A DNA stretch of 46,369 bases from Leucobacter sp. Ag1. Lineage in GTDB: Bacteria; Actinomycetota; Actinomycetes; Actinomycetales; Microbacteriaceae. A program made the translations under genes and the position numbers. The notes under the pieces were generated by a model that saw nothing but the letters and a program-made list of their open reading frames with translations, did no database searches and had not been told where the DNA came from. Numbering within the stretch: the stretch's first letter is position 1; each line of letters opens with the position of its first letter. Below are positions 1 through 46,369 of the stretch, piece by piece. The stretch lies in NCBI RefSeq assembly GCF_000980875.1, contig NZ_LAYO01000083.1, positions 1-46,369 on the forward strand. Direction: 5' to 3'.

Positions 1-504
1 CATGTGGTCGGCCTCGTCGAGCACCGTGATCTCGACGCCGCCGAGATCGACGAGGCCCTGCTTCATGAGGTCGTCGAGGCGGCCGGGCGCGGCGACGACG
101 ATGTCGACGCCGGCCTCCAGAGCGGCCTCCTGGCGTCGCTGGGGGATCCCGCCGAAGATCGTGGTGACCTTGACGCCGACGGGGTCGGCGAGCATCTTGA
201 CGGTCTCGGCGATCTGCGTGACGAGCTCGCGGGTGGGGGCGAGCACGATGGCGCGCGGGCGGCTCGGCTTGCGCTTCTTCGCGGCGTCATCGGCGAGGTT
301 CGCGACGAGCGGGATGCCGAACGCGATGGTCTTGCCCGAACCCGTGCGGCCGCGGCCGAGCACGTCGCGGCCCGCGAGCGTGTCGGGGAGTGTGTCGCGC
401 TGGATGGGGAAGGGGGTGGTCTTGCCGTTCTTGTCGAGCGCGTGCGCGATGGGGGCGGGCACGCCGAGGTCGATGAACGAGGGAGTGGTCTGGTCGGTGG
501 TCAC
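1..504 (-). CDS. DEAD-box RNA helicase, N-terminal part (runs off left edge)
   Basis: ATP-dependent RNA helicase, first 168 residues only. Reading the minus strand from a GTG at 504 gives a Q-motif region (TTPFPIQRDTLP), Walker A/motif I (RTGSGKT), motif Ia (APTRELVTQI), motif Ib (APGRLDDL) and motif II DEAD at the very edge. These define superfamily 2 DEAD-box proteins, which remodel RNA in ribosome assembly or mRNA decay. The GTG is chosen because MTTDQTTPSFIDLGV precedes the Q motif at the expected distance; no strong ribosome-binding site is visible, so a slightly longer N-terminus is possible. The gene reads away from the TelA operon terminator and has its own promoter region in 505-727. 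Which RNA helicase subfamily it belongs to cannot be told without the C-terminus. Confidence 0.93.
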   Translation of the reverse strand, partial: MTTDQTTPSFIDLGVPAPIAHALDKNGKTTPFPIQRDTLPDTLAGRDVLGRGRTGSGKTIAFGIPLVANLADDAAKKRKPSRPRAIVLAPTRELVTQIAETVKMLADPVGVKVTTIFGGIPQRRQEAALEAGVDIVVAAPGRLDDLMKQGLVDLGGVEITVLDEADHM

Positions 505-641
505 GTGAGCGAGTGCTGCTTTCGTGTCGGTCCGGCGCGCGTCCGCAGGATCCGTGATCGGATCGAGTCGCTGGGCGTGGCCGATTCGGCGAGTGCGCGG
601 GTTCGCGCATCCGTTCGCCGCGGAAGAGTCGGTCGGCCCTG

Positions 642-658
642 GCGCATTCGCGATGCGC
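642..658. other. Small hairpin upstream of the RNA helicase
   Basis: GCGCAT (642-647) and ATGCGC (653-658) form a 6-bp stem with a five-base loop, and an 11-bp near-palindrome (664-674, CTGAA-A-TTCAG) lies beside it. Both lie 140-170 bases upstream of the helicase start. They could belong to a promoter, operator or structured leader, but I see no clear -10/-35 pair and the function is unknown. Confidence 0.25.
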
Positions 659-727
659 GAGCTCTGAAATTCAGCGACGTGGGGCCCGCCGATGCTGGGA
701 TCGGCGCGACCTCTTCGCCCAGTCTAC

Positions 728-773
728 CCGACGTGCCCGGGAGCGGCCCGAGGGGCGCTCCCGGGCACGTCGG
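728..773 (-). terminator. Strong hairpin terminator after telA
   Basis: A perfect 18-bp inverted repeat (728-745 and 756-773, loop of ten bases) begins two bases past the telA stop codon. It has no T-tract, as is common for intrinsic terminators of high-GC actinobacteria. It closes the vWA/XpaC-like/TelA operon and insulates the RNA helicase gene downstream. Confidence 0.8.
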
Positions 774-774
774 C

Positions 775-2160
775 TCAGCTCGTGAGCTTGCCCAGGAGGT
801 CGGCACCCGGGTCCGTCGTGGATCCGGCGCCGGAACCGCGCGTGACCGATCCCGCCGCATCGCCCCGGGACCCGTTCGCCACCGCGCGCTGCGAAGCGAC
901 GACGGCGTCCTCGATGACCGACTCGCCGCGCTCGAGCGCCTGGATGTTGCGCGCGCGCAGGGCGCGTCCCGCGCGATCCGCTTCGACGATCGCGGCGCAC
1001 TGCGCCTTCACCGAGTCGATCACGGCCCAGATGGTCTCCTCGGTGATGACGGGCATCTGCGAGGCGTTCGCGACCGCTTCGACCGACTTCGCGGTCTCGG
1101 CGAACGCGCCCTGGATGAGCTTGTTGGTGCCCTCCTGGATCGAGGCGCCCATCTCGGCGCCCTCGCGGGCGAACGCCGCCTGCTGCCAGAGGGCGAGCGA
1201 CTGACGTGCGGAGGGGAGACCCATGGTGCGGAACGTCGCGAGGCGGCGGCGCAGCGCGAAGGTCGTGACGACCAGGTTGCGGGTCGCGGGGGCGTGGGCG
1301 AAGCCGAGGAAGAACTGCGAGCGCCAGTCGGCCCAGGTCTTCTCGGTCTCCGAGAGCACGAGCGAGAGGTTGCTCTGGATCTCGCGCAGCTCGCTCACCG
1401 AGATGGCCTTGCCCTGGTAGGTCGTCGACTCGGTGCCGGCGGTCTCGGCCATCCGGAGCGCGGTATCGGCCTCGTCGAACTCGGTGCGGAGCACCTCGAT
1501 GACCTGCTCGAGCGCGGCGAGCACCGCGACCACGTCGTCCATGTGCTCGAGGGTCTGCGCGTGGAGCAGCTGACCGCGGGCGATGTTGTCGGCGAGCGCG
1601 TTCTCCATCTCCTGCAGCTTGACCTCGGCGAGGTCGATCTTGTCGGAGATCGGCTTCGACTCGCGGATCATGGTGCTGAGGGTGTACTTGCCCTTCTTGA
1701 ACCAGCCGACGATCGCGTTCGCCGCGTCCTCGAGCTTCTGCGAGCGCCACTTCTTCTCGAAGCCGTCCATGGTGCGGAGCATGTCGTTGACGATGGCATC
1801 GGCCTCGGGCACGCGGATGTTGCGCTGGGCGTCGAGCAGCTGCACGGAGGCGCTGTTCAACTTCTGCATCACCGGGCCGCCGAAGGTGACGATCTGGTTC
1901 ACGTCGGCGACGAACTTCTGCGCGAGCGCCGGTGCGCCGCGCTGCAGGTCGGCGAGCTGCTGCTCGGTGAGCAGGCTGCGGAACTTGAACACCGCGTCGG
2001 CGGGCGTCTTCGCCGCGGACTCGATGTCGCTCGCGGGCGCTTCGGCGACGGCGGCCTCGAGGGCGGAGCCGGGGACCTCGGCGGCGCGGGTGTCCGCGGG
2101 CTCGAGCAGCTGCGCGAAGTCGACGGAGATGGTGGGTTCGGTGCCGGTGGAATCGGTCAT
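775..2160 (-). CDS. telA: TelA-family toxic anion resistance protein
   Basis: 461-residue cytoplasmic protein of the TelA family (PF05816). Family members are linked to tellurite and other envelope or chemical stress resistance; their biochemical activity is unsettled. The sequence is almost wholly alpha-helical and heptad-rich. The core spans about residues 60-400 and includes TFGGPVMQKLNSASVQLLD, ARGQLLHAQTLEHMDD and a C-terminal AGRALRARNIQALERGESVI segment. The tail (about 420-461) is low-complexity Gly/Ser/Ala. It starts at ATG 2160 with AGGA a few bases upstream, nine bases after the XpaC-like gene, and is last in a three-gene operon ending at the hairpin 728-773. In Bacillus a TelA homologue (YaaN) lies in an operon with XpaC, and TelA and vWA proteins recur in tellurium-resistance-like stress loci, so the context fits. 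Confidence 0.92.
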   Translation of the reverse strand: MTDSTGTEPTISVDFAQLLEPADTRAAEVPGSALEAAVAEAPASDIESAAKTPADAVFKFRSLLTEQQLADLQRGAPALAQKFVADVNQIVTFGGPVMQKLNSASVQLLDAQRNIRVPEADAIVNDMLRTMDGFEKKWRSQKLEDAANAIVGWFKKGKYTLSTMIRESKPISDKIDLAEVKLQEMENALADNIARGQLLHAQTLEHMDDVVAVLAALEQVIEVLRTEFDEADTALRMAETAGTESTTYQGKAISVSELREIQSNLSLVLSETEKTWADWRSQFFLGFAHAPATRNLVVTTFALRRRLATFRTMGLPSARQSLALWQQAAFAREGAEMGASIQEGTNKLIQGAFAETAKSVEAVANASQMPVITEETIWAVIDSVKAQCAAIVEADRAGRALRARNIQALERGESVIEDAVVASQRAVANGSRGDAAGSVTRGSGAGSTTDPGADLLGKLTS

Positions 2161-2169
2161 GTCGGGTCC

Positions 2170-3159
2170 TTAGCTCTGCGGGTTGCTCGGATCGCGATCG
2201 CTGTACACGTCGGACAGCTTCGCATCGTTGACGGCCTTGATGAGGGAGTCGAGGGCGACCTTGAATTCGAGGTCCCGCGACTCGTTGACCTGCCGGATGT
2301 TCTCGACGGCCTGCAGGTCGACGGAATCGACGGCGCGCTGCACCTCGGCCAGTCGACCCTGCGGGTTGCTCCAGTACTGGGGGTTGCGCTGCACATCGCC
2401 GTAGTAGTCGTCGGCGAGGGCCTTCACGAGCTTGGAGAGGGTGTCTCGGTACTGGACGAGCAGCAGCCGGAGCTGCTGGTCCGTTCCTCGGCTGCGCACC
2501 CGGACGAACAGCTCGGATAGGTGCTCGGACAGCCCGTTCAGACGGGGACCGAGCTCGGGATATGCCCCCGCCAGGCGGCGGATCTCGTCGATCGCATCGC
2601 GGACGAACTCGCCGTTCTCGCCGTGCAGGGCGGCTTCGAGCTGCTTCTCGAGCTTGCGCGAGGCTCCGACCGCGCGCTTCGCGTTGCGGGAGCGGCGGAT
2701 CAGCAGCGTCGTGACCGCCGCGCCGACCGCCACCAGGACCAGGACGCCGGCGCCCACGATCCAGGGGGCTCCGCCATCGCCCTGGCCGCCGGAGGGCGCG
2801 GGTCCCGCGGAGACGAGCGTGCTCGCGATGTTGGCGACGGCCTCGCCGCCGTCGGGCAGATTCTGCGAGTTCAGCTCGGTCGCGATCTTGTTCGCGTCCC
2901 CGTTCGAGGCGACCCCGAAGCGGTCCTTCGCGCGGTCCTCGATGACGACGACCGTCTGGGCGCCGGTCGCGGCCTTGAACTCGTTCGCGACGGTCCCGGA
3001 GGAGACGCTCTGGGCCTGATCCGGGGCGGGGATCACCAGGACCCGCGCGCCGCTCGGCAGCACCGAGGCCAGCGAATCCGGGTCCGATATCGAGGCGCCG
3101 TCGACCAGGCAGACGGTCCGGTCGCCGCAGACCTGGATGATCTGTTCGATTGTGCTCAC
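2170..3159 (-). CDS. XpaC-like single-pass membrane protein
   Basis: 329 residues from GTG 3159, with AGGCGG just upstream. An N-terminal extracytoplasmic-type domain (about 1-130; IIQVCGDRTVCLVDGAS near the start) is followed by a Gly/Pro-rich linker. One membrane helix (about 135-160, WIVGAGVLVLVAVGAAV) leads to basic residues RRSRNAKR, then an all-helical cytoplasmic domain (about 170-329). The C-terminal part (LLLVQYRDTLSKLVKALADDYY and onward) resembles the XpaC family (PF10112), whose Bacillus member is encoded next to a TelA homologue; this assignment is inference. The N-terminal half looks like the short luminal domain of actinobacterial TPM-like membrane proteins, but I cannot name it. 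It lies nine bases after the vWA lipoprotein gene and ten before telA, so the three are almost surely co-transcribed. Confidence 0.8.
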   Translation of the reverse strand: MSTIEQIIQVCGDRTVCLVDGASISDPDSLASVLPSGARVLVIPAPDQAQSVSSGTVANEFKAATGAQTVVVIEDRAKDRFGVASNGDANKIATELNSQNLPDGGEAVANIASTLVSAGPAPSGGQGDGGAPWIVGAGVLVLVAVGAAVTTLLIRRSRNAKRAVGASRKLEKQLEAALHGENGEFVRDAIDEIRRLAGAYPELGPRLNGLSEHLSELFVRVRSRGTDQQLRLLLVQYRDTLSKLVKALADDYYGDVQRNPQYWSNPQGRLAEVQRAVDSVDLQAVENIRQVNESRDLEFKVALDSLIKAVNDAKLSDVYSDRDPSNPQS

Positions 3160-3168
3160 CGTGACCGC

Positions 3169-4992
3169 CTAGAAGTTGTTCATCACCGACTGGAAGGTCT
3201 CGGTGATCTTCGTCGGGTCGCTCGCGTCGAACACCTGCCCGCCGGAGGCCTTCGCGAGCCGTTCGAGCGAGGATTTGTCGGCCGCGTTCGAGTAGGCGAT
3301 GGCGAAGATCCGCACCGGCTTGCGGTTGCCGCCCTCCTTCTGGTCCGCGTTGATGCGCTGGATCAGGGAGTTCAGCGTGGTGCTCGAATCGGTGTCCTCG
3401 CCGTCGGAGAGCACGACGATCGCGTTGATCCGGCCCTCCTCCGCGTGCTGCTTCATGTAGTCGTAGGCCGACGACAGGGCGTCGTACAGCGGAGTGCCCG
3501 CGCGCTGGCTCTGCGCGAGGTCGTCGATCTCCTTCTTCAGGCCCTCCTTGTCGCCGCCGAGCGGGCCGAACGGGCGCACGACGGCGACGCCGGGCACGTT
3601 CTTCCCGTCGATCTTGGACTCGAGGCCGGTGGTGAACGCCCAGACGCCGATCTCGTCGGTGGGGCGCACCTGGCCGAGCGTCGTGGTCGAGCCGGCGAGC
3701 GCGCCGTCGAGGCGGGTCTTGCCCCCGCCGATGCTCTCGTCCATCGAGCCCGAGATGTCGATCAGCTGCAGGATCGCCGACGGCTTGCGGATCGCGGTCC
3801 ACTGGTCGAGCGCGGCCGAGACGACCTCGGGTGCGGGCTGGGGGAGCGTGATCGCCGGGCGCTTCGGATCGATGCCGACCTTGTCGTTCAGGTACTGGCT
3901 GACGTCGACCGAATCGTCGAGCGGGCGGAAGCCGTACTTCGGCAGCAGCTTCTGCGCCTCGGGCGTGCGCAGGAACTTCACGAACGCCTGCGAGGCGCTC
4001 TTCTGCTCGGGCGTCACCCAGGCGGCGTTCAGCACGACCGCCGGGTTGTCGCTCCACATCGATCCCTCGGCGGGGTACACCGCGACGAGCTTCTCGGACG
4101 GCGGCGTGAGGGTCTCGCCGGGCTGGACGGTGTGCGAGTCGGGGTTGCCGATGTTGTAGTTGTAGAGCGAGGTCTCCTCCAGCGCGATCGCGCTGACGTA
4201 GGAAGAACCCTTGCCCGAGGTCTTGTCGGCGAGGTTCTGCAGCACCTTGCCCGTGGTGTCGCCGTAGTGGATCGCGCCCGACTCGAAGGCCTTGTTGAAC
4301 GCTTCGGCCTTCTGCACATCGGCCGTGGTCAGATCCTTCGCCTTGCCGGCGGCCGCGTAGCTCTGCATCAGGAGCATCGAGAGGCCGGTGGTCGAGGTGT
4401 TGGGGTTGGTCTTCGCGATCTTGAAGGAGCCCCAGATCGACTTGCCGAGGGCGCCCCAGCCCTCGGGGTTCTCGATGAGCCCCTTGATCTGGGCGATGCT
4501 GACGGGCTTGGCCGGGTAGTCGAGCGCGCGCGCCATCGACTCGGGGACCCCGAACACGACGGGGGTCTTCGCGAAGCTCTCGGCGCCGGCCACGACCTGC
4601 TCGCCCGAGATGGAGGCGACGCGGTCGGTCCAGACGGTCGAAGCGGGGGACCAGACGCTCGGCGCGGTGTCGGCGCCGAGCTTCCACTCCTTCGTCGAGT
4701 CCGAGAGGTACTGCGCGGCCTTGCCGGAGGCGACGTTGACGGGGCGCACGGTGGCGCACGTCTTGAGCCCCTGGTGCTCGGACGACTTCTTGAACTGCTC
4801 GCCGAGGGCCTCCATGAGGTTGACCTTCTCGGACGAGGTCGCGACCACGACGGAGGTGCAGCCGTCGTCGGAGGCGCCGCCCGCGGTGTTCGATCCGGTC
4901 CCGGACGCACTGCAGCCCGCGAGGGCGAGCGTCAGCGCGGCGCCGAGCGCCAGGGCCGTCGTGAACCGGCGTCTGTGGAGAGTGTCGAGCAT
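3169..4992 (-). CDS. Lipoprotein with solute-binding-like and von Willebrand factor A domains
   Basis: 607-residue predicted lipoprotein. Starting at ATG 4992 (GAAGGTG about ten bases upstream) gives a clean signal peptide, HRRRF then a hydrophobic stretch ending in lipobox LAGC with Cys27. An in-frame start farther upstream would bury this signal and is rejected. Residues about 40-390 resemble an extracellular solute-binding protein of the SBP_bac_11 type. Residues about 405-607 are a vWA domain with an intact MIDAS: DISGS near residue 412, a conserved Thr, and SDGEDTD later. The domain should bind a metal and a partner protein outside the membrane. It is first in an operon with the XpaC-like and TelA proteins, suggesting a surface sensor or scaffold coupled through the membrane protein to cytoplasmic TelA; that link is inference. 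Confidence 0.88.
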   Translation of the reverse strand: MLDTLHRRRFTTALALGAALTLALAGCSASGTGSNTAGGASDDGCTSVVVATSSEKVNLMEALGEQFKKSSEHQGLKTCATVRPVNVASGKAAQYLSDSTKEWKLGADTAPSVWSPASTVWTDRVASISGEQVVAGAESFAKTPVVFGVPESMARALDYPAKPVSIAQIKGLIENPEGWGALGKSIWGSFKIAKTNPNTSTTGLSMLLMQSYAAAGKAKDLTTADVQKAEAFNKAFESGAIHYGDTTGKVLQNLADKTSGKGSSYVSAIALEETSLYNYNIGNPDSHTVQPGETLTPPSEKLVAVYPAEGSMWSDNPAVVLNAAWVTPEQKSASQAFVKFLRTPEAQKLLPKYGFRPLDDSVDVSQYLNDKVGIDPKRPAITLPQPAPEVVSAALDQWTAIRKPSAILQLIDISGSMDESIGGGKTRLDGALAGSTTTLGQVRPTDEIGVWAFTTGLESKIDGKNVPGVAVVRPFGPLGGDKEGLKKEIDDLAQSQRAGTPLYDALSSAYDYMKQHAEEGRINAIVVLSDGEDTDSSTTLNSLIQRINADQKEGGNRKPVRIFAIAYSNAADKSSLERLAKASGGQVFDASDPTKITETFQSVMNNF

Positions 4993-5177
4993 CGTCGTTG
5001 GCACCTTCGGGCTTCGCGTCCTGGGGTCGGGCGTGACCTGAACTGCTTCCAGTCTTGCACGTCGGGGCGCCGGTCCGCGCGATGCGTTCCACCGTTCGCG
5101 CTGAGCGTTCCGCCCTGCGATCGCGCGGATGCGCGACACGTCGCGTCACAGGAGGGGTCGGTCTGAGAAGATGAAGC

Positions 5178-6467
5178 ATGACACGCATCCGCATTCGCGA
5201 ATTCCACGACGACGACCTCGACGGGGTCGTGCGCCTCTGGTGGGAGGTGCGCTCGACGGTCGACCAGCCGGTGTACTCGCTCGCGGAGGTCACGGCGTCC
5301 TGCCGCGAGGACCACGCGGTGGTCGCGGTGCGGGGCGACCGGATCGTGGCGGCCGCCGTGGGGCGGGCCGCCCACGCTCAGGGGTGGGTCGTCTTCTTCG
5401 GGATCTCCGAGGACGCCCGATCCGAGAACGTGTCGGGAGCGCTGCTCGACGCGCTCGAGCGCAAGATGGCGCCGCTCGGCCTGTCCACGCTCTCGGTGCT
5501 CATGCCCGAGGGCGGACGACTGGGGCTGCTCACCTCGAACGGCTTCCAGCTGCGCTACGGGCTGCGCTACCTCGAGCGGCAGATGCCGGTGCAGCGCCGC
5601 GAGCTCGACCTGCTGAAGGACGTCGGCGGACGGGTGCTGCCGCGCCATCTCTGGGAGAACGTGGCGGGCATGCGGCACGAGAAGCAGCTGCTCGAGGAGC
5701 GCCTCGTGGCGCCCCTCGCCGAACCCGACCTCGCCGATCGGTACGGGGTCGTCCCGCCGCACGCGGTGATGCTGTTCGGACCTCCGGGAACGGGCAAGAC
5801 CACCTTCGCGAAGGCGGTCGCCTCCCGCCTCGACTGGCCCTTCGTCGAGGTCTTCCCGTCGCGTCTCGGCGATGCGGGCAGCGGGATGGCGGCGTCGCTG
5901 CGCAACGTCTTCGAGCGGATCGAGCAGTTGGAGCACGCGGTCGTGTTCATCGACGAGGTCGAGGAGATCGCGTCGCAGCGCCGAGGCGATCCGCCGTCGC
6001 CGACGCAGGGCGTCACGAACGAGCTGCTCAAGATCGTCGCCGATTTCCGGGATCGCGAGGGCCAGCTGCTCATCTGCGCGACCAACTTCGTGCGGGCGCT
6101 CGACGCCGCGTTCCTGCGCCACGGCCGATTCGACTACGTGCTGCCGATCGGGCTTCCCGACGCGGAGGCGCGCGAGGCGATCTGGCGCCGGTACGTGCCC
6201 GGCGAGATCTCGGAATCGATCGACTTCGGCGTCCTCGTCGCGGAGAGCGACGGCCTGACCCCCGCGGACATCGAGTACGCGGCCCGCCGCGCGTCGCAGG
6301 AGGCGCTGGCCCGGGTGCTGCGCGCCGAGGGCGCGGTGCTCGAAACCGACCGCACCCAGCTCGACACCGCCGACTACCGTGCGGCGCTCGAGGTCACCCG
6401 CGCGACCGTCTCCGAGGAGGAGCAGTCGGCGTTCTCAAAGGACATCGAGACCCTGGCCCGGCTCTGA
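5178..6467 (+). CDS. GNAT acetyltransferase / AAA+ ATPase fusion protein
   Basis: 429-residue two-domain protein. Residues about 1-140 form a GNAT fold: IRIREFHDDDLDGVVRLW at the start, a VVAVRGDRIVAAAVGR strand pair and GLLTSNGFQLRYGLRYLER near the end, as in ribosomal-protein-type N-acetyltransferases. Residues about 160-429 form an AAA+ module with Walker A GPPGTGKT (201-208), Walker B VVFIDEVEE (about 254-262), sensor 1 ICATNF, an RHGRFD arginine-finger motif and a C-terminal DGLTPADIEYAARRA lid, closest to the FtsH/Cdc48/spastin-like classical clade. Starts at ATG 5178 with GAGAAG upstream. It is divergent from the vWA/XpaC/TelA operon across 185 bases, so it may share regulation. The substrate is unknown; whether the GNAT part binds acetyl-CoA is not provable here. 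The closeness to chemical-stress genes is suggestive only. Confidence 0.87.
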   Translation: MTRIRIREFHDDDLDGVVRLWWEVRSTVDQPVYSLAEVTASCREDHAVVAVRGDRIVAAAVGRAAHAQGWVVFFGISEDARSENVSGALLDALERKMAPLGLSTLSVLMPEGGRLGLLTSNGFQLRYGLRYLERQMPVQRRELDLLKDVGGRVLPRHLWENVAGMRHEKQLLEERLVAPLAEPDLADRYGVVPPHAVMLFGPPGTGKTTFAKAVASRLDWPFVEVFPSRLGDAGSGMAASLRNVFERIEQLEHAVVFIDEVEEIASQRRGDPPSPTQGVTNELLKIVADFRDREGQLLICATNFVRALDAAFLRHGRFDYVLPIGLPDAEAREAIWRRYVPGEISESIDFGVLVAESDGLTPADIEYAARRASQEALARVLRAEGAVLETDRTQLDTADYRAALEVTRATVSEEEQSAFSKDIETLARL

Positions 6468-6557
6468 GCGGGCGTCGACACCGACCAATGTCGGCGGGCA
6501 CCGATAGCGTCGGATGGACCTCGGCGATCGCCGGGAGGCGACGCGGAGGGAGAACGC

Positions 6558-9500
6558 ATGTTCGTGCAGCGCGGTGCTGACGGGGGAACCCGCCTGGTCA
6601 CGAGCGCGACCGACCTGACCGCGGCCAGCGCCTGCGAGTTCGCGTTCCTGCGGCGGGTCGACGCGAAGCTGGGACGCGCGGTCGAGGTTCCGCCGGACGA
6701 CGATCCGATGCTCGCGCGGGCGGCCCGTCTCGGCGACCAGCACGAGGAACGAACCCTCGAGGCCTACTGCGGTGAACTCGGAACGGGGGCGGCAGGGGTG
6801 GTCGAGATCCCCCGACCCGAGAGCATGGGCGAGGCCCAGCTGCTCGACGTCGCCGAGCAGACGACCGCGGCGCTCGCGGCGCGCGCGCCCCTGGTGTTCC
6901 AGGCGACCTTCTTCGACCCGGCCCAGCGCGCCGCCGATCCCGACGCCGGTGAGCCCGCCATCGGTTTCGTCGGCTTCGCCGACTTCCTGCGCCTCACCGT
7001 CGCGGACGGCTACGAGGTGCAGGACACGAAGCTCGCGCGGCGCGCGAAGGCGACCGCGCTCATGCAGCTGGCGGCCTATGCCGAGCAGCTCGAGCGAACC
7101 GGGATCCCCGTCGCTCCCGAGGCGACGCTGATCCTCGGCGACGGCGCGCATTCGAGGCATCGCCTCGCCGACATCGCTCCCGTGTTCCGGGCGCGGCGCG
7201 CTCGCATGCATCGGATCCTGCTCGACCGCTACGCGGCGGTCGGCGACGATGGCGCGCGCGAGTCGGCGGCTCCCGTCGCCTGGGGCGCCGAGGGCGTCGC
7301 GGCATGCGGCCGATGCGAGGTGTGCCTGCCCGAGGTCGAGCGCACCCGCGACCCCCTGCTCATCGCCGGGATCACCGCGGCCCAGCGCAACCGCCTGGTC
7401 GCGGCCGGCTTCGACCGGATCGACGCGGTCGCCGAGCTCGACGGCACCGTGGAACCGCCCGCCGAAGGATTCCGGGCGGTCGGCGGAGTCGCCGAGTCCG
7501 AGCGGGTGCCCGGCATCGGCCTGCACGTGCTCGAACGGCTCGCGGCGCAGGCCCGCGTGCAGCTCGACGCCCGGGCGGGCGAGCTCCCGCCGTTCCGAGT
7601 CATCGATGCCGCCGCGCTCGCGGCGATCCCGCGACCGAACTCCGGCGACCTGTTCTTCGACTTCGAGGGCGACCCGATGTACCGCGAACCCGGGGACGCG
7701 AGCGATGCCCGCTGGGGGATCGACTACCTCTTCGGCTCGGTCGACGAGCAGGAGCGGTTCCTGCCGCTCTGGGCCCACGATCTCGACGCCGAGAAGCGCA
7801 CCCTGCTGCGGTTCCTCGAACTGGTGCGCCAGCGCCGGATCGACTTCCCGGGCATGCGGATCTACCACTACGCGGCGTACGAGCGCACCCACCTGCTGAG
7901 CATCGCGGCTCGCCACGGGGTGGGCGAAGCCGAGGTCGACGACCTGCTGCGCGAGCACGTGCTGATAGATCTCTACCCGATCGTGCGCAAGGCGCTGCGC
8001 ATCGGCACCCGCTCCTACTCGATCAAGAAGCTGGAACCGCTCTACATGGGCGATGAGCTGCGCGACGCCGACGGCGTGACGAGCGGCGCGCAGTCCGTCA
8101 CCGAGTTCGCCGAGGCGAGTGAGCAGCTCCGCTCGACCGACCCCGCGGAGCGCGCGGAGGGCGAGCGCCGGCTCGCCGCGATCGCGGACTACAACCGCTA
8201 CGACTGCGTATCCACCCTGCGGCTGCGCGACTGGCTCCGTGGGATCGCGCAGGAGCACGGCGTCGATCCGTTCCCCGAGGCGCTCCCGGCGGACGAGGAT
8301 GAGCCCGAGCTCCGGCTGAGCCCGGTCGCCGAGGCGCTCGGGCGGCACGCCGAGCAGATCTCCGATCCCGCGATCGCCAAGACCGCGGCGCTCGCCTCGA
8401 GCGCGATCGACTACCACCAGCGCGAACAGAAATCGTTCTGGTGGGCGCACTACGCACGACTTGTCGACCCCCTCGAGGACTGGGCGGACACCCGCGATGT
8501 GCTCGTCGTCGACGACCTGCTCAGCCGGGTCTCCGACGACTGGCACGTGCCGGACGAACCGCGGGCGCGCGCACTGCGGCGGCGGGTCCGGTTGCGCGGT
8601 GCGCTCGCGCCGGGCAGCTCGCTCCGGCCGGGCGGTCAGGCCTATCTGCTCTACGAGGCACCCGCGCCGTTCGCGACCCGCGGCGTCGAACCCGGTGCCC
8701 GCAGCGCCTCCCGGGTCACGGTGGTCGAACGCGACGGCGATGAGGTGCTCGTGGAGGAGCTGCTGCCGCGCGACGCGACGCCCTTCGACGTGCTTCCCGT
8801 CGCGCTCGTGCCCGGTCCGCCGCCGCACGCCGGTCAGCAGAAGGGCGCGATCGAAGCCTGGGGACGCGCGTTCGCGTCCGCGCTCGACCGCGGGGAGCTC
8901 CCGCGGGATCCGGTCGTCGACCTGATCCGGCGAACGGCGCCCGTGCTCGGTGCCGGTGCTCCGATCGTCGATCCGGCGAGCGAGCTCGCGCTCGTCGCCG
9001 GCGGCGACGATGAGGCCCGCACGATCGGAGCCGTCACGGCGACCCTGCGGGAGCTCGACCGCTCCTACCTCGCGGTCCAGGGTCCACCGGGCACCGGAAA
9101 GACCTACCTCGCCGCACGCGTCATCCGTCGACTGGTCGAGGAGGACGGCTGGCGGATCGGCGTCGTCGCGCAGTCCCACCGGGTGGTCGAGCACGTCCTC
9201 GAGGGCGTCGTCGCCGCGGGACTGGCCTCGGAACAGGTCGGCAAGGTCCCGCAGAGCGGTCGGGCCGACGACGCCGCGGAGCCGGCGTTCCGGGCGCTCG
9301 GACGCAACACCCATCGGCTGTTCCTCCGCGAGCACGAGGCGGCCGGCCTGGGCTGCGTGCTCGGCGGCACGGCCTGGGACTTCAGCAACCCGACCCGCGT
9401 CGCGCGCCACGAACTCGACCTGCTCGTGATCGACGAGGCCGGGCAGTTCTCGCTCGCCCCGACCATCGCGGCATCGGTCGGCGCCAAACGATTGCTCCTG

Positions 9501-10247
9501 CTCGGCGACCCGCAGCAGCTGCCGCAGGTGTCCCAGGGCACGCACCCCGAACCGGTCGATACCTCCGCCCTCGGCTGGCTGCTCGGCGATCACGAGACCA
9601 TGCCAGAAGACCTGGGGTACTTCCTCGCCGAGACCCGGCGCATGCGCCCGGAGCTCACCGAGGTGGTCTCCGAGCTCGCGTACGGAGGTCGGCTGCGCGC
9701 GCATCCGAGCACGGCCGCGGTGCGCGCGAGCGGGATCGGCGGGCCCGGCCTGGTCCGGCACGAGGTCGAGCACTCCGCGAACACCACGCACTCGGTCGAG
9801 GAAGCCGAGGTGGTCGCCTGCATCGTGCGCGACGCGCTCGAACACGGGCGCTGCGACACCGGAACGGGGGAGCGCGCGCTCACTCCCGACGACATCATCG
9901 TGGTCGCGGCATACAACGCTCAGGTGGAATGCGTCGCGGAGCGTCTCGCTGACATCGGGTGCGCCGAGGTGCGCGTCGGCACCGTCGACCGCTTCCAGGG
10001 GCAGGAGGCCCTGCTCGCCGTCGTGACCCTCGCCGCGTCGAGCCCTGACGACGTCCCCCGAGGGCTCGAGTTCCTGCTGCTGCGAAACCGCCTCAACGTC
10101 GCCATCAGCCGCGCGAAATGGGCCACCCACCTGGTGAGCTCCAGCCGGCTCGGCGAGGGACTGCCGATGAGCGCCGAAGGCGTCGCAGCGCTGAGCGGGT
10201 ACCTGCGGCTCGAGGAGCGCGGCTCGACCCCCGACGGTCGGCCATGA
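6558..10247 (+). CDS. TM0106-type RecB-like nuclease fused to RNase H-like and SF1 helicase domains
   Basis: 1229-residue DNA-processing enzyme. Residues about 1-260 are a RecB/Cas4-like PD-(D/E)XK nuclease domain, including YEVQDTKLAR (the D-x-K core). Cys26 near the start and a CGRCEVC cluster at about 251-257 match a four-cysteine iron-sulfur layout. An RNase H-like exonuclease domain follows (FFDFEGDP at about 364-371, then YHYAAYERTHL and DYNRYDCVSTLRL). The C-terminal half is a superfamily 1 helicase: Walker A GPPGTGKT (842-849), motif II VIDEAGQF (about 957), motif III GDPQQLPQV, motif V TVDRFQGQE and motif VI NVAISRAK. A strong GGAGGGAGA site precedes ATG 6558. Family members are annotated TM0106 family RecB-like putative nuclease; a role in DNA repair or degradation of foreign DNA is likely but unproven. 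Transcribed with or just behind the GNAT-AAA+ gene (90-base gap, with a TAGCGT -10-like hexamer inside). Confidence 0.9.
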   Translation: MFVQRGADGGTRLVTSATDLTAASACEFAFLRRVDAKLGRAVEVPPDDDPMLARAARLGDQHEERTLEAYCGELGTGAAGVVEIPRPESMGEAQLLDVAEQTTAALAARAPLVFQATFFDPAQRAADPDAGEPAIGFVGFADFLRLTVADGYEVQDTKLARRAKATALMQLAAYAEQLERTGIPVAPEATLILGDGAHSRHRLADIAPVFRARRARMHRILLDRYAAVGDDGARESAAPVAWGAEGVAACGRCEVCLPEVERTRDPLLIAGITAAQRNRLVAAGFDRIDAVAELDGTVEPPAEGFRAVGGVAESERVPGIGLHVLERLAAQARVQLDARAGELPPFRVIDAAALAAIPRPNSGDLFFDFEGDPMYREPGDASDARWGIDYLFGSVDEQERFLPLWAHDLDAEKRTLLRFLELVRQRRIDFPGMRIYHYAAYERTHLLSIAARHGVGEAEVDDLLREHVLIDLYPIVRKALRIGTRSYSIKKLEPLYMGDELRDADGVTSGAQSVTEFAEASEQLRSTDPAERAEGERRLAAIADYNRYDCVSTLRLRDWLRGIAQEHGVDPFPEALPADEDEPELRLSPVAEALGRHAEQISDPAIAKTAALASSAIDYHQREQKSFWWAHYARLVDPLEDWADTRDVLVVDDLLSRVSDDWHVPDEPRARALRRRVRLRGALAPGSSLRPGGQAYLLYEAPAPFATRGVEPGARSASRVTVVERDGDEVLVEELLPRDATPFDVLPVALVPGPPPHAGQQKGAIEAWGRAFASALDRGELPRDPVVDLIRRTAPVLGAGAPIVDPASELALVAGGDDEARTIGAVTATLRELDRSYLAVQGPPGTGKTYLAARVIRRLVEEDGWRIGVVAQSHRVVEHVLEGVVAAGLASEQVGKVPQSGRADDAAEPAFRALGRNTHRLFLREHEAAGLGCVLGGTAWDFSNPTRVARHELDLLVIDEAGQFSLAPTIAASVGAKRLLLLGDPQQLPQVSQGTHPEPVDTSALGWLLGDHETMPEDLGYFLAETRRMRPELTEVVSELAYGGRLRAHPSTAAVRASGIGGPGLVRHEVEHSANTTHSVEEAEVVACIVRDALEHGRCDTGTGERALTPDDIIVVAAYNAQVECVAERLADIGCAEVRVGTVDRFQGQEALLAVVTLAASSPDDVPRGLEFLLLRNRLNVAISRAKWATHLVSSSRLGEGLPMSAEGVAALSGYLRLEERGSTPDGRP

Positions 10248-10323
10248 CCCGGGAGGCCGGAGGCCGTTCCGGGGCGTCGGCGGGCATCGCCGTCGCCGGT
10301 CGGTGCGTGCCAGGATGGGACGC

Positions 10324-11526
10324 ATGAACGGGAACGCGCGAGACACGGGCACGGCGCAGCGCCGTGCCCGGCTTCGCGCACGCATCCCGCGCGCGATCGA
10401 TACGACCCTCGAACTGCTCTACCCGGGCGACGCGAGCGGCGGTGCCGACTCGCACCAGGCGCGGGTCGAGGCCCGAGCCCTGGGAGCGGCGACCCTGGCC
10501 GCAGCCGCAGCGATCCTCGTCGGGCTCGTCGTGTTCGGCCCGGGCACCCACCCGCTCTGGGGGAGCATCTCGACGGGGTCGATCGGCACGCTGCTCGCCG
10601 GACTGGTGGCGATCGCGAGCTCGGTCGCCGAGCAGCTGCGCGCACCGATGCGTGCCCCCGCCTCCTGGTCTCCCCGGGCGGCCCGGGCGCAGCGCTTCGT
10701 CGGGATCGCCGCCGTCGCGCTCGTGCACGGCGGCATCGCCGTGATCGGCATCGGCATGGTGTTCGCGGTGCTGTCGCAGGGCTTCTTCGGGGTGCAGCTC
10801 GATCAGCTCACCTCGACCGTCGCGTCCGTCATCGTCGCCGCGGGTACGGCGTACCTCGTCACCGTCTCTGCGGCCAAGATCACGACCGCCGAGCTCTCGA
10901 TGCTGCTGTCGATGTTCCTGACCGGAGGCATCGTGGTGGCGATGCTCACCACCTCCGACGCCAAGTGGTGGCACTTCCACTTCAGCGAGCTCGGAGCGGG
11001 CACCGACGTCAGCGGGCTCGTGTTCAATCTCACGCTCTTCCTCGGCGGGCTCCTGCTCGCCGCGTTCGCGTTCACGCTGCTCATCGACCTCGAGGCCTGG
11101 GCCGCGGCGGCCCCGCCCAGTCGCACCCGCAACGTGCGCGCGGTCGCGTGGGGATTCCAGATCATCGGGATCTGCCTCGCGGGCGTCGGGATCGTGCCGG
11201 TGAACCTCAACCTCATCGTCCACAACACCTTCGCCACCGGAATGGCGGTCGTCTTCGGTGCGATCCTCATCGGTCTGCGCTGGTTGCTCGATGGGTTCAC
11301 CCGGGTGTTCCTGCTGTTCTCGGACGTGGTGCTCGCGGCGATCGTCTTCGCGGCGCTGCTGTTCTGGCCGCTCGGCTACTACAACCTCGCGGCGTTCGAA
11401 CTCGTCGTGGCGGGCGTCATCTTCGCCTGGCTCATCATCTTCGTCCGGCACGTGGGCGCAGCCGTGCCGAGCGGTGCGTCCGCGCACCGGAATCCGACCG
11501 CGTCGTCACCCGAGAGGAGCCGCTGA
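10324..11526 (+). CDS. Ten-helix membrane protein of unknown function
   Basis: 400-residue integral membrane protein with about ten hydrophobic helices (for example AAAAAILVGLVVFG, ALVHGGIAVIGIGMVFAVL, LFLGGLLLAAFAFTLLIDL, LAAIVFAALLFW). It lacks obvious transporter signatures. The region with GTDVSGLVFNLTLFLGGLL, NLNLIVHN and FATGMAVVFGAILIG resembles DUF998/Frag1-type proteins, a weak impression. ATG 10324 is preferred over upstream in-frame GTG 10303 because AGGATGGGA sits at proper spacing. The stop TGA overlaps the aminotransferase start (TGATG), so the two are translationally coupled. Confidence 0.8.
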   Translation: MNGNARDTGTAQRRARLRARIPRAIDTTLELLYPGDASGGADSHQARVEARALGAATLAAAAAILVGLVVFGPGTHPLWGSISTGSIGTLLAGLVAIASSVAEQLRAPMRAPASWSPRAARAQRFVGIAAVALVHGGIAVIGIGMVFAVLSQGFFGVQLDQLTSTVASVIVAAGTAYLVTVSAAKITTAELSMLLSMFLTGGIVVAMLTTSDAKWWHFHFSELGAGTDVSGLVFNLTLFLGGLLLAAFAFTLLIDLEAWAAAAPPSRTRNVRAVAWGFQIIGICLAGVGIVPVNLNLIVHNTFATGMAVVFGAILIGLRWLLDGFTRVFLLFSDVVLAAIVFAALLFWPLGYYNLAAFELVVAGVIFAWLIIFVRHVGAAVPSGASAHRNPTASSPERSR

Positions 11527-12806
11527 TGGCCGCCCGAGGACCCTTCAAGACCCCGCCTCCCAGCCTGCCGCCCCACCCCGCAGGAGCGCAGGGCGAGGCC
11601 GCTGAGCCGCCGTCGAGCGCAGCCGATGCTCCGCACGGTCTCGGCGCTTCCCGACGCTCGGTGATCCCCGCCTTCGAGGTCATGCAGATCACCGGCGAGG
11701 TCGAGCGGCGGCGTGCTGAGGGCCGCGACATCGTCTCGCTGTGCGCGGGCGAGCCCAGCGCCCGCCCCGCACCCGGCATGCTGAAGCCCGCGGGCTACAC
11801 GAGCCCGCTCGGCACCGCGCCGCTGCGTGAGGCGATCGCCGAGCACTATGCGAACTGGTACGGCGTGTCGATCGACCCCGCGCGGGTCGCGGTCACCACC
11901 GGATCCTCCGGCGCGTTCCAGCTGGTGTTCCTCGCCGCGTTCGATCCCGGCGATCGGGTCGCGCTCGCGAGCCCCGGCTACCCGGCGTACCGGAACATCC
12001 TGCGTTCGCTCGGGGTCGACGTGATCGAGATCCCGACCGGGTCCGAAACCCGGTATCAGCCGACCCCCGCGCTGCTCGACGCCGCGGTCGAGGCCCATGG
12101 GCCGCTCGCGGGCCTCATCGTGGCTTCGCCGGCCAACCCGACCGGATCCATGCTCAGCCGGGCGGAGCTCTCGGCGCTCGTCGAGTGGTGCGCGGAACAG
12201 CGGGTGCGTCTCATCAGCGACGAGATCTACCACGGCATCACCTACGCCGAGGCGGGCAGCCCCGATGCCCGTGGCGTCAGCGCGGTCGAGCTCGACCCCG
12301 AGGCGATCGCCATCAACTCCTTCTCGAAGTACTGGGGCATGACCGGGTGGCGGCTCGGCTGGGCCGTGCTGCCCGAGTCGCTCATCGCCCCGATGGAGGC
12401 GCTCGCCTCGAACTTCGCGCTCTCGCCGCCGGCGCCGGCGCAGGAGCTCGCGCTCGGCGCGTTCTCCGAGGAACGCTACGCCGAGCGCGACGCCGTCGTC
12501 GCGGGGTTCGCCCGCGCCCGCGCACTGATCCTCGACGCCGAATCGGCGCTGCGGTGGGGCGAATCGGCCCCGTCGGACGGTGCGTTCTACTTCTACGCCG
12601 ACCTCGGACCGCAGCTCGAACGGTTCGGCGACTCGCTCGGCTACGCTCGGGCGCTGCTCGACGGCGCGGACGTCGCGGTCGTGCCCGGCGTCGACTTCGA
12701 CCCCGTGCACGGGAGGCGCACGGTGCGGCTGTCCTACGCGGCGGGCGAGGCCGCGGTCGAGGAGGCGCTCAGCCGGATCCTGCGGTTCCAGGGAACCCCG
12801 GACTGA
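11526..12806 (+). CDS. Class I/II pyridoxal-phosphate aminotransferase
   Basis: 426-residue fold-type I PLP enzyme, probably cytoplasmic, moving an amino group between an amino acid and a 2-oxo acid. Seen: SLCAGEP near residue 75, the GYTSPLGTAPLREAIAEHY segment, SSGAFQL for the cofactor phosphate, SPANPTGS (substrate/PLP Asn), SDEIYHGI (Asp and Tyr of the PLP ring) and SFSKYWGMTGWRLGW with Schiff-base Lys268. The last motif is typical of aspartate-aminotransferase-like subgroup I-gamma enzymes. An unusual Pro/Ala-rich extension of about 40 residues precedes the fold, so the true start might be internal, but the TGATG coupling with the membrane protein upstream supports ATG 11526. Substrate cannot be told from sequence alone. 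Confidence 0.9.
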   Translation: MAARGPFKTPPPSLPPHPAGAQGEAAEPPSSAADAPHGLGASRRSVIPAFEVMQITGEVERRRAEGRDIVSLCAGEPSARPAPGMLKPAGYTSPLGTAPLREAIAEHYANWYGVSIDPARVAVTTGSSGAFQLVFLAAFDPGDRVALASPGYPAYRNILRSLGVDVIEIPTGSETRYQPTPALLDAAVEAHGPLAGLIVASPANPTGSMLSRAELSALVEWCAEQRVRLISDEIYHGITYAEAGSPDARGVSAVELDPEAIAINSFSKYWGMTGWRLGWAVLPESLIAPMEALASNFALSPPAPAQELALGAFSEERYAERDAVVAGFARARALILDAESALRWGESAPSDGAFYFYADLGPQLERFGDSLGYARALLDGADVAVVPGVDFDPVHGRRTVRLSYAAGEAAVEEALSRILRFQGTPD

Positions 12807-12866
12807 CTCCTGCCGGGACCGCGTCGCGCGCGTCGCCCGATTCGTGCGTCGAGGTGGAGCTCCAAG

Positions 12867-13250
12867 CTACTGGTGGTCGAGGCGGGAGACGAACGCGCCG
12901 TCGCGCATCAGCGTCTCCTGCAGGCGGGCGACCGTCTCGTCGAACGCGTTCGAGGTCTTCACCGCACCGATGGCGCCGCCCTTGAGCGCGCCGCCCGTCA
13001 TGTTGCGCGAGATCCGCGCGACGAGCAGGCCCTGCTCGGTCACCATGAACTCGATGAGGAACGTGATCTGGAACTTGCCGCCGGCGAGTCCGCCGAACAG
13101 CACGGTGAGCGCCTGGCTGCCGCGTCGCGCGTGGAACCCGCGCGTCGGCGTGAGCGACACCTCGAAGCCCTGGGCGATGAGCGCGGCGTGCACCAGCTGC
13201 TTCGCGTGCTCGTGGTCACCGGACAGGAACAGGTCGGTCGCGCTGGCCAT
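12867..13250 (-). CDS. Small conserved-looking protein of unknown function
   Basis: 127 residues, no signal peptide or clear membrane helix. An N-terminal helical part (LFLSGDHEHAKQLVHAALIAQGFEVSLTPTRGF, seen in pieces) leads to two hydrophobic strands (ALTVLFGGLAGGKFQITFLIEFMV) and a glycine-rich NMTGGALKGGAIGAVKTSNAF segment. The start is ATG 13250 behind a strong GAAGGAG site, so it is a real gene. It stands alone, convergent with the aminotransferase and separated from the dehydrogenase gene by a terminator. I do not recognise the family. Confidence 0.75.
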   Translation of the reverse strand: MASATDLFLSGDHEHAKQLVHAALIAQGFEVSLTPTRGFHARRGSQALTVLFGGLAGGKFQITFLIEFMVTEQGLLVARISRNMTGGALKGGAIGAVKTSNAFDETVARLQETLMRDGAFVSRLDHQ

Positions 13251-13275
13251 GGTCGGACTCCTTCGTCTCGGATGC

Positions 13276-13319
13276 AGAACCCCCTGCGGAGCACACTATC
13301 GGCTCGCGCAGGGGGTTCT
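13276..13319 (-). terminator. Hairpin terminator after the alcohol dehydrogenase operon
   Basis: Perfect 13-bp arms (13276-13288 and 13307-13319) around an 18-base loop, 15 bases past the dehydrogenase stop. In transcript order the 5' arm starts AGAACCCCC and the 3' arm ends GGGGGTTCT. It closes the permease / unknown protein / dehydrogenase operon before the small gene at 12867-13250. Confidence 0.8.
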
Positions 13320-13334
13320 TGACCACTCGTCCGC

Positions 13335-14450
13335 TTAGTACTCGATGACGGTGCGGATGCCCTGCCCGGCGCGCATGCGCGCGAACGCGTCGTTGACGCC
13401 GTCGAGCGGGATGCGGTCGGTCACCATCGAGTCGAGGTCGACCTTGCCCTCCATGTAGAGATCGATGATCTTGGGGAAGTCGATCGACTGCCGGCTCGAC
13501 CCGTAGTTCGAACCGATCAGGCGCTTCTCCTGATCGCTCATCACGAAGGGATCGATCGAGATCTTCACGCCGTCGGCGACCTGTCCGACGACGACGGCGG
13601 TGCCTCCGCGGCGGATCGCCTCGTAGCAGGCTTCGATGGTGAAGGGGAGGCCGATGGCTTCGAACGCGTAGTCCACTCCTCGTCCGCCGGTCAGTTCGCG
13701 CACCGTCTCGACCAGGTCGACCTCGCGGCTGTTGACGGTGTGCGTCGCGCCGAAGCGGCGGCCGAGCTCCAGCTTCTCGGCGCTGACGTCGGCCACGATG
13801 ATCTGCTTGGCGCCGGCGAGCCTGGCGCCCTGGACGACGTTCAGGCCGACTCCACCGCAGCCGACGACCAGCACCGTCGATCCGGGCTCGACCTGCGCCG
13901 TGTTGGTGACGGCGCCGATCCCGGTGGTGACCGCGCAACCCACCAGCGCAGCCTGGGCGAGCGGCGCATCCTTGCGGATCCGGATCGCTGCAGACGCCGG
14001 GACCATCGCGTGGTCGCCGAACGAACCGACCGCGAGGAAGCTCTTGACGCTCTCCTCACCGTCGCTCAACCGCGGCTTCCCATCGAAGAACACGTGCTGG
14101 TAGGCGGTCTCGTTGGCGAGCTGGCAGAGCACCGGACGACCGGACACGCAGAACTCGCACTTCTGGCAGGACGGGGTCCACGAAAGGATCACGTGATCGC
14201 CGATCTCGAGGTCGGTCACCTCGGACCCGACGGCGAGGACCTCACCGGCGCCCTCGTGCCCGAGCACGATCGGCACCGGGGTATCCCACTCGCCGTCGAG
14301 CGCGTGCAGGTCGCTGTGGCAGACGCCCGAGGCGGCGAGCCGCACGAGCACCTCGTTCGCGCCGGGTGCTGCAGGCAGACTGAGTTCCCGCATCTCGAGG
14401 GGCTCGTTCGGGGCGACGAAGACGGCGGCCCTCACATCGATCGTTGACAT
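13335..14450 (-). CDS. Zinc-dependent alcohol dehydrogenase, class III-like MDR
   Basis: 371-residue medium-chain dehydrogenase/reductase that oxidises an alcohol with NAD(H). Catalytic zinc ligands appear in GVCHSDLHA and LGHEGAGEV (with Cys174 in LVGCAVTTG). The structural zinc lobe has four cysteines in CQKCEFCVSGRPVLC. The dinucleotide site is VLVVGCGGVGLNVVQGA followed by the Asp of IIVADVS, favouring NAD over NADP. Length and layout match the adh/AdhE2-like and mycothiol-type class III relatives. Starts at ATG 14450 with AAGGA upstream, 21 bases after the unknown 207-residue gene and hence in one operon with it and the permease. The context suggests an imported alcohol, amino alcohol or amine-derived aldehyde as substrate; which one is unknown. 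Confidence 0.9.
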   Translation of the reverse strand: MSTIDVRAAVFVAPNEPLEMRELSLPAAPGANEVLVRLAASGVCHSDLHALDGEWDTPVPIVLGHEGAGEVLAVGSEVTDLEIGDHVILSWTPSCQKCEFCVSGRPVLCQLANETAYQHVFFDGKPRLSDGEESVKSFLAVGSFGDHAMVPASAAIRIRKDAPLAQAALVGCAVTTGIGAVTNTAQVEPGSTVLVVGCGGVGLNVVQGARLAGAKQIIVADVSAEKLELGRRFGATHTVNSREVDLVETVRELTGGRGVDYAFEAIGLPFTIEACYEAIRRGGTAVVVGQVADGVKISIDPFVMSDQEKRLIGSNYGSSRQSIDFPKIIDLYMEGKVDLDSMVTDRIPLDGVNDAFARMRAGQGIRTVIEY

Positions 14451-14471
14451 ACCTGATTCCTTCCTGGCTGC

Positions 14472-15095
14472 TCAGGCAGCGGATGATGGGGACTGGGACG
14501 CGGCGGGCGCTTGCGCCCGGATCGCGCGGATGAGGTCGAGGATGCGAGCGGGCTCGCCGGGCGGGAAAGCGGTCGCCTTGAAGACCGGCGGGATCAGCAC
14601 CCAGACGAAGGCCCCGCCCATCGGGCTGAGGGTCAGGGTGCGGCTGCCCGAGCCCGAGATCCGCGCGTGCACCAGGTCGATTCGGGCGAGGTGCGGTGAC
14701 GCCGCGTCGTTGAGCCGATCGAGGTCCCGCGACGGCTGGGCGGTCGCGCCGCGGTCCGGGATGAACGCCCCTCCGCGCGGCGTCCCGCGATGGCTGAGCT
14801 TCACCCCGCTCGGCGCGAGCGCCGATTCGGGGAGCCGCGTGGAGACCGTGAAGGCGTAGACCCGCGAGAAGATGAAATTGCCGGGGTCGTAGCTCAGCAC
14901 GAGATCGATCCCGTCGTCGGTGCGGACCTCAACGGTGGTGCGGTCCGCGCGCAGTACAGTTCCGAACTGCTCGGCGGTGAACCGCAGGCCTCGGCGCGCG
15001 CGGTCGACGATGGGCCCCTCGCCCGCCAGCGGATGCTTGCGCTCGCGGCGCCCCTGGACGGGTACGACCGAGATGCGTCCTCCGAAGCCGCTCAT
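14472..15095 (-). CDS. Protein of unknown function in the permease/dehydrogenase operon
   Basis: 207 residues. ATG 15095 overlaps the permease stop codon by four bases (ATGA), showing translational coupling. The N-terminus contains GLRFTAEQFGTVLRADRTTVEVRTDDG, read in short pieces, and a beta-rich middle (IDLVLSYDPGNFIFSRVYAF, TVSTRL). The end has GGAFVWVLIPPVFKATAFPPGEPARILDL, which is hydrophobic but too Pro-rich for a firm membrane helix. I do not recognise a family. Its place between an amine/amino-acid-type permease and a zinc alcohol dehydrogenase suggests a helper in the same catabolic route. Confidence 0.72.
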   Translation of the reverse strand: MSGFGGRISVVPVQGRRERKHPLAGEGPIVDRARRGLRFTAEQFGTVLRADRTTVEVRTDDGIDLVLSYDPGNFIFSRVYAFTVSTRLPESALAPSGVKLSHRGTPRGGAFIPDRGATAQPSRDLDRLNDAASPHLARIDLVHARISGSGSRTLTLSPMGGAFVWVLIPPVFKATAFPPGEPARILDLIRAIRAQAPAASQSPSSAA

Positions 15096-16549
15096 CGCAG
15101 GTCCGCCCCTTCGGGTTCGGCATCGGCGGGATCTCCCGTCGAGTCCGCCGCGTCGTCGTACTCGTGGTCCATGCTCTCCGAGCGGACGATGATGTTCGAC
15201 TGGGTGTGGGTGAGGTCGGTCGGCGTGAACAGCGGGAGGCGGTTCGCCTTGAGCCAGACGATGCCGAACAGGGCGATCGCGGCGATCAGGATTCCAGCGA
15301 CGCTCCAGATCACGATGCGCTGATCGAAGTCGGGCACGATGAACACGATCAGATAGATGCAGGATGCGATGCCGAGCACCTGGGGCAGGGGGTAGAAGGG
15401 GGTCTTGAACGGACGCTTGGCGTTCGGATACTTGCGGCGCAGCACGATCACGTCGACCTGGGCGATGATGTAGCTCAGCAGCCAGGTGGTGCAGGCGATG
15501 CTGACGAGCGTGAGGATCAGGTCGATGCCGCCGGAGGAGAACATCGAGTAGGCCAGCACGGAGGCCATGCACGCGGCGGTCACGATCATGCCGGCCCAGG
15601 GCACACGGGTCCGGCGGGAGACCTTGCCGAACCACTTCGGCAGCAGCCCCTCGTTGGCCAGGCCGTACAGCATGCGGGGGATCGCCGCGAGGTAGGAGTT
15701 GCCCGTCGAGAACGACGCGGCGATGGTCCCGAGGGTCATGATGAGGCCGCCGGCGCCGCCGAAGATCGCGGTCGCGCCGACCACCTGCGGGATCGAGGAC
15801 GAGGCCATCTCGGCGAGGTCCGCGTAGCGGGTGGCGCCCCACCCGAACAGCAGATCGACGATGAAGATGGTGATGACCCCCGCCACCATGGCGAGCGGGA
15901 TGTTCTTCCAGGGGTTCTTGATCTCCTCGGCGAGGGGAGCGACGAACTCCATGCCGATGTAGAGCCAGATCGCGACCGCGCCCATCGACGCGAGGGTGCC
16001 CCAGTCGGTGGCGAGGAACGGGTTGTCGACCGGCGTCCCCGTGCCGAGGCCGAAGATCCCGCAGAAGCCCATGATCGCCAGGATGCTCATCTTGGTGACC
16101 ACGATGGGGATCTGGACGCGGGCGTAGAAGTTGACCCCGGCGATGTTCAGAGCGAAGAGGATCGCGAGCAGCAGGAACGAGAACGCCGGTGCGGGCACGC
16201 CGGTGAGCGATTGGAACGCGTTGCCGGCGACCATGAGCTGCGTGCCGCCGTCGGCCGAGACGAGGACCATGTAGCCGCCGAGCACGGCGATGATCGCCAT
16301 GAGCCGGCCGAGCGCGGGCATCGTGTATTCGCCGACCATGCCGCCGCCGGGCAGCATCGAGGCGAGCTCGCCGTAGGAGATCGCGACCATCAGGATGATC
16401 ACGAGGCCGATGAATGCGGGGATCGCGAACGCGAGGCCACCGGTTCCGAAGCCGTTGCCGAGCGATACCATCGCGGTGCCCGAGACGACGAGTCCGGTCG
16501 AGGCGGCGTAGGCCGCGGTGAAGCCGAGGCTTCGCTTGAGTTTGGTCAT
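15092..16549 (-). CDS. APC-superfamily amino acid/amine permease
   Basis: 485-residue integral membrane transporter with about twelve hydrophobic segments. N-terminal TKLKRSLGFTAAYAASTG and the GFGTGGLAFAIPAFIG helix match APC permeases, with SYGELASMLPGGGMVGEY as the family's conserved helix 2 region and GMEFVAPLAEEIKNPWKNIP as the loop before helix 7. It likely takes up an amino acid, polyamine or ethanolamine-like compound. ATG 16549 is chosen over ATG 16555 because AAAGGAG lies eight bases upstream of it but only two from the other. First gene of an operon with the 207-residue protein and the dehydrogenase. The PucR regulator is encoded immediately upstream on the same strand, with a 205-base regulatory gap. 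Confidence 0.9.
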   Translation of the reverse strand: MTKLKRSLGFTAAYAASTGLVVSGTAMVSLGNGFGTGGLAFAIPAFIGLVIILMVAISYGELASMLPGGGMVGEYTMPALGRLMAIIAVLGGYMVLVSADGGTQLMVAGNAFQSLTGVPAPAFSFLLLAILFALNIAGVNFYARVQIPIVVTKMSILAIMGFCGIFGLGTGTPVDNPFLATDWGTLASMGAVAIWLYIGMEFVAPLAEEIKNPWKNIPLAMVAGVITIFIVDLLFGWGATRYADLAEMASSSIPQVVGATAIFGGAGGLIMTLGTIAASFSTGNSYLAAIPRMLYGLANEGLLPKWFGKVSRRTRVPWAGMIVTAACMASVLAYSMFSSGGIDLILTLVSIACTTWLLSYIIAQVDVIVLRRKYPNAKRPFKTPFYPLPQVLGIASCIYLIVFIVPDFDQRIVIWSVAGILIAAIALFGIVWLKANRLPLFTPTDLTHTQSNIIVRSESMDHEYDDAADSTGDPADAEPEGADLR

Positions 16550-16630
16550 GCCCATTGCTCCTTTGCAATTCGCCGGCGGCGAAGCGGGCGACTGCCCCGT
16601 GCGCGGCGAACTCAAGCTTGCAGCAGAGCG

Positions 16631-16686
16631 GCACTGGCCCGCACTCGACAGTGCGTCGGAATCGACCGCGCAGTGCGACAGAGTGC
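16631..16686. promoter_or_regulatory. Cluster of five GCACT/AGTGC half-sites upstream of the permease
   Basis: Within 56 bases: GCACT at 16631 and 16641, AGTGC at 16650, 16672 and 16682. Two pairs are one helical turn apart (10 bp), and GCACT-CGAC-AGTGC (16641-16654) is a perfect inverted pair. The cluster lies 80-140 bases upstream of the permease start. It could be a PucR operator array; no PucR consensus is known to me to test it against. Confidence 0.4.
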
Positions 16687-16725
16687 GGAAGCTCCGGGAC
16701 GCATTCCTCTGACGAAATGTCCCGA

Positions 16726-16737
16726 CAGGGATCCCTG
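16726..16737. promoter_or_regulatory. 12-bp perfect palindrome after pucR
   Basis: CAGGGATCCCTG is a perfect dyad lying 17 bases past the PucR-type stop codon and about 180 bases before the permease start. It may be an operator or a weak terminator; nothing else supports either. Confidence 0.25.
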
Positions 16738-16754
16738 ATGTACGAACTGTCGAA

Positions 16755-18341
16755 TCAGTGCAGGTACCGCAGCGCGAGCGTGAGCTCGGCGCGGACCTCG
16801 AAGTCGTCGAGGTCGGACCCGGTGAGCGCAGCGATCTGCTCGAGCCGGTTGAGCAGCGTGTGCCGATGGACGCCGAGCTCGCGTGCGGCGGGGAGCTGCC
16901 GACCGTGCGCCTCGAGCCATACCCGCAGCGTGCGCAGAAGTTCCGAGCCCTGCGCGCGGTCGTGCTCGATCAGCGGACCGAACATCCGGCCGGCGATGAG
17001 GGCTGCGTCGGAGGTGTCGATGAGGTCCGCGATACCCTCGCGCCAGATGTCGGGGAACGCGGTGACCTGCGGGGTGCCGCGGCGGAGCCCGAACTCCGCC
17101 GCCTTCTTCGCCTCCTCGAGCGACAGCGGCAGCGCGTCCCAGTGCTCGGCCTGCGAGCGGCCGAGCACCAGGCCGAACGGCTGGAGCAGCGCGAGCAGGC
17201 GGTCCGCGTCGGCCGCCGGCGCGAGAATCGCGACGTCGCTCCGGTACTGCGCGAAGAAGAGGGGGATCTCGCCCGAGAGATGCAGCGATTCGAGCGCGGG
17301 CATCAGTCGCACCGTGTCGAAGTGCTGCGGGATCCCGATGAGGGCGACGAGGGGCGGTTGGGGCAGTGGACCCCAGACGCTCTCGACGATGTGACGGGTG
17401 ACGTCGACGTTGCCCGAGAGGAGGAGCTGCAGCAGTGCTTCGCGGAGCGTCCGGTGCAGGCCGGCGAGCGCCTGGTTCTGCTCCAGCGAGACGCTCACGA
17501 GGGCGAGCACGCTCGTCAGGACGTTGCGCGACAGATCGTCGAAGCCGCGACTCAGCGTGAGCACCAGCATGCCGCTGGGGTCGTCGGTCTCGCCGAGCAT
17601 CTGCAGCACGGCCTCGACCTCGGGCGTCACCTGGACCGAGCGGAAACGCTGGCGGCTCTCCAGCCCCTCCAGCACGAAGGGGGCGAGATCCGAGCTCTCG
17701 GCGCGGGGCCCCTCGGGCGCCTCCACCACGGTGACCGCGCGGCCGAGCGGATCGTAGAGGGCGACACCGCAGCCGAGCTGGCGCGCGGTCTCCCGCAGCG
17801 TCGCGGTGAGGCCGTCGCGGCGGGTCGCAGCCGTCGCGATGGCCTTCTGCGCGCGCAGGGATCGCGTGTAGCGCTCGGTCTGATCGCGCTGCAGCACGCG
17901 CGCGGCTTCCTGCAGCAGGTCCATGAACGAGATCTCGTAGGGCACCTCGAACAGGATCAGTCCGTGCCGTCGGCAGGCCGTCGCGAGCTGGTGCGGGATC
18001 CCGCGGTGCACGACGTCGCTGCCGAAGCCGATGCCGATGAGGCCGTGCGCGGCGACGAGCGCCGCGTAGTCGTGGTAGATCCGGTCGAGCCGCTCCGGAG
18101 CGACGCGCACCTCCGGGATCGAGGAATCCGCGGCCTCGACCACGGGGAACTGCCACCCGAGCGTGAGGATCACCTCCGCCGGGCCGAGGAAGGGCGTCGG
18201 GTCGATCAGATCGGTCGCGTGCAACCACTCGAACTCGCGATCGAGCGAACGGTCGAGCGCGTCCTGGCTGTCGCCGCCTCCCACCACGACCTTGAGGTGG
18301 AGGGACGGGTTCTGCAGGAGCTTGCGCAGGGTGAGGGACAC
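16755..18341 (-). CDS. PucR-family transcriptional regulator
   Basis: 528-residue DNA-binding regulator of the PucR type (PucR N-terminal sensor, GGDEF-like middle, C-terminal helix-turn-helix PF13556). Residues 1-125 hold the PucR N-domain (LTLRKLLQNPSLHLKVVVGG; GIGFGSDVVHRGIPHQLA). The C-terminal 60 residues contain LRVWLEAHGRQLPAARELGVHRHTLLNRL, quoted in pieces, the family's helix-turn-helix with invariant HRHTLLNRL. Such regulators respond to purine, amine or amino acid catabolism and usually control a neighbouring operon, here the permease/dehydrogenase genes downstream on the same strand. GTG 18341 is the start: a TAGCAT hexamer sits exactly six bases upstream, so the mRNA is likely leaderless, and there is no ribosome-binding site. 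Confidence 0.9.
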   Translation of the reverse strand: MSLTLRKLLQNPSLHLKVVVGGGDSQDALDRSLDREFEWLHATDLIDPTPFLGPAEVILTLGWQFPVVEAADSSIPEVRVAPERLDRIYHDYAALVAAHGLIGIGFGSDVVHRGIPHQLATACRRHGLILFEVPYEISFMDLLQEAARVLQRDQTERYTRSLRAQKAIATAATRRDGLTATLRETARQLGCGVALYDPLGRAVTVVEAPEGPRAESSDLAPFVLEGLESRQRFRSVQVTPEVEAVLQMLGETDDPSGMLVLTLSRGFDDLSRNVLTSVLALVSVSLEQNQALAGLHRTLREALLQLLLSGNVDVTRHIVESVWGPLPQPPLVALIGIPQHFDTVRLMPALESLHLSGEIPLFFAQYRSDVAILAPAADADRLLALLQPFGLVLGRSQAEHWDALPLSLEEAKKAAEFGLRRGTPQVTAFPDIWREGIADLIDTSDAALIAGRMFGPLIEHDRAQGSELLRTLRVWLEAHGRQLPAARELGVHRHTLLNRLEQIAALTGSDLDDFEVRAELTLALRYLH

Positions 18342-18347
18342 GCAGTC

Positions 18348-18353
18348 ATGCTA
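18348..18353 (-). promoter_or_regulatory. -10 hexamer of leaderless pucR
   Basis: TAGCAT (TANNNT) followed by exactly six bases and the GTG at 18341. Transcription would begin at or next to the start codon. One of six such arrangements in this window. Confidence 0.6.
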
Positions 18354-18371
18354 CGCGCCCCGGACGGCGGG

Positions 18372-18866
18372 TCAGCCCGCTTGCACGACCGGAGTGCCGG
18401 CGGCCAGACCCGTGCGCATCTGGAACGATTCCGAGGCGCGGGCGAGTTCGCCGGGGCCGGACCCCGGGTCGAGCGCGAGCAGTGCGGCGACGGAGGCCTC
18501 CGTGCCGCCGAGCGCGAACTCGAGGCGGGTGATGGAGGCGGACAGCGGATCGCCGAGCTCAGCGACGACGCGTGCCGTGGCCGAGCGCACGGTCGCTGCC
18601 AGGGCCTCGATGTCGCTCGCGGCACCGCGCAGGCGGACCTCGGAGCGCCCGTAGCTCACACCGTCGCCGGAGAGCGCCTCGCCGACCACGGGAGCGTCGG
18701 TGTCGGATCCGCCCGTGCGCGACACGCGCAGGATCAGTTCCGAGCTGGTCGCCGAGGGAGCCGTGCTGAACGGCAGCGCGCGGCTTCCGGGCGGCATCGC
18801 CGCCCCGTCGGCGTCGTGGTCGTGCGCGGCCGGCTGCCGGTCGGCGAAGCTGAACTTCAGATCCAT
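18372..18866 (-). CDS. Small protein of unknown function
   Basis: 164 residues, acidic, no signal or membrane helix. N-terminus [20 protein letters not shown] with several His/Asp residues, then [21 protein letters not shown], and a helical end ([38 protein letters not shown]). ATG 18866 has GAAGGAA at good spacing. It lies 30 bases before the pucR-type gene on the same strand, possibly co-transcribed, and is separated from ald by a hairpin. I do not recognise the family; the [11 protein letters not shown] stretch suggests a soluble alpha/beta fold. Confidence 0.65.
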
Positions 18867-18922
18867 GGGGTTCCTTCGGAGTGGGCCGCGCGGGGCGGAG
18901 TGTGGCGGACCGAGAATAGCAG

Positions 18923-18952
18923 CGGGGCCCGCTCCTCTCGGAACGGGCCCCG
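18923..18952 (-). terminator. Hairpin terminator after ald
   Basis: Nine-base perfect arms CGGGGCCCG (18923-18931) and CGGGCCCCG (18944-18952) with a 12-base loop, 20 bases past the ald stop codon. No T-tract. It separates ald from the small gene downstream. Confidence 0.7.
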
Positions 18953-18972
18953 TCTGCGCAGTGCGTGAACGC

Positions 18973-20094
18973 TTAGGCGTTCGCGAGCACGTCCTCGACG
19001 CTCGAGAAGGCGAGCTCCGGGAACGCGTCCGAGACGCCCTTGAAGGTCAGGACGCCGTCGTGGGCGTTGAGGCCCTTGGCGAGCGACTCGTCGGCCTTGA
19101 GCGCGGCGACCCAGCCCTTGTCGGCGAGCGCGACGACGTAGGGGAGGGTGGCGTTGGTGAGCGCAGCGGTCGAGGTCTCGGGGACCGCGCCCGGCATGTT
19201 CGCCACGCAGTAGTAGATCGAGTTGTGCACCGGGAAGGTGGGATCGTCGTGCGTGGTCGGGTGCGAGTTCTCGAAGCAGCCGCCCTGGTCGATCGCGATG
19301 TCGACGAGCACGGAGCCCTGCTTCATCTGCGCGACCATCTCGTCGGTGACGAGCTTCGGCGCCTTCTCGCCCGGGATCAGCACGGAGCCGATGACGAGAT
19401 CGGCTTCCTTGAGCGCCTCGGTGATGTTGTGCGCGTTCGAGGTGCGGGTCTGGATGCGACCGTTGAACTCGTCCTCGAGCTGCTTGAGGCGGGGGAGGGC
19501 GATGTCGATGACGGTGACGTCGGCGCCGAGGCCGAAGGCCATGCGTGCGGCCTGCTCGCCCGCAGCGCCGCCGCCGATGACGACGACCTTGCCGCGACGG
19601 GTCGCGGTGACGCCGCCGAGCAGCATGCCGCGGCCGCCGTTGGCCTTCATCAGCGAGTGCGCGCCGACCTGGACCGAGAGACGACCGGCGACCTCGGACA
19701 TCGGAGCGAGCAGCGGCAGCGCACGGCCGGCCTGCACGGTCTCGTAGGCGATGGCGGTGGTGCCCGACTCGAGGACCTTCTCGGTGAGGGTCTTGTCCGC
19801 TGCAAGGTGCAGGTAGGTGAAGAGCACCTGACCCTTGCGCATCTTGTCGTACTCGGCGGCGATGGGCTCCTTGACCTTGAGGATCATGTCGGAGTCGGCC
19901 CAGACCTGCTCGGCGGTCTCGACGATCGTGGCACCGGCCGCGACGTACTCGGCGTCGGTGATGGCGGAGCCGAGACCGGCACCCGCCTGGACCAGCACCT
20001 CGTGGCCGCGACGCTTCAGCTCGAAGACGCCGGCCTGGGTGATGGCGACACGGTTCTCGTTGTTCTTGATCTCGGTGGGAATACCGACGCGCAT
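18973..20094 (-). CDS. ald: Alanine dehydrogenase
   Basis: 373-residue NAD-dependent enzyme that interconverts L-alanine and pyruvate plus ammonia; in actinobacteria it also helps recycle NADH under low oxygen. Seen: [19 protein letters not shown] at the start, [15 protein letters not shown] with the catalytic His, the Rossmann motif [27 protein letters not shown], and [25 protein letters not shown] near the end, given in family-typical order. Length equals that of characterised Ald (about 371). ATG 20094 has AGGAG at proper distance; the frame extends 25 codons farther but has no signal there. Divergent from the Lrp/AldR-like gene, the arrangement known for mycobacterial ald/aldR. Confidence 0.96.
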
Positions 20095-20218
20095 GTTGTG
20101 CTCCTGTGATGACAGCGTTGGGACAGCGAGTGATCCGCGCCGCACCGGGCCTCGGAGCCGGTCGGACACGCTGCCGACCGTCGCCGCTCGTCGCTGCGCG
20201 GGTCACCACTCGCATGGA

Positions 20219-20264
20219 AGCATATTCGAATCTCGCGGCTTTCGGTGGAAATTTTCGCGAAAAT
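20219..20264 (-). promoter_or_regulatory. ald promoter with AldR-type palindrome
   Basis: An AT-rich island in the 214-base ald/lrp gap. TATGCT (20219-20224, minus strand) is a good -10, predicting a start near 20212 and a long ald leader. ATTTTCGCGAAAAT (20251-20264) is a perfect 14-bp palindrome centred about 45 bases upstream of that start, the classic position for an activator. A second small dyad ATTCGAAT (20224-20231) abuts the -10. AldR, an Lrp-family protein, is known to regulate ald from such a divergent region in mycobacteria; assigning these dyads as its sites is inference. Confidence 0.6.
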
Positions 20265-20308
20265 CGTCAATGATTGCAGTACCAGCAACTGTTTCGAGTG
20301 GAGTCTGC

Positions 20309-20797
20309 ATGGATCGGGCGAAGAATCTGCGTTCTGAAGTGGCTCTCGACGAGGTCGACCGACGGATCGTCGAAGAGCTGCAGCTGAACGGACGCATCAC
20401 CAACGCCGAATTGGCGGACCGGGTGGGCATCGCCGCGTCGACCTGCGTGGCGCGCGTGCGCAGCCTCGGGTCCCGCGGGATCATCACCGGCTTCTCGGCG
20501 CGCGTGGACCCCGCGGCCATGGGCATGCACCTGCAGGTGATGGTCAGCGTGACCATCCGGTCGGGCGCCCGCCAGCGCATCCAGGAGTTCAGCGACGAGC
20601 TGCAGTCGCTGCCCGAGGTGATGCAGCTGTTCTTCCTCGGCGGCGTCGAGGACTTCATCATCCACCTCGCCGCGCGCGACGCCGATCACGTGCGCGAATT
20701 CGTCATGGACCACCTGTCGGTGCACCCGGCCGTTTCGAGCACGCGCACCAGCATCGTGTTCGCGCACCACGCGAACCCGGTGCGGTTCGAGGAGTAA
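20309..20797 (+). CDS. Lrp/AsnC-family regulator (AldR-like)
   Basis: 162-residue transcription factor. Residues about 12-65 form the winged HTH (LDEVDRRIVEELQLNGRITN, AELADRVGIAASTCVARVRSL) and residues about 75-150 the RAM ligand-binding fold (LQVMVSVTIRSGARQRIQEF; VMQLFFLGGVEDFIIHLAARD). These proteins form octamers that sense amino acids. ATG 20309 with GGAG five bases upstream is preferred; the long open frame upstream carries no supporting signal. It is divergent from ald and by analogy with mycobacterial AldR likely regulates ald in response to alanine. Its own promoter is not clear. Confidence 0.92.
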   Translation: MDRAKNLRSEVALDEVDRRIVEELQLNGRITNAELADRVGIAASTCVARVRSLGSRGIITGFSARVDPAAMGMHLQVMVSVTIRSGARQRIQEFSDELQSLPEVMQLFFLGGVEDFIIHLAARDADHVREFVMDHLSVHPAVSSTRTSIVFAHHANPVRFEE

Positions 20798-20868
20798 CCC
20801 GCTACGCTCGCGGTGAGTCCGGCGCGCGAACGCGCGGATCCGGGCGATACCGAGCGAGGGGATGCCGC

Positions 20869-21444
20869 ATGGCTCGCGGACTGCTGATCGTCGACGTCCA
20901 GAAGGACTTCACCGAGGGCGGCGCACTGGGGGTCGCGGGCGGTGCCGCGGTGGCTTCCGGCGTCACCGAGCTGCTGCGGAGCGAGCCCGACTACGTGCTC
21001 GTGATCGCATCGCGCGACTGGCACGACGCCGACGGGTCGAACGGCGGGCACTTCGCGGCGGACGGCGAGCAGCCCGACTTCACCGATACCTGGCCGCGGC
21101 ACTGCGTCGCTGGCACCGAGGGTGCGGAATACCACGACGCGCTCGACCTGGGCCGGATCGACGTGCACGTGCGCAAGGGCATGGGGGAGCCGGCCTACTC
21201 GGCGTTCGAGGGCGTGACCACGCGCGGGGAGCGCCTGATCGACGTGCTCTCGGAAGCGGGGATCGACGCGCTCGACGTGGTCGGCATCGCGACCGACTAC
21301 TGCGTGCGGGCTTCGGCGCTCGACGCGCGGGCCGCGGGTCTCGCGGTCGCCGTGCGGACCGAGCTCATCGCGGGCGTCGCGCCCGAGACCTCCGCAGCGG
21401 CGCTCAAGGAGCTCGCCGCGGCGGGCGTGGGGATCGCCCCCTAG
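20869..21444 (+). CDS. pncA: Nicotinamidase / isochorismatase-family hydrolase
   Basis: 191-residue cysteine hydrolase, probably converting nicotinamide to nicotinate for NAD salvage. The catalytic triad is visible: Asp9 (LLIVDVQKDF), Lys103 (VRKGMGEPAYSAF) and Cys145 (GIATDYCVRASALDA). The metal site is SRDWHDADGSNGGHF and TWPRHCVAGTEGAE follows, both typical of PncA. Length matches. ATG 20869 follows GAGGGGA at good spacing; a TACGCT -10-like hexamer lies near 20804. It is convergent with rraA across the 19-bp repeat array. Confidence 0.92.
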   Translation: MARGLLIVDVQKDFTEGGALGVAGGAAVASGVTELLRSEPDYVLVIASRDWHDADGSNGGHFAADGEQPDFTDTWPRHCVAGTEGAEYHDALDLGRIDVHVRKGMGEPAYSAFEGVTTRGERLIDVLSEAGIDALDVVGIATDYCVRASALDARAAGLAVAVRTELIAGVAPETSAAALKELAAAGVGIAP

Positions 21445-21445
21445 A

Positions 21446-21469
21446 GATCACCGGATCACCGGATCACCG
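21446..21469. repeat. Three tandem copies of an 8-bp unit
   Basis: GATCACCG occurs three times in direct tandem (21446, 21454, 21462), two bases after the nicotinamidase stop codon. It is short enough to arise by slippage and has no known role. Confidence 0.8.
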
Positions 21470-21525
21470 GACCGTGCGGCGCGGGCTTGCGGTAGGCATC
21501 GAAACCGTTGACGCCGGCACGAGTG

Positions 21526-21676
21526 GACGTCCAGCCGACGATTGGACGCCTGATTTCGCGCCCAGAGGACGTCCGATCGTCGACGAGACGTCCACTCGTC
21601 GGTAGGACATCCGAACGTCGGCAGGATGTCCACTCGTCGGCAAGACGTCCAGCGGTCGAGAATGCGTCCGAAGGCC
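21526..21676. repeat. 19-bp-period degenerate repeat array between convergent genes
   Basis: Eight copies of a core like GACGTCC start at 21526, 21545, 21568, 21587, 21606, 21625, 21644 and 21663: steps of 19, 23, 19, 19, 19, 19 and 19 bases. The best units are 21582-21600, 21601-21619, 21620-21638 and 21639-21657; the rough consensus is GGCAGGACGTCCACTCGTC. Units differ at several positions and there are no constant-length unique spacers. The copy GAGTGGACGTCC near 21521 is also the reverse complement of part of the unit at 21582, so the array can fold. The array fills most of the 253-base gap between the nicotinamidase gene and rraA. It does not encode protein, because 19 is not a multiple of three. 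Function unknown. Confidence 0.85.
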
Positions 21677-21697
21677 CGCCGGCCTGACGCCCGCCCG

Positions 21698-22174
21698 TCA
21701 GACCTCGCCGTCGGTGAGGATCCCGTCCTCGTCGCTCCACACGGTCGCGCCCGGTCGGAAGGTCGCACCGCCGAACGACACCACGACGTCGGCCTCGCCC
21801 GCGCCGGTCTTGCTCGACTTGCGGGGGTTGCTGCCGAGCGCCTTCAGGCCGATGGGCAGCTCGCCGATGGCGACGCGATCGCGGATCACCCCGTTGACGA
21901 TGATCCCGGCCCAGCCGTGCTCGACGCCGAGCGCGGCGATGAGGTCGCCCACCAGCGCGGATTCCAGCGAACCTCCGCCGTCGACCACGAGCACGGCGCC
22001 ATCGCCGGGCGTCGAGAGGATCGCCTTGAGCAGCGCGTTGTCGCGGTGGCAGCGCACGGTGCGGATGGGACCGCTGAATCGCGGGTGACCGCCGATGTTC
22101 TGGAACTGGAGCGAGACGGACTGCACGGCGTCGCCGAGCTCGTCGACCAGGTCTGCGGTGCTGAATGCGGCCAT
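21698..22174 (-). CDS. rraA: RraA-family protein (regulator of RNase E activity / 4-hydroxy-4-methyl-2-oxoglutarate aldolase)
   Basis: 158 residues, the usual RraA length. The strand/loop [23 protein letters not shown] opens the fold. [20 protein letters not shown], with the conserved G-D pair, and NGVIRDR, with the conserved R-D pair 20 or so residues on, form the divalent-metal pyruvate aldolase site. [22 protein letters not shown] is the family's next motif. E. coli RraA binds and inhibits RNase E, while related proteins are true HMG/CHA aldolases; the intact GD-RD motif keeps both options open. ATG 22174 lies seven bases after GAAGGAG. Transcribed after the antiporter gene at 100 bases distance, probably from its own promoter. 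Confidence 0.93.
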
Positions 22175-22273
22175 GGGTGCGCTCCTTCGTCGCGTGCGGA
22201 TCCGCGGTCGCGGTTCCGGGCGCGGTGCGCTGCTGCGGTGCGCCGGGACTCAGCGTAGCGGGCGGGCCCGGGA

Positions 22274-24052
22274 TCAGTGGTGCTGCGGCGGGGTGAGCCG
22301 GGACTCGTGGGCGTCGAGCGCGAGCTCGGCCGTGTGCAGCGCCTGCGAGCTGTACTGCCCGATCGCGCGCTCCTCGAGCAGCGCGTCGCGCTGGGCCTCG
22401 AGCACGAGGCGGGCGAGCCGCAGGTAGTCGTAGGCTTCCCGCTCCATCTCGCTCGGCTTGGCGTCGGGCTCGCCGGAACGCTGCTCGGCGGCGACGGCGA
22501 AGGCGAGCGGTGCGAGCGCGTTCTGCGCGCTCGCGCGCACGCGCTTGGCGACGGCCTCGGACGGGACGCGGTGCGACGGGTCGGCCTCGGCGAGCGCGCG
22601 CTCGCGTTCGATGATCCCGTCGAGCGCGGTCGTCGCCTCCTCCACGAGGTCCTGGCCGAGCGAGACGAGTTCGTCGGAGCGCTCGTCGGCCGTGGGGCCT
22701 GCGGGGCGCAGCCGGCGGATCACCCAGGGCAGGCTCAGCCCGTGCAGGAGCAGCGTGATCGTGGCGACGAGGAACGCGATGAGCACGAGCTGAGGACGGT
22801 AGGGCACGGTGGTGGGGATCGACTGGGCGGCGGCGAGCGTGACCACGCCCCGCATACCGCTCCAGCCGAGGATGAAGGCGCCGCGCCAGCCGAAGCTCTG
22901 CGTCTGCGCGTGCTCCAGGTCCGCTGCCGTGCGCCGGGCCATGCGCTCGACCCGCTGCAGCTTCGCCGCGTAGCGCTCGCTCTTCTCCTCGGGCACCTCG
23001 ATGTTGCGGGCCCGCGAGACGAGCCTGCGCATCCCGGTGGCCCGGGCCTCGTAGCGCGGCAGCGCGCGGGCGAGGGACTTCACGAGCGGGATCATGAAGA
23101 TCATGCGGCAGAGGATGAGGATCGCGACGACGCCGATCGAGATCAGTCCGATGTGCACGATCGTGACCTCGCTGTCGCCGACCTTGTCGACAAGGGTGTG
23201 CAGCTGCAGACCCATCACCAGGAACACGCCGTTCTCGAGGATGAACTGCACGGTGCGCCAGTTGAGCCGCTCGTTGATGCGGGAGGTGGCGCTGAACTTC
23301 TTCGCCGCGTGGTGCCCCGAGTAGAGGCCCGTGATCACGACGGCGAGCACGCCCGAGGCGCCGACGGCCTCGGTGGGCACGAACGAGATGAACGGAACGG
23401 TGAACGAGACGATGGTGTCGTAGACCGGGTTGACGAGCTTGGAGCGCAACCAGACGGTGAGCACGCCGATGAGCAGACCGATCACCACGGCGACCGCGAC
23501 GGCGAAGGCGAACTGGCCGACGGCCTCCCAGAAGACGAAGCTGCCGGCGACCGCCGCGATGGCGGTGCGGAGCAGCACGAGCGAGGTGGCGTCGTTGACG
23601 AGGCTCTCGCCCTCGAGGATCGTGACGAGGCGCGGGGGCATACCGAGGCGTTTGCCGATCGAGGTCGCCGCGACGGCGTCGGTGGGTGCGACCACCGCGC
23701 CGAGGGCGATCGCCGCGGCGAGCGGGATCTGGGGCACGACGAGGTGCAGCAGCGCGCCGATGGCCACGGACGACACGATCACGAGCACCACGGAGAGCCC
23801 CGCGATGGGGCCGACGTTGCGCCGCAGATCGAGGATCGGCACGTTGACGGCGGCCGAGTAGAGCAGCGGCGGCAGCACACCGAGCAGGATGATCTCGGGA
23901 TCGAGGTTCACCGGCGGGACGCCGGGCACGTAACCGATACCGATGCCGAGCACGACGAGGAGCAGGGGCGCGGCGACGCCGATGCGGCCGGACAGCATGG
24001 AGACTCCGACGACGATGACCAGGCCGAGCACGGCGAGCAGCGCGAGTTCCAT
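22274..24052 (-). CDS. CPA1-family Na+/H+ antiporter
   Basis: 592-residue membrane transporter: about twelve hydrophobic helices over residues 1-410, then a soluble C-terminal tail of about 180 residues, mostly charged helix. Family marks are LGVLPPLLYSAAVN, VAPTDAVAATSIGKRLGMP (with the TD...), ILEGESLVNDATSLVL (the Asn-Asp ion-binding pair) and FGWRGAFILGWSGMRGVVTLA with the helix 10-11 Arg. It exchanges Na+ or K+ for H+ and serves pH and salt balance. ATG 24052 fits because a TACGCT hexamer lies exactly six bases upstream and no ribosome-binding site is present: a likely leaderless mRNA. Confidence 0.93.
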   Translation of the reverse strand: MELALLAVLGLVIVVGVSMLSGRIGVAAPLLLVVLGIGIGYVPGVPPVNLDPEIILLGVLPPLLYSAAVNVPILDLRRNVGPIAGLSVVLVIVSSVAIGALLHLVVPQIPLAAAIALGAVVAPTDAVAATSIGKRLGMPPRLVTILEGESLVNDATSLVLLRTAIAAVAGSFVFWEAVGQFAFAVAVAVVIGLLIGVLTVWLRSKLVNPVYDTIVSFTVPFISFVPTEAVGASGVLAVVITGLYSGHHAAKKFSATSRINERLNWRTVQFILENGVFLVMGLQLHTLVDKVGDSEVTIVHIGLISIGVVAILILCRMIFMIPLVKSLARALPRYEARATGMRRLVSRARNIEVPEEKSERYAAKLQRVERMARRTAADLEHAQTQSFGWRGAFILGWSGMRGVVTLAAAQSIPTTVPYRPQLVLIAFLVATITLLLHGLSLPWVIRRLRPAGPTADERSDELVSLGQDLVEEATTALDGIIERERALAEADPSHRVPSEAVAKRVRASAQNALAPLAFAVAAEQRSGEPDAKPSEMEREAYDYLRLARLVLEAQRDALLEERAIGQYSSQALHTAELALDAHESRLTPPQHH

Positions 24053-24058
24053 GCACTC

Positions 24059-24064
24059 AGCGTA
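24059..24064 (-). promoter_or_regulatory. -10 hexamer of the leaderless antiporter gene
   Basis: TACGCT followed by exactly six bases and ATG 24052, the leaderless spacing seen also at five other genes of this window. Confidence 0.6.
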
Positions 24065-24137
24065 CCGACGGGTGCGCTGAGGGAACCCGGACAGCGCTGC
24101 CGATCGTCAGGCCGTGGTTCACCGAGCGACCGCCCGG

Positions 24138-25328
24138 TCAGCGGACCGTGACGACCGAGCCGATCTCTGCGGTGACGCCCTGGAACGCGCCCCAGGCCGC
24201 GGCGTGCGGCCGGAGCGCGCGTGCACCGAGCCTGCCACCGCCGGGGAAGAGCTCCGCGTCGATGCGGGTCGCCTTCGCTCGTGCCGTCTTGAGCCAGATG
24301 CCGCGCACGCGACCCCGCTCGACCACCGTCGCTCGGAACATGCCGTTGCGGCCGGGGACGATGCGCTCGAAGTGCTCGGGGGCGAGCACGGACGCGCGCT
24401 CGGTGTAGCCGAGCAGGTGCTCGTCGAAGCCGGGCAGCAGCAGCACCTCGGGCACGCCCGCCGCGGCTGCGGCCTCGCCCGTGAGAATCGAGCTCGGACC
24501 GTCGAGCAGCGCGGGCTCCGCCCAGTGGCGGACGCCGTCGACCTCGACGGGCGCGAGCCGCTGCTCGGCCGCCGCCGCGGCGATGCCCCGGCGGGCGACG
24601 GTGACGGGGAGGCCGGTCCACCAGGCGAAGTCGCGATCCTGCACCGGGCCTCGACCGCGGGCGAACCGCGCCGCCAGCTCGGCCAGCGCCTCATCGCCGT
24701 CGAGCGCGCGCGGCGCGCGGATCCATTCTTCGGCGAGCACGAGTCGCGGCTCGCCGCCGTCGGCGCTCGGGCCCTGCACGAGCAGGCCGTTCTGGCAGAG
24801 CCACCAGACCACGTGGTAGCGCCAGGCGCTCTGCACCTCGATGCCCGCCCCGGCCCAGGCCTCGGCGAGTTCGTCGCGCGAGAGCGACTTGCCGCCCGTG
24901 AGCGCGGTGACGGCGACGTCGGTCATGCGCGCGAGCGAGGTGTCGTCGAGGCCGAGGACCGTTCGACGTTTGGCCGCACCGGGCAGCACGCGATGATTGG
25001 TCGCCTGCTGCATCCAGCCGATGTCTTCGGCGGGCACGACGTGGATGGTGCCGCGCATGGGCCAGGAACGCACGACGAGGCCGCGGGCGAAGGCCTCGCG
25101 CACGTCGGCGTCGGAGGTGCCCGGCGCTCGGAGCCCGAGCGCCCAGCGCGAGGCGTGCCAGTCCTGTCCCTGGAGCGCGAGCAGGCCCTGCGCGACCGCG
25201 TGGACGCGTTCGGCGCCGTCGGACTGCCCGGCGGCAGCGGCGCCGGGCAGTGACGCCCAGAGGCCGAGCGCGCGCATGCGCCAGCCGATGAGGTCGGCGG
25301 TGCCTGCGGAGAGCGCGGGGTCGGTCAT
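24138..25328 (-). CDS. Winged-helix DNA-binding protein, HTH_42 / AlkZ-like
   Basis: 396-residue protein of the HTH_42 family (PF06224). The family includes the DNA glycosylases AlkZ of Streptomyces and YcaQ/AlkX of E. coli, which unhook interstrand crosslinks. Residues 53-55 read Q-G-Q in GLLALQGQDWHASRWALG, the same layout as the catalytic QxQ of AlkZ-type members. WPMRGTIHVVPAEDIGWM, a family signature, follows, and LLPGFDEHLLGYTERASVL is near the end. A role in repair of alkylated or cross-linked DNA is therefore plausible, though many family members are untested. ATG 25328 has TAGAGT exactly six bases upstream, so a leaderless mRNA is likely. Downstream of the OYE gene by 42 bases. Confidence 0.85.
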   Translation of the reverse strand: MTDPALSAGTADLIGWRMRALGLWASLPGAAAAGQSDGAERVHAVAQGLLALQGQDWHASRWALGLRAPGTSDADVREAFARGLVVRSWPMRGTIHVVPAEDIGWMQQATNHRVLPGAAKRRTVLGLDDTSLARMTDVAVTALTGGKSLSRDELAEAWAGAGIEVQSAWRYHVVWWLCQNGLLVQGPSADGGEPRLVLAEEWIRAPRALDGDEALAELAARFARGRGPVQDRDFAWWTGLPVTVARRGIAAAAAEQRLAPVEVDGVRHWAEPALLDGPSSILTGEAAAAAGVPEVLLLPGFDEHLLGYTERASVLAPEHFERIVPGRNGMFRATVVERGRVRGIWLKTARAKATRIDAELFPGGGRLGARALRPHAAAWGAFQGVTAEIGSVVTVR

Positions 25329-25334
25329 GGCATC

Positions 25335-25340
25335 ACTCTA
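25335..25340 (-). promoter_or_regulatory. -10 hexamer of the leaderless winged-helix gene
   Basis: TAGAGT, six bases, ATG 25328. It lies in the 42-base gap after the OYE gene, giving the winged-helix gene its own promoter. Confidence 0.6.
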
Positions 25341-25370
25341 GGGGCGCCCACCGACATCGGGGAGGGACAG

Positions 25371-26453
25371 TCAGAAGCGGGCCCGCCAGTACTGCCGGGG
25401 GACGAGCGCGTCCGCGCCCGGGGCGCGCAGTTCGTGCGCCCAGCGCAGCGGCAGGTGCGGATCCCGCAGCAGTGCGCGTCCGAGCAGCACCACGTCCGCC
25501 TGACCGGTCGCGAGGATCCCCTCGGCCTGCGCCGCCTCGGTGATGAGGCCGACCGCTCCCGTCGGGATCCCTCCTTCGCGCACGGCTGCGGCGCAGTGCA
25601 CCTGGTACGAGGGGCCGACCGGGATCGGTGCGCTCGGCGCGTTGCCGCCCGTGGAGCAGTCGACGAGATCGGCTCCGTCCTCGGCGATCCACACGGCGAC
25701 CTGCTGCGCCTCGTGCAGCTCGAAGCCGCCGGGGATCCAGTCGGTCGCCGAGATCCGCACCAGGACCGGGAGCTCGGGGTGCTCGGCGCGGACGGCGCCG
25801 ACCACCTCGCGCAGCAGGCGCGCCCGGTTCTCGAGCGATCCGCCGTACGCGTCGGTGCGGAAGTTCGAGAGCGGCGAGAGGAACTGGTGCAGCAGGTACC
25901 CGTGCGCCGCGTGGATCTCGACGGCGTCGAGTCCGGCGCGCACCGCCCGCGAGGCCGCGTCGACGAACGCGCGCACCAGGCCGGGCAGCTCGTCGGAGTC
26001 GAGCGCCCGGGGTTCCGCGAGGTCGTCGAAGGCGACGGCGGACGGCGCGACGGTCGGCCAGCCGCCCGCGCTCACCGGAACCGAGCCCTCGGGACCGCCG
26101 GGCATCCAGGGGTGGGTCGAGGCCTTGCGCCCCGCGTGGCCGAGCTGCACGGCGAGCTTCGCACCGTACCCGTGCACGATCTCGGCGAGGCGCGCAAACG
26201 CGGCCTCTTGCGCGTCGTTCCAGAGTCCGAGGCAGAACGGCGAGATGCGGCCCTCGGGCACCACGCCGGTCGCCTCCATGATTACCATCCCGGCTCCGCC
26301 GCGCGCCAGCCCGCCGAGGTGCGCGAGGTGCCAGTCGGTCGGCATGCCGTCCTGCGCATCGGCGGAGTACTGGCACATGGGGGAGACCCAGAGGCGGTTG
26401 CGCACCTCGGTGTCGCGCAGGCGGAGGGGACGGAAGAGCAGGGGATCGGCCAT
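25371..26453 (-). CDS. Old Yellow Enzyme, YqjM-like NADPH:flavin oxidoreductase
   Basis: 360-residue FMN-dependent TIM-barrel ene-reductase that reduces activated C=C bonds of electrophiles and is often linked to oxidative or electrophile stress. Marks of the YqjM/thermophilic-like class are [10 protein letters not shown] (Cys redox sensor), [34 protein letters not shown], the substrate pair [30 protein letters not shown], and the phosphate loop with VGLITEA and [14 protein letters not shown] 26453 gives the family N-terminus [25 protein letters not shown] hexamer lies eight bases upstream, so the leader is very short at most. Divergent from the DUF2130 gene. Confidence 0.93.
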
Positions 26454-26553
26454 GGTCAGCGAGCGTACTCCGGTCCCGAGTGTCCGATGGCGGAGGGATC
26501 TGCCAGGCTGGACGCGTCCCGCCCGATGGCACCCGCGAGAAAGGATCGGCGCG

Positions 26554-27876
26554 ATGCACGAGATCAAGTGCCCGCACTGCGGCAAGGCGTTCACGGTCGA
26601 CGAGGCCGGGTACGCCGAGATCCTCAAGCAGGTGCGCGACGCCGAGTTCGAGCGGCAGCTGCTCGAGCGGCTCGAACTCGCCGAGCAGGACAAGGCGAAC
26701 GCCCTCGAACTCGCCGGGGAGCGCGCAGCGGGCGACCTGCAGCGGGCCGAAGCGGCGAAGGACGCCGAGATCCAGGCGCTGCGGGCGAAAGTCGACGCCG
26801 GTGAGGCCGCGCGGCAGCTCGCGGTGTCCGAGGCGCGCGCTGCGCTCGAAAAGGAACTGACCGAGCTGCGGGCCAGGGTGTCGGGGGCCGAACTCGCGCA
26901 GAAGCTCGCGGTGAGCGAGGCCGTCGGCGCGGTCGAGAAGCAGCGCGACGAACTGCGCAACGGACTGGACCGGGCCGCGCTCGAGAAGGAGCTCGCCGAG
27001 AAGTCGATGCAGGAACGATTCGCGGTGCAGCTGAAGGACCGCGATGACCAGATCGAGCGGCTGCGCGACCTGAAGGCGCGGCTCTCGACCAAGATGATCG
27101 GCGAGACGCTCGAGCTCCACTGCGAGAACACCTTCAACCAGTTCCGGGCGATGGCGTTCCCGAACGCCTACTTCGAGAAGGACAACGACGCCCGCACCGG
27201 CAGCAAGGGCGACTACATCTTCCGCGACTTCGACGCGACGGGCATCGAGGTCGTCTCGATCATGTTCGAGATGAAGAACGAGGCCGACGAGACCGCCACG
27301 AAGCACAAGAACACCGACTTCCTGAAGGAGCTCGACAAGGATCGCCGCGAGAAGGGCTGCGAGTACGCGGTGCTCGTCTCGCTGCTCGAGCCCGAGAGCG
27401 AGCTCTACAACGCCGGTATCGTCGACGTCTCGCATCTCTACCCCAAGATGTACGTGATCCGGCCGCAGTTCTTCCTCCCGCTCATCACGCTGCTGCGCAA
27501 CGCCGCGCTGAACGCGCTGCAGTACAAGGCCGAACTCGAGCAGGTGCGCGCGCAGAACATCGACATCACCCACTTCGAGGAGCACCTCGAGACCTTCAAG
27601 GACGCGTTCGGGCGCAACTACGACCTCGCCTCGCGGCAGTTCCAGGAGGCGATCAAGCGCATCGACACCTCGATCGCCGAGATGCAGAAGGTCAAGGACA
27701 ACCTGCTGAAGTCCGAGAACAACCTGCGCCTCGCGAACGACAAGGCGCAGGGCGTTACCATCAAGAGGCTCACGCGGGGCAACCCGACCATGCAGGCGAG
27801 ATTCGCCGAGCTCGAGCAGTCGACGTCCGCGGCGGTGCCGTCCGCACCGGACCAAAAGGAGAATTCCGACACATGA
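26554..27876 (+). CDS. DUF2130 protein: CxxC, long coiled coil and EXK nuclease-like domain
   Basis: 440 residues of the DUF2130 family (PF09903). N-terminal [10 protein letters not shown] has one CxxC. Residues about 25-185 are a charged, heptad-rich coiled coil. The C-terminal domain contains [10 protein letters not shown] (Asp near 219) and, about 20 residues later, FEMKNE (Glu/Lys near 239 and 241): the spacing and character of a PD-(D/E)XK nuclease active site. The following segments [24 protein letters not shown] and [23 protein letters not shown] complete the alpha/beta core. Nuclease activity is inference; the family's function is not established. ATG 26554 follows AAAGGA. The stop overlaps the helicase start by four bases (ATGA), so the two proteins are made together. 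Confidence 0.9.
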
Positions 27877-30497
27877 GCCTGCAGCAGGCCCTCGCCGCGG
27901 TGCGCGAGAACGGCGGCGACGCCGAGGAGGCGTTCGCGGCGTTCGAAGAGTGGGCGCTCGAGGAGCGCGGCCTCAGCCTCTACCCCGCCCAGGAGGAGGC
28001 CGTGCTCGGCATCACCCTCGGCAGCAACGTGATCCTCGCGACCCCCACCGGTACCGGCAAGTCGCTCGTCGCGATCGGCGCGCACTTCATCGCCGTCGCC
28101 GAGGGCCGGCGGACCGTCTACACCGCCCCGATCAAGGCGCTCGTGAGCGAGAAGTTCTTCGACCTCGTCGGCATCTTCGGCGCCGAGAACGTCGGAATGG
28201 TCACCGGCGACACCGCCATCAACGCCGACGCCCCGATCCTGTGCTGCACGGCCGAGATCCTCGCGAACCTCGCGATCCGCGACCGCGACGTCGACAACCC
28301 GGAGGCCGGCGGCATCACCCAGGTGGTGATGGACGAGTTCCACTACTACGCCGACCCCGACCGCGGCTGGGCCTGGCAGGTGCCGCTGCTGCTCATGCAC
28401 GACGCGCAGTTCCTGCTGATGTCGGCGACGCTCGGCGACGTCACCGCGCTCGCCGCGGACCTGAGCGAGGCGACCGATCGCGATACCGCGCTGGTCACCG
28501 GCGTCGAACGCCCCGTTCCGCTGAGCTTCAGCTACGAGGTCGCGCCCGTGCACGAGGTCGTCGAGCAGCTCATCGCCGATCGCGAGACCCCCGCCTACCT
28601 CGTGCACTTCAATCAGTCGCACGCGGTCGAGCAGGCGCAGGCGCTCGCCTCGATCAGGATCGTGGATCGCGCGGGGCGCGACGAGATCGCCGCCGCGATC
28701 GGCGACTTCCGGTTCTCGACCGGGTTCGGCACGACGCTCTCGCGGCTCGTCCGCTCGGGCATCGGCGTGCACCACGCGGGCATGCTGCCGCGCTACCGGC
28801 GCCTCGTCGAACAGCTCGCGCAGCGCGGCCTGCTCCGCATCATCTGCGGAACCGACACGCTCGGAGTCGGCATCAACGTGCCGATCCGCACGGTCGTGCT
28901 CACCGCGCTGACCAAGTTCGACGGCGAGAAGATGCGCCGCCTCTCGGCCCGCGAGTTCCACCAGATCGCCGGTCGCGCCGGTCGCGCCGGCTACGACACC
29001 GAGGGCGACGTGATCGCGCTCGCGCCCGAGCACGAGATCGAGAACGCCCGCGCGGTCGCGAAGGCCGCGGCGAAGGCGGCCGACGGCAAGGGCGGCAAGA
29101 AGGCGAAGCCGGTCAAGAAGAAGGCGCCGCCGCAGGGCTTCGTCGCGTGGAGCGAGCAGACCCTCGACAAGCTCATCGCGTCCGAACCCGAACCGCTCGT
29201 CAGCCGCATGCGGGTCACGCACTCGATGGTGCTCGGCGTCATCGGCCGCGGCGAGGAATGGGAGGGCGAGGCCCTCAACACGATGCAGATGCTGATCTTC
29301 GACAGCCATGAGCCGCGGGCCGCCCAGTTCGCGCACGCGCGCACCGCGCTCGAGATCTTCCGCACCCTCCGAAACGGCGGCATCGTCGAGGTGCGCGAGC
29401 ACGTCGACCCGGCCACAGGCGAGACCCGGCGCCTCCTCGGCCTCACCATCGACCTGCAGGCGAACTTCGCCCTGAACCAGCCGCTGTCGCCGTTCGCGCT
29501 CGCCGCCATCGAGCTGCTGGATCCCGATTCGGCCACCTATTCGCTCGACGTCATCTCGATCATCGAGGCGACGCTCGAGGATCCGCGGCAGATCCTGCGC
29601 GCGCAGGAGCACCGCGCCCGCGGCGAAGCGGTCGCGGCGATGAAGGCCGAGGGCATCGAGTACGACGAGCGGATGGAGCGGCTCGAGCAGATCACGCACC
29701 CGCAGCCGCTCAAGGAGCTGCTCGACGAGGCGTACGAGGCCTATACGGCCGAGGTGCCGTGGGCGCGCGACTACCGGCTGAGCCCCAAGACCGTGGTGCG
29801 GGACATGATCGAGCGCGGCTTCGGATTCCGCGACCTGGTCTCCTTCTACGGGCTGGGCCGGGCCGAGGGCGGCGTGCTGCGCTATCTCTCCGACGCGTTC
29901 CGCGCCATCGAACGGACGGTGCCCGAGCAGTCGAAGACCGAGGAGCTCGACGAACTGATCGACTGGCTCGGCGAGCTCGTCCGCCAGGTGGATTCGAGCC
30001 TGATCGACGAGTGGGAGGAGCTCGCGCACCCGGACGCGGCGGCTCACGAGGCCGCGGAGCGCGCCTCCGCGGAGGGCCCCGTCGCGCCTCCTGCCATGCG
30101 ATCGCTGCTCGGCAACGAGCGGGCCTTCCTGGTCATGATCCGCGGTGCGCTGTTCCGCCGGGTCCAGGCCGCCGCCTTCGAACGCTACGACGAGCTCGCG
30201 GAGCTCGACGGGCCCGGCGGCTTCGGCGAGGATCGCTGGCGCGATGCGCTCGACGGGTACTTCACCGAGTACGAGGAGATCGGGGTCGACGCCGACGCGC
30301 GCGCCGCGAACCTGCTGCAGATCGACCGCGGATCCGAGGCCGTGGGCGAGGGGGTCTGGCGGTTCCGCCAGGTGCTGCTCGACCCCGCGGGCGACCGCGA
30401 CTGGGGCATCGAGGGCGTCGTCGACCTCGGCGAATCCGAGTCCGAGGGCGAACCGGTGATCCGTGTGGAGCGCGTCGGACCGCTGTCTGGAGTCTGA
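27873..30497 (+). CDS. SKI2-like DEAD/DEAH-box helicase with DUF3516 C-terminus
   Basis: 874-residue superfamily 2 helicase. Motif I is ATPTGTGKS, Ia is [15 protein letters not shown] is DEFHYYAD (a DEFH variant), III is SATLGD, V is [10 protein letters not shown] and VI is [12 protein letters not shown], all within about residues 30-400. A lysine-rich insertion ([16 protein letters not shown]) follows motif VI. The C-terminal half (about 430-874) is the actinobacterial DUF3516 domain, with [18 protein letters not shown] and [21 protein letters not shown]. Such proteins are thought to unwind RNA or DNA. Coupled by ATGA overlap to the DUF2130 gene, making a nuclease-like plus helicase unit. 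No ribosome-binding site is needed beyond coupling. Confidence 0.92.
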
Positions 30498-30663
30498 CCC
30501 CGCGCAGCGCGCGCCTCCGCACCGCGAACGGCGCATTGCGCGTCCTGACGCGATCCTATGCACCTGCTGCGAGATTCCCTGCACCCCTTGGCAGCGCAGC
30601 ACGGACGCGTGAAGATATCTCCAACCGCGGATCCGACCGCCGCGGGCGGATCCGGGGGGACCG

Positions 30664-31959
30664 ATGGTCGAAGAGAGACTGCAGCGCGTGCTCGTCATCG
30701 TCGGGACGCGGCCGGAAGCCATCAAGATGATCCCGGTGATCCGGGCGCTCGACGACGGCGGCCGGATCCGCCCGGTCGTCATCTCGACCGGGCAGCACAC
30801 CGAGATGGTGCGCGAGCTGTTCGAGGCGCAGGGGAAGCGGATCGACGCCGACCTGCGCGTCGCGGATCCCGTGCGCGATCCCGACTCGGGCGAGGACCGG
30901 CGGCCCACGCTCAACGAGATGGTCGCCCGGGTGATCACGGGGATCGACCGGATCTGGCGGGTGCAGGCCGTGCCCGAGCGCAACCGCTCCGACGGCCGAC
31001 GCGGCCCGGACGGGGCGCTCGCCTGCCTCGTGCACGGCGATACGAGCTCAGCGGCAGCGGCGGCGCTCGCCGCGTTCAACCTGCAGCTCCCGGTCGTGCA
31101 CGTCGAGGCGGGGCTGCGCACCTCGAACCTGCTGTCGCCGTTCCCCGAGGAGGGCAACCGTCAGCTCATCTCGCGCATCGCGGGCCTGCACTTCGCGCCG
31201 ACCGGGACGAATCGCGAGAACCTGCTGGCCGAGCAGATCGACGACGACCGGATCGTCGTGACGGGCAACACCTCCATCGACATGCTCGAGTGGGCGACGC
31301 GGCAGCCGCTCGACTTCGGGCCGGGCCTCGAGGAGCTCACCGCGGATCCCGACGCCCCGTTCGTGCTCGTCACCGCGCACCGCCGCGAGAACTGGGGGAG
31401 CGGTCTCGACCGCATCGCCGCGGGCGTGCGCGCGCTCGCCGAGCGGTTCCCCGAGGTCCGCTTCGTGGTGCCCCTGCACCCGAATCCCGTCGCCCGCCGC
31501 CCGTTGCAGGCCGCGCTCGCGGAGCTGCCCAACGCGCGGCTCGTCGAGCCGCGCGGCTACGTCGCATTCGCGCACCTCATGGATCGGGCGCTGTTCGCGC
31601 TGACGGACTCCGGCGGAGTGCAGGAGGAGGCGCCGGCGCTGGGCACCCCCGTGCTCGTCACGCGGGACACGACGGAGCGGGGCGAGGGCGTCGAGGCGGG
31701 GACGCTCGTGCTCGTCGGCACGGATCCCGAGCGGATCCTGGCGGAGGGAAGCGCACTGATCGAGAATCCGGCGATGCGCGCCGAGCGCGGATCCCGGCGG
31801 AACCCCTACGGCGACGGCACCGCGTCGGAACGGATCGCGCGGATCCTCGACGCGGTGTTCAGCGATGATCCCGGAGCGATGAGCGCGCGTGAGCGGGACG
31901 TGCGCGCGGGCGTGCGCCGCCGCCTCGGACTCCCGGATCCGATCGAGGGCGGCGCGTGA
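30664..31959 (+). CDS. wecB: UDP-N-acetylglucosamine 2-epimerase (non-hydrolysing)
   Basis: 431-residue cytoplasmic epimerase converting UDP-GlcNAc to UDP-ManNAc for cell-wall teichoic or other surface polymers. Signatures are VIVGTRPEAIKMIPVI at the N-terminus, VISTGQHTEMV, CLVHGDTSSAAAAALAAF, VHVEAGLRTSNLLSPFPEEGNRQ, TAHRRENWGSG and DSGGVQEEAPALGTPVLVTR with the UDP-binding residues. The protein is longer than E. coli WecB (376) through inserts after residues 75 and near the end. ATG 30664 follows a G-rich tract. The stop overlaps the GTG of the glycosyltransferase gene (GTGA), so they form one operon for surface polysaccharide. Confidence 0.94.
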   Translation: MVEERLQRVLVIVGTRPEAIKMIPVIRALDDGGRIRPVVISTGQHTEMVRELFEAQGKRIDADLRVADPVRDPDSGEDRRPTLNEMVARVITGIDRIWRVQAVPERNRSDGRRGPDGALACLVHGDTSSAAAAALAAFNLQLPVVHVEAGLRTSNLLSPFPEEGNRQLISRIAGLHFAPTGTNRENLLAEQIDDDRIVVTGNTSIDMLEWATRQPLDFGPGLEELTADPDAPFVLVTAHRRENWGSGLDRIAAGVRALAERFPEVRFVVPLHPNPVARRPLQAALAELPNARLVEPRGYVAFAHLMDRALFALTDSGGVQEEAPALGTPVLVTRDTTERGEGVEAGTLVLVGTDPERILAEGSALIENPAMRAERGSRRNPYGDGTASERIARILDAVFSDDPGAMSARERDVRAGVRRRLGLPDPIEGGA

Positions 31960-33434
31960 GCGGCGGGGTCGGCCCGGCGCTGCTCCTGCCGGTGGTCGTC
32001 GCACCCGCCTCGCTGCAGGACGAGATCGACCGCACGGCCTACGCCATGGCGCACCTGTTCGACGGCTCGCCCCCGTGGTGCCAGCCCGTCTTCGTCGTCG
32101 CGCTGGCGCTGATCCTGGTCTCGGTGCTGTCGACGCTGGTCCTCGGCAACCGATCCCGCAGCGAGGGGCGGCGCGAGCGCGACGACGATCGGGACCTGCC
32201 GGAGCTCGACGAGTCGGATTTCCTCTGGGTGTTCGTCGTGCCCGCGCTCAACGAGGAGGTGACGATCGCGGACTCCGTGGGACGGTTGGCCGATGTGGAG
32301 GTGCGCAATCGGGTGATCCTCGTGATCGACGACGGATCCGACGACCGTACGGGGGAGATCCTCGCGGGACTCGACCTGCCCGAGCTCACCGTGCTGACGC
32401 GCGTGCCGCCCGAGGCCCGCGAGGGGAAATCGGAGGCGCTGAACGCGGCCTGGCGGCACCTGCACGAGCGGGTGCTGCGGACCGGCCGGTGGGCGGATTG
32501 GCCGGTCGAGCGAGTGATCTTCACGATCGTCGATGCCGACGGGCGCCTGGATCCGCGTGCCGGACGCGTGAGCTGGCACTTCCGCGATCCCGAGGTGGGC
32601 GGTGTGCAGTCGCTCGTGCGCATCTACAACCGGACGACCCCGCTCACCTGGGCTCAGGACGTCGAGTTCGGGGTGTTCGGCAACCTGCTGCAGCGCGGGC
32701 GGATGGCGTGGGGCACGGCGAACATGGGCGGGAACGGCCAGTTCAACCGGCTCGCGGCGCTCGACAGCGTGGCCGTGCGCGACGACCGCGGACGCCTCGG
32801 CCCCTGGCGGGCGGGCCGCCTCACCGAGGATCAGGACATCGGGCTCCGTCTCCTGCACGCCGGTTGGCGCGGAGAGCAGGCCCGCAGCATCACCGTCTCG
32901 CAGCAGGGGCTCAACTCGCTGCGCATGCTCTACCGGCAGCGCACACGGTGGGCGCAGGGCGGTTAGCAGGTGATCGACCTCGCCGGGGCGGTGCTGCGCG
33001 ACAGATCGCACGGGATCATGGCCAAGCTGAGCCAGCTCTGGTACCTCGCGACGCCGATCGTGCAGGCGTGGGTGGGGCTCTCGGTGGTGCTCAGCATCGT
33101 GTTCCTCATCACCGGGCAGGTGCGACCGCACTGGACCATCATCATGGCCGTGCTGTTCTACCTGTTCACGGCGGTGCCCGGCATCATCGGCGTGCTGCAC
33201 GCGCGCCACGGGCGCCGAGTGCGAGACATCCTCGTCGACCTGCTGATCGCGCACGGCTACCTGATCTACTCCTGGATCATCTACCCGGTGGTCTACCGAG
33301 CGCTGTTCCGGCAGCTGTTCGGGGTCCGGTCCTGGGTGAAGACCAAGCGCGAGGCGCTGAGCGACGCGGACGACTCCGCTCCGCCCGGGGAGATGGGCGA
33401 GATCGGCGGCCCCTCGGGCGCACCCGCGCGGTAG
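31956..33434 (+). pseudogene. Family 2 membrane glycosyltransferase interrupted by an in-frame amber codon
   Basis: One open frame of 492 sense positions broken only by TAG at 32964-32966 (codon 337). N-terminal part: one membrane helix (about 45-65), then the GT-A fold with VPALNEEVTIA, VIDDGSDDRTG, VDADGRLDPRAG (DxD), GGNGQFNR, TEDQDIGLRL and QxxRW (RQRTRWAQGG). The TAG follows at once, where relatives commonly have Trp; TGG to TAG is one base change (G to A at 32965). The same frame continues with QVIDLAGAVLRD and four membrane helices (for example VGLSVVLSIVFLITGQV, LIAHGYLIYSWIIYPVVY) to the stop at 33432. As written, translation stops before the membrane-embedded C-terminus, or an independent product starts at GTG 32970. 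Coupled to wecB (GTGA). True lesion, sequencing error or readthrough cannot be told apart here. Confidence 0.88.
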
Positions 33435-33480
33435 CGCGCGAGGATCGCCCGAGGGCGTCCGGGTCGGCCGGGTCGCCCGA

Positions 33481-33846
33481 TCAGAGCCCGATGAAGCGGA
33501 ACACGGCGACGAACAGCGAGGCCGCGAGCAGCACGATGTTCATGCCGATCGCCTTGGCGTCGTCGTGGCGCACGTGCCAGACGATGGCGAGCACCATCAC
33601 GATCGCGAGTCCGGTCGCGGCGAGGGGCGTGAGCACGGGCAGGATCCCGGTGAGCTGCGGCAGGATCAGGCCGATGCCGCCGAGCGCCTCGGCGAGCCCG
33701 ACGAGCTTCACACCCGTGGGGGAGTAGTCGTTCACCCAGGCCATCTTCTCGGCCAGCTTCTCCTTCGGCGTCGACATCTTCGCGATGCCGGCCATGAGGA
33801 AGAGCGCGGCGAGCAGGCCGGAGACGATCCAGAGGGCGATCTGCAT
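33481..33846 (-). CDS. DoxX-family membrane protein
   Basis: 121-residue protein with about four membrane helices, matching the DoxX/DUF4870-like small oxidoreductase-associated family: QIALWIVSGLLAALFLMAGIAKM at the start, then VGLAEALGGIGLILPQLTG with the family Glu, LAATGLAIVMVLAIVWHVRHDD, and a final helix NIVLLAASLFVAVFRFIGL. ATG 33846 lies six bases after AAAGGA. The gene is divergent from the Ppx/GppA gene and convergent with the glycosyltransferase. No clear partner is encoded nearby. Confidence 0.88.
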   Translation of the reverse strand: MQIALWIVSGLLAALFLMAGIAKMSTPKEKLAEKMAWVNDYSPTGVKLVGLAEALGGIGLILPQLTGILPVLTPLAATGLAIVMVLAIVWHVRHDDAKAIGMNIVLLAASLFVAVFRFIGL

Positions 33847-33938
33847 GGGAGTCCTTTCGAGAACCGTGCGATGCGCGCGCATCGGCACCGCGGGTGCAAC
33901 CCGGAACCGCCCCGCGCTATTCCGGACGGCGGCGGCAC

Positions 33939-33944
33939 TATGCT
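33939..33944 (+). promoter_or_regulatory. -10 hexamer of leaderless ppx/gppA
   Basis: TATGCT with exactly six bases before ATG 33951; no ribosome-binding site is present in between. Confidence 0.65.
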
Positions 33945-33950
33945 TTCGAC

Positions 33951-34904
33951 ATGCGCCTCGGAGTGATCGACGTCGGATCAAACACCGTCCACCTGCTGGT
34001 GGTGGACGCGCACCCGGGCGCGAGCCCCGTGCCGTATCACTCGCAGCGCTCGGTGCTGCGCCTCATGCGCTACCTCGATTCCGACGGCGCCATCGTCGAA
34101 GAGGGCGTCGTCCGCATCGTCGACGCGATCCGCGAGGCGCGCGACACGGTCGCCGAGATCGGCGTCGACGATCTGATCGCCACCGCCACCTCGGCGATCC
34201 GCGAGGCGGCGAACGGCGAGGAGGTGCTCGCCCGGATCGAGCGCGAGACGGGGATCCGGCTGCGGGTGCTGACCGGCGAGGACGAGGCCCGGATCACGAT
34301 GCTCGCCGTGCGGCGATGGTTGGGCTGGTCGGCGGGCGAGATCCTGCTGTTCGACATCGGCGGCGGCTCGTTCGAGATCGCGCAGGGCGCCGACGAGTAC
34401 CCCGACGTGCAGGTGTCGCTGCCGCTCGGCGCCGGGCGATCCACGATCAATTTTCTGGCCGAGGATCCGCCGCCGCGGGAGGCCGTCTCGCTGCTGCGCG
34501 CCCACGCCCGGGCCGAGTTCACCCGGGTGCGGGAGGAACTCTTCTCGGAGCGGCCGCGCCCCAAGCGCGTCGTCGGCACCTCGAAGACGATCCGTTCGCT
34601 CGCGCGCCTGATCGGTGGCCCGTCCGACCCGATCACGGGCGACCTGGCGCCCCTGCACTACGTCGGTCTGCGCGAGTGGGAGCCGTCGCTGCGCGAGATG
34701 CCGGGCTCGGTGCGCGAGTATCTGCCCGGGATCACGCCCGAGCGCGGCTACCAGATCATGGCGGGGGCGGTCGTGCTGCGCACGGCCATGAAGGTCTTCG
34801 AGGTCGACACCCTCACGATCTCGCCGTGGGCGCTGCGCGAGGGGATCGTGCTGCGGTACATCGATTCGCTCGATAGCCCCGGAGCCGATCCCGTCGAGAG
34901 CTGA
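33951..34904 (+). CDS. Ppx/GppA exopolyphosphatase-family phosphatase
   Basis: 317-residue ASKHA-fold phosphatase, N- and C-lobes only (no C-terminal HD domain), which fits actinobacterial Ppx1-like proteins. Marks are RLGVIDVGSNTVHLLVVD (phosphate 1 loop), IATATSAIREAANGEEVL, VLTGEDEARI (catalytic Glu region), LLFDIGGGSFEIA (phosphate 2 loop), SLPLGAGRSTINFL, RVVGTSKTIRSLARL and ISPWALREGIVLRYID. It hydrolyses polyphosphate or (p)ppGpp-type substrates; which one is not decidable. ATG 33951 is leaderless. A GGAGGG/CCCTCC stem at 34930-34947 may terminate it. Confidence 0.93.
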   Translation: MRLGVIDVGSNTVHLLVVDAHPGASPVPYHSQRSVLRLMRYLDSDGAIVEEGVVRIVDAIREARDTVAEIGVDDLIATATSAIREAANGEEVLARIERETGIRLRVLTGEDEARITMLAVRRWLGWSAGEILLFDIGGGSFEIAQGADEYPDVQVSLPLGAGRSTINFLAEDPPPREAVSLLRAHARAEFTRVREELFSERPRPKRVVGTSKTIRSLARLIGGPSDPITGDLAPLHYVGLREWEPSLREMPGSVREYLPGITPERGYQIMAGAVVLRTAMKVFEVDTLTISPWALREGIVLRYIDSLDSPGADPVES

Positions 34905-34929
34905 GGCGGGGCTGAGGCGGAGCTGAAAC

Positions 34930-34947
34930 GGAGGGGTATCGCCCTCC
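34930..34947 (+). terminator. Possible small terminator after ppx/gppA
   Basis: GGAGGG (34930-34935) and CCCTCC (34942-34947), six-base loop, 26 bases past the stop codon; short and without a T-tract, so weak. Confidence 0.3.
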
Positions 34948-35018
34948 ACAAGCGCGATCCATCCACAGATTCCCGGATCGTGCCCCGCACCCGCCGACCG
35001 GGCGGCAGAGTCGAAGGC

Positions 35019-35468
35019 ATGAGAACTTCAGACTCCCGGCTCGACCCGGAACGCGTCCTCGCCACCGACCACGCCCTTCAGGAGGTCCTGGGCCTCCTGC
35101 TCCGCGAAGCCAACCAGCGGCAGTTCTGGCTGATCTTCCTCGACGGCACGCGGCGCATCGTCGGTCCGCTCATGCCGATGGACGACTACCCGATCAGCCC
35201 CGACGACCCCTCCGAGATCGAAGGACGCGCCGACGACCCGATCATCGATGTGCTGTGGGATCGCATCGGCGAGATCGCCAAGATGGTCGGTGCGGAATCG
35301 CTCGTGCTGGTGTGGGAACGCCGCGGGCCGGCGAAGTTCTCGAACGCCGACCTCAGCTGGGCGCGCGCCTTCTCGGCGGCGACCGCCGACGGCGGGCCGA
35401 CGATCCGCGCGCAGTTCGTGCTGCACAGCGAGGGGATCCGTCAGATCGCCGTCGACGACCTGATCTGA
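35019..35468 (+). CDS. Protein of unknown function (149 residues)
   Basis: Soluble alpha/beta protein: N-terminal helix DPERVLATDHALQEVLGLLLREAN, strands FWLIFLDGTRRIVGPLMPMD and ESLVLVWERRGPAKFSNADLSWARAF, then FVLHSEGIRQIAVDDLI at the end. This layout resembles small actinobacterial proteins related to DNA-repair RadC/JAB-like sensors only vaguely; I do not recognise a family. ATG 35019 has GAAGG directly before it at tight spacing, which leaves the start less certain. Followed by a bidirectional hairpin and the convergent VOC gene. Confidence 0.65.
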   Translation: MRTSDSRLDPERVLATDHALQEVLGLLLREANQRQFWLIFLDGTRRIVGPLMPMDDYPISPDDPSEIEGRADDPIIDVLWDRIGEIAKMVGAESLVLVWERRGPAKFSNADLSWARAFSAATADGGPTIRAQFVLHSEGIRQIAVDDLI

Positions 35469-35539
35469 GGCGCTGCGGCGGCACCCCGATGCGGGAGGGG
35501 GGCGCTGCTCATGCTGAGCGGCGGCCCCTTCCTCGCCCG

Positions 35540-35557
35540 CACCGACACCTGTCGGTG
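35540..35557. terminator. Bidirectional hairpin between convergent genes
   Basis: CACCGAC (35540-35546) and GTCGGTG (35551-35557) with loop ACCT, in the 114-base gap between the 149-residue gene and the VOC gene; it can serve both. Confidence 0.55.
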
Positions 35558-35582
35558 ACTCGTGTCAGTCGGCGGTCTTGCG

Positions 35583-35966
35583 CTAGTCGGCGATCTCCCG
35601 AACGGCGAAGTAGTGGCCCTCGGGGTCCGCGAAGTTGAACGTGGTCTGCCCGCCGTGCTCGGCGATCGGGCCGACGGTGGCGCCCTGCGCTTCGAGCGCA
35701 TCGCGCATGGCGCGCACGTCGCGGCTCGCGAACAGGATCGACGGGGTCGCGAGGTCGAGCTCGGGCGACATCTGGGCGACCACGGCGCGGTCGAACAGGG
35801 TGAGCGCCGCCTCCGAGTCGGGGGTGTGCGCGATCTCGACCGAGAGCGTCTTGCCGTCCAGCTCCTGCGACGAGAGTTCGGTGAAGCCGACGGTGCCGAC
35901 CCAGAAGTCGGCGACGGCGCGGGGGTCGGTGACGTAGATCATGACGTTGCCGAAGCGATCGATCAC
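35583..35966 (-). CDS. VOC-fold (glyoxalase/bleomycin resistance) protein
   Basis: 127-residue single-domain member of the vicinal oxygen chelate fold: VMIYVTDPRAVADFWVGTVGF, then IAHTPDSEAALTLFD, and the closing pair TTFNFADPEGHYFAVRE with the conserved metal-side Glu. Such proteins bind metal and a small substrate or a drug; the substrate is unknown. GTG 35966 is chosen because AGAGGAG lies seven bases upstream. Confidence 0.9.
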   Translation of the reverse strand: MIDRFGNVMIYVTDPRAVADFWVGTVGFTELSSQELDGKTLSVEIAHTPDSEAALTLFDRAVVAQMSPELDLATPSILFASRDVRAMRDALEAQGATVGPIAEHGGQTTFNFADPEGHYFAVREIAD

Positions 35967-36061
35967 GAGTGGCTCCTCTGGTCGTGCGAGCGGGGGAGCG
36001 GGCGCTCCGAGCTCGTGCCGCTCCAGTATCCCGCGTCGAGGCGCGCCCGGGCGACCACGTT

Positions 36062-36090
36062 TTGAACTTTGCCGAGGTTCGATGTAGAGT
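36062..36090 (+). promoter_or_regulatory. Promoter of the tRNA-Gln gene
   Basis: TTGAAC (36062-36067), spacer of exactly 17 bases, TAGAGT (36085-36090): a near-consensus housekeeping promoter, with a start expected near 36097, 38 bases before the tRNA. Confidence 0.8.
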
Positions 36091-36134
36091 TGTCTCTCGG
36101 TGCCGCAGTCCTCCGGGCTTCGGAATCTCGCCAT

Positions 36135-36206
36135 TGGGATATGGTGTAATTGGCAACACTACGGTTTCTGGTACCGTCATTCTAGGTTCGAGTCCTGGTA
36201 TCCCAG
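36135..36206 (+). tRNA. tRNA-Gln (anticodon CTG)
   Basis: A 72-base cloverleaf: acceptor stem TGGGATA/TATCCCA, perfect seven pairs; D arm with GTGTAATTGGCAACAC; anticodon stem ACGGT/ACCGT with loop TTCTGGT, anticodon CTG for glutamine; T arm GGTTCGAGTCC. Discriminator G; no encoded CCA. U at position 1 (written T) is typical of tRNA-Gln. A promoter lies upstream and a terminator downstream. Confidence 0.96.
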
Positions 36207-36212
36207 CAAAGC

Positions 36213-36238
36213 AAAACCCCCGCTCCGGCGGGGGTTTT
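36213..36238 (+). terminator. Intrinsic terminator of tRNA-Gln
   Basis: Arms AAAACCCCCGC (36213-36223) and GCGGGGGTTTT (36228-36238) with a four-base loop, ending in a TTTTCT tract, seven bases after the tRNA. The best canonical terminator in the window. Confidence 0.9.
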
Positions 36239-36283
36239 CTCGTTCTCGACGAATGACGCCTCCGACTCGACCGGCTTCGTGGG

Positions 36284-36853
36284 TCACGGGCGCTCGGGTG
36301 GCGCGGGGTGCTCCTCGAACAGCGCCGATTGCGGATCATCCGCCTCGGTGAGGCGCGAGAGGAACGCGATGACCGTCGCGCGCTCATTCGGGCTCATCGC
36401 GGCCGCGACCGCGAGCCTGCGCGTGTGCTGTCGCCCGATCGTGTCTCGCGCGATGCGGCGCGTCCGATCCGTGACTCGGATGCTCACCGTGCGGCGGTCG
36501 CTCGGGTGGGCGGCGCGCGTCAGATGGCCGGCGTCGACGAGGCGATCGACGAGCTTGGTCGTCGATGCGCTCGAGATACCGGTCTCTCGCGCGATGTCCT
36601 TCGGGGTGACGACCTCATTGCGCTGCTGTGCGCGCATGATCATCCGGATCGCTCGCATGTCGGTCTCGTTGAGCCGCATGTACTTGGCGGACGACTCGGC
36701 GAGCTCGCGCGAGGCGCGCTGCCAGCGCTCGAGCTGGGCCATGACCTCGAAGGCCTGTTCCGCCTCGACCTCCGGCAGATCCCCGAAATCCACCAGCTCG
36801 GGGGCGATCGAGGCGCGCCGGTCCTGCGGCGAATGGGGGTCTCGCGGGGTCAT
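36284..36853 (-). CDS. MarR-family transcriptional regulator
   Basis: 189-residue winged-helix repressor of the MarR type, longer than usual by an N-terminal tail of about 45 residues (many Asp/Glu). The wHTH core is KYMRLNETDMRAIRMIMRAQQ, VTPKDIARETGISSASTTKLV and DRLVDAGHLTRAAHPSDRRTVSIRVT, with the wing pair DRR and the recognition helix SSASTTKLVDRL. MarR proteins respond to small aromatics or oxidants. ATG 36853 has TAGAAT exactly six bases upstream: leaderless. It is divergent from ferrochelatase across 106 bases, so it may control heme synthesis or only itself; inference. Confidence 0.9.
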   Translation of the reverse strand: MTPRDPHSPQDRRASIAPELVDFGDLPEVEAEQAFEVMAQLERWQRASRELAESSAKYMRLNETDMRAIRMIMRAQQRNEVVTPKDIARETGISSASTTKLVDRLVDAGHLTRAAHPSDRRTVSIRVTDRTRRIARDTIGRQHTRRLAVAAAMSPNERATVIAFLSRLTEADDPQSALFEEHPAPPERP

Positions 36854-36859
36854 GCGTCC

Positions 36860-36865
36860 ATTCTA
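36860..36865 (-). promoter_or_regulatory. -10 hexamer of leaderless marR
   Basis: TAGAAT, six bases, ATG 36853; the most consensus-like of the six leaderless promoters seen here. Confidence 0.65.
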
Positions 36866-36877
36866 CGTTTCTCGTGC

Positions 36878-36900
36878 TAGGTTAATCTCTCGCCAAGCTA
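36878..36900 (+). promoter_or_regulatory. marR/ferrochelatase promoter with imperfect inverted repeat
   Basis: TAGGTT-N11-AAGCTA is an inverted repeat matching at five of six positions, lying in the divergent gap, with TAATCT (36883-36888) as a possible -10 for ferrochelatase. AGGTTA at its left side is half of an iron-box-like site. A MarR or iron regulator operator are both possible. Confidence 0.4.
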
Positions 36901-36959
36901 AAGAAATGCTGTGCGACCGAATCGAACTCGGACGCGCACCGAGAGCATCAGGAGCCGAC

Positions 36960-38177
36960 GTGAACGAAACGATCCAGGATTCAGCACGACGCGAGGTCAA
37001 GCCGAGCCGGGCCACCGCAGCGGTACTGGCTCCCGGCGCGGTGGTGGCCTCGGCGACTCCCGCGGCGCAGTCCGGCCCCGAGCACGTGATCGAGCCCGTC
37101 GCCTACGATGCGATCCTGCTCTCGGGATTCGGCGGGCCGGAGGGGCAGGACGATGTGATGCCGTTCCTGCGCAACGTCACCCGCGGACGCGGGATCCCCG
37201 ACGAGCGACTCGAGGAGGTCGCGCACCACTACCGTCACTTCGGCGGTGTGAGCCCGATCAACGAGCAGAACCGTGAGCTGCGCTCGGCGCTCCGGGACGC
37301 GCTCCGGGACGCCGGGATCGAGCTGCCGGTCTACTGGGGCAATCGCAACTGGGCGCCCTACCTCGACGACGTGCTCGCCCGGGCGGCCGCCGACGGCGTA
37401 CGACGCATGATCGCGATCCCGACGAGCGCTTACTCCTCCTACTCCTCCTGCCGGCAGTACCGCGAGGACTGGGCCGATGCGCTCGAGTCCGCCGGGGTCC
37501 AGAGCGAACTGCAGATCGACAAGGTGCGCCAGTTCTTCTCGCACCCGGGTTTCGTCCAGCCCTTCATCGAGGGGGTCTGGAGTGCGCTCGCCGAAGCCGA
37601 GCGCGCGGGCCACTCGCGCGATCGGATCGAGATCCTGTTCACCACCCACAGCATTCCGACGGCCGACGCCGAACTCTCCGGCGCCGGGCTGTTCTCGGAC
37701 GTCGGCGGCGGGTATGCGGCTCAGCACCTCGCGGTCGCGGAGCAGGTGATCCGTGAGGCGGCCCCCGGCGTCTCCTGGCAGCTCGTCTACCAGTCCCGCT
37801 CGGGTGCTCCGTCGACCCCGTGGCTCGAACCCGACATCAACGACGCGATCGCCGAGCTGCGCGACCGGAGCGCAGTGATCATCGTCCCCATCGGCTTCGT
37901 GAGCGACCACCTCGAGGTGCTCTGGGATCTGGACCGGGAAGCGCTCGAGAGCGCCGAGGAAGCCGGGCTCTGGGCGCGACGCATCGCGACTCCCGGGATC
38001 CATCCCGCGTTCGTCGACGCGCTCGTGGATCTCGTCCGCGAACGCGTGATCGGCCGGCCGGTCGGCAAGCGCGCGAACACCACCGCGATCGGCCCGTGGT
38101 TCGACGTCTGCCGGCCCGGATGCTGCGCGAAGGCAGGAGTGGAACCCGGCCCCGCGATCGCGGGCATCGCTCCCTGA
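36960..38177 (+). CDS. cpfC: Coproporphyrin III ferrochelatase with likely [2Fe-2S] cysteines
   Basis: 405 residues. Inserts ferrous iron into coproporphyrin III in the actinobacterial coproporphyrin-dependent heme pathway (the Gram-positive route); protein formerly called HemH. Seen: AILLSGFGGPEG near residue 52, the TRGRGIPDERLEEV loop, HHYRHFGGVSPINEQN, PVYWGNRNWAPYLDD, IPTSAYSSYSSCRQYRED with one Cys, FTTHSIPTAD (catalytic His), SRSGAPSTPWLEPD and IVPIGFVSDHLEVLWDLD (Glu). C-terminal VCRPGCC has three Cys. One internal plus three C-terminal cysteines is the ligand pattern of cluster-containing actinobacterial ferrochelatases. A ~45-residue Ala/Pro-rich N-terminal extension is odd. GTG 36960 follows AGGAG at six bases. 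Confidence 0.94.
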   Translation: MNETIQDSARREVKPSRATAAVLAPGAVVASATPAAQSGPEHVIEPVAYDAILLSGFGGPEGQDDVMPFLRNVTRGRGIPDERLEEVAHHYRHFGGVSPINEQNRELRSALRDALRDAGIELPVYWGNRNWAPYLDDVLARAAADGVRRMIAIPTSAYSSYSSCRQYREDWADALESAGVQSELQIDKVRQFFSHPGFVQPFIEGVWSALAEAERAGHSRDRIEILFTTHSIPTADAELSGAGLFSDVGGGYAAQHLAVAEQVIREAAPGVSWQLVYQSRSGAPSTPWLEPDINDAIAELRDRSAVIIVPIGFVSDHLEVLWDLDREALESAEEAGLWARRIATPGIHPAFVDALVDLVRERVIGRPVGKRANTTAIGPWFDVCRPGCCAKAGVEPGPAIAGIAP

Positions 38178-38192
38178 GCATCCGCGCCGTGC

Positions 38193-38220
38193 GGCCGGGG
38201 CGGGGTGGACCGCCCCGGCC
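38193..38220. terminator. Bidirectional hairpin between ferrochelatase and DapA-like gene
   Basis: Perfect 11-bp arms GGCCGGGGCGG (38193-38203) and CCGCCCCGGCC (38210-38220), six-base loop, in the 42-base gap between convergent stops. No T-tract. Confidence 0.75.
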
Positions 38221-39122
38221 TACGCCGTCAGCCCGAGCCCGCGCACGACCTCGGCGACCCGAGTCCGCTGCGGCGCGGTGAGGCCCTGCAGCGGCAGCGG
38301 CAGCGAGCGTTCGCCGACGAGGCCGAGCATTTCTGCGATGGCCGAGACCACGCGGATGCTGCCGCCGAACTCGGTGAACAGGTTCCAGAGCGGGACGAGG
38401 CGCTCGGAGGCCGCGACCGCGTCGACGGAGCGCCCCTCCTGTGCGGCTCGCGTGATCTGGAGCGCCGGCGCGGGCAGGGTGCCCGCGATCACCGAGTTCC
38501 AGGCGTCGCAGCCGGCGTTCAGGCCGTTCGCCGCGGACGCATCGCCCGAGACGCCGATGGCGACGCCCGCGGGGATCGCGCCCCGCACCGCGTCGACCCG
38601 CTCCTGCGCCGCGGCCGGATCGGCCGGAACGCTCGGGATCTTGACCGCTGCGACCCCCGGAAGCGCCGAGATGCGGGCGATGAGCTCGATCGAGAACGAG
38701 AAGTGCGTGGTGCCCGGGTTGTCGTAGAGGATCACCGGCAGCCCGGTGTGCTCCGTCGCCGTGCGGAACAGCTCGAACACGTCGTCGTCCGTGAGGCGCT
38801 GGTAGCTCATCGCCGCGAGCAGCAGGCCGGACGCCCCGGCGGCCTCGGCGTCGTCGATGTGGTGCAGCACCCGCGAGGTGCGCAGATCGCCGACCCCGAC
38901 GAACACGGGCGTGCCCGCCGCGTGCTCGACGGCGAGCCGAGCGACGCGGGCGCGTTCGGCGCGATCCAGATACGGGTACGAGCCGGTGGAACCGAGCGCG
39001 GTGATCGAATCGACGCCGGCGTCGCGCAGGCGCCCGACCAGCCCGACGAATGCGCGCTCGTCGAGCGCGTCGTCGCGCAGGGGCGTGAGGGGGAAGGCGC
39101 TGAGGCCGCTGAACATGCTCAT
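38220..39122 (-). CDS. DapA-family (dihydrodipicolinate synthase/N-acetylneuraminate lyase) aldolase
   Basis: 300-residue Schiff-base aldolase of the DapA/NAL class. Signs are AFPLTPLRDDALDERAF, ALGSTGSYPYLDRAERARV (where true DapA has GTTGE), LLLAAMSYQRLTDDDVFELF, VILYDNPGTTHF with the family Tyr and AVKIPS with Lys161 as the Schiff-base residue. It condenses or cleaves pyruvate-type substrates; the variant GSTGSYPYL motif argues against housekeeping lysine synthesis and for a catabolic lyase. ATG 39122 has GGAG five bases upstream. It follows the XRE-cupin and EamA genes by 46 bases, in one operon with them. Confidence 0.9.
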   Translation of the reverse strand: MSMFSGLSAFPLTPLRDDALDERAFVGLVGRLRDAGVDSITALGSTGSYPYLDRAERARVARLAVEHAAGTPVFVGVGDLRTSRVLHHIDDAEAAGASGLLLAAMSYQRLTDDDVFELFRTATEHTGLPVILYDNPGTTHFSFSIELIARISALPGVAAVKIPSVPADPAAAQERVDAVRGAIPAGVAIGVSGDASAANGLNAGCDAWNSVIAGTLPAPALQITRAAQEGRSVDAVAASERLVPLWNLFTEFGGSIRVVSAIAEMLGLVGERSLPLPLQGLTAPQRTRVAEVVRGLGLTA

Positions 39123-39168
39123 CACTGCTCCAATGCTCGAGGGAAGATGCGGGCGGAGGGGGCGAGGA

Positions 39169-40041
39169 TCAGGCCGTGCCCGCCGCGGGCGGTCTCGCGC
39201 CGCCGCGCTGCGCAGCCGCGCCGGCGAGGACCACGAGGGCGATGCCGAGGATCTGCATCGGGCTCGGCGTCTGACTGAGCACCACGATCCCGGTCAGCAC
39301 GCCGAAAGCGGGCTCGATCGAGAGCAGCGTGCCGAAGGCGTTGTGCGTCATCCGCCGCAACGCCAGCATCTCGAGCCCGAACGAGATCACCGGGGTGATG
39401 AGCGCGATCCCGGCCGCGGCCGCGAGCACCCACCAGCTGAACTCGCCGCCGACCACCTGGGGGATGCCGAACGGCGCGGTCGCGACCGCGGCGATCGGGA
39501 TCGTGAGCGCGAGGCCGCTGATGCCCGAGAAGCGGTCGCCGACGTGCTGCGTCAATACGTTGTAGAGCGCCCAGCAGAGCGCTGCGGTGAGGGCGAACGC
39601 GACGCCGATGAGGTCGATCCGGCCGTGCCACGGCTCGGTGAGCAGCACGACGCCGACGAGCGCGAGCCCGGGCCAGACCAGCGCACGGCGGTGCTTTCCG
39701 GTCAGCGCGGCCACGGTCAGCGGGCCGAGGAACTCGATCGCGACCGCGGTGCCGAGGGGGATCCGGTCGACCGCCGCGAGGAAGGACGCGGTCATGAATC
39801 CGGTGACGACGCCGAGGGCGATGAGCTTCGGGATGTCCGCCCGCCGGACCGCGCGCAGCGACGGGCGCGCGATGCAGACGAGGAATACCGCGCCGAAGCA
39901 CATGCGCAGCCAGGCGGTGCCCGCGGGGCCGACCACGTCGATGATCCCGACCGAGAGCGCGTTCGAGACCTGGATCATGAGCATGGCGGTGACCGCCATC
40001 GACCAGGCGGGAACGCGCGCGGGGGAGAGCCGCCGGGTCAT
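39169..40041 (-). CDS. EamA/RhaT-family (DMT) exporter
   Basis: 290-residue membrane protein of ten helices, two EamA repeats (for example AWSMAVTAMLMIQVSNALSVG, GAVFLVCIARP, VAIEFLGPLTVAAL, LIGVAFALTAALCWALYNVL, LSIEPAFGVLTGIVVL). Such transporters export amino acids or related metabolites. ATG 40041 overlaps the XRE-cupin stop codon by four bases. Between the regulator and the DapA-like gene it suggests control of a metabolite's efflux together with its breakdown. Confidence 0.9.
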   Translation of the reverse strand: MTRRLSPARVPAWSMAVTAMLMIQVSNALSVGIIDVVGPAGTAWLRMCFGAVFLVCIARPSLRAVRRADIPKLIALGVVTGFMTASFLAAVDRIPLGTAVAIEFLGPLTVAALTGKHRRALVWPGLALVGVVLLTEPWHGRIDLIGVAFALTAALCWALYNVLTQHVGDRFSGISGLALTIPIAAVATAPFGIPQVVGGEFSWWVLAAAAGIALITPVISFGLEMLALRRMTHNAFGTLLSIEPAFGVLTGIVVLSQTPSPMQILGIALVVLAGAAAQRGGARPPAAGTA

Positions 40042-40637
40042 GCGGTGCCCGCCGCTCGCTGCATGCCCACGCCGGGCTCGAAGACGGACAGCGAGAAGCG
40101 CGCGGGCGCGTCGCCGGGGTTCGCGTAGCGGTGCGGCGCGTCGCCGAAGAAGCTGAGCGCGTCGCCCGGGCCCAGCCGGGACTCGCGGCCGTCGATCTCG
40201 ACGAGCAGCTCGCCGACGTGCAGCTGCAGCAGCTCGCGGGTGCCCGCGGAGTGGGCATCGCCCGCGTGGCTCTCTCCGGGCATCAGGGTCCAGTCCCACA
40301 GCTCGACGACGTGGGGCGGCTCGGTGCCGGCGACCAGCACGCCCGTGCCGCCGTTCGGCCCGGTCCAGAGCACGGCGCCCTCGCCGCTGAGGGTGATCCG
40401 CTCGGCGCGCGGAGCGGGCGGTTCGACGAGCGCGGGCAGGCCGACGCCGAGGGCGTCGCTCAGGCGCAGCAGCGTGCCGACGCTGGGGTTGACGGATCCC
40501 TGCTCGACGTTGACGACCATGCGGCGGCTGACGCCCGCGGCCTCGGCCAGGCGTTCGAGGGTCCAGCCGCGAGTCTTGCGCTCCTGCCGCACGCGCACGC
40601 CGATGGCGCGCGCGAGGGACTCTGCTCCCGTATCCAT
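40038..40637 (-). CDS. XRE-family regulator with cupin domain
   Basis: 199-residue repressor: helix-turn-helix (about 10-65; RQERKTRGWTLERLAEAAG, VSRRMVVNVEQGSVNPSVGTLLRLSDAL) followed by a cupin sensor (about 75-190; VELWDWTLMPGESHAGDAHSAGTRELLQLH, GPGDALSFFGDAPHRYANPG). These regulators sense small molecules in the cupin pocket. Leaderless: TATGCT stands exactly six bases before ATG 40637. Heads the operon with EamA and DapA-like genes. Confidence 0.93.
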   Translation of the reverse strand: MDTGAESLARAIGVRVRQERKTRGWTLERLAEAAGVSRRMVVNVEQGSVNPSVGTLLRLSDALGVGLPALVEPPAPRAERITLSGEGAVLWTGPNGGTGVLVAGTEPPHVVELWDWTLMPGESHAGDAHSAGTRELLQLHVGELLVEIDGRESRLGPGDALSFFGDAPHRYANPGDAPARFSLSVFEPGVGMQRAAGTA

Positions 40638-40643
40638 GAGTGC

Positions 40644-40667
40644 AGCATAGTGCGCGCAGCGTGCACT
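40644..40667 (-). promoter_or_regulatory. Leaderless promoter and AGTGC/GCACT operator of the XRE-cupin gene
   Basis: TATGCT (40644-40649) six bases before the ATG is the -10. AGTGC (40649-40653) and GCACT (40663-40667) form an inverted repeat with a nine-base gap that overlaps its upstream side, ideal for autorepression. Inference. Confidence 0.5.
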
Positions 40668-40691
40668 GCGTTCGAGTCTTCGGGGTCCGGT

Positions 40692-41165
40692 CTAGCGGAG
40701 GAGCTTGCCCGCGTCGTCGCGCGGGCGCACCGGGTGCTCGCTCAGGATCGAGATCCGGTTGAACGCGTTGATCGCCGAGGCGACCCACTCGGCCGCGACG
40801 AAGGTCTCGTCGCCGAGCACGTTGCGGGCGCCGGCCAGGTCCGCCTGCGCGTCCTCGCTCAGCGGGAGCCGCGTGGCGGCTTCGGCGACGGCGAGCAGCG
40901 CGGCCTCCCGCTCGCCGAAGATCGGGGTCTCGCGCCAGGCGGGCAGGAGATCGAGCTTCTGCTGGGGCACGCCCGCCTCGCGCGCACCGCGGGAGTGCAG
41001 ATCCAGGCAGAACGCGCAGCCGTTCAGCTGGGAGGCGCGTACTTTGATGAGCTCGGCCTCCGCGGGGGTGAGCCCGAGCCGCGTCGCGGCGTCCGCGATC
41101 GAGGCGGAGAAGGTCGAAGCGGCCTGCCACGCCTCGGGGGCGATCTTGTCGAGATAGGGGCGCAC
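40692..41165 (-). CDS. AhpD-like alkylhydroperoxidase (carboxymuconolactone decarboxylase fold)
   Basis: 157-residue CMD/AhpD-fold protein. NGCAFCLDLHSRGAREAG carries the CxxC redox pair Cys50/Cys53 with the downstream His, the site of thiol peroxidase activity. The helices around it (TRLGLTPAEAELIKVRASQL, LLAVAEAATRLPLSEDAQADLAG) are typical. It reduces peroxides with a thiol partner. GTG 41165 follows AAAGGAG by six bases. Its predicted promoter is of the SigR/SigH type and it is divergent from a quinone oxidoreductase with the same type of promoter. Confidence 0.92.
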   Translation of the reverse strand: MRPYLDKIAPEAWQAASTFSASIADAATRLGLTPAEAELIKVRASQLNGCAFCLDLHSRGAREAGVPQQKLDLLPAWRETPIFGEREAALLAVAEAATRLPLSEDAQADLAGARNVLGDETFVAAEWVASAINAFNRISILSEHPVRPRDDAGKLLR

Positions 41166-41201
41166 GTGGACTCCTTTCCGGTCGGTGCCGGTGCTGGGGG
41201 C

Positions 41202-41227
41202 AACCGGCCGATGGGCACCAGTATTCC
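41202..41227 (-). promoter_or_regulatory. SigR/SigH-type promoter of the AhpD-like gene
   Basis: On the minus strand GGAAT (41227-41223), exactly 18 bases, then GTT (41204-41202), the thiol-oxidative-stress sigma factor consensus GGAAT-N18-GTT described for Streptomyces SigR. It ends 37 bases before the start codon. Confidence 0.7.
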
Positions 41228-41239
41228 TGCGAAGCCCCC

Positions 41240-41265
41240 GGAATGGCAGGGGATCGGGGGGTGTT
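41240..41265 (+). promoter_or_regulatory. SigR/SigH-type promoter of the quinone oxidoreductase gene
   Basis: GGAAT (41240-41244), 18 bases, GTT (41263-41265): the same consensus in the opposite direction, 72 bases before the start codon at 41338. A TTGACA hexamer (41264-41269) overlaps it but has no convincing partner. Confidence 0.7.
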
Positions 41266-41337
41266 GACACGGGGGAAGCGCTGTCGCTTCGGATCCGGGG
41301 CGCCCGGATCGATCCGCGAACCATGAGGAGAGCCGCC

Positions 41338-42264
41338 ATGCGAGCCGTCGTCTACGACCGATACAGTCCTGAGCTCGAAGGGCTCGCGGTTCGAGAGGTG
41401 GCGGAACCGAAGCTCTTCGCCGGTTCGGTGCTGATCGAGGTGCGCGCGGCCTCCGTGAACCCCGTCGACTGGAAGATCATGGCGGGGTACCTGGACGGCA
41501 TGATCGATGCGCGGTTCCCGGTGATCCCGGGGTGGGACGTCGCCGGGGTCGTCGTCGCCGTCGGAGCCGATACGCCGGAGTTCCGCGTCGGCGACGAGGT
41601 GCTGGCGTACGCGCGCAAGGAGACCGTGTCGGCCGGGACCTTCGCGGAGCGGGTGGCCGTGCCCGCCGAGGCCGTCGCCCTCAAGCCCGCCGAACTGTCG
41701 TGGGAGCAGGCCGCGGGTCTGCCGCTCGCCGGCGGAACGGCGCTGCGCGCCGTCGACGCCCTCGGCGAGCTGGACGGGCGCGTGCTGCTCGTGCACGCGG
41801 CCGCGGGCGGCGTCGGCAGTCTCGCCGTGCAGATCGCGGTGGCCCGCGGTGCGCGGGTGATCGGCACCGCGTCGGAGCGCAACCACGAGTTCCTCCGGAG
41901 CCTCGGTGCCGAGCCCGTCGCGCACGGCGCGGGGCTCGCGGAGCGGGTGCTCGCGCTGGCGGGCGGGCCGGTCGATGCCGTCGCGGACTTCGTCGGCGGA
42001 CAGCTCGAGACCACGCTCGCCGTGCTCCGCCCCGATGGTCCGCACGTCTCCGTCGCCGACGACTCGGTCGTGGAGCACGGTGGACGCATCATCTGGGTGC
42101 GCGTCGACGGCGCGGAGACGGCCCGCCTCGCCGAGCTCGCCCGCAGCGGCGCCCTTCGGGTCGAGATCGCCGAGACCTTCGGGCTCGACGGGGTCGGGGA
42201 CGCCTTCCGCGCCAGTCGCACCGGACGCACGCGCGGAAAGCTCGTGATCCTGCCGCAGCGATGA
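41338..42264 (+). CDS. Zinc-independent quinone oxidoreductase-like MDR protein
   Basis: 308-residue NADPH:quinone reductase-type medium-chain dehydrogenase/reductase without zinc ligands. VVYDRYSPELEGLAVREVAEP opens the GroES-like fold; VNPVDWKIMAGYLDG and IPGWDVAGVVVAVGADT follow; the Rossmann site is LLVHAAAGGVGSLAVQIAVARGARVIGTAS; VDAVADFVGG is next. It detoxifies quinones or enals under oxidative or electrophile stress. ATG 41338 has AGGAG seven bases upstream, better than farther upstream in-frame starts. The stop overlaps the flavin monooxygenase start by four bases (ATGA). Confidence 0.92.
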   Translation: MRAVVYDRYSPELEGLAVREVAEPKLFAGSVLIEVRAASVNPVDWKIMAGYLDGMIDARFPVIPGWDVAGVVVAVGADTPEFRVGDEVLAYARKETVSAGTFAERVAVPAEAVALKPAELSWEQAAGLPLAGGTALRAVDALGELDGRVLLVHAAAGGVGSLAVQIAVARGARVIGTASERNHEFLRSLGAEPVAHGAGLAERVLALAGGPVDAVADFVGGQLETTLAVLRPDGPHVSVADDSVVEHGGRIIWVRVDGAETARLAELARSGALRVEIAETFGLDGVGDAFRASRTGRTRGKLVILPQR

Positions 42265-43373
42265 GCCGGGATCGCCGCGCGACCGTCGTCGTGATCGGTG
42301 CCGGGCAGGCGGGGCTCTCGGCGGGCTACCACCTGCAGCGCCACGGCTTCGCGAGCGCGCTGCTGGATCCCGAGGCCGCGCGGAGCTTCGTGATCCTCGA
42401 CGGGGAGGCTCGGCCGGGCGGCGCCTGGCAGCACCGGTGGGCGTCCCTCACGATGGCGACGGTGAACCGCATCTTCGACCTGCCCGGGTTCCGGCAGACC
42501 GCGGTCGACCCGGCCACCTCGAGCCGCGAGGCGGTGCCCGGGTACTTCGCCGCGTTCGAGGCGAAGATGCGGCTGCCGATCCTGCGGCCGGTCTCGGTGG
42601 CCGCGGTGCGGCGCGCCGACACGGACCCCGACGGCGAACTGCTGATCGAGAGCAGTGCCGGGCTCTGGCGAGCGCGGGCGGTGATCAACGCGACCGGAAC
42701 CTGGCGGAACCCCGTGCTGCCGGAGGTGCCCGGCGCCAACCGGTTCCTCGGGCGGCAGCTGCACACCCGCGACTACGTCTCGCTCGACGAGTTCGCCGGA
42801 CGCAGCGTCGCGGTGGTCGGCGGCGGGATCTCGGCCGTGCAGCAGCTCGAGGAGATCTCGCGGGTGGCGCGCGTCGCCTGGTACACGCGCCGCGAGCCCG
42901 TGTTCCTCGACGGCGATTTCAGTCCGGAGGTCGAGGGGCGCGAGACGATCGAGCGGGTCACCGCGGACGTCGAGGCGGGCAACCCGTCGCGCAGCGTCGT
43001 CTCGTACACGGGCCTGGCCTGGACCCCGTACGCGCGGGCTGCGCGGGATCGCGGCGTGCTCGTGCGCCGGCCGATGTTCACGGCCATCGAGCCGCACGGT
43101 GTGCGCGAGGCCGACGGCTCGTTCACCTCGGTCGACACGATCCTGTGGGCGACCGGGTTCCGTCCCTCGATCGCGCATCTGGACCCGCTCGGACTGCGCA
43201 ACGAGCGGGGCGGGATCGAGGTGCGCGGAACCCGTGTCGTCGCGGAGCCGAGAGTGCACCTGATCGGGTACGGGCCGTCGCAGTCCACGGTCGGCGCGAA
43301 CCGCGCCGGGCGGGACGCCGTGGCGGAGATCGATGCGGTGCTGCGGTCGGAGAACCGCATTCCTCAGATGTAA
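42261..43373 (+). CDS. Flavin-dependent monooxygenase-like oxidoreductase (two Rossmann folds)
   Basis: 370 residues. FAD site VVVIGAGQAGLSAGYHLQRHGF at the N-terminus; second GxGxxG-type site VAVVGGGISAVQQLEEISRVARVAWYTRRE for NADPH; ARAVINATGTWRNPVLPEVPG and DTILWATGFRPSIAHLDPLGL complete the pattern of class B flavin monooxygenases and CzcO/ArsO-like proteins. It may oxidise a small organic or a metalloid; the substrate is unknown. Translationally coupled to the quinone oxidoreductase gene and so likely to be co-induced by the SigR-type promoter. Its stop is overlapped by the iron box of irtA. Confidence 0.9.
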   Translation: MSRDRRATVVVIGAGQAGLSAGYHLQRHGFASALLDPEAARSFVILDGEARPGGAWQHRWASLTMATVNRIFDLPGFRQTAVDPATSSREAVPGYFAAFEAKMRLPILRPVSVAAVRRADTDPDGELLIESSAGLWRARAVINATGTWRNPVLPEVPGANRFLGRQLHTRDYVSLDEFAGRSVAVVGGGISAVQQLEEISRVARVAWYTRREPVFLDGDFSPEVEGRETIERVTADVEAGNPSRSVVSYTGLAWTPYARAARDRGVLVRRPMFTAIEPHGVREADGSFTSVDTILWATGFRPSIAHLDPLGLRNERGGIEVRGTRVVAEPRVHLIGYGPSQSTVGANRAGRDAVAEIDAVLRSENRIPQM

Positions 43374-43391
43374 GTTAGGCTTGGCTAAGTT
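43372..43391 (+). promoter_or_regulatory. IdeR/DtxR-like iron box and -10 of irtAB
   Basis: AAGTTAGGCTTGGCTAA (43372-43388) agrees at 13 of 17 positions with AGGTTAGGCTAACCTAA, the core of the DtxR/IdeR operator. TAAGTT (43386-43391) fits TANNNT as a -10 and is partly covered by the box, so an iron-loaded repressor would block it. It precedes irtA by 36 bases. An AT-rich island in a GC-rich region. Confidence 0.65.
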
Positions 43392-43426
43392 GCGGGGTTC
43401 GGCGTGGGCCCCGAGAAGGGTGCGCG

Positions 43427-46174
43427 ATGGCCAAGCGCGGGTTCTCCGGAGTGATGATGCGCGGGTACGGAGCCCGCGACCACGAGGCGATCGTCACCGA
43501 GGTCCAACCGCTCGTGCCCCACTTCGTGCGGGTGCGCATGAGCGCCCCGACGCTGCTGCAGGACGTGGTGGTCTCGCCGACGGCCTGGCTGCGCTTCTGG
43601 TTCCCCGACCCCGAGCGGCCCGAGTTCGAGCAGCAGCGCGCCTACACGCTCTCCGAGGTCGACGAGGCCGCCGGAACCTTCGCGGTCGACATGGTGCTGC
43701 ACGAGCCCGCCGGGCCGGCGAGCACCTGGGCCGCCGCCGCGGCCCCGGGAACCCGGGTGTCGGTCACGACCCTCGGATCCTCGCGCTTCGACCTGCCGGA
43801 CGAACTGCCCGCCGGCTACCTGCTCATCGGCGACAGCGCGTCGATCCCCGCGATCAACGCGATCCTCGGGACCGTGCCCGACGAGGTGCCGATCGAGATC
43901 TACCTCGAGGAGCACACCCCCGACGACCGGAGGATCCCGCTGCACGAGCACCCGCGCGCTCGCGTGCACTGGGTCCCGCGTCAGGGCGAGACCTCGCTCG
44001 CCGCCGCGATCGAGTCGCGCGACTGGTCGGACTGGTACGCGTGGGCCGCGCCCGAGTCGGGATCGCTCAAGCACCTCCGCGGTCGCCTGCGCGACGAGTT
44101 CGGATTCCCGAAGAGCGAGACGCACGCGCAGGCCTACTGGTACTTCGGTCGCGCGTTCGGCGCGAACCGATCCAAGGCCGCGCCCGAAACGGAGCCCGCG
44201 ACGGAAGCGTCGGCCGCCGATGCGGTCGGGAGGACCGAAGCGGTGGCCGCGGCGATCGCGGCGGATCCCGCACCGGATCCGGCGCGGGATCCCGCACCGG
44301 CCGCGGCCGGCGAGGCGGCTGCTTCCGAGGCGGCCGAGGCACCTGCGGCAGCCGCGGCACCCGCGGCCCCGCGCGGATCCTGGCGGGCGAACGCGGGATC
44401 GCGGCTGCTCGCCCCGCTGCGTCCGAAGCTCGTCGCCGCCGGTGTCGCCCAGGGGATCGTCACCCTCCTGCAGCTCGCTCCGTTCGTGCTGATCGTCGAG
44501 CTCGCCCGACTGCTGCTCGGCGGCGCCGAGGCGTCGCGGCTCTGGGCCCTCGGAGGGTGGGCCATCGGCCTGATGGCCGCGGGCGTCGTGCTCTCGACCG
44601 CACTGCTCGTCTGGACCCACGCGGTCGACGCCCGCTTCGAGCGCGAGCTGCGGCAGCGTCTGCTGCGCAAGCTCGCCCGCGTGCCGCTCGGCTGGTTCGA
44701 CGCACGCGGGTCCGGCCGGGTCAAGCAGCTCGTTCAGGACGACACGCTCGCGCTGCACTACCTCGTGACCCACGCCGTGCCCGACGCGGTCGCCGCCGTG
44801 GTCGCGCCCGTCGCGGTCCTCGTCTACCTGTTCGCGGTCGACTGGCGGATCGCGCTCCTGCTCCTCCTGCCGGTGCTCGTCTACGTGATCGCCATGGCGG
44901 TCATGGTCGTGCAATCGGCGCCGCGCACGGCCGAGGCGCTGCGCTGGTCGGAACGCATGAACAGCGAGGCGGGCTCCTACCTGGAGGGCCAGCCGGTGAT
45001 CCGCGTGTTCGGGGGAGCGGCGGCCACCGGCTTCCGCGCCCGGCTGGGCGAGTACATCGGGTTCCTCGACCGCTGGCAGCGGCCCCTCAGCGGGCAGAAG
45101 GCGTTCATCGACCTCGTCACCCGTCCGGCCACGTTCCTGCTGCTCATCTGTGCGCTCGGCACCGTGCTGATCACCGGCGGGAGCATGCAGCCGATCGCGC
45201 TGCTGCCGTTCCTGCTGCTCGGCACGACGTTCGGCTCCCGGCTGCTCGGGATCGGCTACGGGCTCGGCGGCCTGCGGGCCGGCCTGCTCGCCGCGCGACG
45301 GATCCAGGTCGCCCTCGACGAGCCCGAGCTCGAGACCGAGGAAGCAGGCGAGCCCGCCGAGGGCGCGCCTCGGGTACCGCGCGGCCGCGTCGAGTTCGAC
45401 CGCGTCGGCTTCGCCTACCGGCCGGGCGTTCCCGTGCTGGAGGACGTCTCCCTGTCGCTGGAGCCCGGCACCGTGACCGCGCTCGTCGGCCCGTCCGGAT
45501 CCGGCAAGTCGACCCTCGCCGCCCTGCTCGCGCGCTTCCACGACCCGGAGTCCGGCCGCATCCGCGTCGGCGGCGACGACCTCCGCGCGCTCGACCCCGA
45601 CGAGCTCTACGCCCGCGTCGGCTTCGTGTTCCAGCAGACCCAGCTCGTGAACGGCACAGTGCGCGACAACCTCGCCCTCGCGAAGCCCGACGCGAGCGAT
45701 GCCGAGGTCGAGGCCGCGGCGCGGGCCGCGCAGATCCACGATCGGATCCTGCGCCTGCCCGAGGGGTACGGCACCGTGCTCGGCCCCGACGCCGCGCTGT
45801 CGGGCGGCGAGCGGCAGCGCCTCACGATCGCCCGCGCGATCCTGGCGGACACTCCCGTGCTGATCCTCGACGAGGCGACCGCGTTCGCCGACCCCGAATC
45901 CGAATACCTCGTGCAGCGGGCGCTGAGCCGGCTGGCCGAGGGCCGCACCGTGCTCGTGATCGCCCACCGGCTGCACACCGTCGCCTCGGCCGACCGCATC
46001 GTCGTGCTCGACCACGGCCGCATCGCCGAATCCGGCACGCACGACGAACTCCTCGCTCGGGACGGCCGCTATCGGAGTCTCTGGGACGCCGCGTCCGGGG
46101 TCTCGTCCGGGGTCTCGTCCACCACCGAACCCACCCCCGAACCCGTCGCCGCCGGAACGGAGCAGACCCGATGA
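43427..46174 (+). CDS. irtA: IrtA-like siderophore importer: FAD-binding domain fused to ABC transporter half
   Basis: 915 residues. Residues about 1-240 are the siderophore-interacting reductase (SIP) domain: [18 protein letters not shown] motif (here [12 protein letters not shown]) for FAD and [16 protein letters not shown] for the cofactor. About 245-310 is a low-complexity Ala/Pro/Glu linker. About 320-600 has six membrane helices, and about 640-915 is the ATPase: Walker [10 protein letters not shown] (688-696), Q loop [11 protein letters not shown], signature LSGGERQRL (about 791), Walker [11 protein letters not shown] loop IAHRLHTV. This order is that of mycobacterial IrtA, which with IrtB imports and reduces ferric mycobactin/carboxymycobactin; here another siderophore is likely. 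The linker and C-terminal Gly/Val/Ser repeat make it longer than Mtb IrtA. ATG 43427 follows GAAGG. Overlaps irtB by ATGA. Confidence 0.93.
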
Positions 46175-46369
46175 TCCGCACCCTGCTCTGCCTGCTCCCC
46201 GCGAACCGCCGCCGCGCGGTCATCGCCCACCTCGGGCTCACCGTGCTCGGCATCCTGCTGCGCGCCGTCGGCGCCGTGCTGCTCGTGCCCCTGGTCTCGG
46301 CGCTCTTCGGGCCGAGCCCCGCGGACGCCTGGCCGTGGCTCGCAGCGCTCGCCGCCGCGACCGTGCTCG
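46171..46369 (+). CDS. irtB: IrtB-like ABC transporter half, N-terminal fragment
   Basis: First 66 residues only, running off the right edge. ATG 46171 overlaps the irtA stop. The start, a [15 protein letters not shown] cytosolic stretch then a helix [22 protein letters not shown] and a second hydrophobic run after [13 protein letters not shown], is the TM1-TM2 pattern of an exporter-type ABC half. Its partner role to IrtA is inferred from position. Confidence 0.85.

Follow-up and report, generated by a model that had tools for sequence, protein, structure and literature searches.

A probable bidirectional SigR promoter unit between an AhpD-like gene and a quinone reductase-monooxygenase operon in Leucobacter sp. 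Ag1

The stretch of Leucobacter sp. Ag1 DNA analysed here (the window, 46,369 nucleotides in its full length) contains a divergent gap with a gene for an AhpD-like protein on one side and an operon for a quinone reductase and a flavin monooxygenase on the other. From its sequence and that of its relatives, we consider it highly probable that this gap acts as a bidirectional SigR control unit for the two transcripts. The gap comprises 172 bp (41166-41337) and runs from the GTG at 41165 on the minus strand to the ATG at 41338 on the plus strand, just as an earlier note made from the letters alone had described it. Within it, a motif scan returned two copies of GGAAT-N18-GTT, at 41202-41227 (minus) and 41240-41265 (plus), each aimed at its gene and with only 12 bp between the two -35 boxes (Table 1). 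Positions, strands and 18-base spacers are those that the note had reported. Its further proposal of a bidirectional thiol-stress unit is supported by the two outward sites together with sigR and an rsrA-like gene in the genome, the specificity for stress being the presumed part.

Table 1. Features in and around the divergent gap (window coordinates).
Feature	Position	Strand	Basis
AhpD-like carboxymuconolactone decarboxylase-family protein, 157 aa, GTG start	40692..41165	-	PF02627 66.7 bits, TIGR00778 56.3 bits
-10 box GTT, putative promoter of the AhpD-like gene, 18-base spacer	41202..41204	-	motif scan
-35 box GGAAT, putative promoter of the AhpD-like gene	41223..41227	-	motif scan; same place in relative G032
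-35 box GGAAT, putative promoter of the quinone reductase-monooxygenase operon	41240..41244	+	motif scan; in 6/6 genus orthologues
-10 box GTT, putative operon promoter, 18-base spacer	41263..41265	+	motif scan; GTTG retained in G032
19-bp palindrome GATCCGGG-gcg-CCCGGATC in the expected quinone reductase 5' leader	41292..41310		sequence reading
Quinone oxidoreductase, medium-chain dehydrogenase/reductase superfamily, 308 aa	41338..42264	+	PF08240, PF13602, PF00107
ArsO-like flavin monooxygenase, 370 aa	42261..43373	+	NF040505 305.4 bits, below the cut-off of 425

Chance is a poor explanation for such an arrangement, a point on which we come to the same view as the note. The motif occurs three times in the window where 0.30 copies are expected, and none of 100 dinucleotide shuffles of the whole window gave three. 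When the shuffle value is scaled to the length of the gap, about 0.001 copies are expected per 172 bp, and two correctly oriented copies are therefore very unlikely to have arisen by chance. Transcription would be expected to begin near 41192 on the minus strand, with a leader of about 27 nt, and near 41275 on the plus strand, with a leader of about 63 nt. These positions assume about 35 nt between GGAAT and the start site, since relatives have GGAAT 35-36 nt ahead of the start codon. The palindrome in the plus-strand leader is possibly an operator or a hairpin. Its arms are identical in the closest genus relative for this region (genome G032, 90.6% identical over a 10.4-kb comparison), where the middle reads ATG, and by eye it is absent from the 110 nt upstream of the other four genus orthologues. 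Another palindrome, GAAGCG-n4-CGCTTC at 41275-41290, was dropped as an operator candidate, its arms being changed in G032.

Does this genome encode a sigma factor that would read these boxes? A profile search identified sigR (C33:40868-41437) with 302.6 bits against a cut-off of 251.55. It is the only locus above the SigH/SigR family cut-off, and five weaker matches to the SigR model occur in the genome. An rsrA-like match starts 48 bp past the end of the sigR match; its 51.8 bits lie under the NCBIfam cut-off of 62.5, but the translation contains an early cysteine and H-x3-C-x2-C, the zinc-binding motif, so that the SigR/RsrA pair on which the earlier note had made its reading depend can be recognised. 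A copy of GGAAT-N18-GTT upstream of sigR fits autoregulation. The sigR frame (L071:1722-2477) also has some 65 residues ahead of the sigma region 2 match, which the upstream SigR-type site would transcribe and which presumably recall the longer SigR' form of Streptomyces.

The genome scan that the note had proposed as a check uncovers a recognisable SigR regulon. Over 3.54 Mb there are 39 copies of GGAAT-N18-GTT, as against 18 of GGAAT-N16-GTT, the single spacer that served as genome-wide control. GGAAT is followed by A or G in 29 of the 39 copies and in three of the 18 controls. Twenty-eight copies, and no control, are intergenic with a same-strand gene starting no more than 200 bp downstream, genes having been called, approximately, by a simple codon-usage script trained on six window genes. 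Only the two gap copies lie within 200 bp of each other. Pfam domains were assigned to 26 of 27 proteins at or behind motif copies. They include, for thiol and oxidative stress, a glutaredoxin-fold protein (L054), an Fe/Mn superoxide dismutase (L052), a DsbA-like protein (L050) and a thioredoxin-reductase-like flavoprotein (L075, where the motif lies inside the end of the preceding gene). Among the regulators are SigR itself (L071), a primary sigma factor (L061) and a small HTH regulator (L072), and among the reductases a flavin reductase (L047), an FMN reductase (L051), a nitroreductase (L056) and another quinone reductase (L055), besides luciferase-like oxidoreductases (L046, L060, L068) and a glyoxalase-fold protein (L058). 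A redox role is not evident for CrgA (L074), a prepilin-peptidase-like protein (L073), an AraC-type regulator (L045), a hexapeptide protein (L049), an acetyltransferase (L053), an ankyrin-repeat protein (L067) and a DAHP synthase (L044, behind a copy that lies within a gene). Taken together, the copies outline the known SigR/SigH regulon, some of them being likely chance occurrences. At five sites (L045, L046, L049, L055, L068) the distance to the predicted start codon is exactly 35 nt, which suggests that these messages are leaderless. In a context matrix built from 26 other copies, and hence favouring them, the minus site scores 17.7 bits and the plus site 18.8, compared with 15.3-29.3 for those 26; by this measure both gap sites rank low within the genome.

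The plus site can be followed well beyond this genome. Orthologues of the quinone reductase (74-100% identity) exist in six of 54 genus genomes, the window's included, and all six carry GGAAT[A/G]-N17-GTT 62-99 nt ahead of the start; the promoter is found at none of 16 more distant genus loci (at most 48% identity). The reductase of Leucobacter sp. OLIS6 (NZ_MRAV01000009.1) is 96% identical. G032 has both sets of boxes intact and other bases behind the plus -10 box; conservation in that genome alone is weak evidence, because the two sequences are about 91% identical over the region. Five further relatives came from 398 family genomes: two have an 18-base spacer, two a 17-base spacer, and one, the orthologue L134 (72% identity), is without the promoter. 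On a wider scale, we considered a set of named loci, the best 80 of 313 relatives, in which 36 have GGAAT-N18/19-GTT within 200 nt (25 with 18 bases, 11 with 19), while one match came from the eleven remaining spacings between 12 and 24 combined. The 36 bearers are related to one another, and four (L169, L170, L171, L173) repeat the promoter letters of genus genomes already counted. They belong to Leucobacter, Glutamicibacter, Mobilicoccus, Arthrobacter, Paenarthrobacter, Pseudarthrobacter, Brachybacterium and one Actinomycetota MAG. Streptomyces differs, with the promoter at none of its 27 loci of this reductase among the 80. The promoter stands 35-36 nt ahead of the start codon in 26 of the 36, a distance that points to leaderless transcripts beginning about 35 nt from the first G. 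We regard it as nearly certain that the plus site is a working SigR promoter.

The reductase promoter is also found in other outward pairs. Three of the 80 named loci, besides the record of G032, have it paired outward with a second GGAAT-N18-GTT, all three in Arthrobacter and thus outside the family (L211, L218, L224; gaps of 31, 31 and 68 bp between the -35 boxes). Behind the opposite site lies a gene for a protein of glutaredoxin fold that contains WCGYC and looks by eye like a mycoredoxin. The same putative reductase promoter thus has an AhpD-like gene as its partner in one lineage and a mycoredoxin-like gene in another.

Outward pairs of GGAAT-N18-GTT with 0-30 bp between them occur in eight of the 398 family genomes, a sample that includes the present genome and leaves G032 outside, and a backward-read control gave none. 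On the assumption of random scatter, which ignores clustering in intergenic gaps, 398 genomes would hold about 1.4 pairs (398 x 20 x 31 x 20 / 3.5 Mb). The excess is modest, because one of the eight is the window's own, one (L270) has no gene found on either side and one (L271) lies between a gene for a CofC-like protein and an unnamed gene. Four belong to a single other genus; three of these place a luciferase-like oxidoreductase opposite a dinucleotide-binding protein, with gaps of 2, 21 and 24 bp, and for the fourth (gap 2) gene calling gave the luciferase-like side alone. With part of the pair genes, Pfam searches assigned a luciferase-like domain to L266 and F420_oxidored to both L266 and L269. 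At L273 a DsbA-like protein is opposite a short-chain dehydrogenase (gap 5). Counting the present genome, six of the eight have a redox gene beside the pair, and their gaps range from 2 to 24 bp.

Might such a pair act as an either/or switch that admits one polymerase at a time? This would add to the bidirectional unit and is compatible with it. The 12 bp between the -35 boxes would fit a switch, and so would the outward layout that recurs at the other divergent redox pairs. Its basis is purely geometric, however, and the spread of gaps in the F420-type pair (2, 21, 24 bp) and in Arthrobacter (31, 68 bp) argues against a fixed mechanical requirement, so that we hold a switch to be rather unlikely. 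For E. coli, competition between overlapping divergent promoters is discussed in the available part of one report (PMC4469952). Among the papers listed in searches for divergent or back-to-back SigR promoters, judged by titles and the opening lines of abstracts, none dealt with such a pair. A broader idea, which we put forward as conceivable though doubtful, is that outward SigR pairs could be a recurrent Micrococcales design joining a thiol-dependent redox protein with a thiol-free reductase, in the tightest cases through competition for one polymerase.

The minus site requires a closer look, beginning with the protein that it would serve. The AhpD-like protein contains E-x11-C-x2-C-x3-H, which we take to be the AhpD relay motif and the mark of the CMD family, and the CxxC pair holds its only two cysteines. 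It shares PF02627 and this CxxC motif with the AhpD/CMD family, in which 2gmy, 2ijc and 2o4d are solved relatives. By score it falls outside AhpD proper, with 21.4 bits against the subfamily model TIGR00777 and its cut-off of 191.95. What survives of the "AhpD-like peroxidase" of the earlier note is therefore an AhpD-fold family member with CxxC, whereas it is not AhpD proper and its peroxidase activity is presumed.

Among 24 orthologues of this protein (at least 66% identity), four have an exact GGAAT-N18-GTT within 100 nt of the start, the window and G032 included. Two have a copy only 221-243 nt upstream, and 18 have no exact copy in 320 nt; with these two groups in view we rejected a general SigR promoter for AhpD orthologues. 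The genome also encodes an AhpD paralogue (C48, L041), whose locus contains no motif copy. Upstream of seven orthologues (L085, L087, L088, L091, L092, L096, L103) a CTCTGGTTRASTGGAG-like dyad can be seen by eye, which we assume to resemble a MerR/SoxR-type operator. The same seven adjoin a monooxygenase of 48-50% identity, and their control seems to differ from that in the window.

One could therefore read the plus site as the only working SigR promoter of the gap, with the minus site weak or a product of chance and the AhpD-like gene transcribed mainly from another promoter. The deep conservation of the plus site beside a minus site kept in four of 24 orthologues fits this reading, as does the context score of the minus site, the lower of the two. 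Several observations weigh against it: the minus site begins with GGAATA, the commonest start among the intergenic copies of the genome (14 of 26), lies 62 nt from the AhpD-like start codon and has both boxes unchanged in G032. Moreover, two orthologues, L100 and L102, have exact copies 73 and 89 nt upstream in surrounding sequence that looks unrelated, and the shuffles leave little room for a chance copy in the gap. We therefore judge a single working promoter improbable and the minus site very probably a working SigR promoter, one that its weak conservation indicates to be local in distribution. For the pair proposed by the note this means a refinement: conservation is strong for the promoters of the reductase and the monooxygenase and weak for that of the AhpD-like gene.

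It is very improbable that these genes depend, in place of SigR, on a different (SigE-like) ECF factor or on housekeeping transcription from a TTGACA at 41264-41269: the five weaker SigR-model matches and the overlap of TTGACA with the plus -10 box can be cited for it, but a single locus exceeds the SigR cut-off, the hexamer has by eye no TAnnnT-like -10 partner at 17-18 bp and is lost in G032, where GTTG is retained, and SigE-like control is countered by the T at the fifth -35 position, with which the C. glutamicum GGAAT promoters tested were read by SigH and not by SigE, according to the accessible part of that report (PMC10012870).

On the plus side, the start of the monooxygenase overlaps the stop of the quinone reductase in an ATGA (42261-42264), and the claim that the same unit drives the monooxygenase holds with it. 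The best solved match of the reductase is 3tqh, a quinone oxidoreductase, and against the PIG3-type model TIGR02824 it scores 124.9 bits, below the cut-off of 296.8. The monooxygenase has 4usq, 4c5o and 4a9w as solved relatives and matches the ArsO model NF040505 over nearly its full length (residues 8-360) while staying under the family cut-off. Its relatives were examined at the best 29 of 73 non-own family genomes that match at E 1e-120, with gene starts in relatives transferred by alignment to the window proteins. GGAA-N17-19-GTT precedes 17 of the 29 genes within 200 nt, seven times as exact GGAAT-N18-GTT, and eight other spacings from 13 to 23 gave one match over 31 monooxygenase loci. 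By these counts the monooxygenase appears to be a SigR target independently of the reductase, and their union in one operon would place two such targets under one promoter in this genome.

Neither enzyme of the operon contains a cysteine. Cysteine is likewise absent from 15 of the 16 reductase rows with more than 66% identity (some of them repeating a locus) and from 30 of 32 monooxygenases, and the cysteine content of 30 other proteins of the genome, mostly behind SigR-type sites, is 0.4% (31 in 7,659 residues). The idea that the enzymes are cysteine-free because of SigR control was nevertheless rejected, as cysteine is also missing from 62 of the 90 reductase rows with less than 60% identity (4/4, 10/12 and 48/74 by identity band), many of them without the promoter. 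At the level of sequence comparison, the absence of cysteine is a family trait that is not tied to SigR control. A thiol-free detoxifying pair as an adaptation of the families is plausible.

How does this unit relate to known systems? SigR of S. coelicolor recognises GGAAT-N18-GTT according to the accessible text of PMC2375139, and the present genome shares with its SigR/RsrA regulon these boxes and this spacer, together with a site upstream of sigR and thiol-redox genes as targets. The SigH/RshA regulon of C. glutamicum uses the same promoter boxes and includes quinone reductases. In the available part of one study, a strain without RshA showed the NADPH:quinone reductase gene cg3405 up 13.27-fold and qor2 up 1.60-fold, the latter called weak, and an alkanal monooxygenase, dithiol-disulfide isomerases and thioredoxin genes were also SigH targets (PMC3489674); cg3405 is likened to the window's reductase by function name alone. 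The C. glutamicum regulon differs in that the accessible parts of both reports display no tight divergent promoter pair (PMC3489674, PMC10012870). In S. coelicolor, benzoquinone modifies RsrA directly, as stated in the portion of PMC5288332 at hand, which makes a quinone reductase a sensible target. Our search found no paper naming both SigR and Leucobacter.

A possible course of events can be sketched from these parallels. Oxidation or alkylation of thiols would cause RsrA to release SigR, and RNA polymerase with SigR would then start transcription in both directions, at about 41192 (minus) and about 41275 (plus). The AhpD-like protein could reduce peroxides or act as a thiol relay. Quinones and other electrophiles would be cleared by the quinone reductase, and the monooxygenase may oxidise a carbonyl, sulfur or arsenic compound. 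Being free of cysteine, the operon enzymes could function while thiols are under attack.

Two further observations concern the neighbourhood of the gap. The third GGAAT-N18-GTT of the window, at 33898-33923 on the minus strand, lies 77 nt before the ATG at 33846 (minus) of a gene for a DoxX-like membrane protein (PF13564), and G032 has a corresponding copy (L042:14182). Together with the site at the superoxide dismutase gene (L052), this presumably recalls the SodA-DoxX link of mycobacteria. Downstream of the monooxygenase, TTAGGCTTGGCTAAG at 43375-43389 resembles what we take to be an iron-regulator (DtxR/IdeR) box. It stands between the monooxygenase and the gene at 43427-46174, which encodes a 915-aa protein with siderophore-interacting (SIP) domains and an ABC transmembrane and ATPase half.

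For the genus Leucobacter, these results add a well-supported unit to the SigR thiol-stress response. The unit is mostly an expected extension of the known regulon, quinone reductases being SigH targets already in the available text of PMC3489674. Beyond this, a promoter at this quinone reductase is now seen in several genera of the Micrococcales, and the reductase promoter has a different thiol-redox gene as its outward partner in each of two lineages. A flavin monooxygenase family is tied to thiol or electrophile stress, which provides a first condition for a search for its substrate. Most deserving of specialists' attention are the recurrent outward pairing of the reductase with thiol-redox genes and the connection of the monooxygenase family to SigR.
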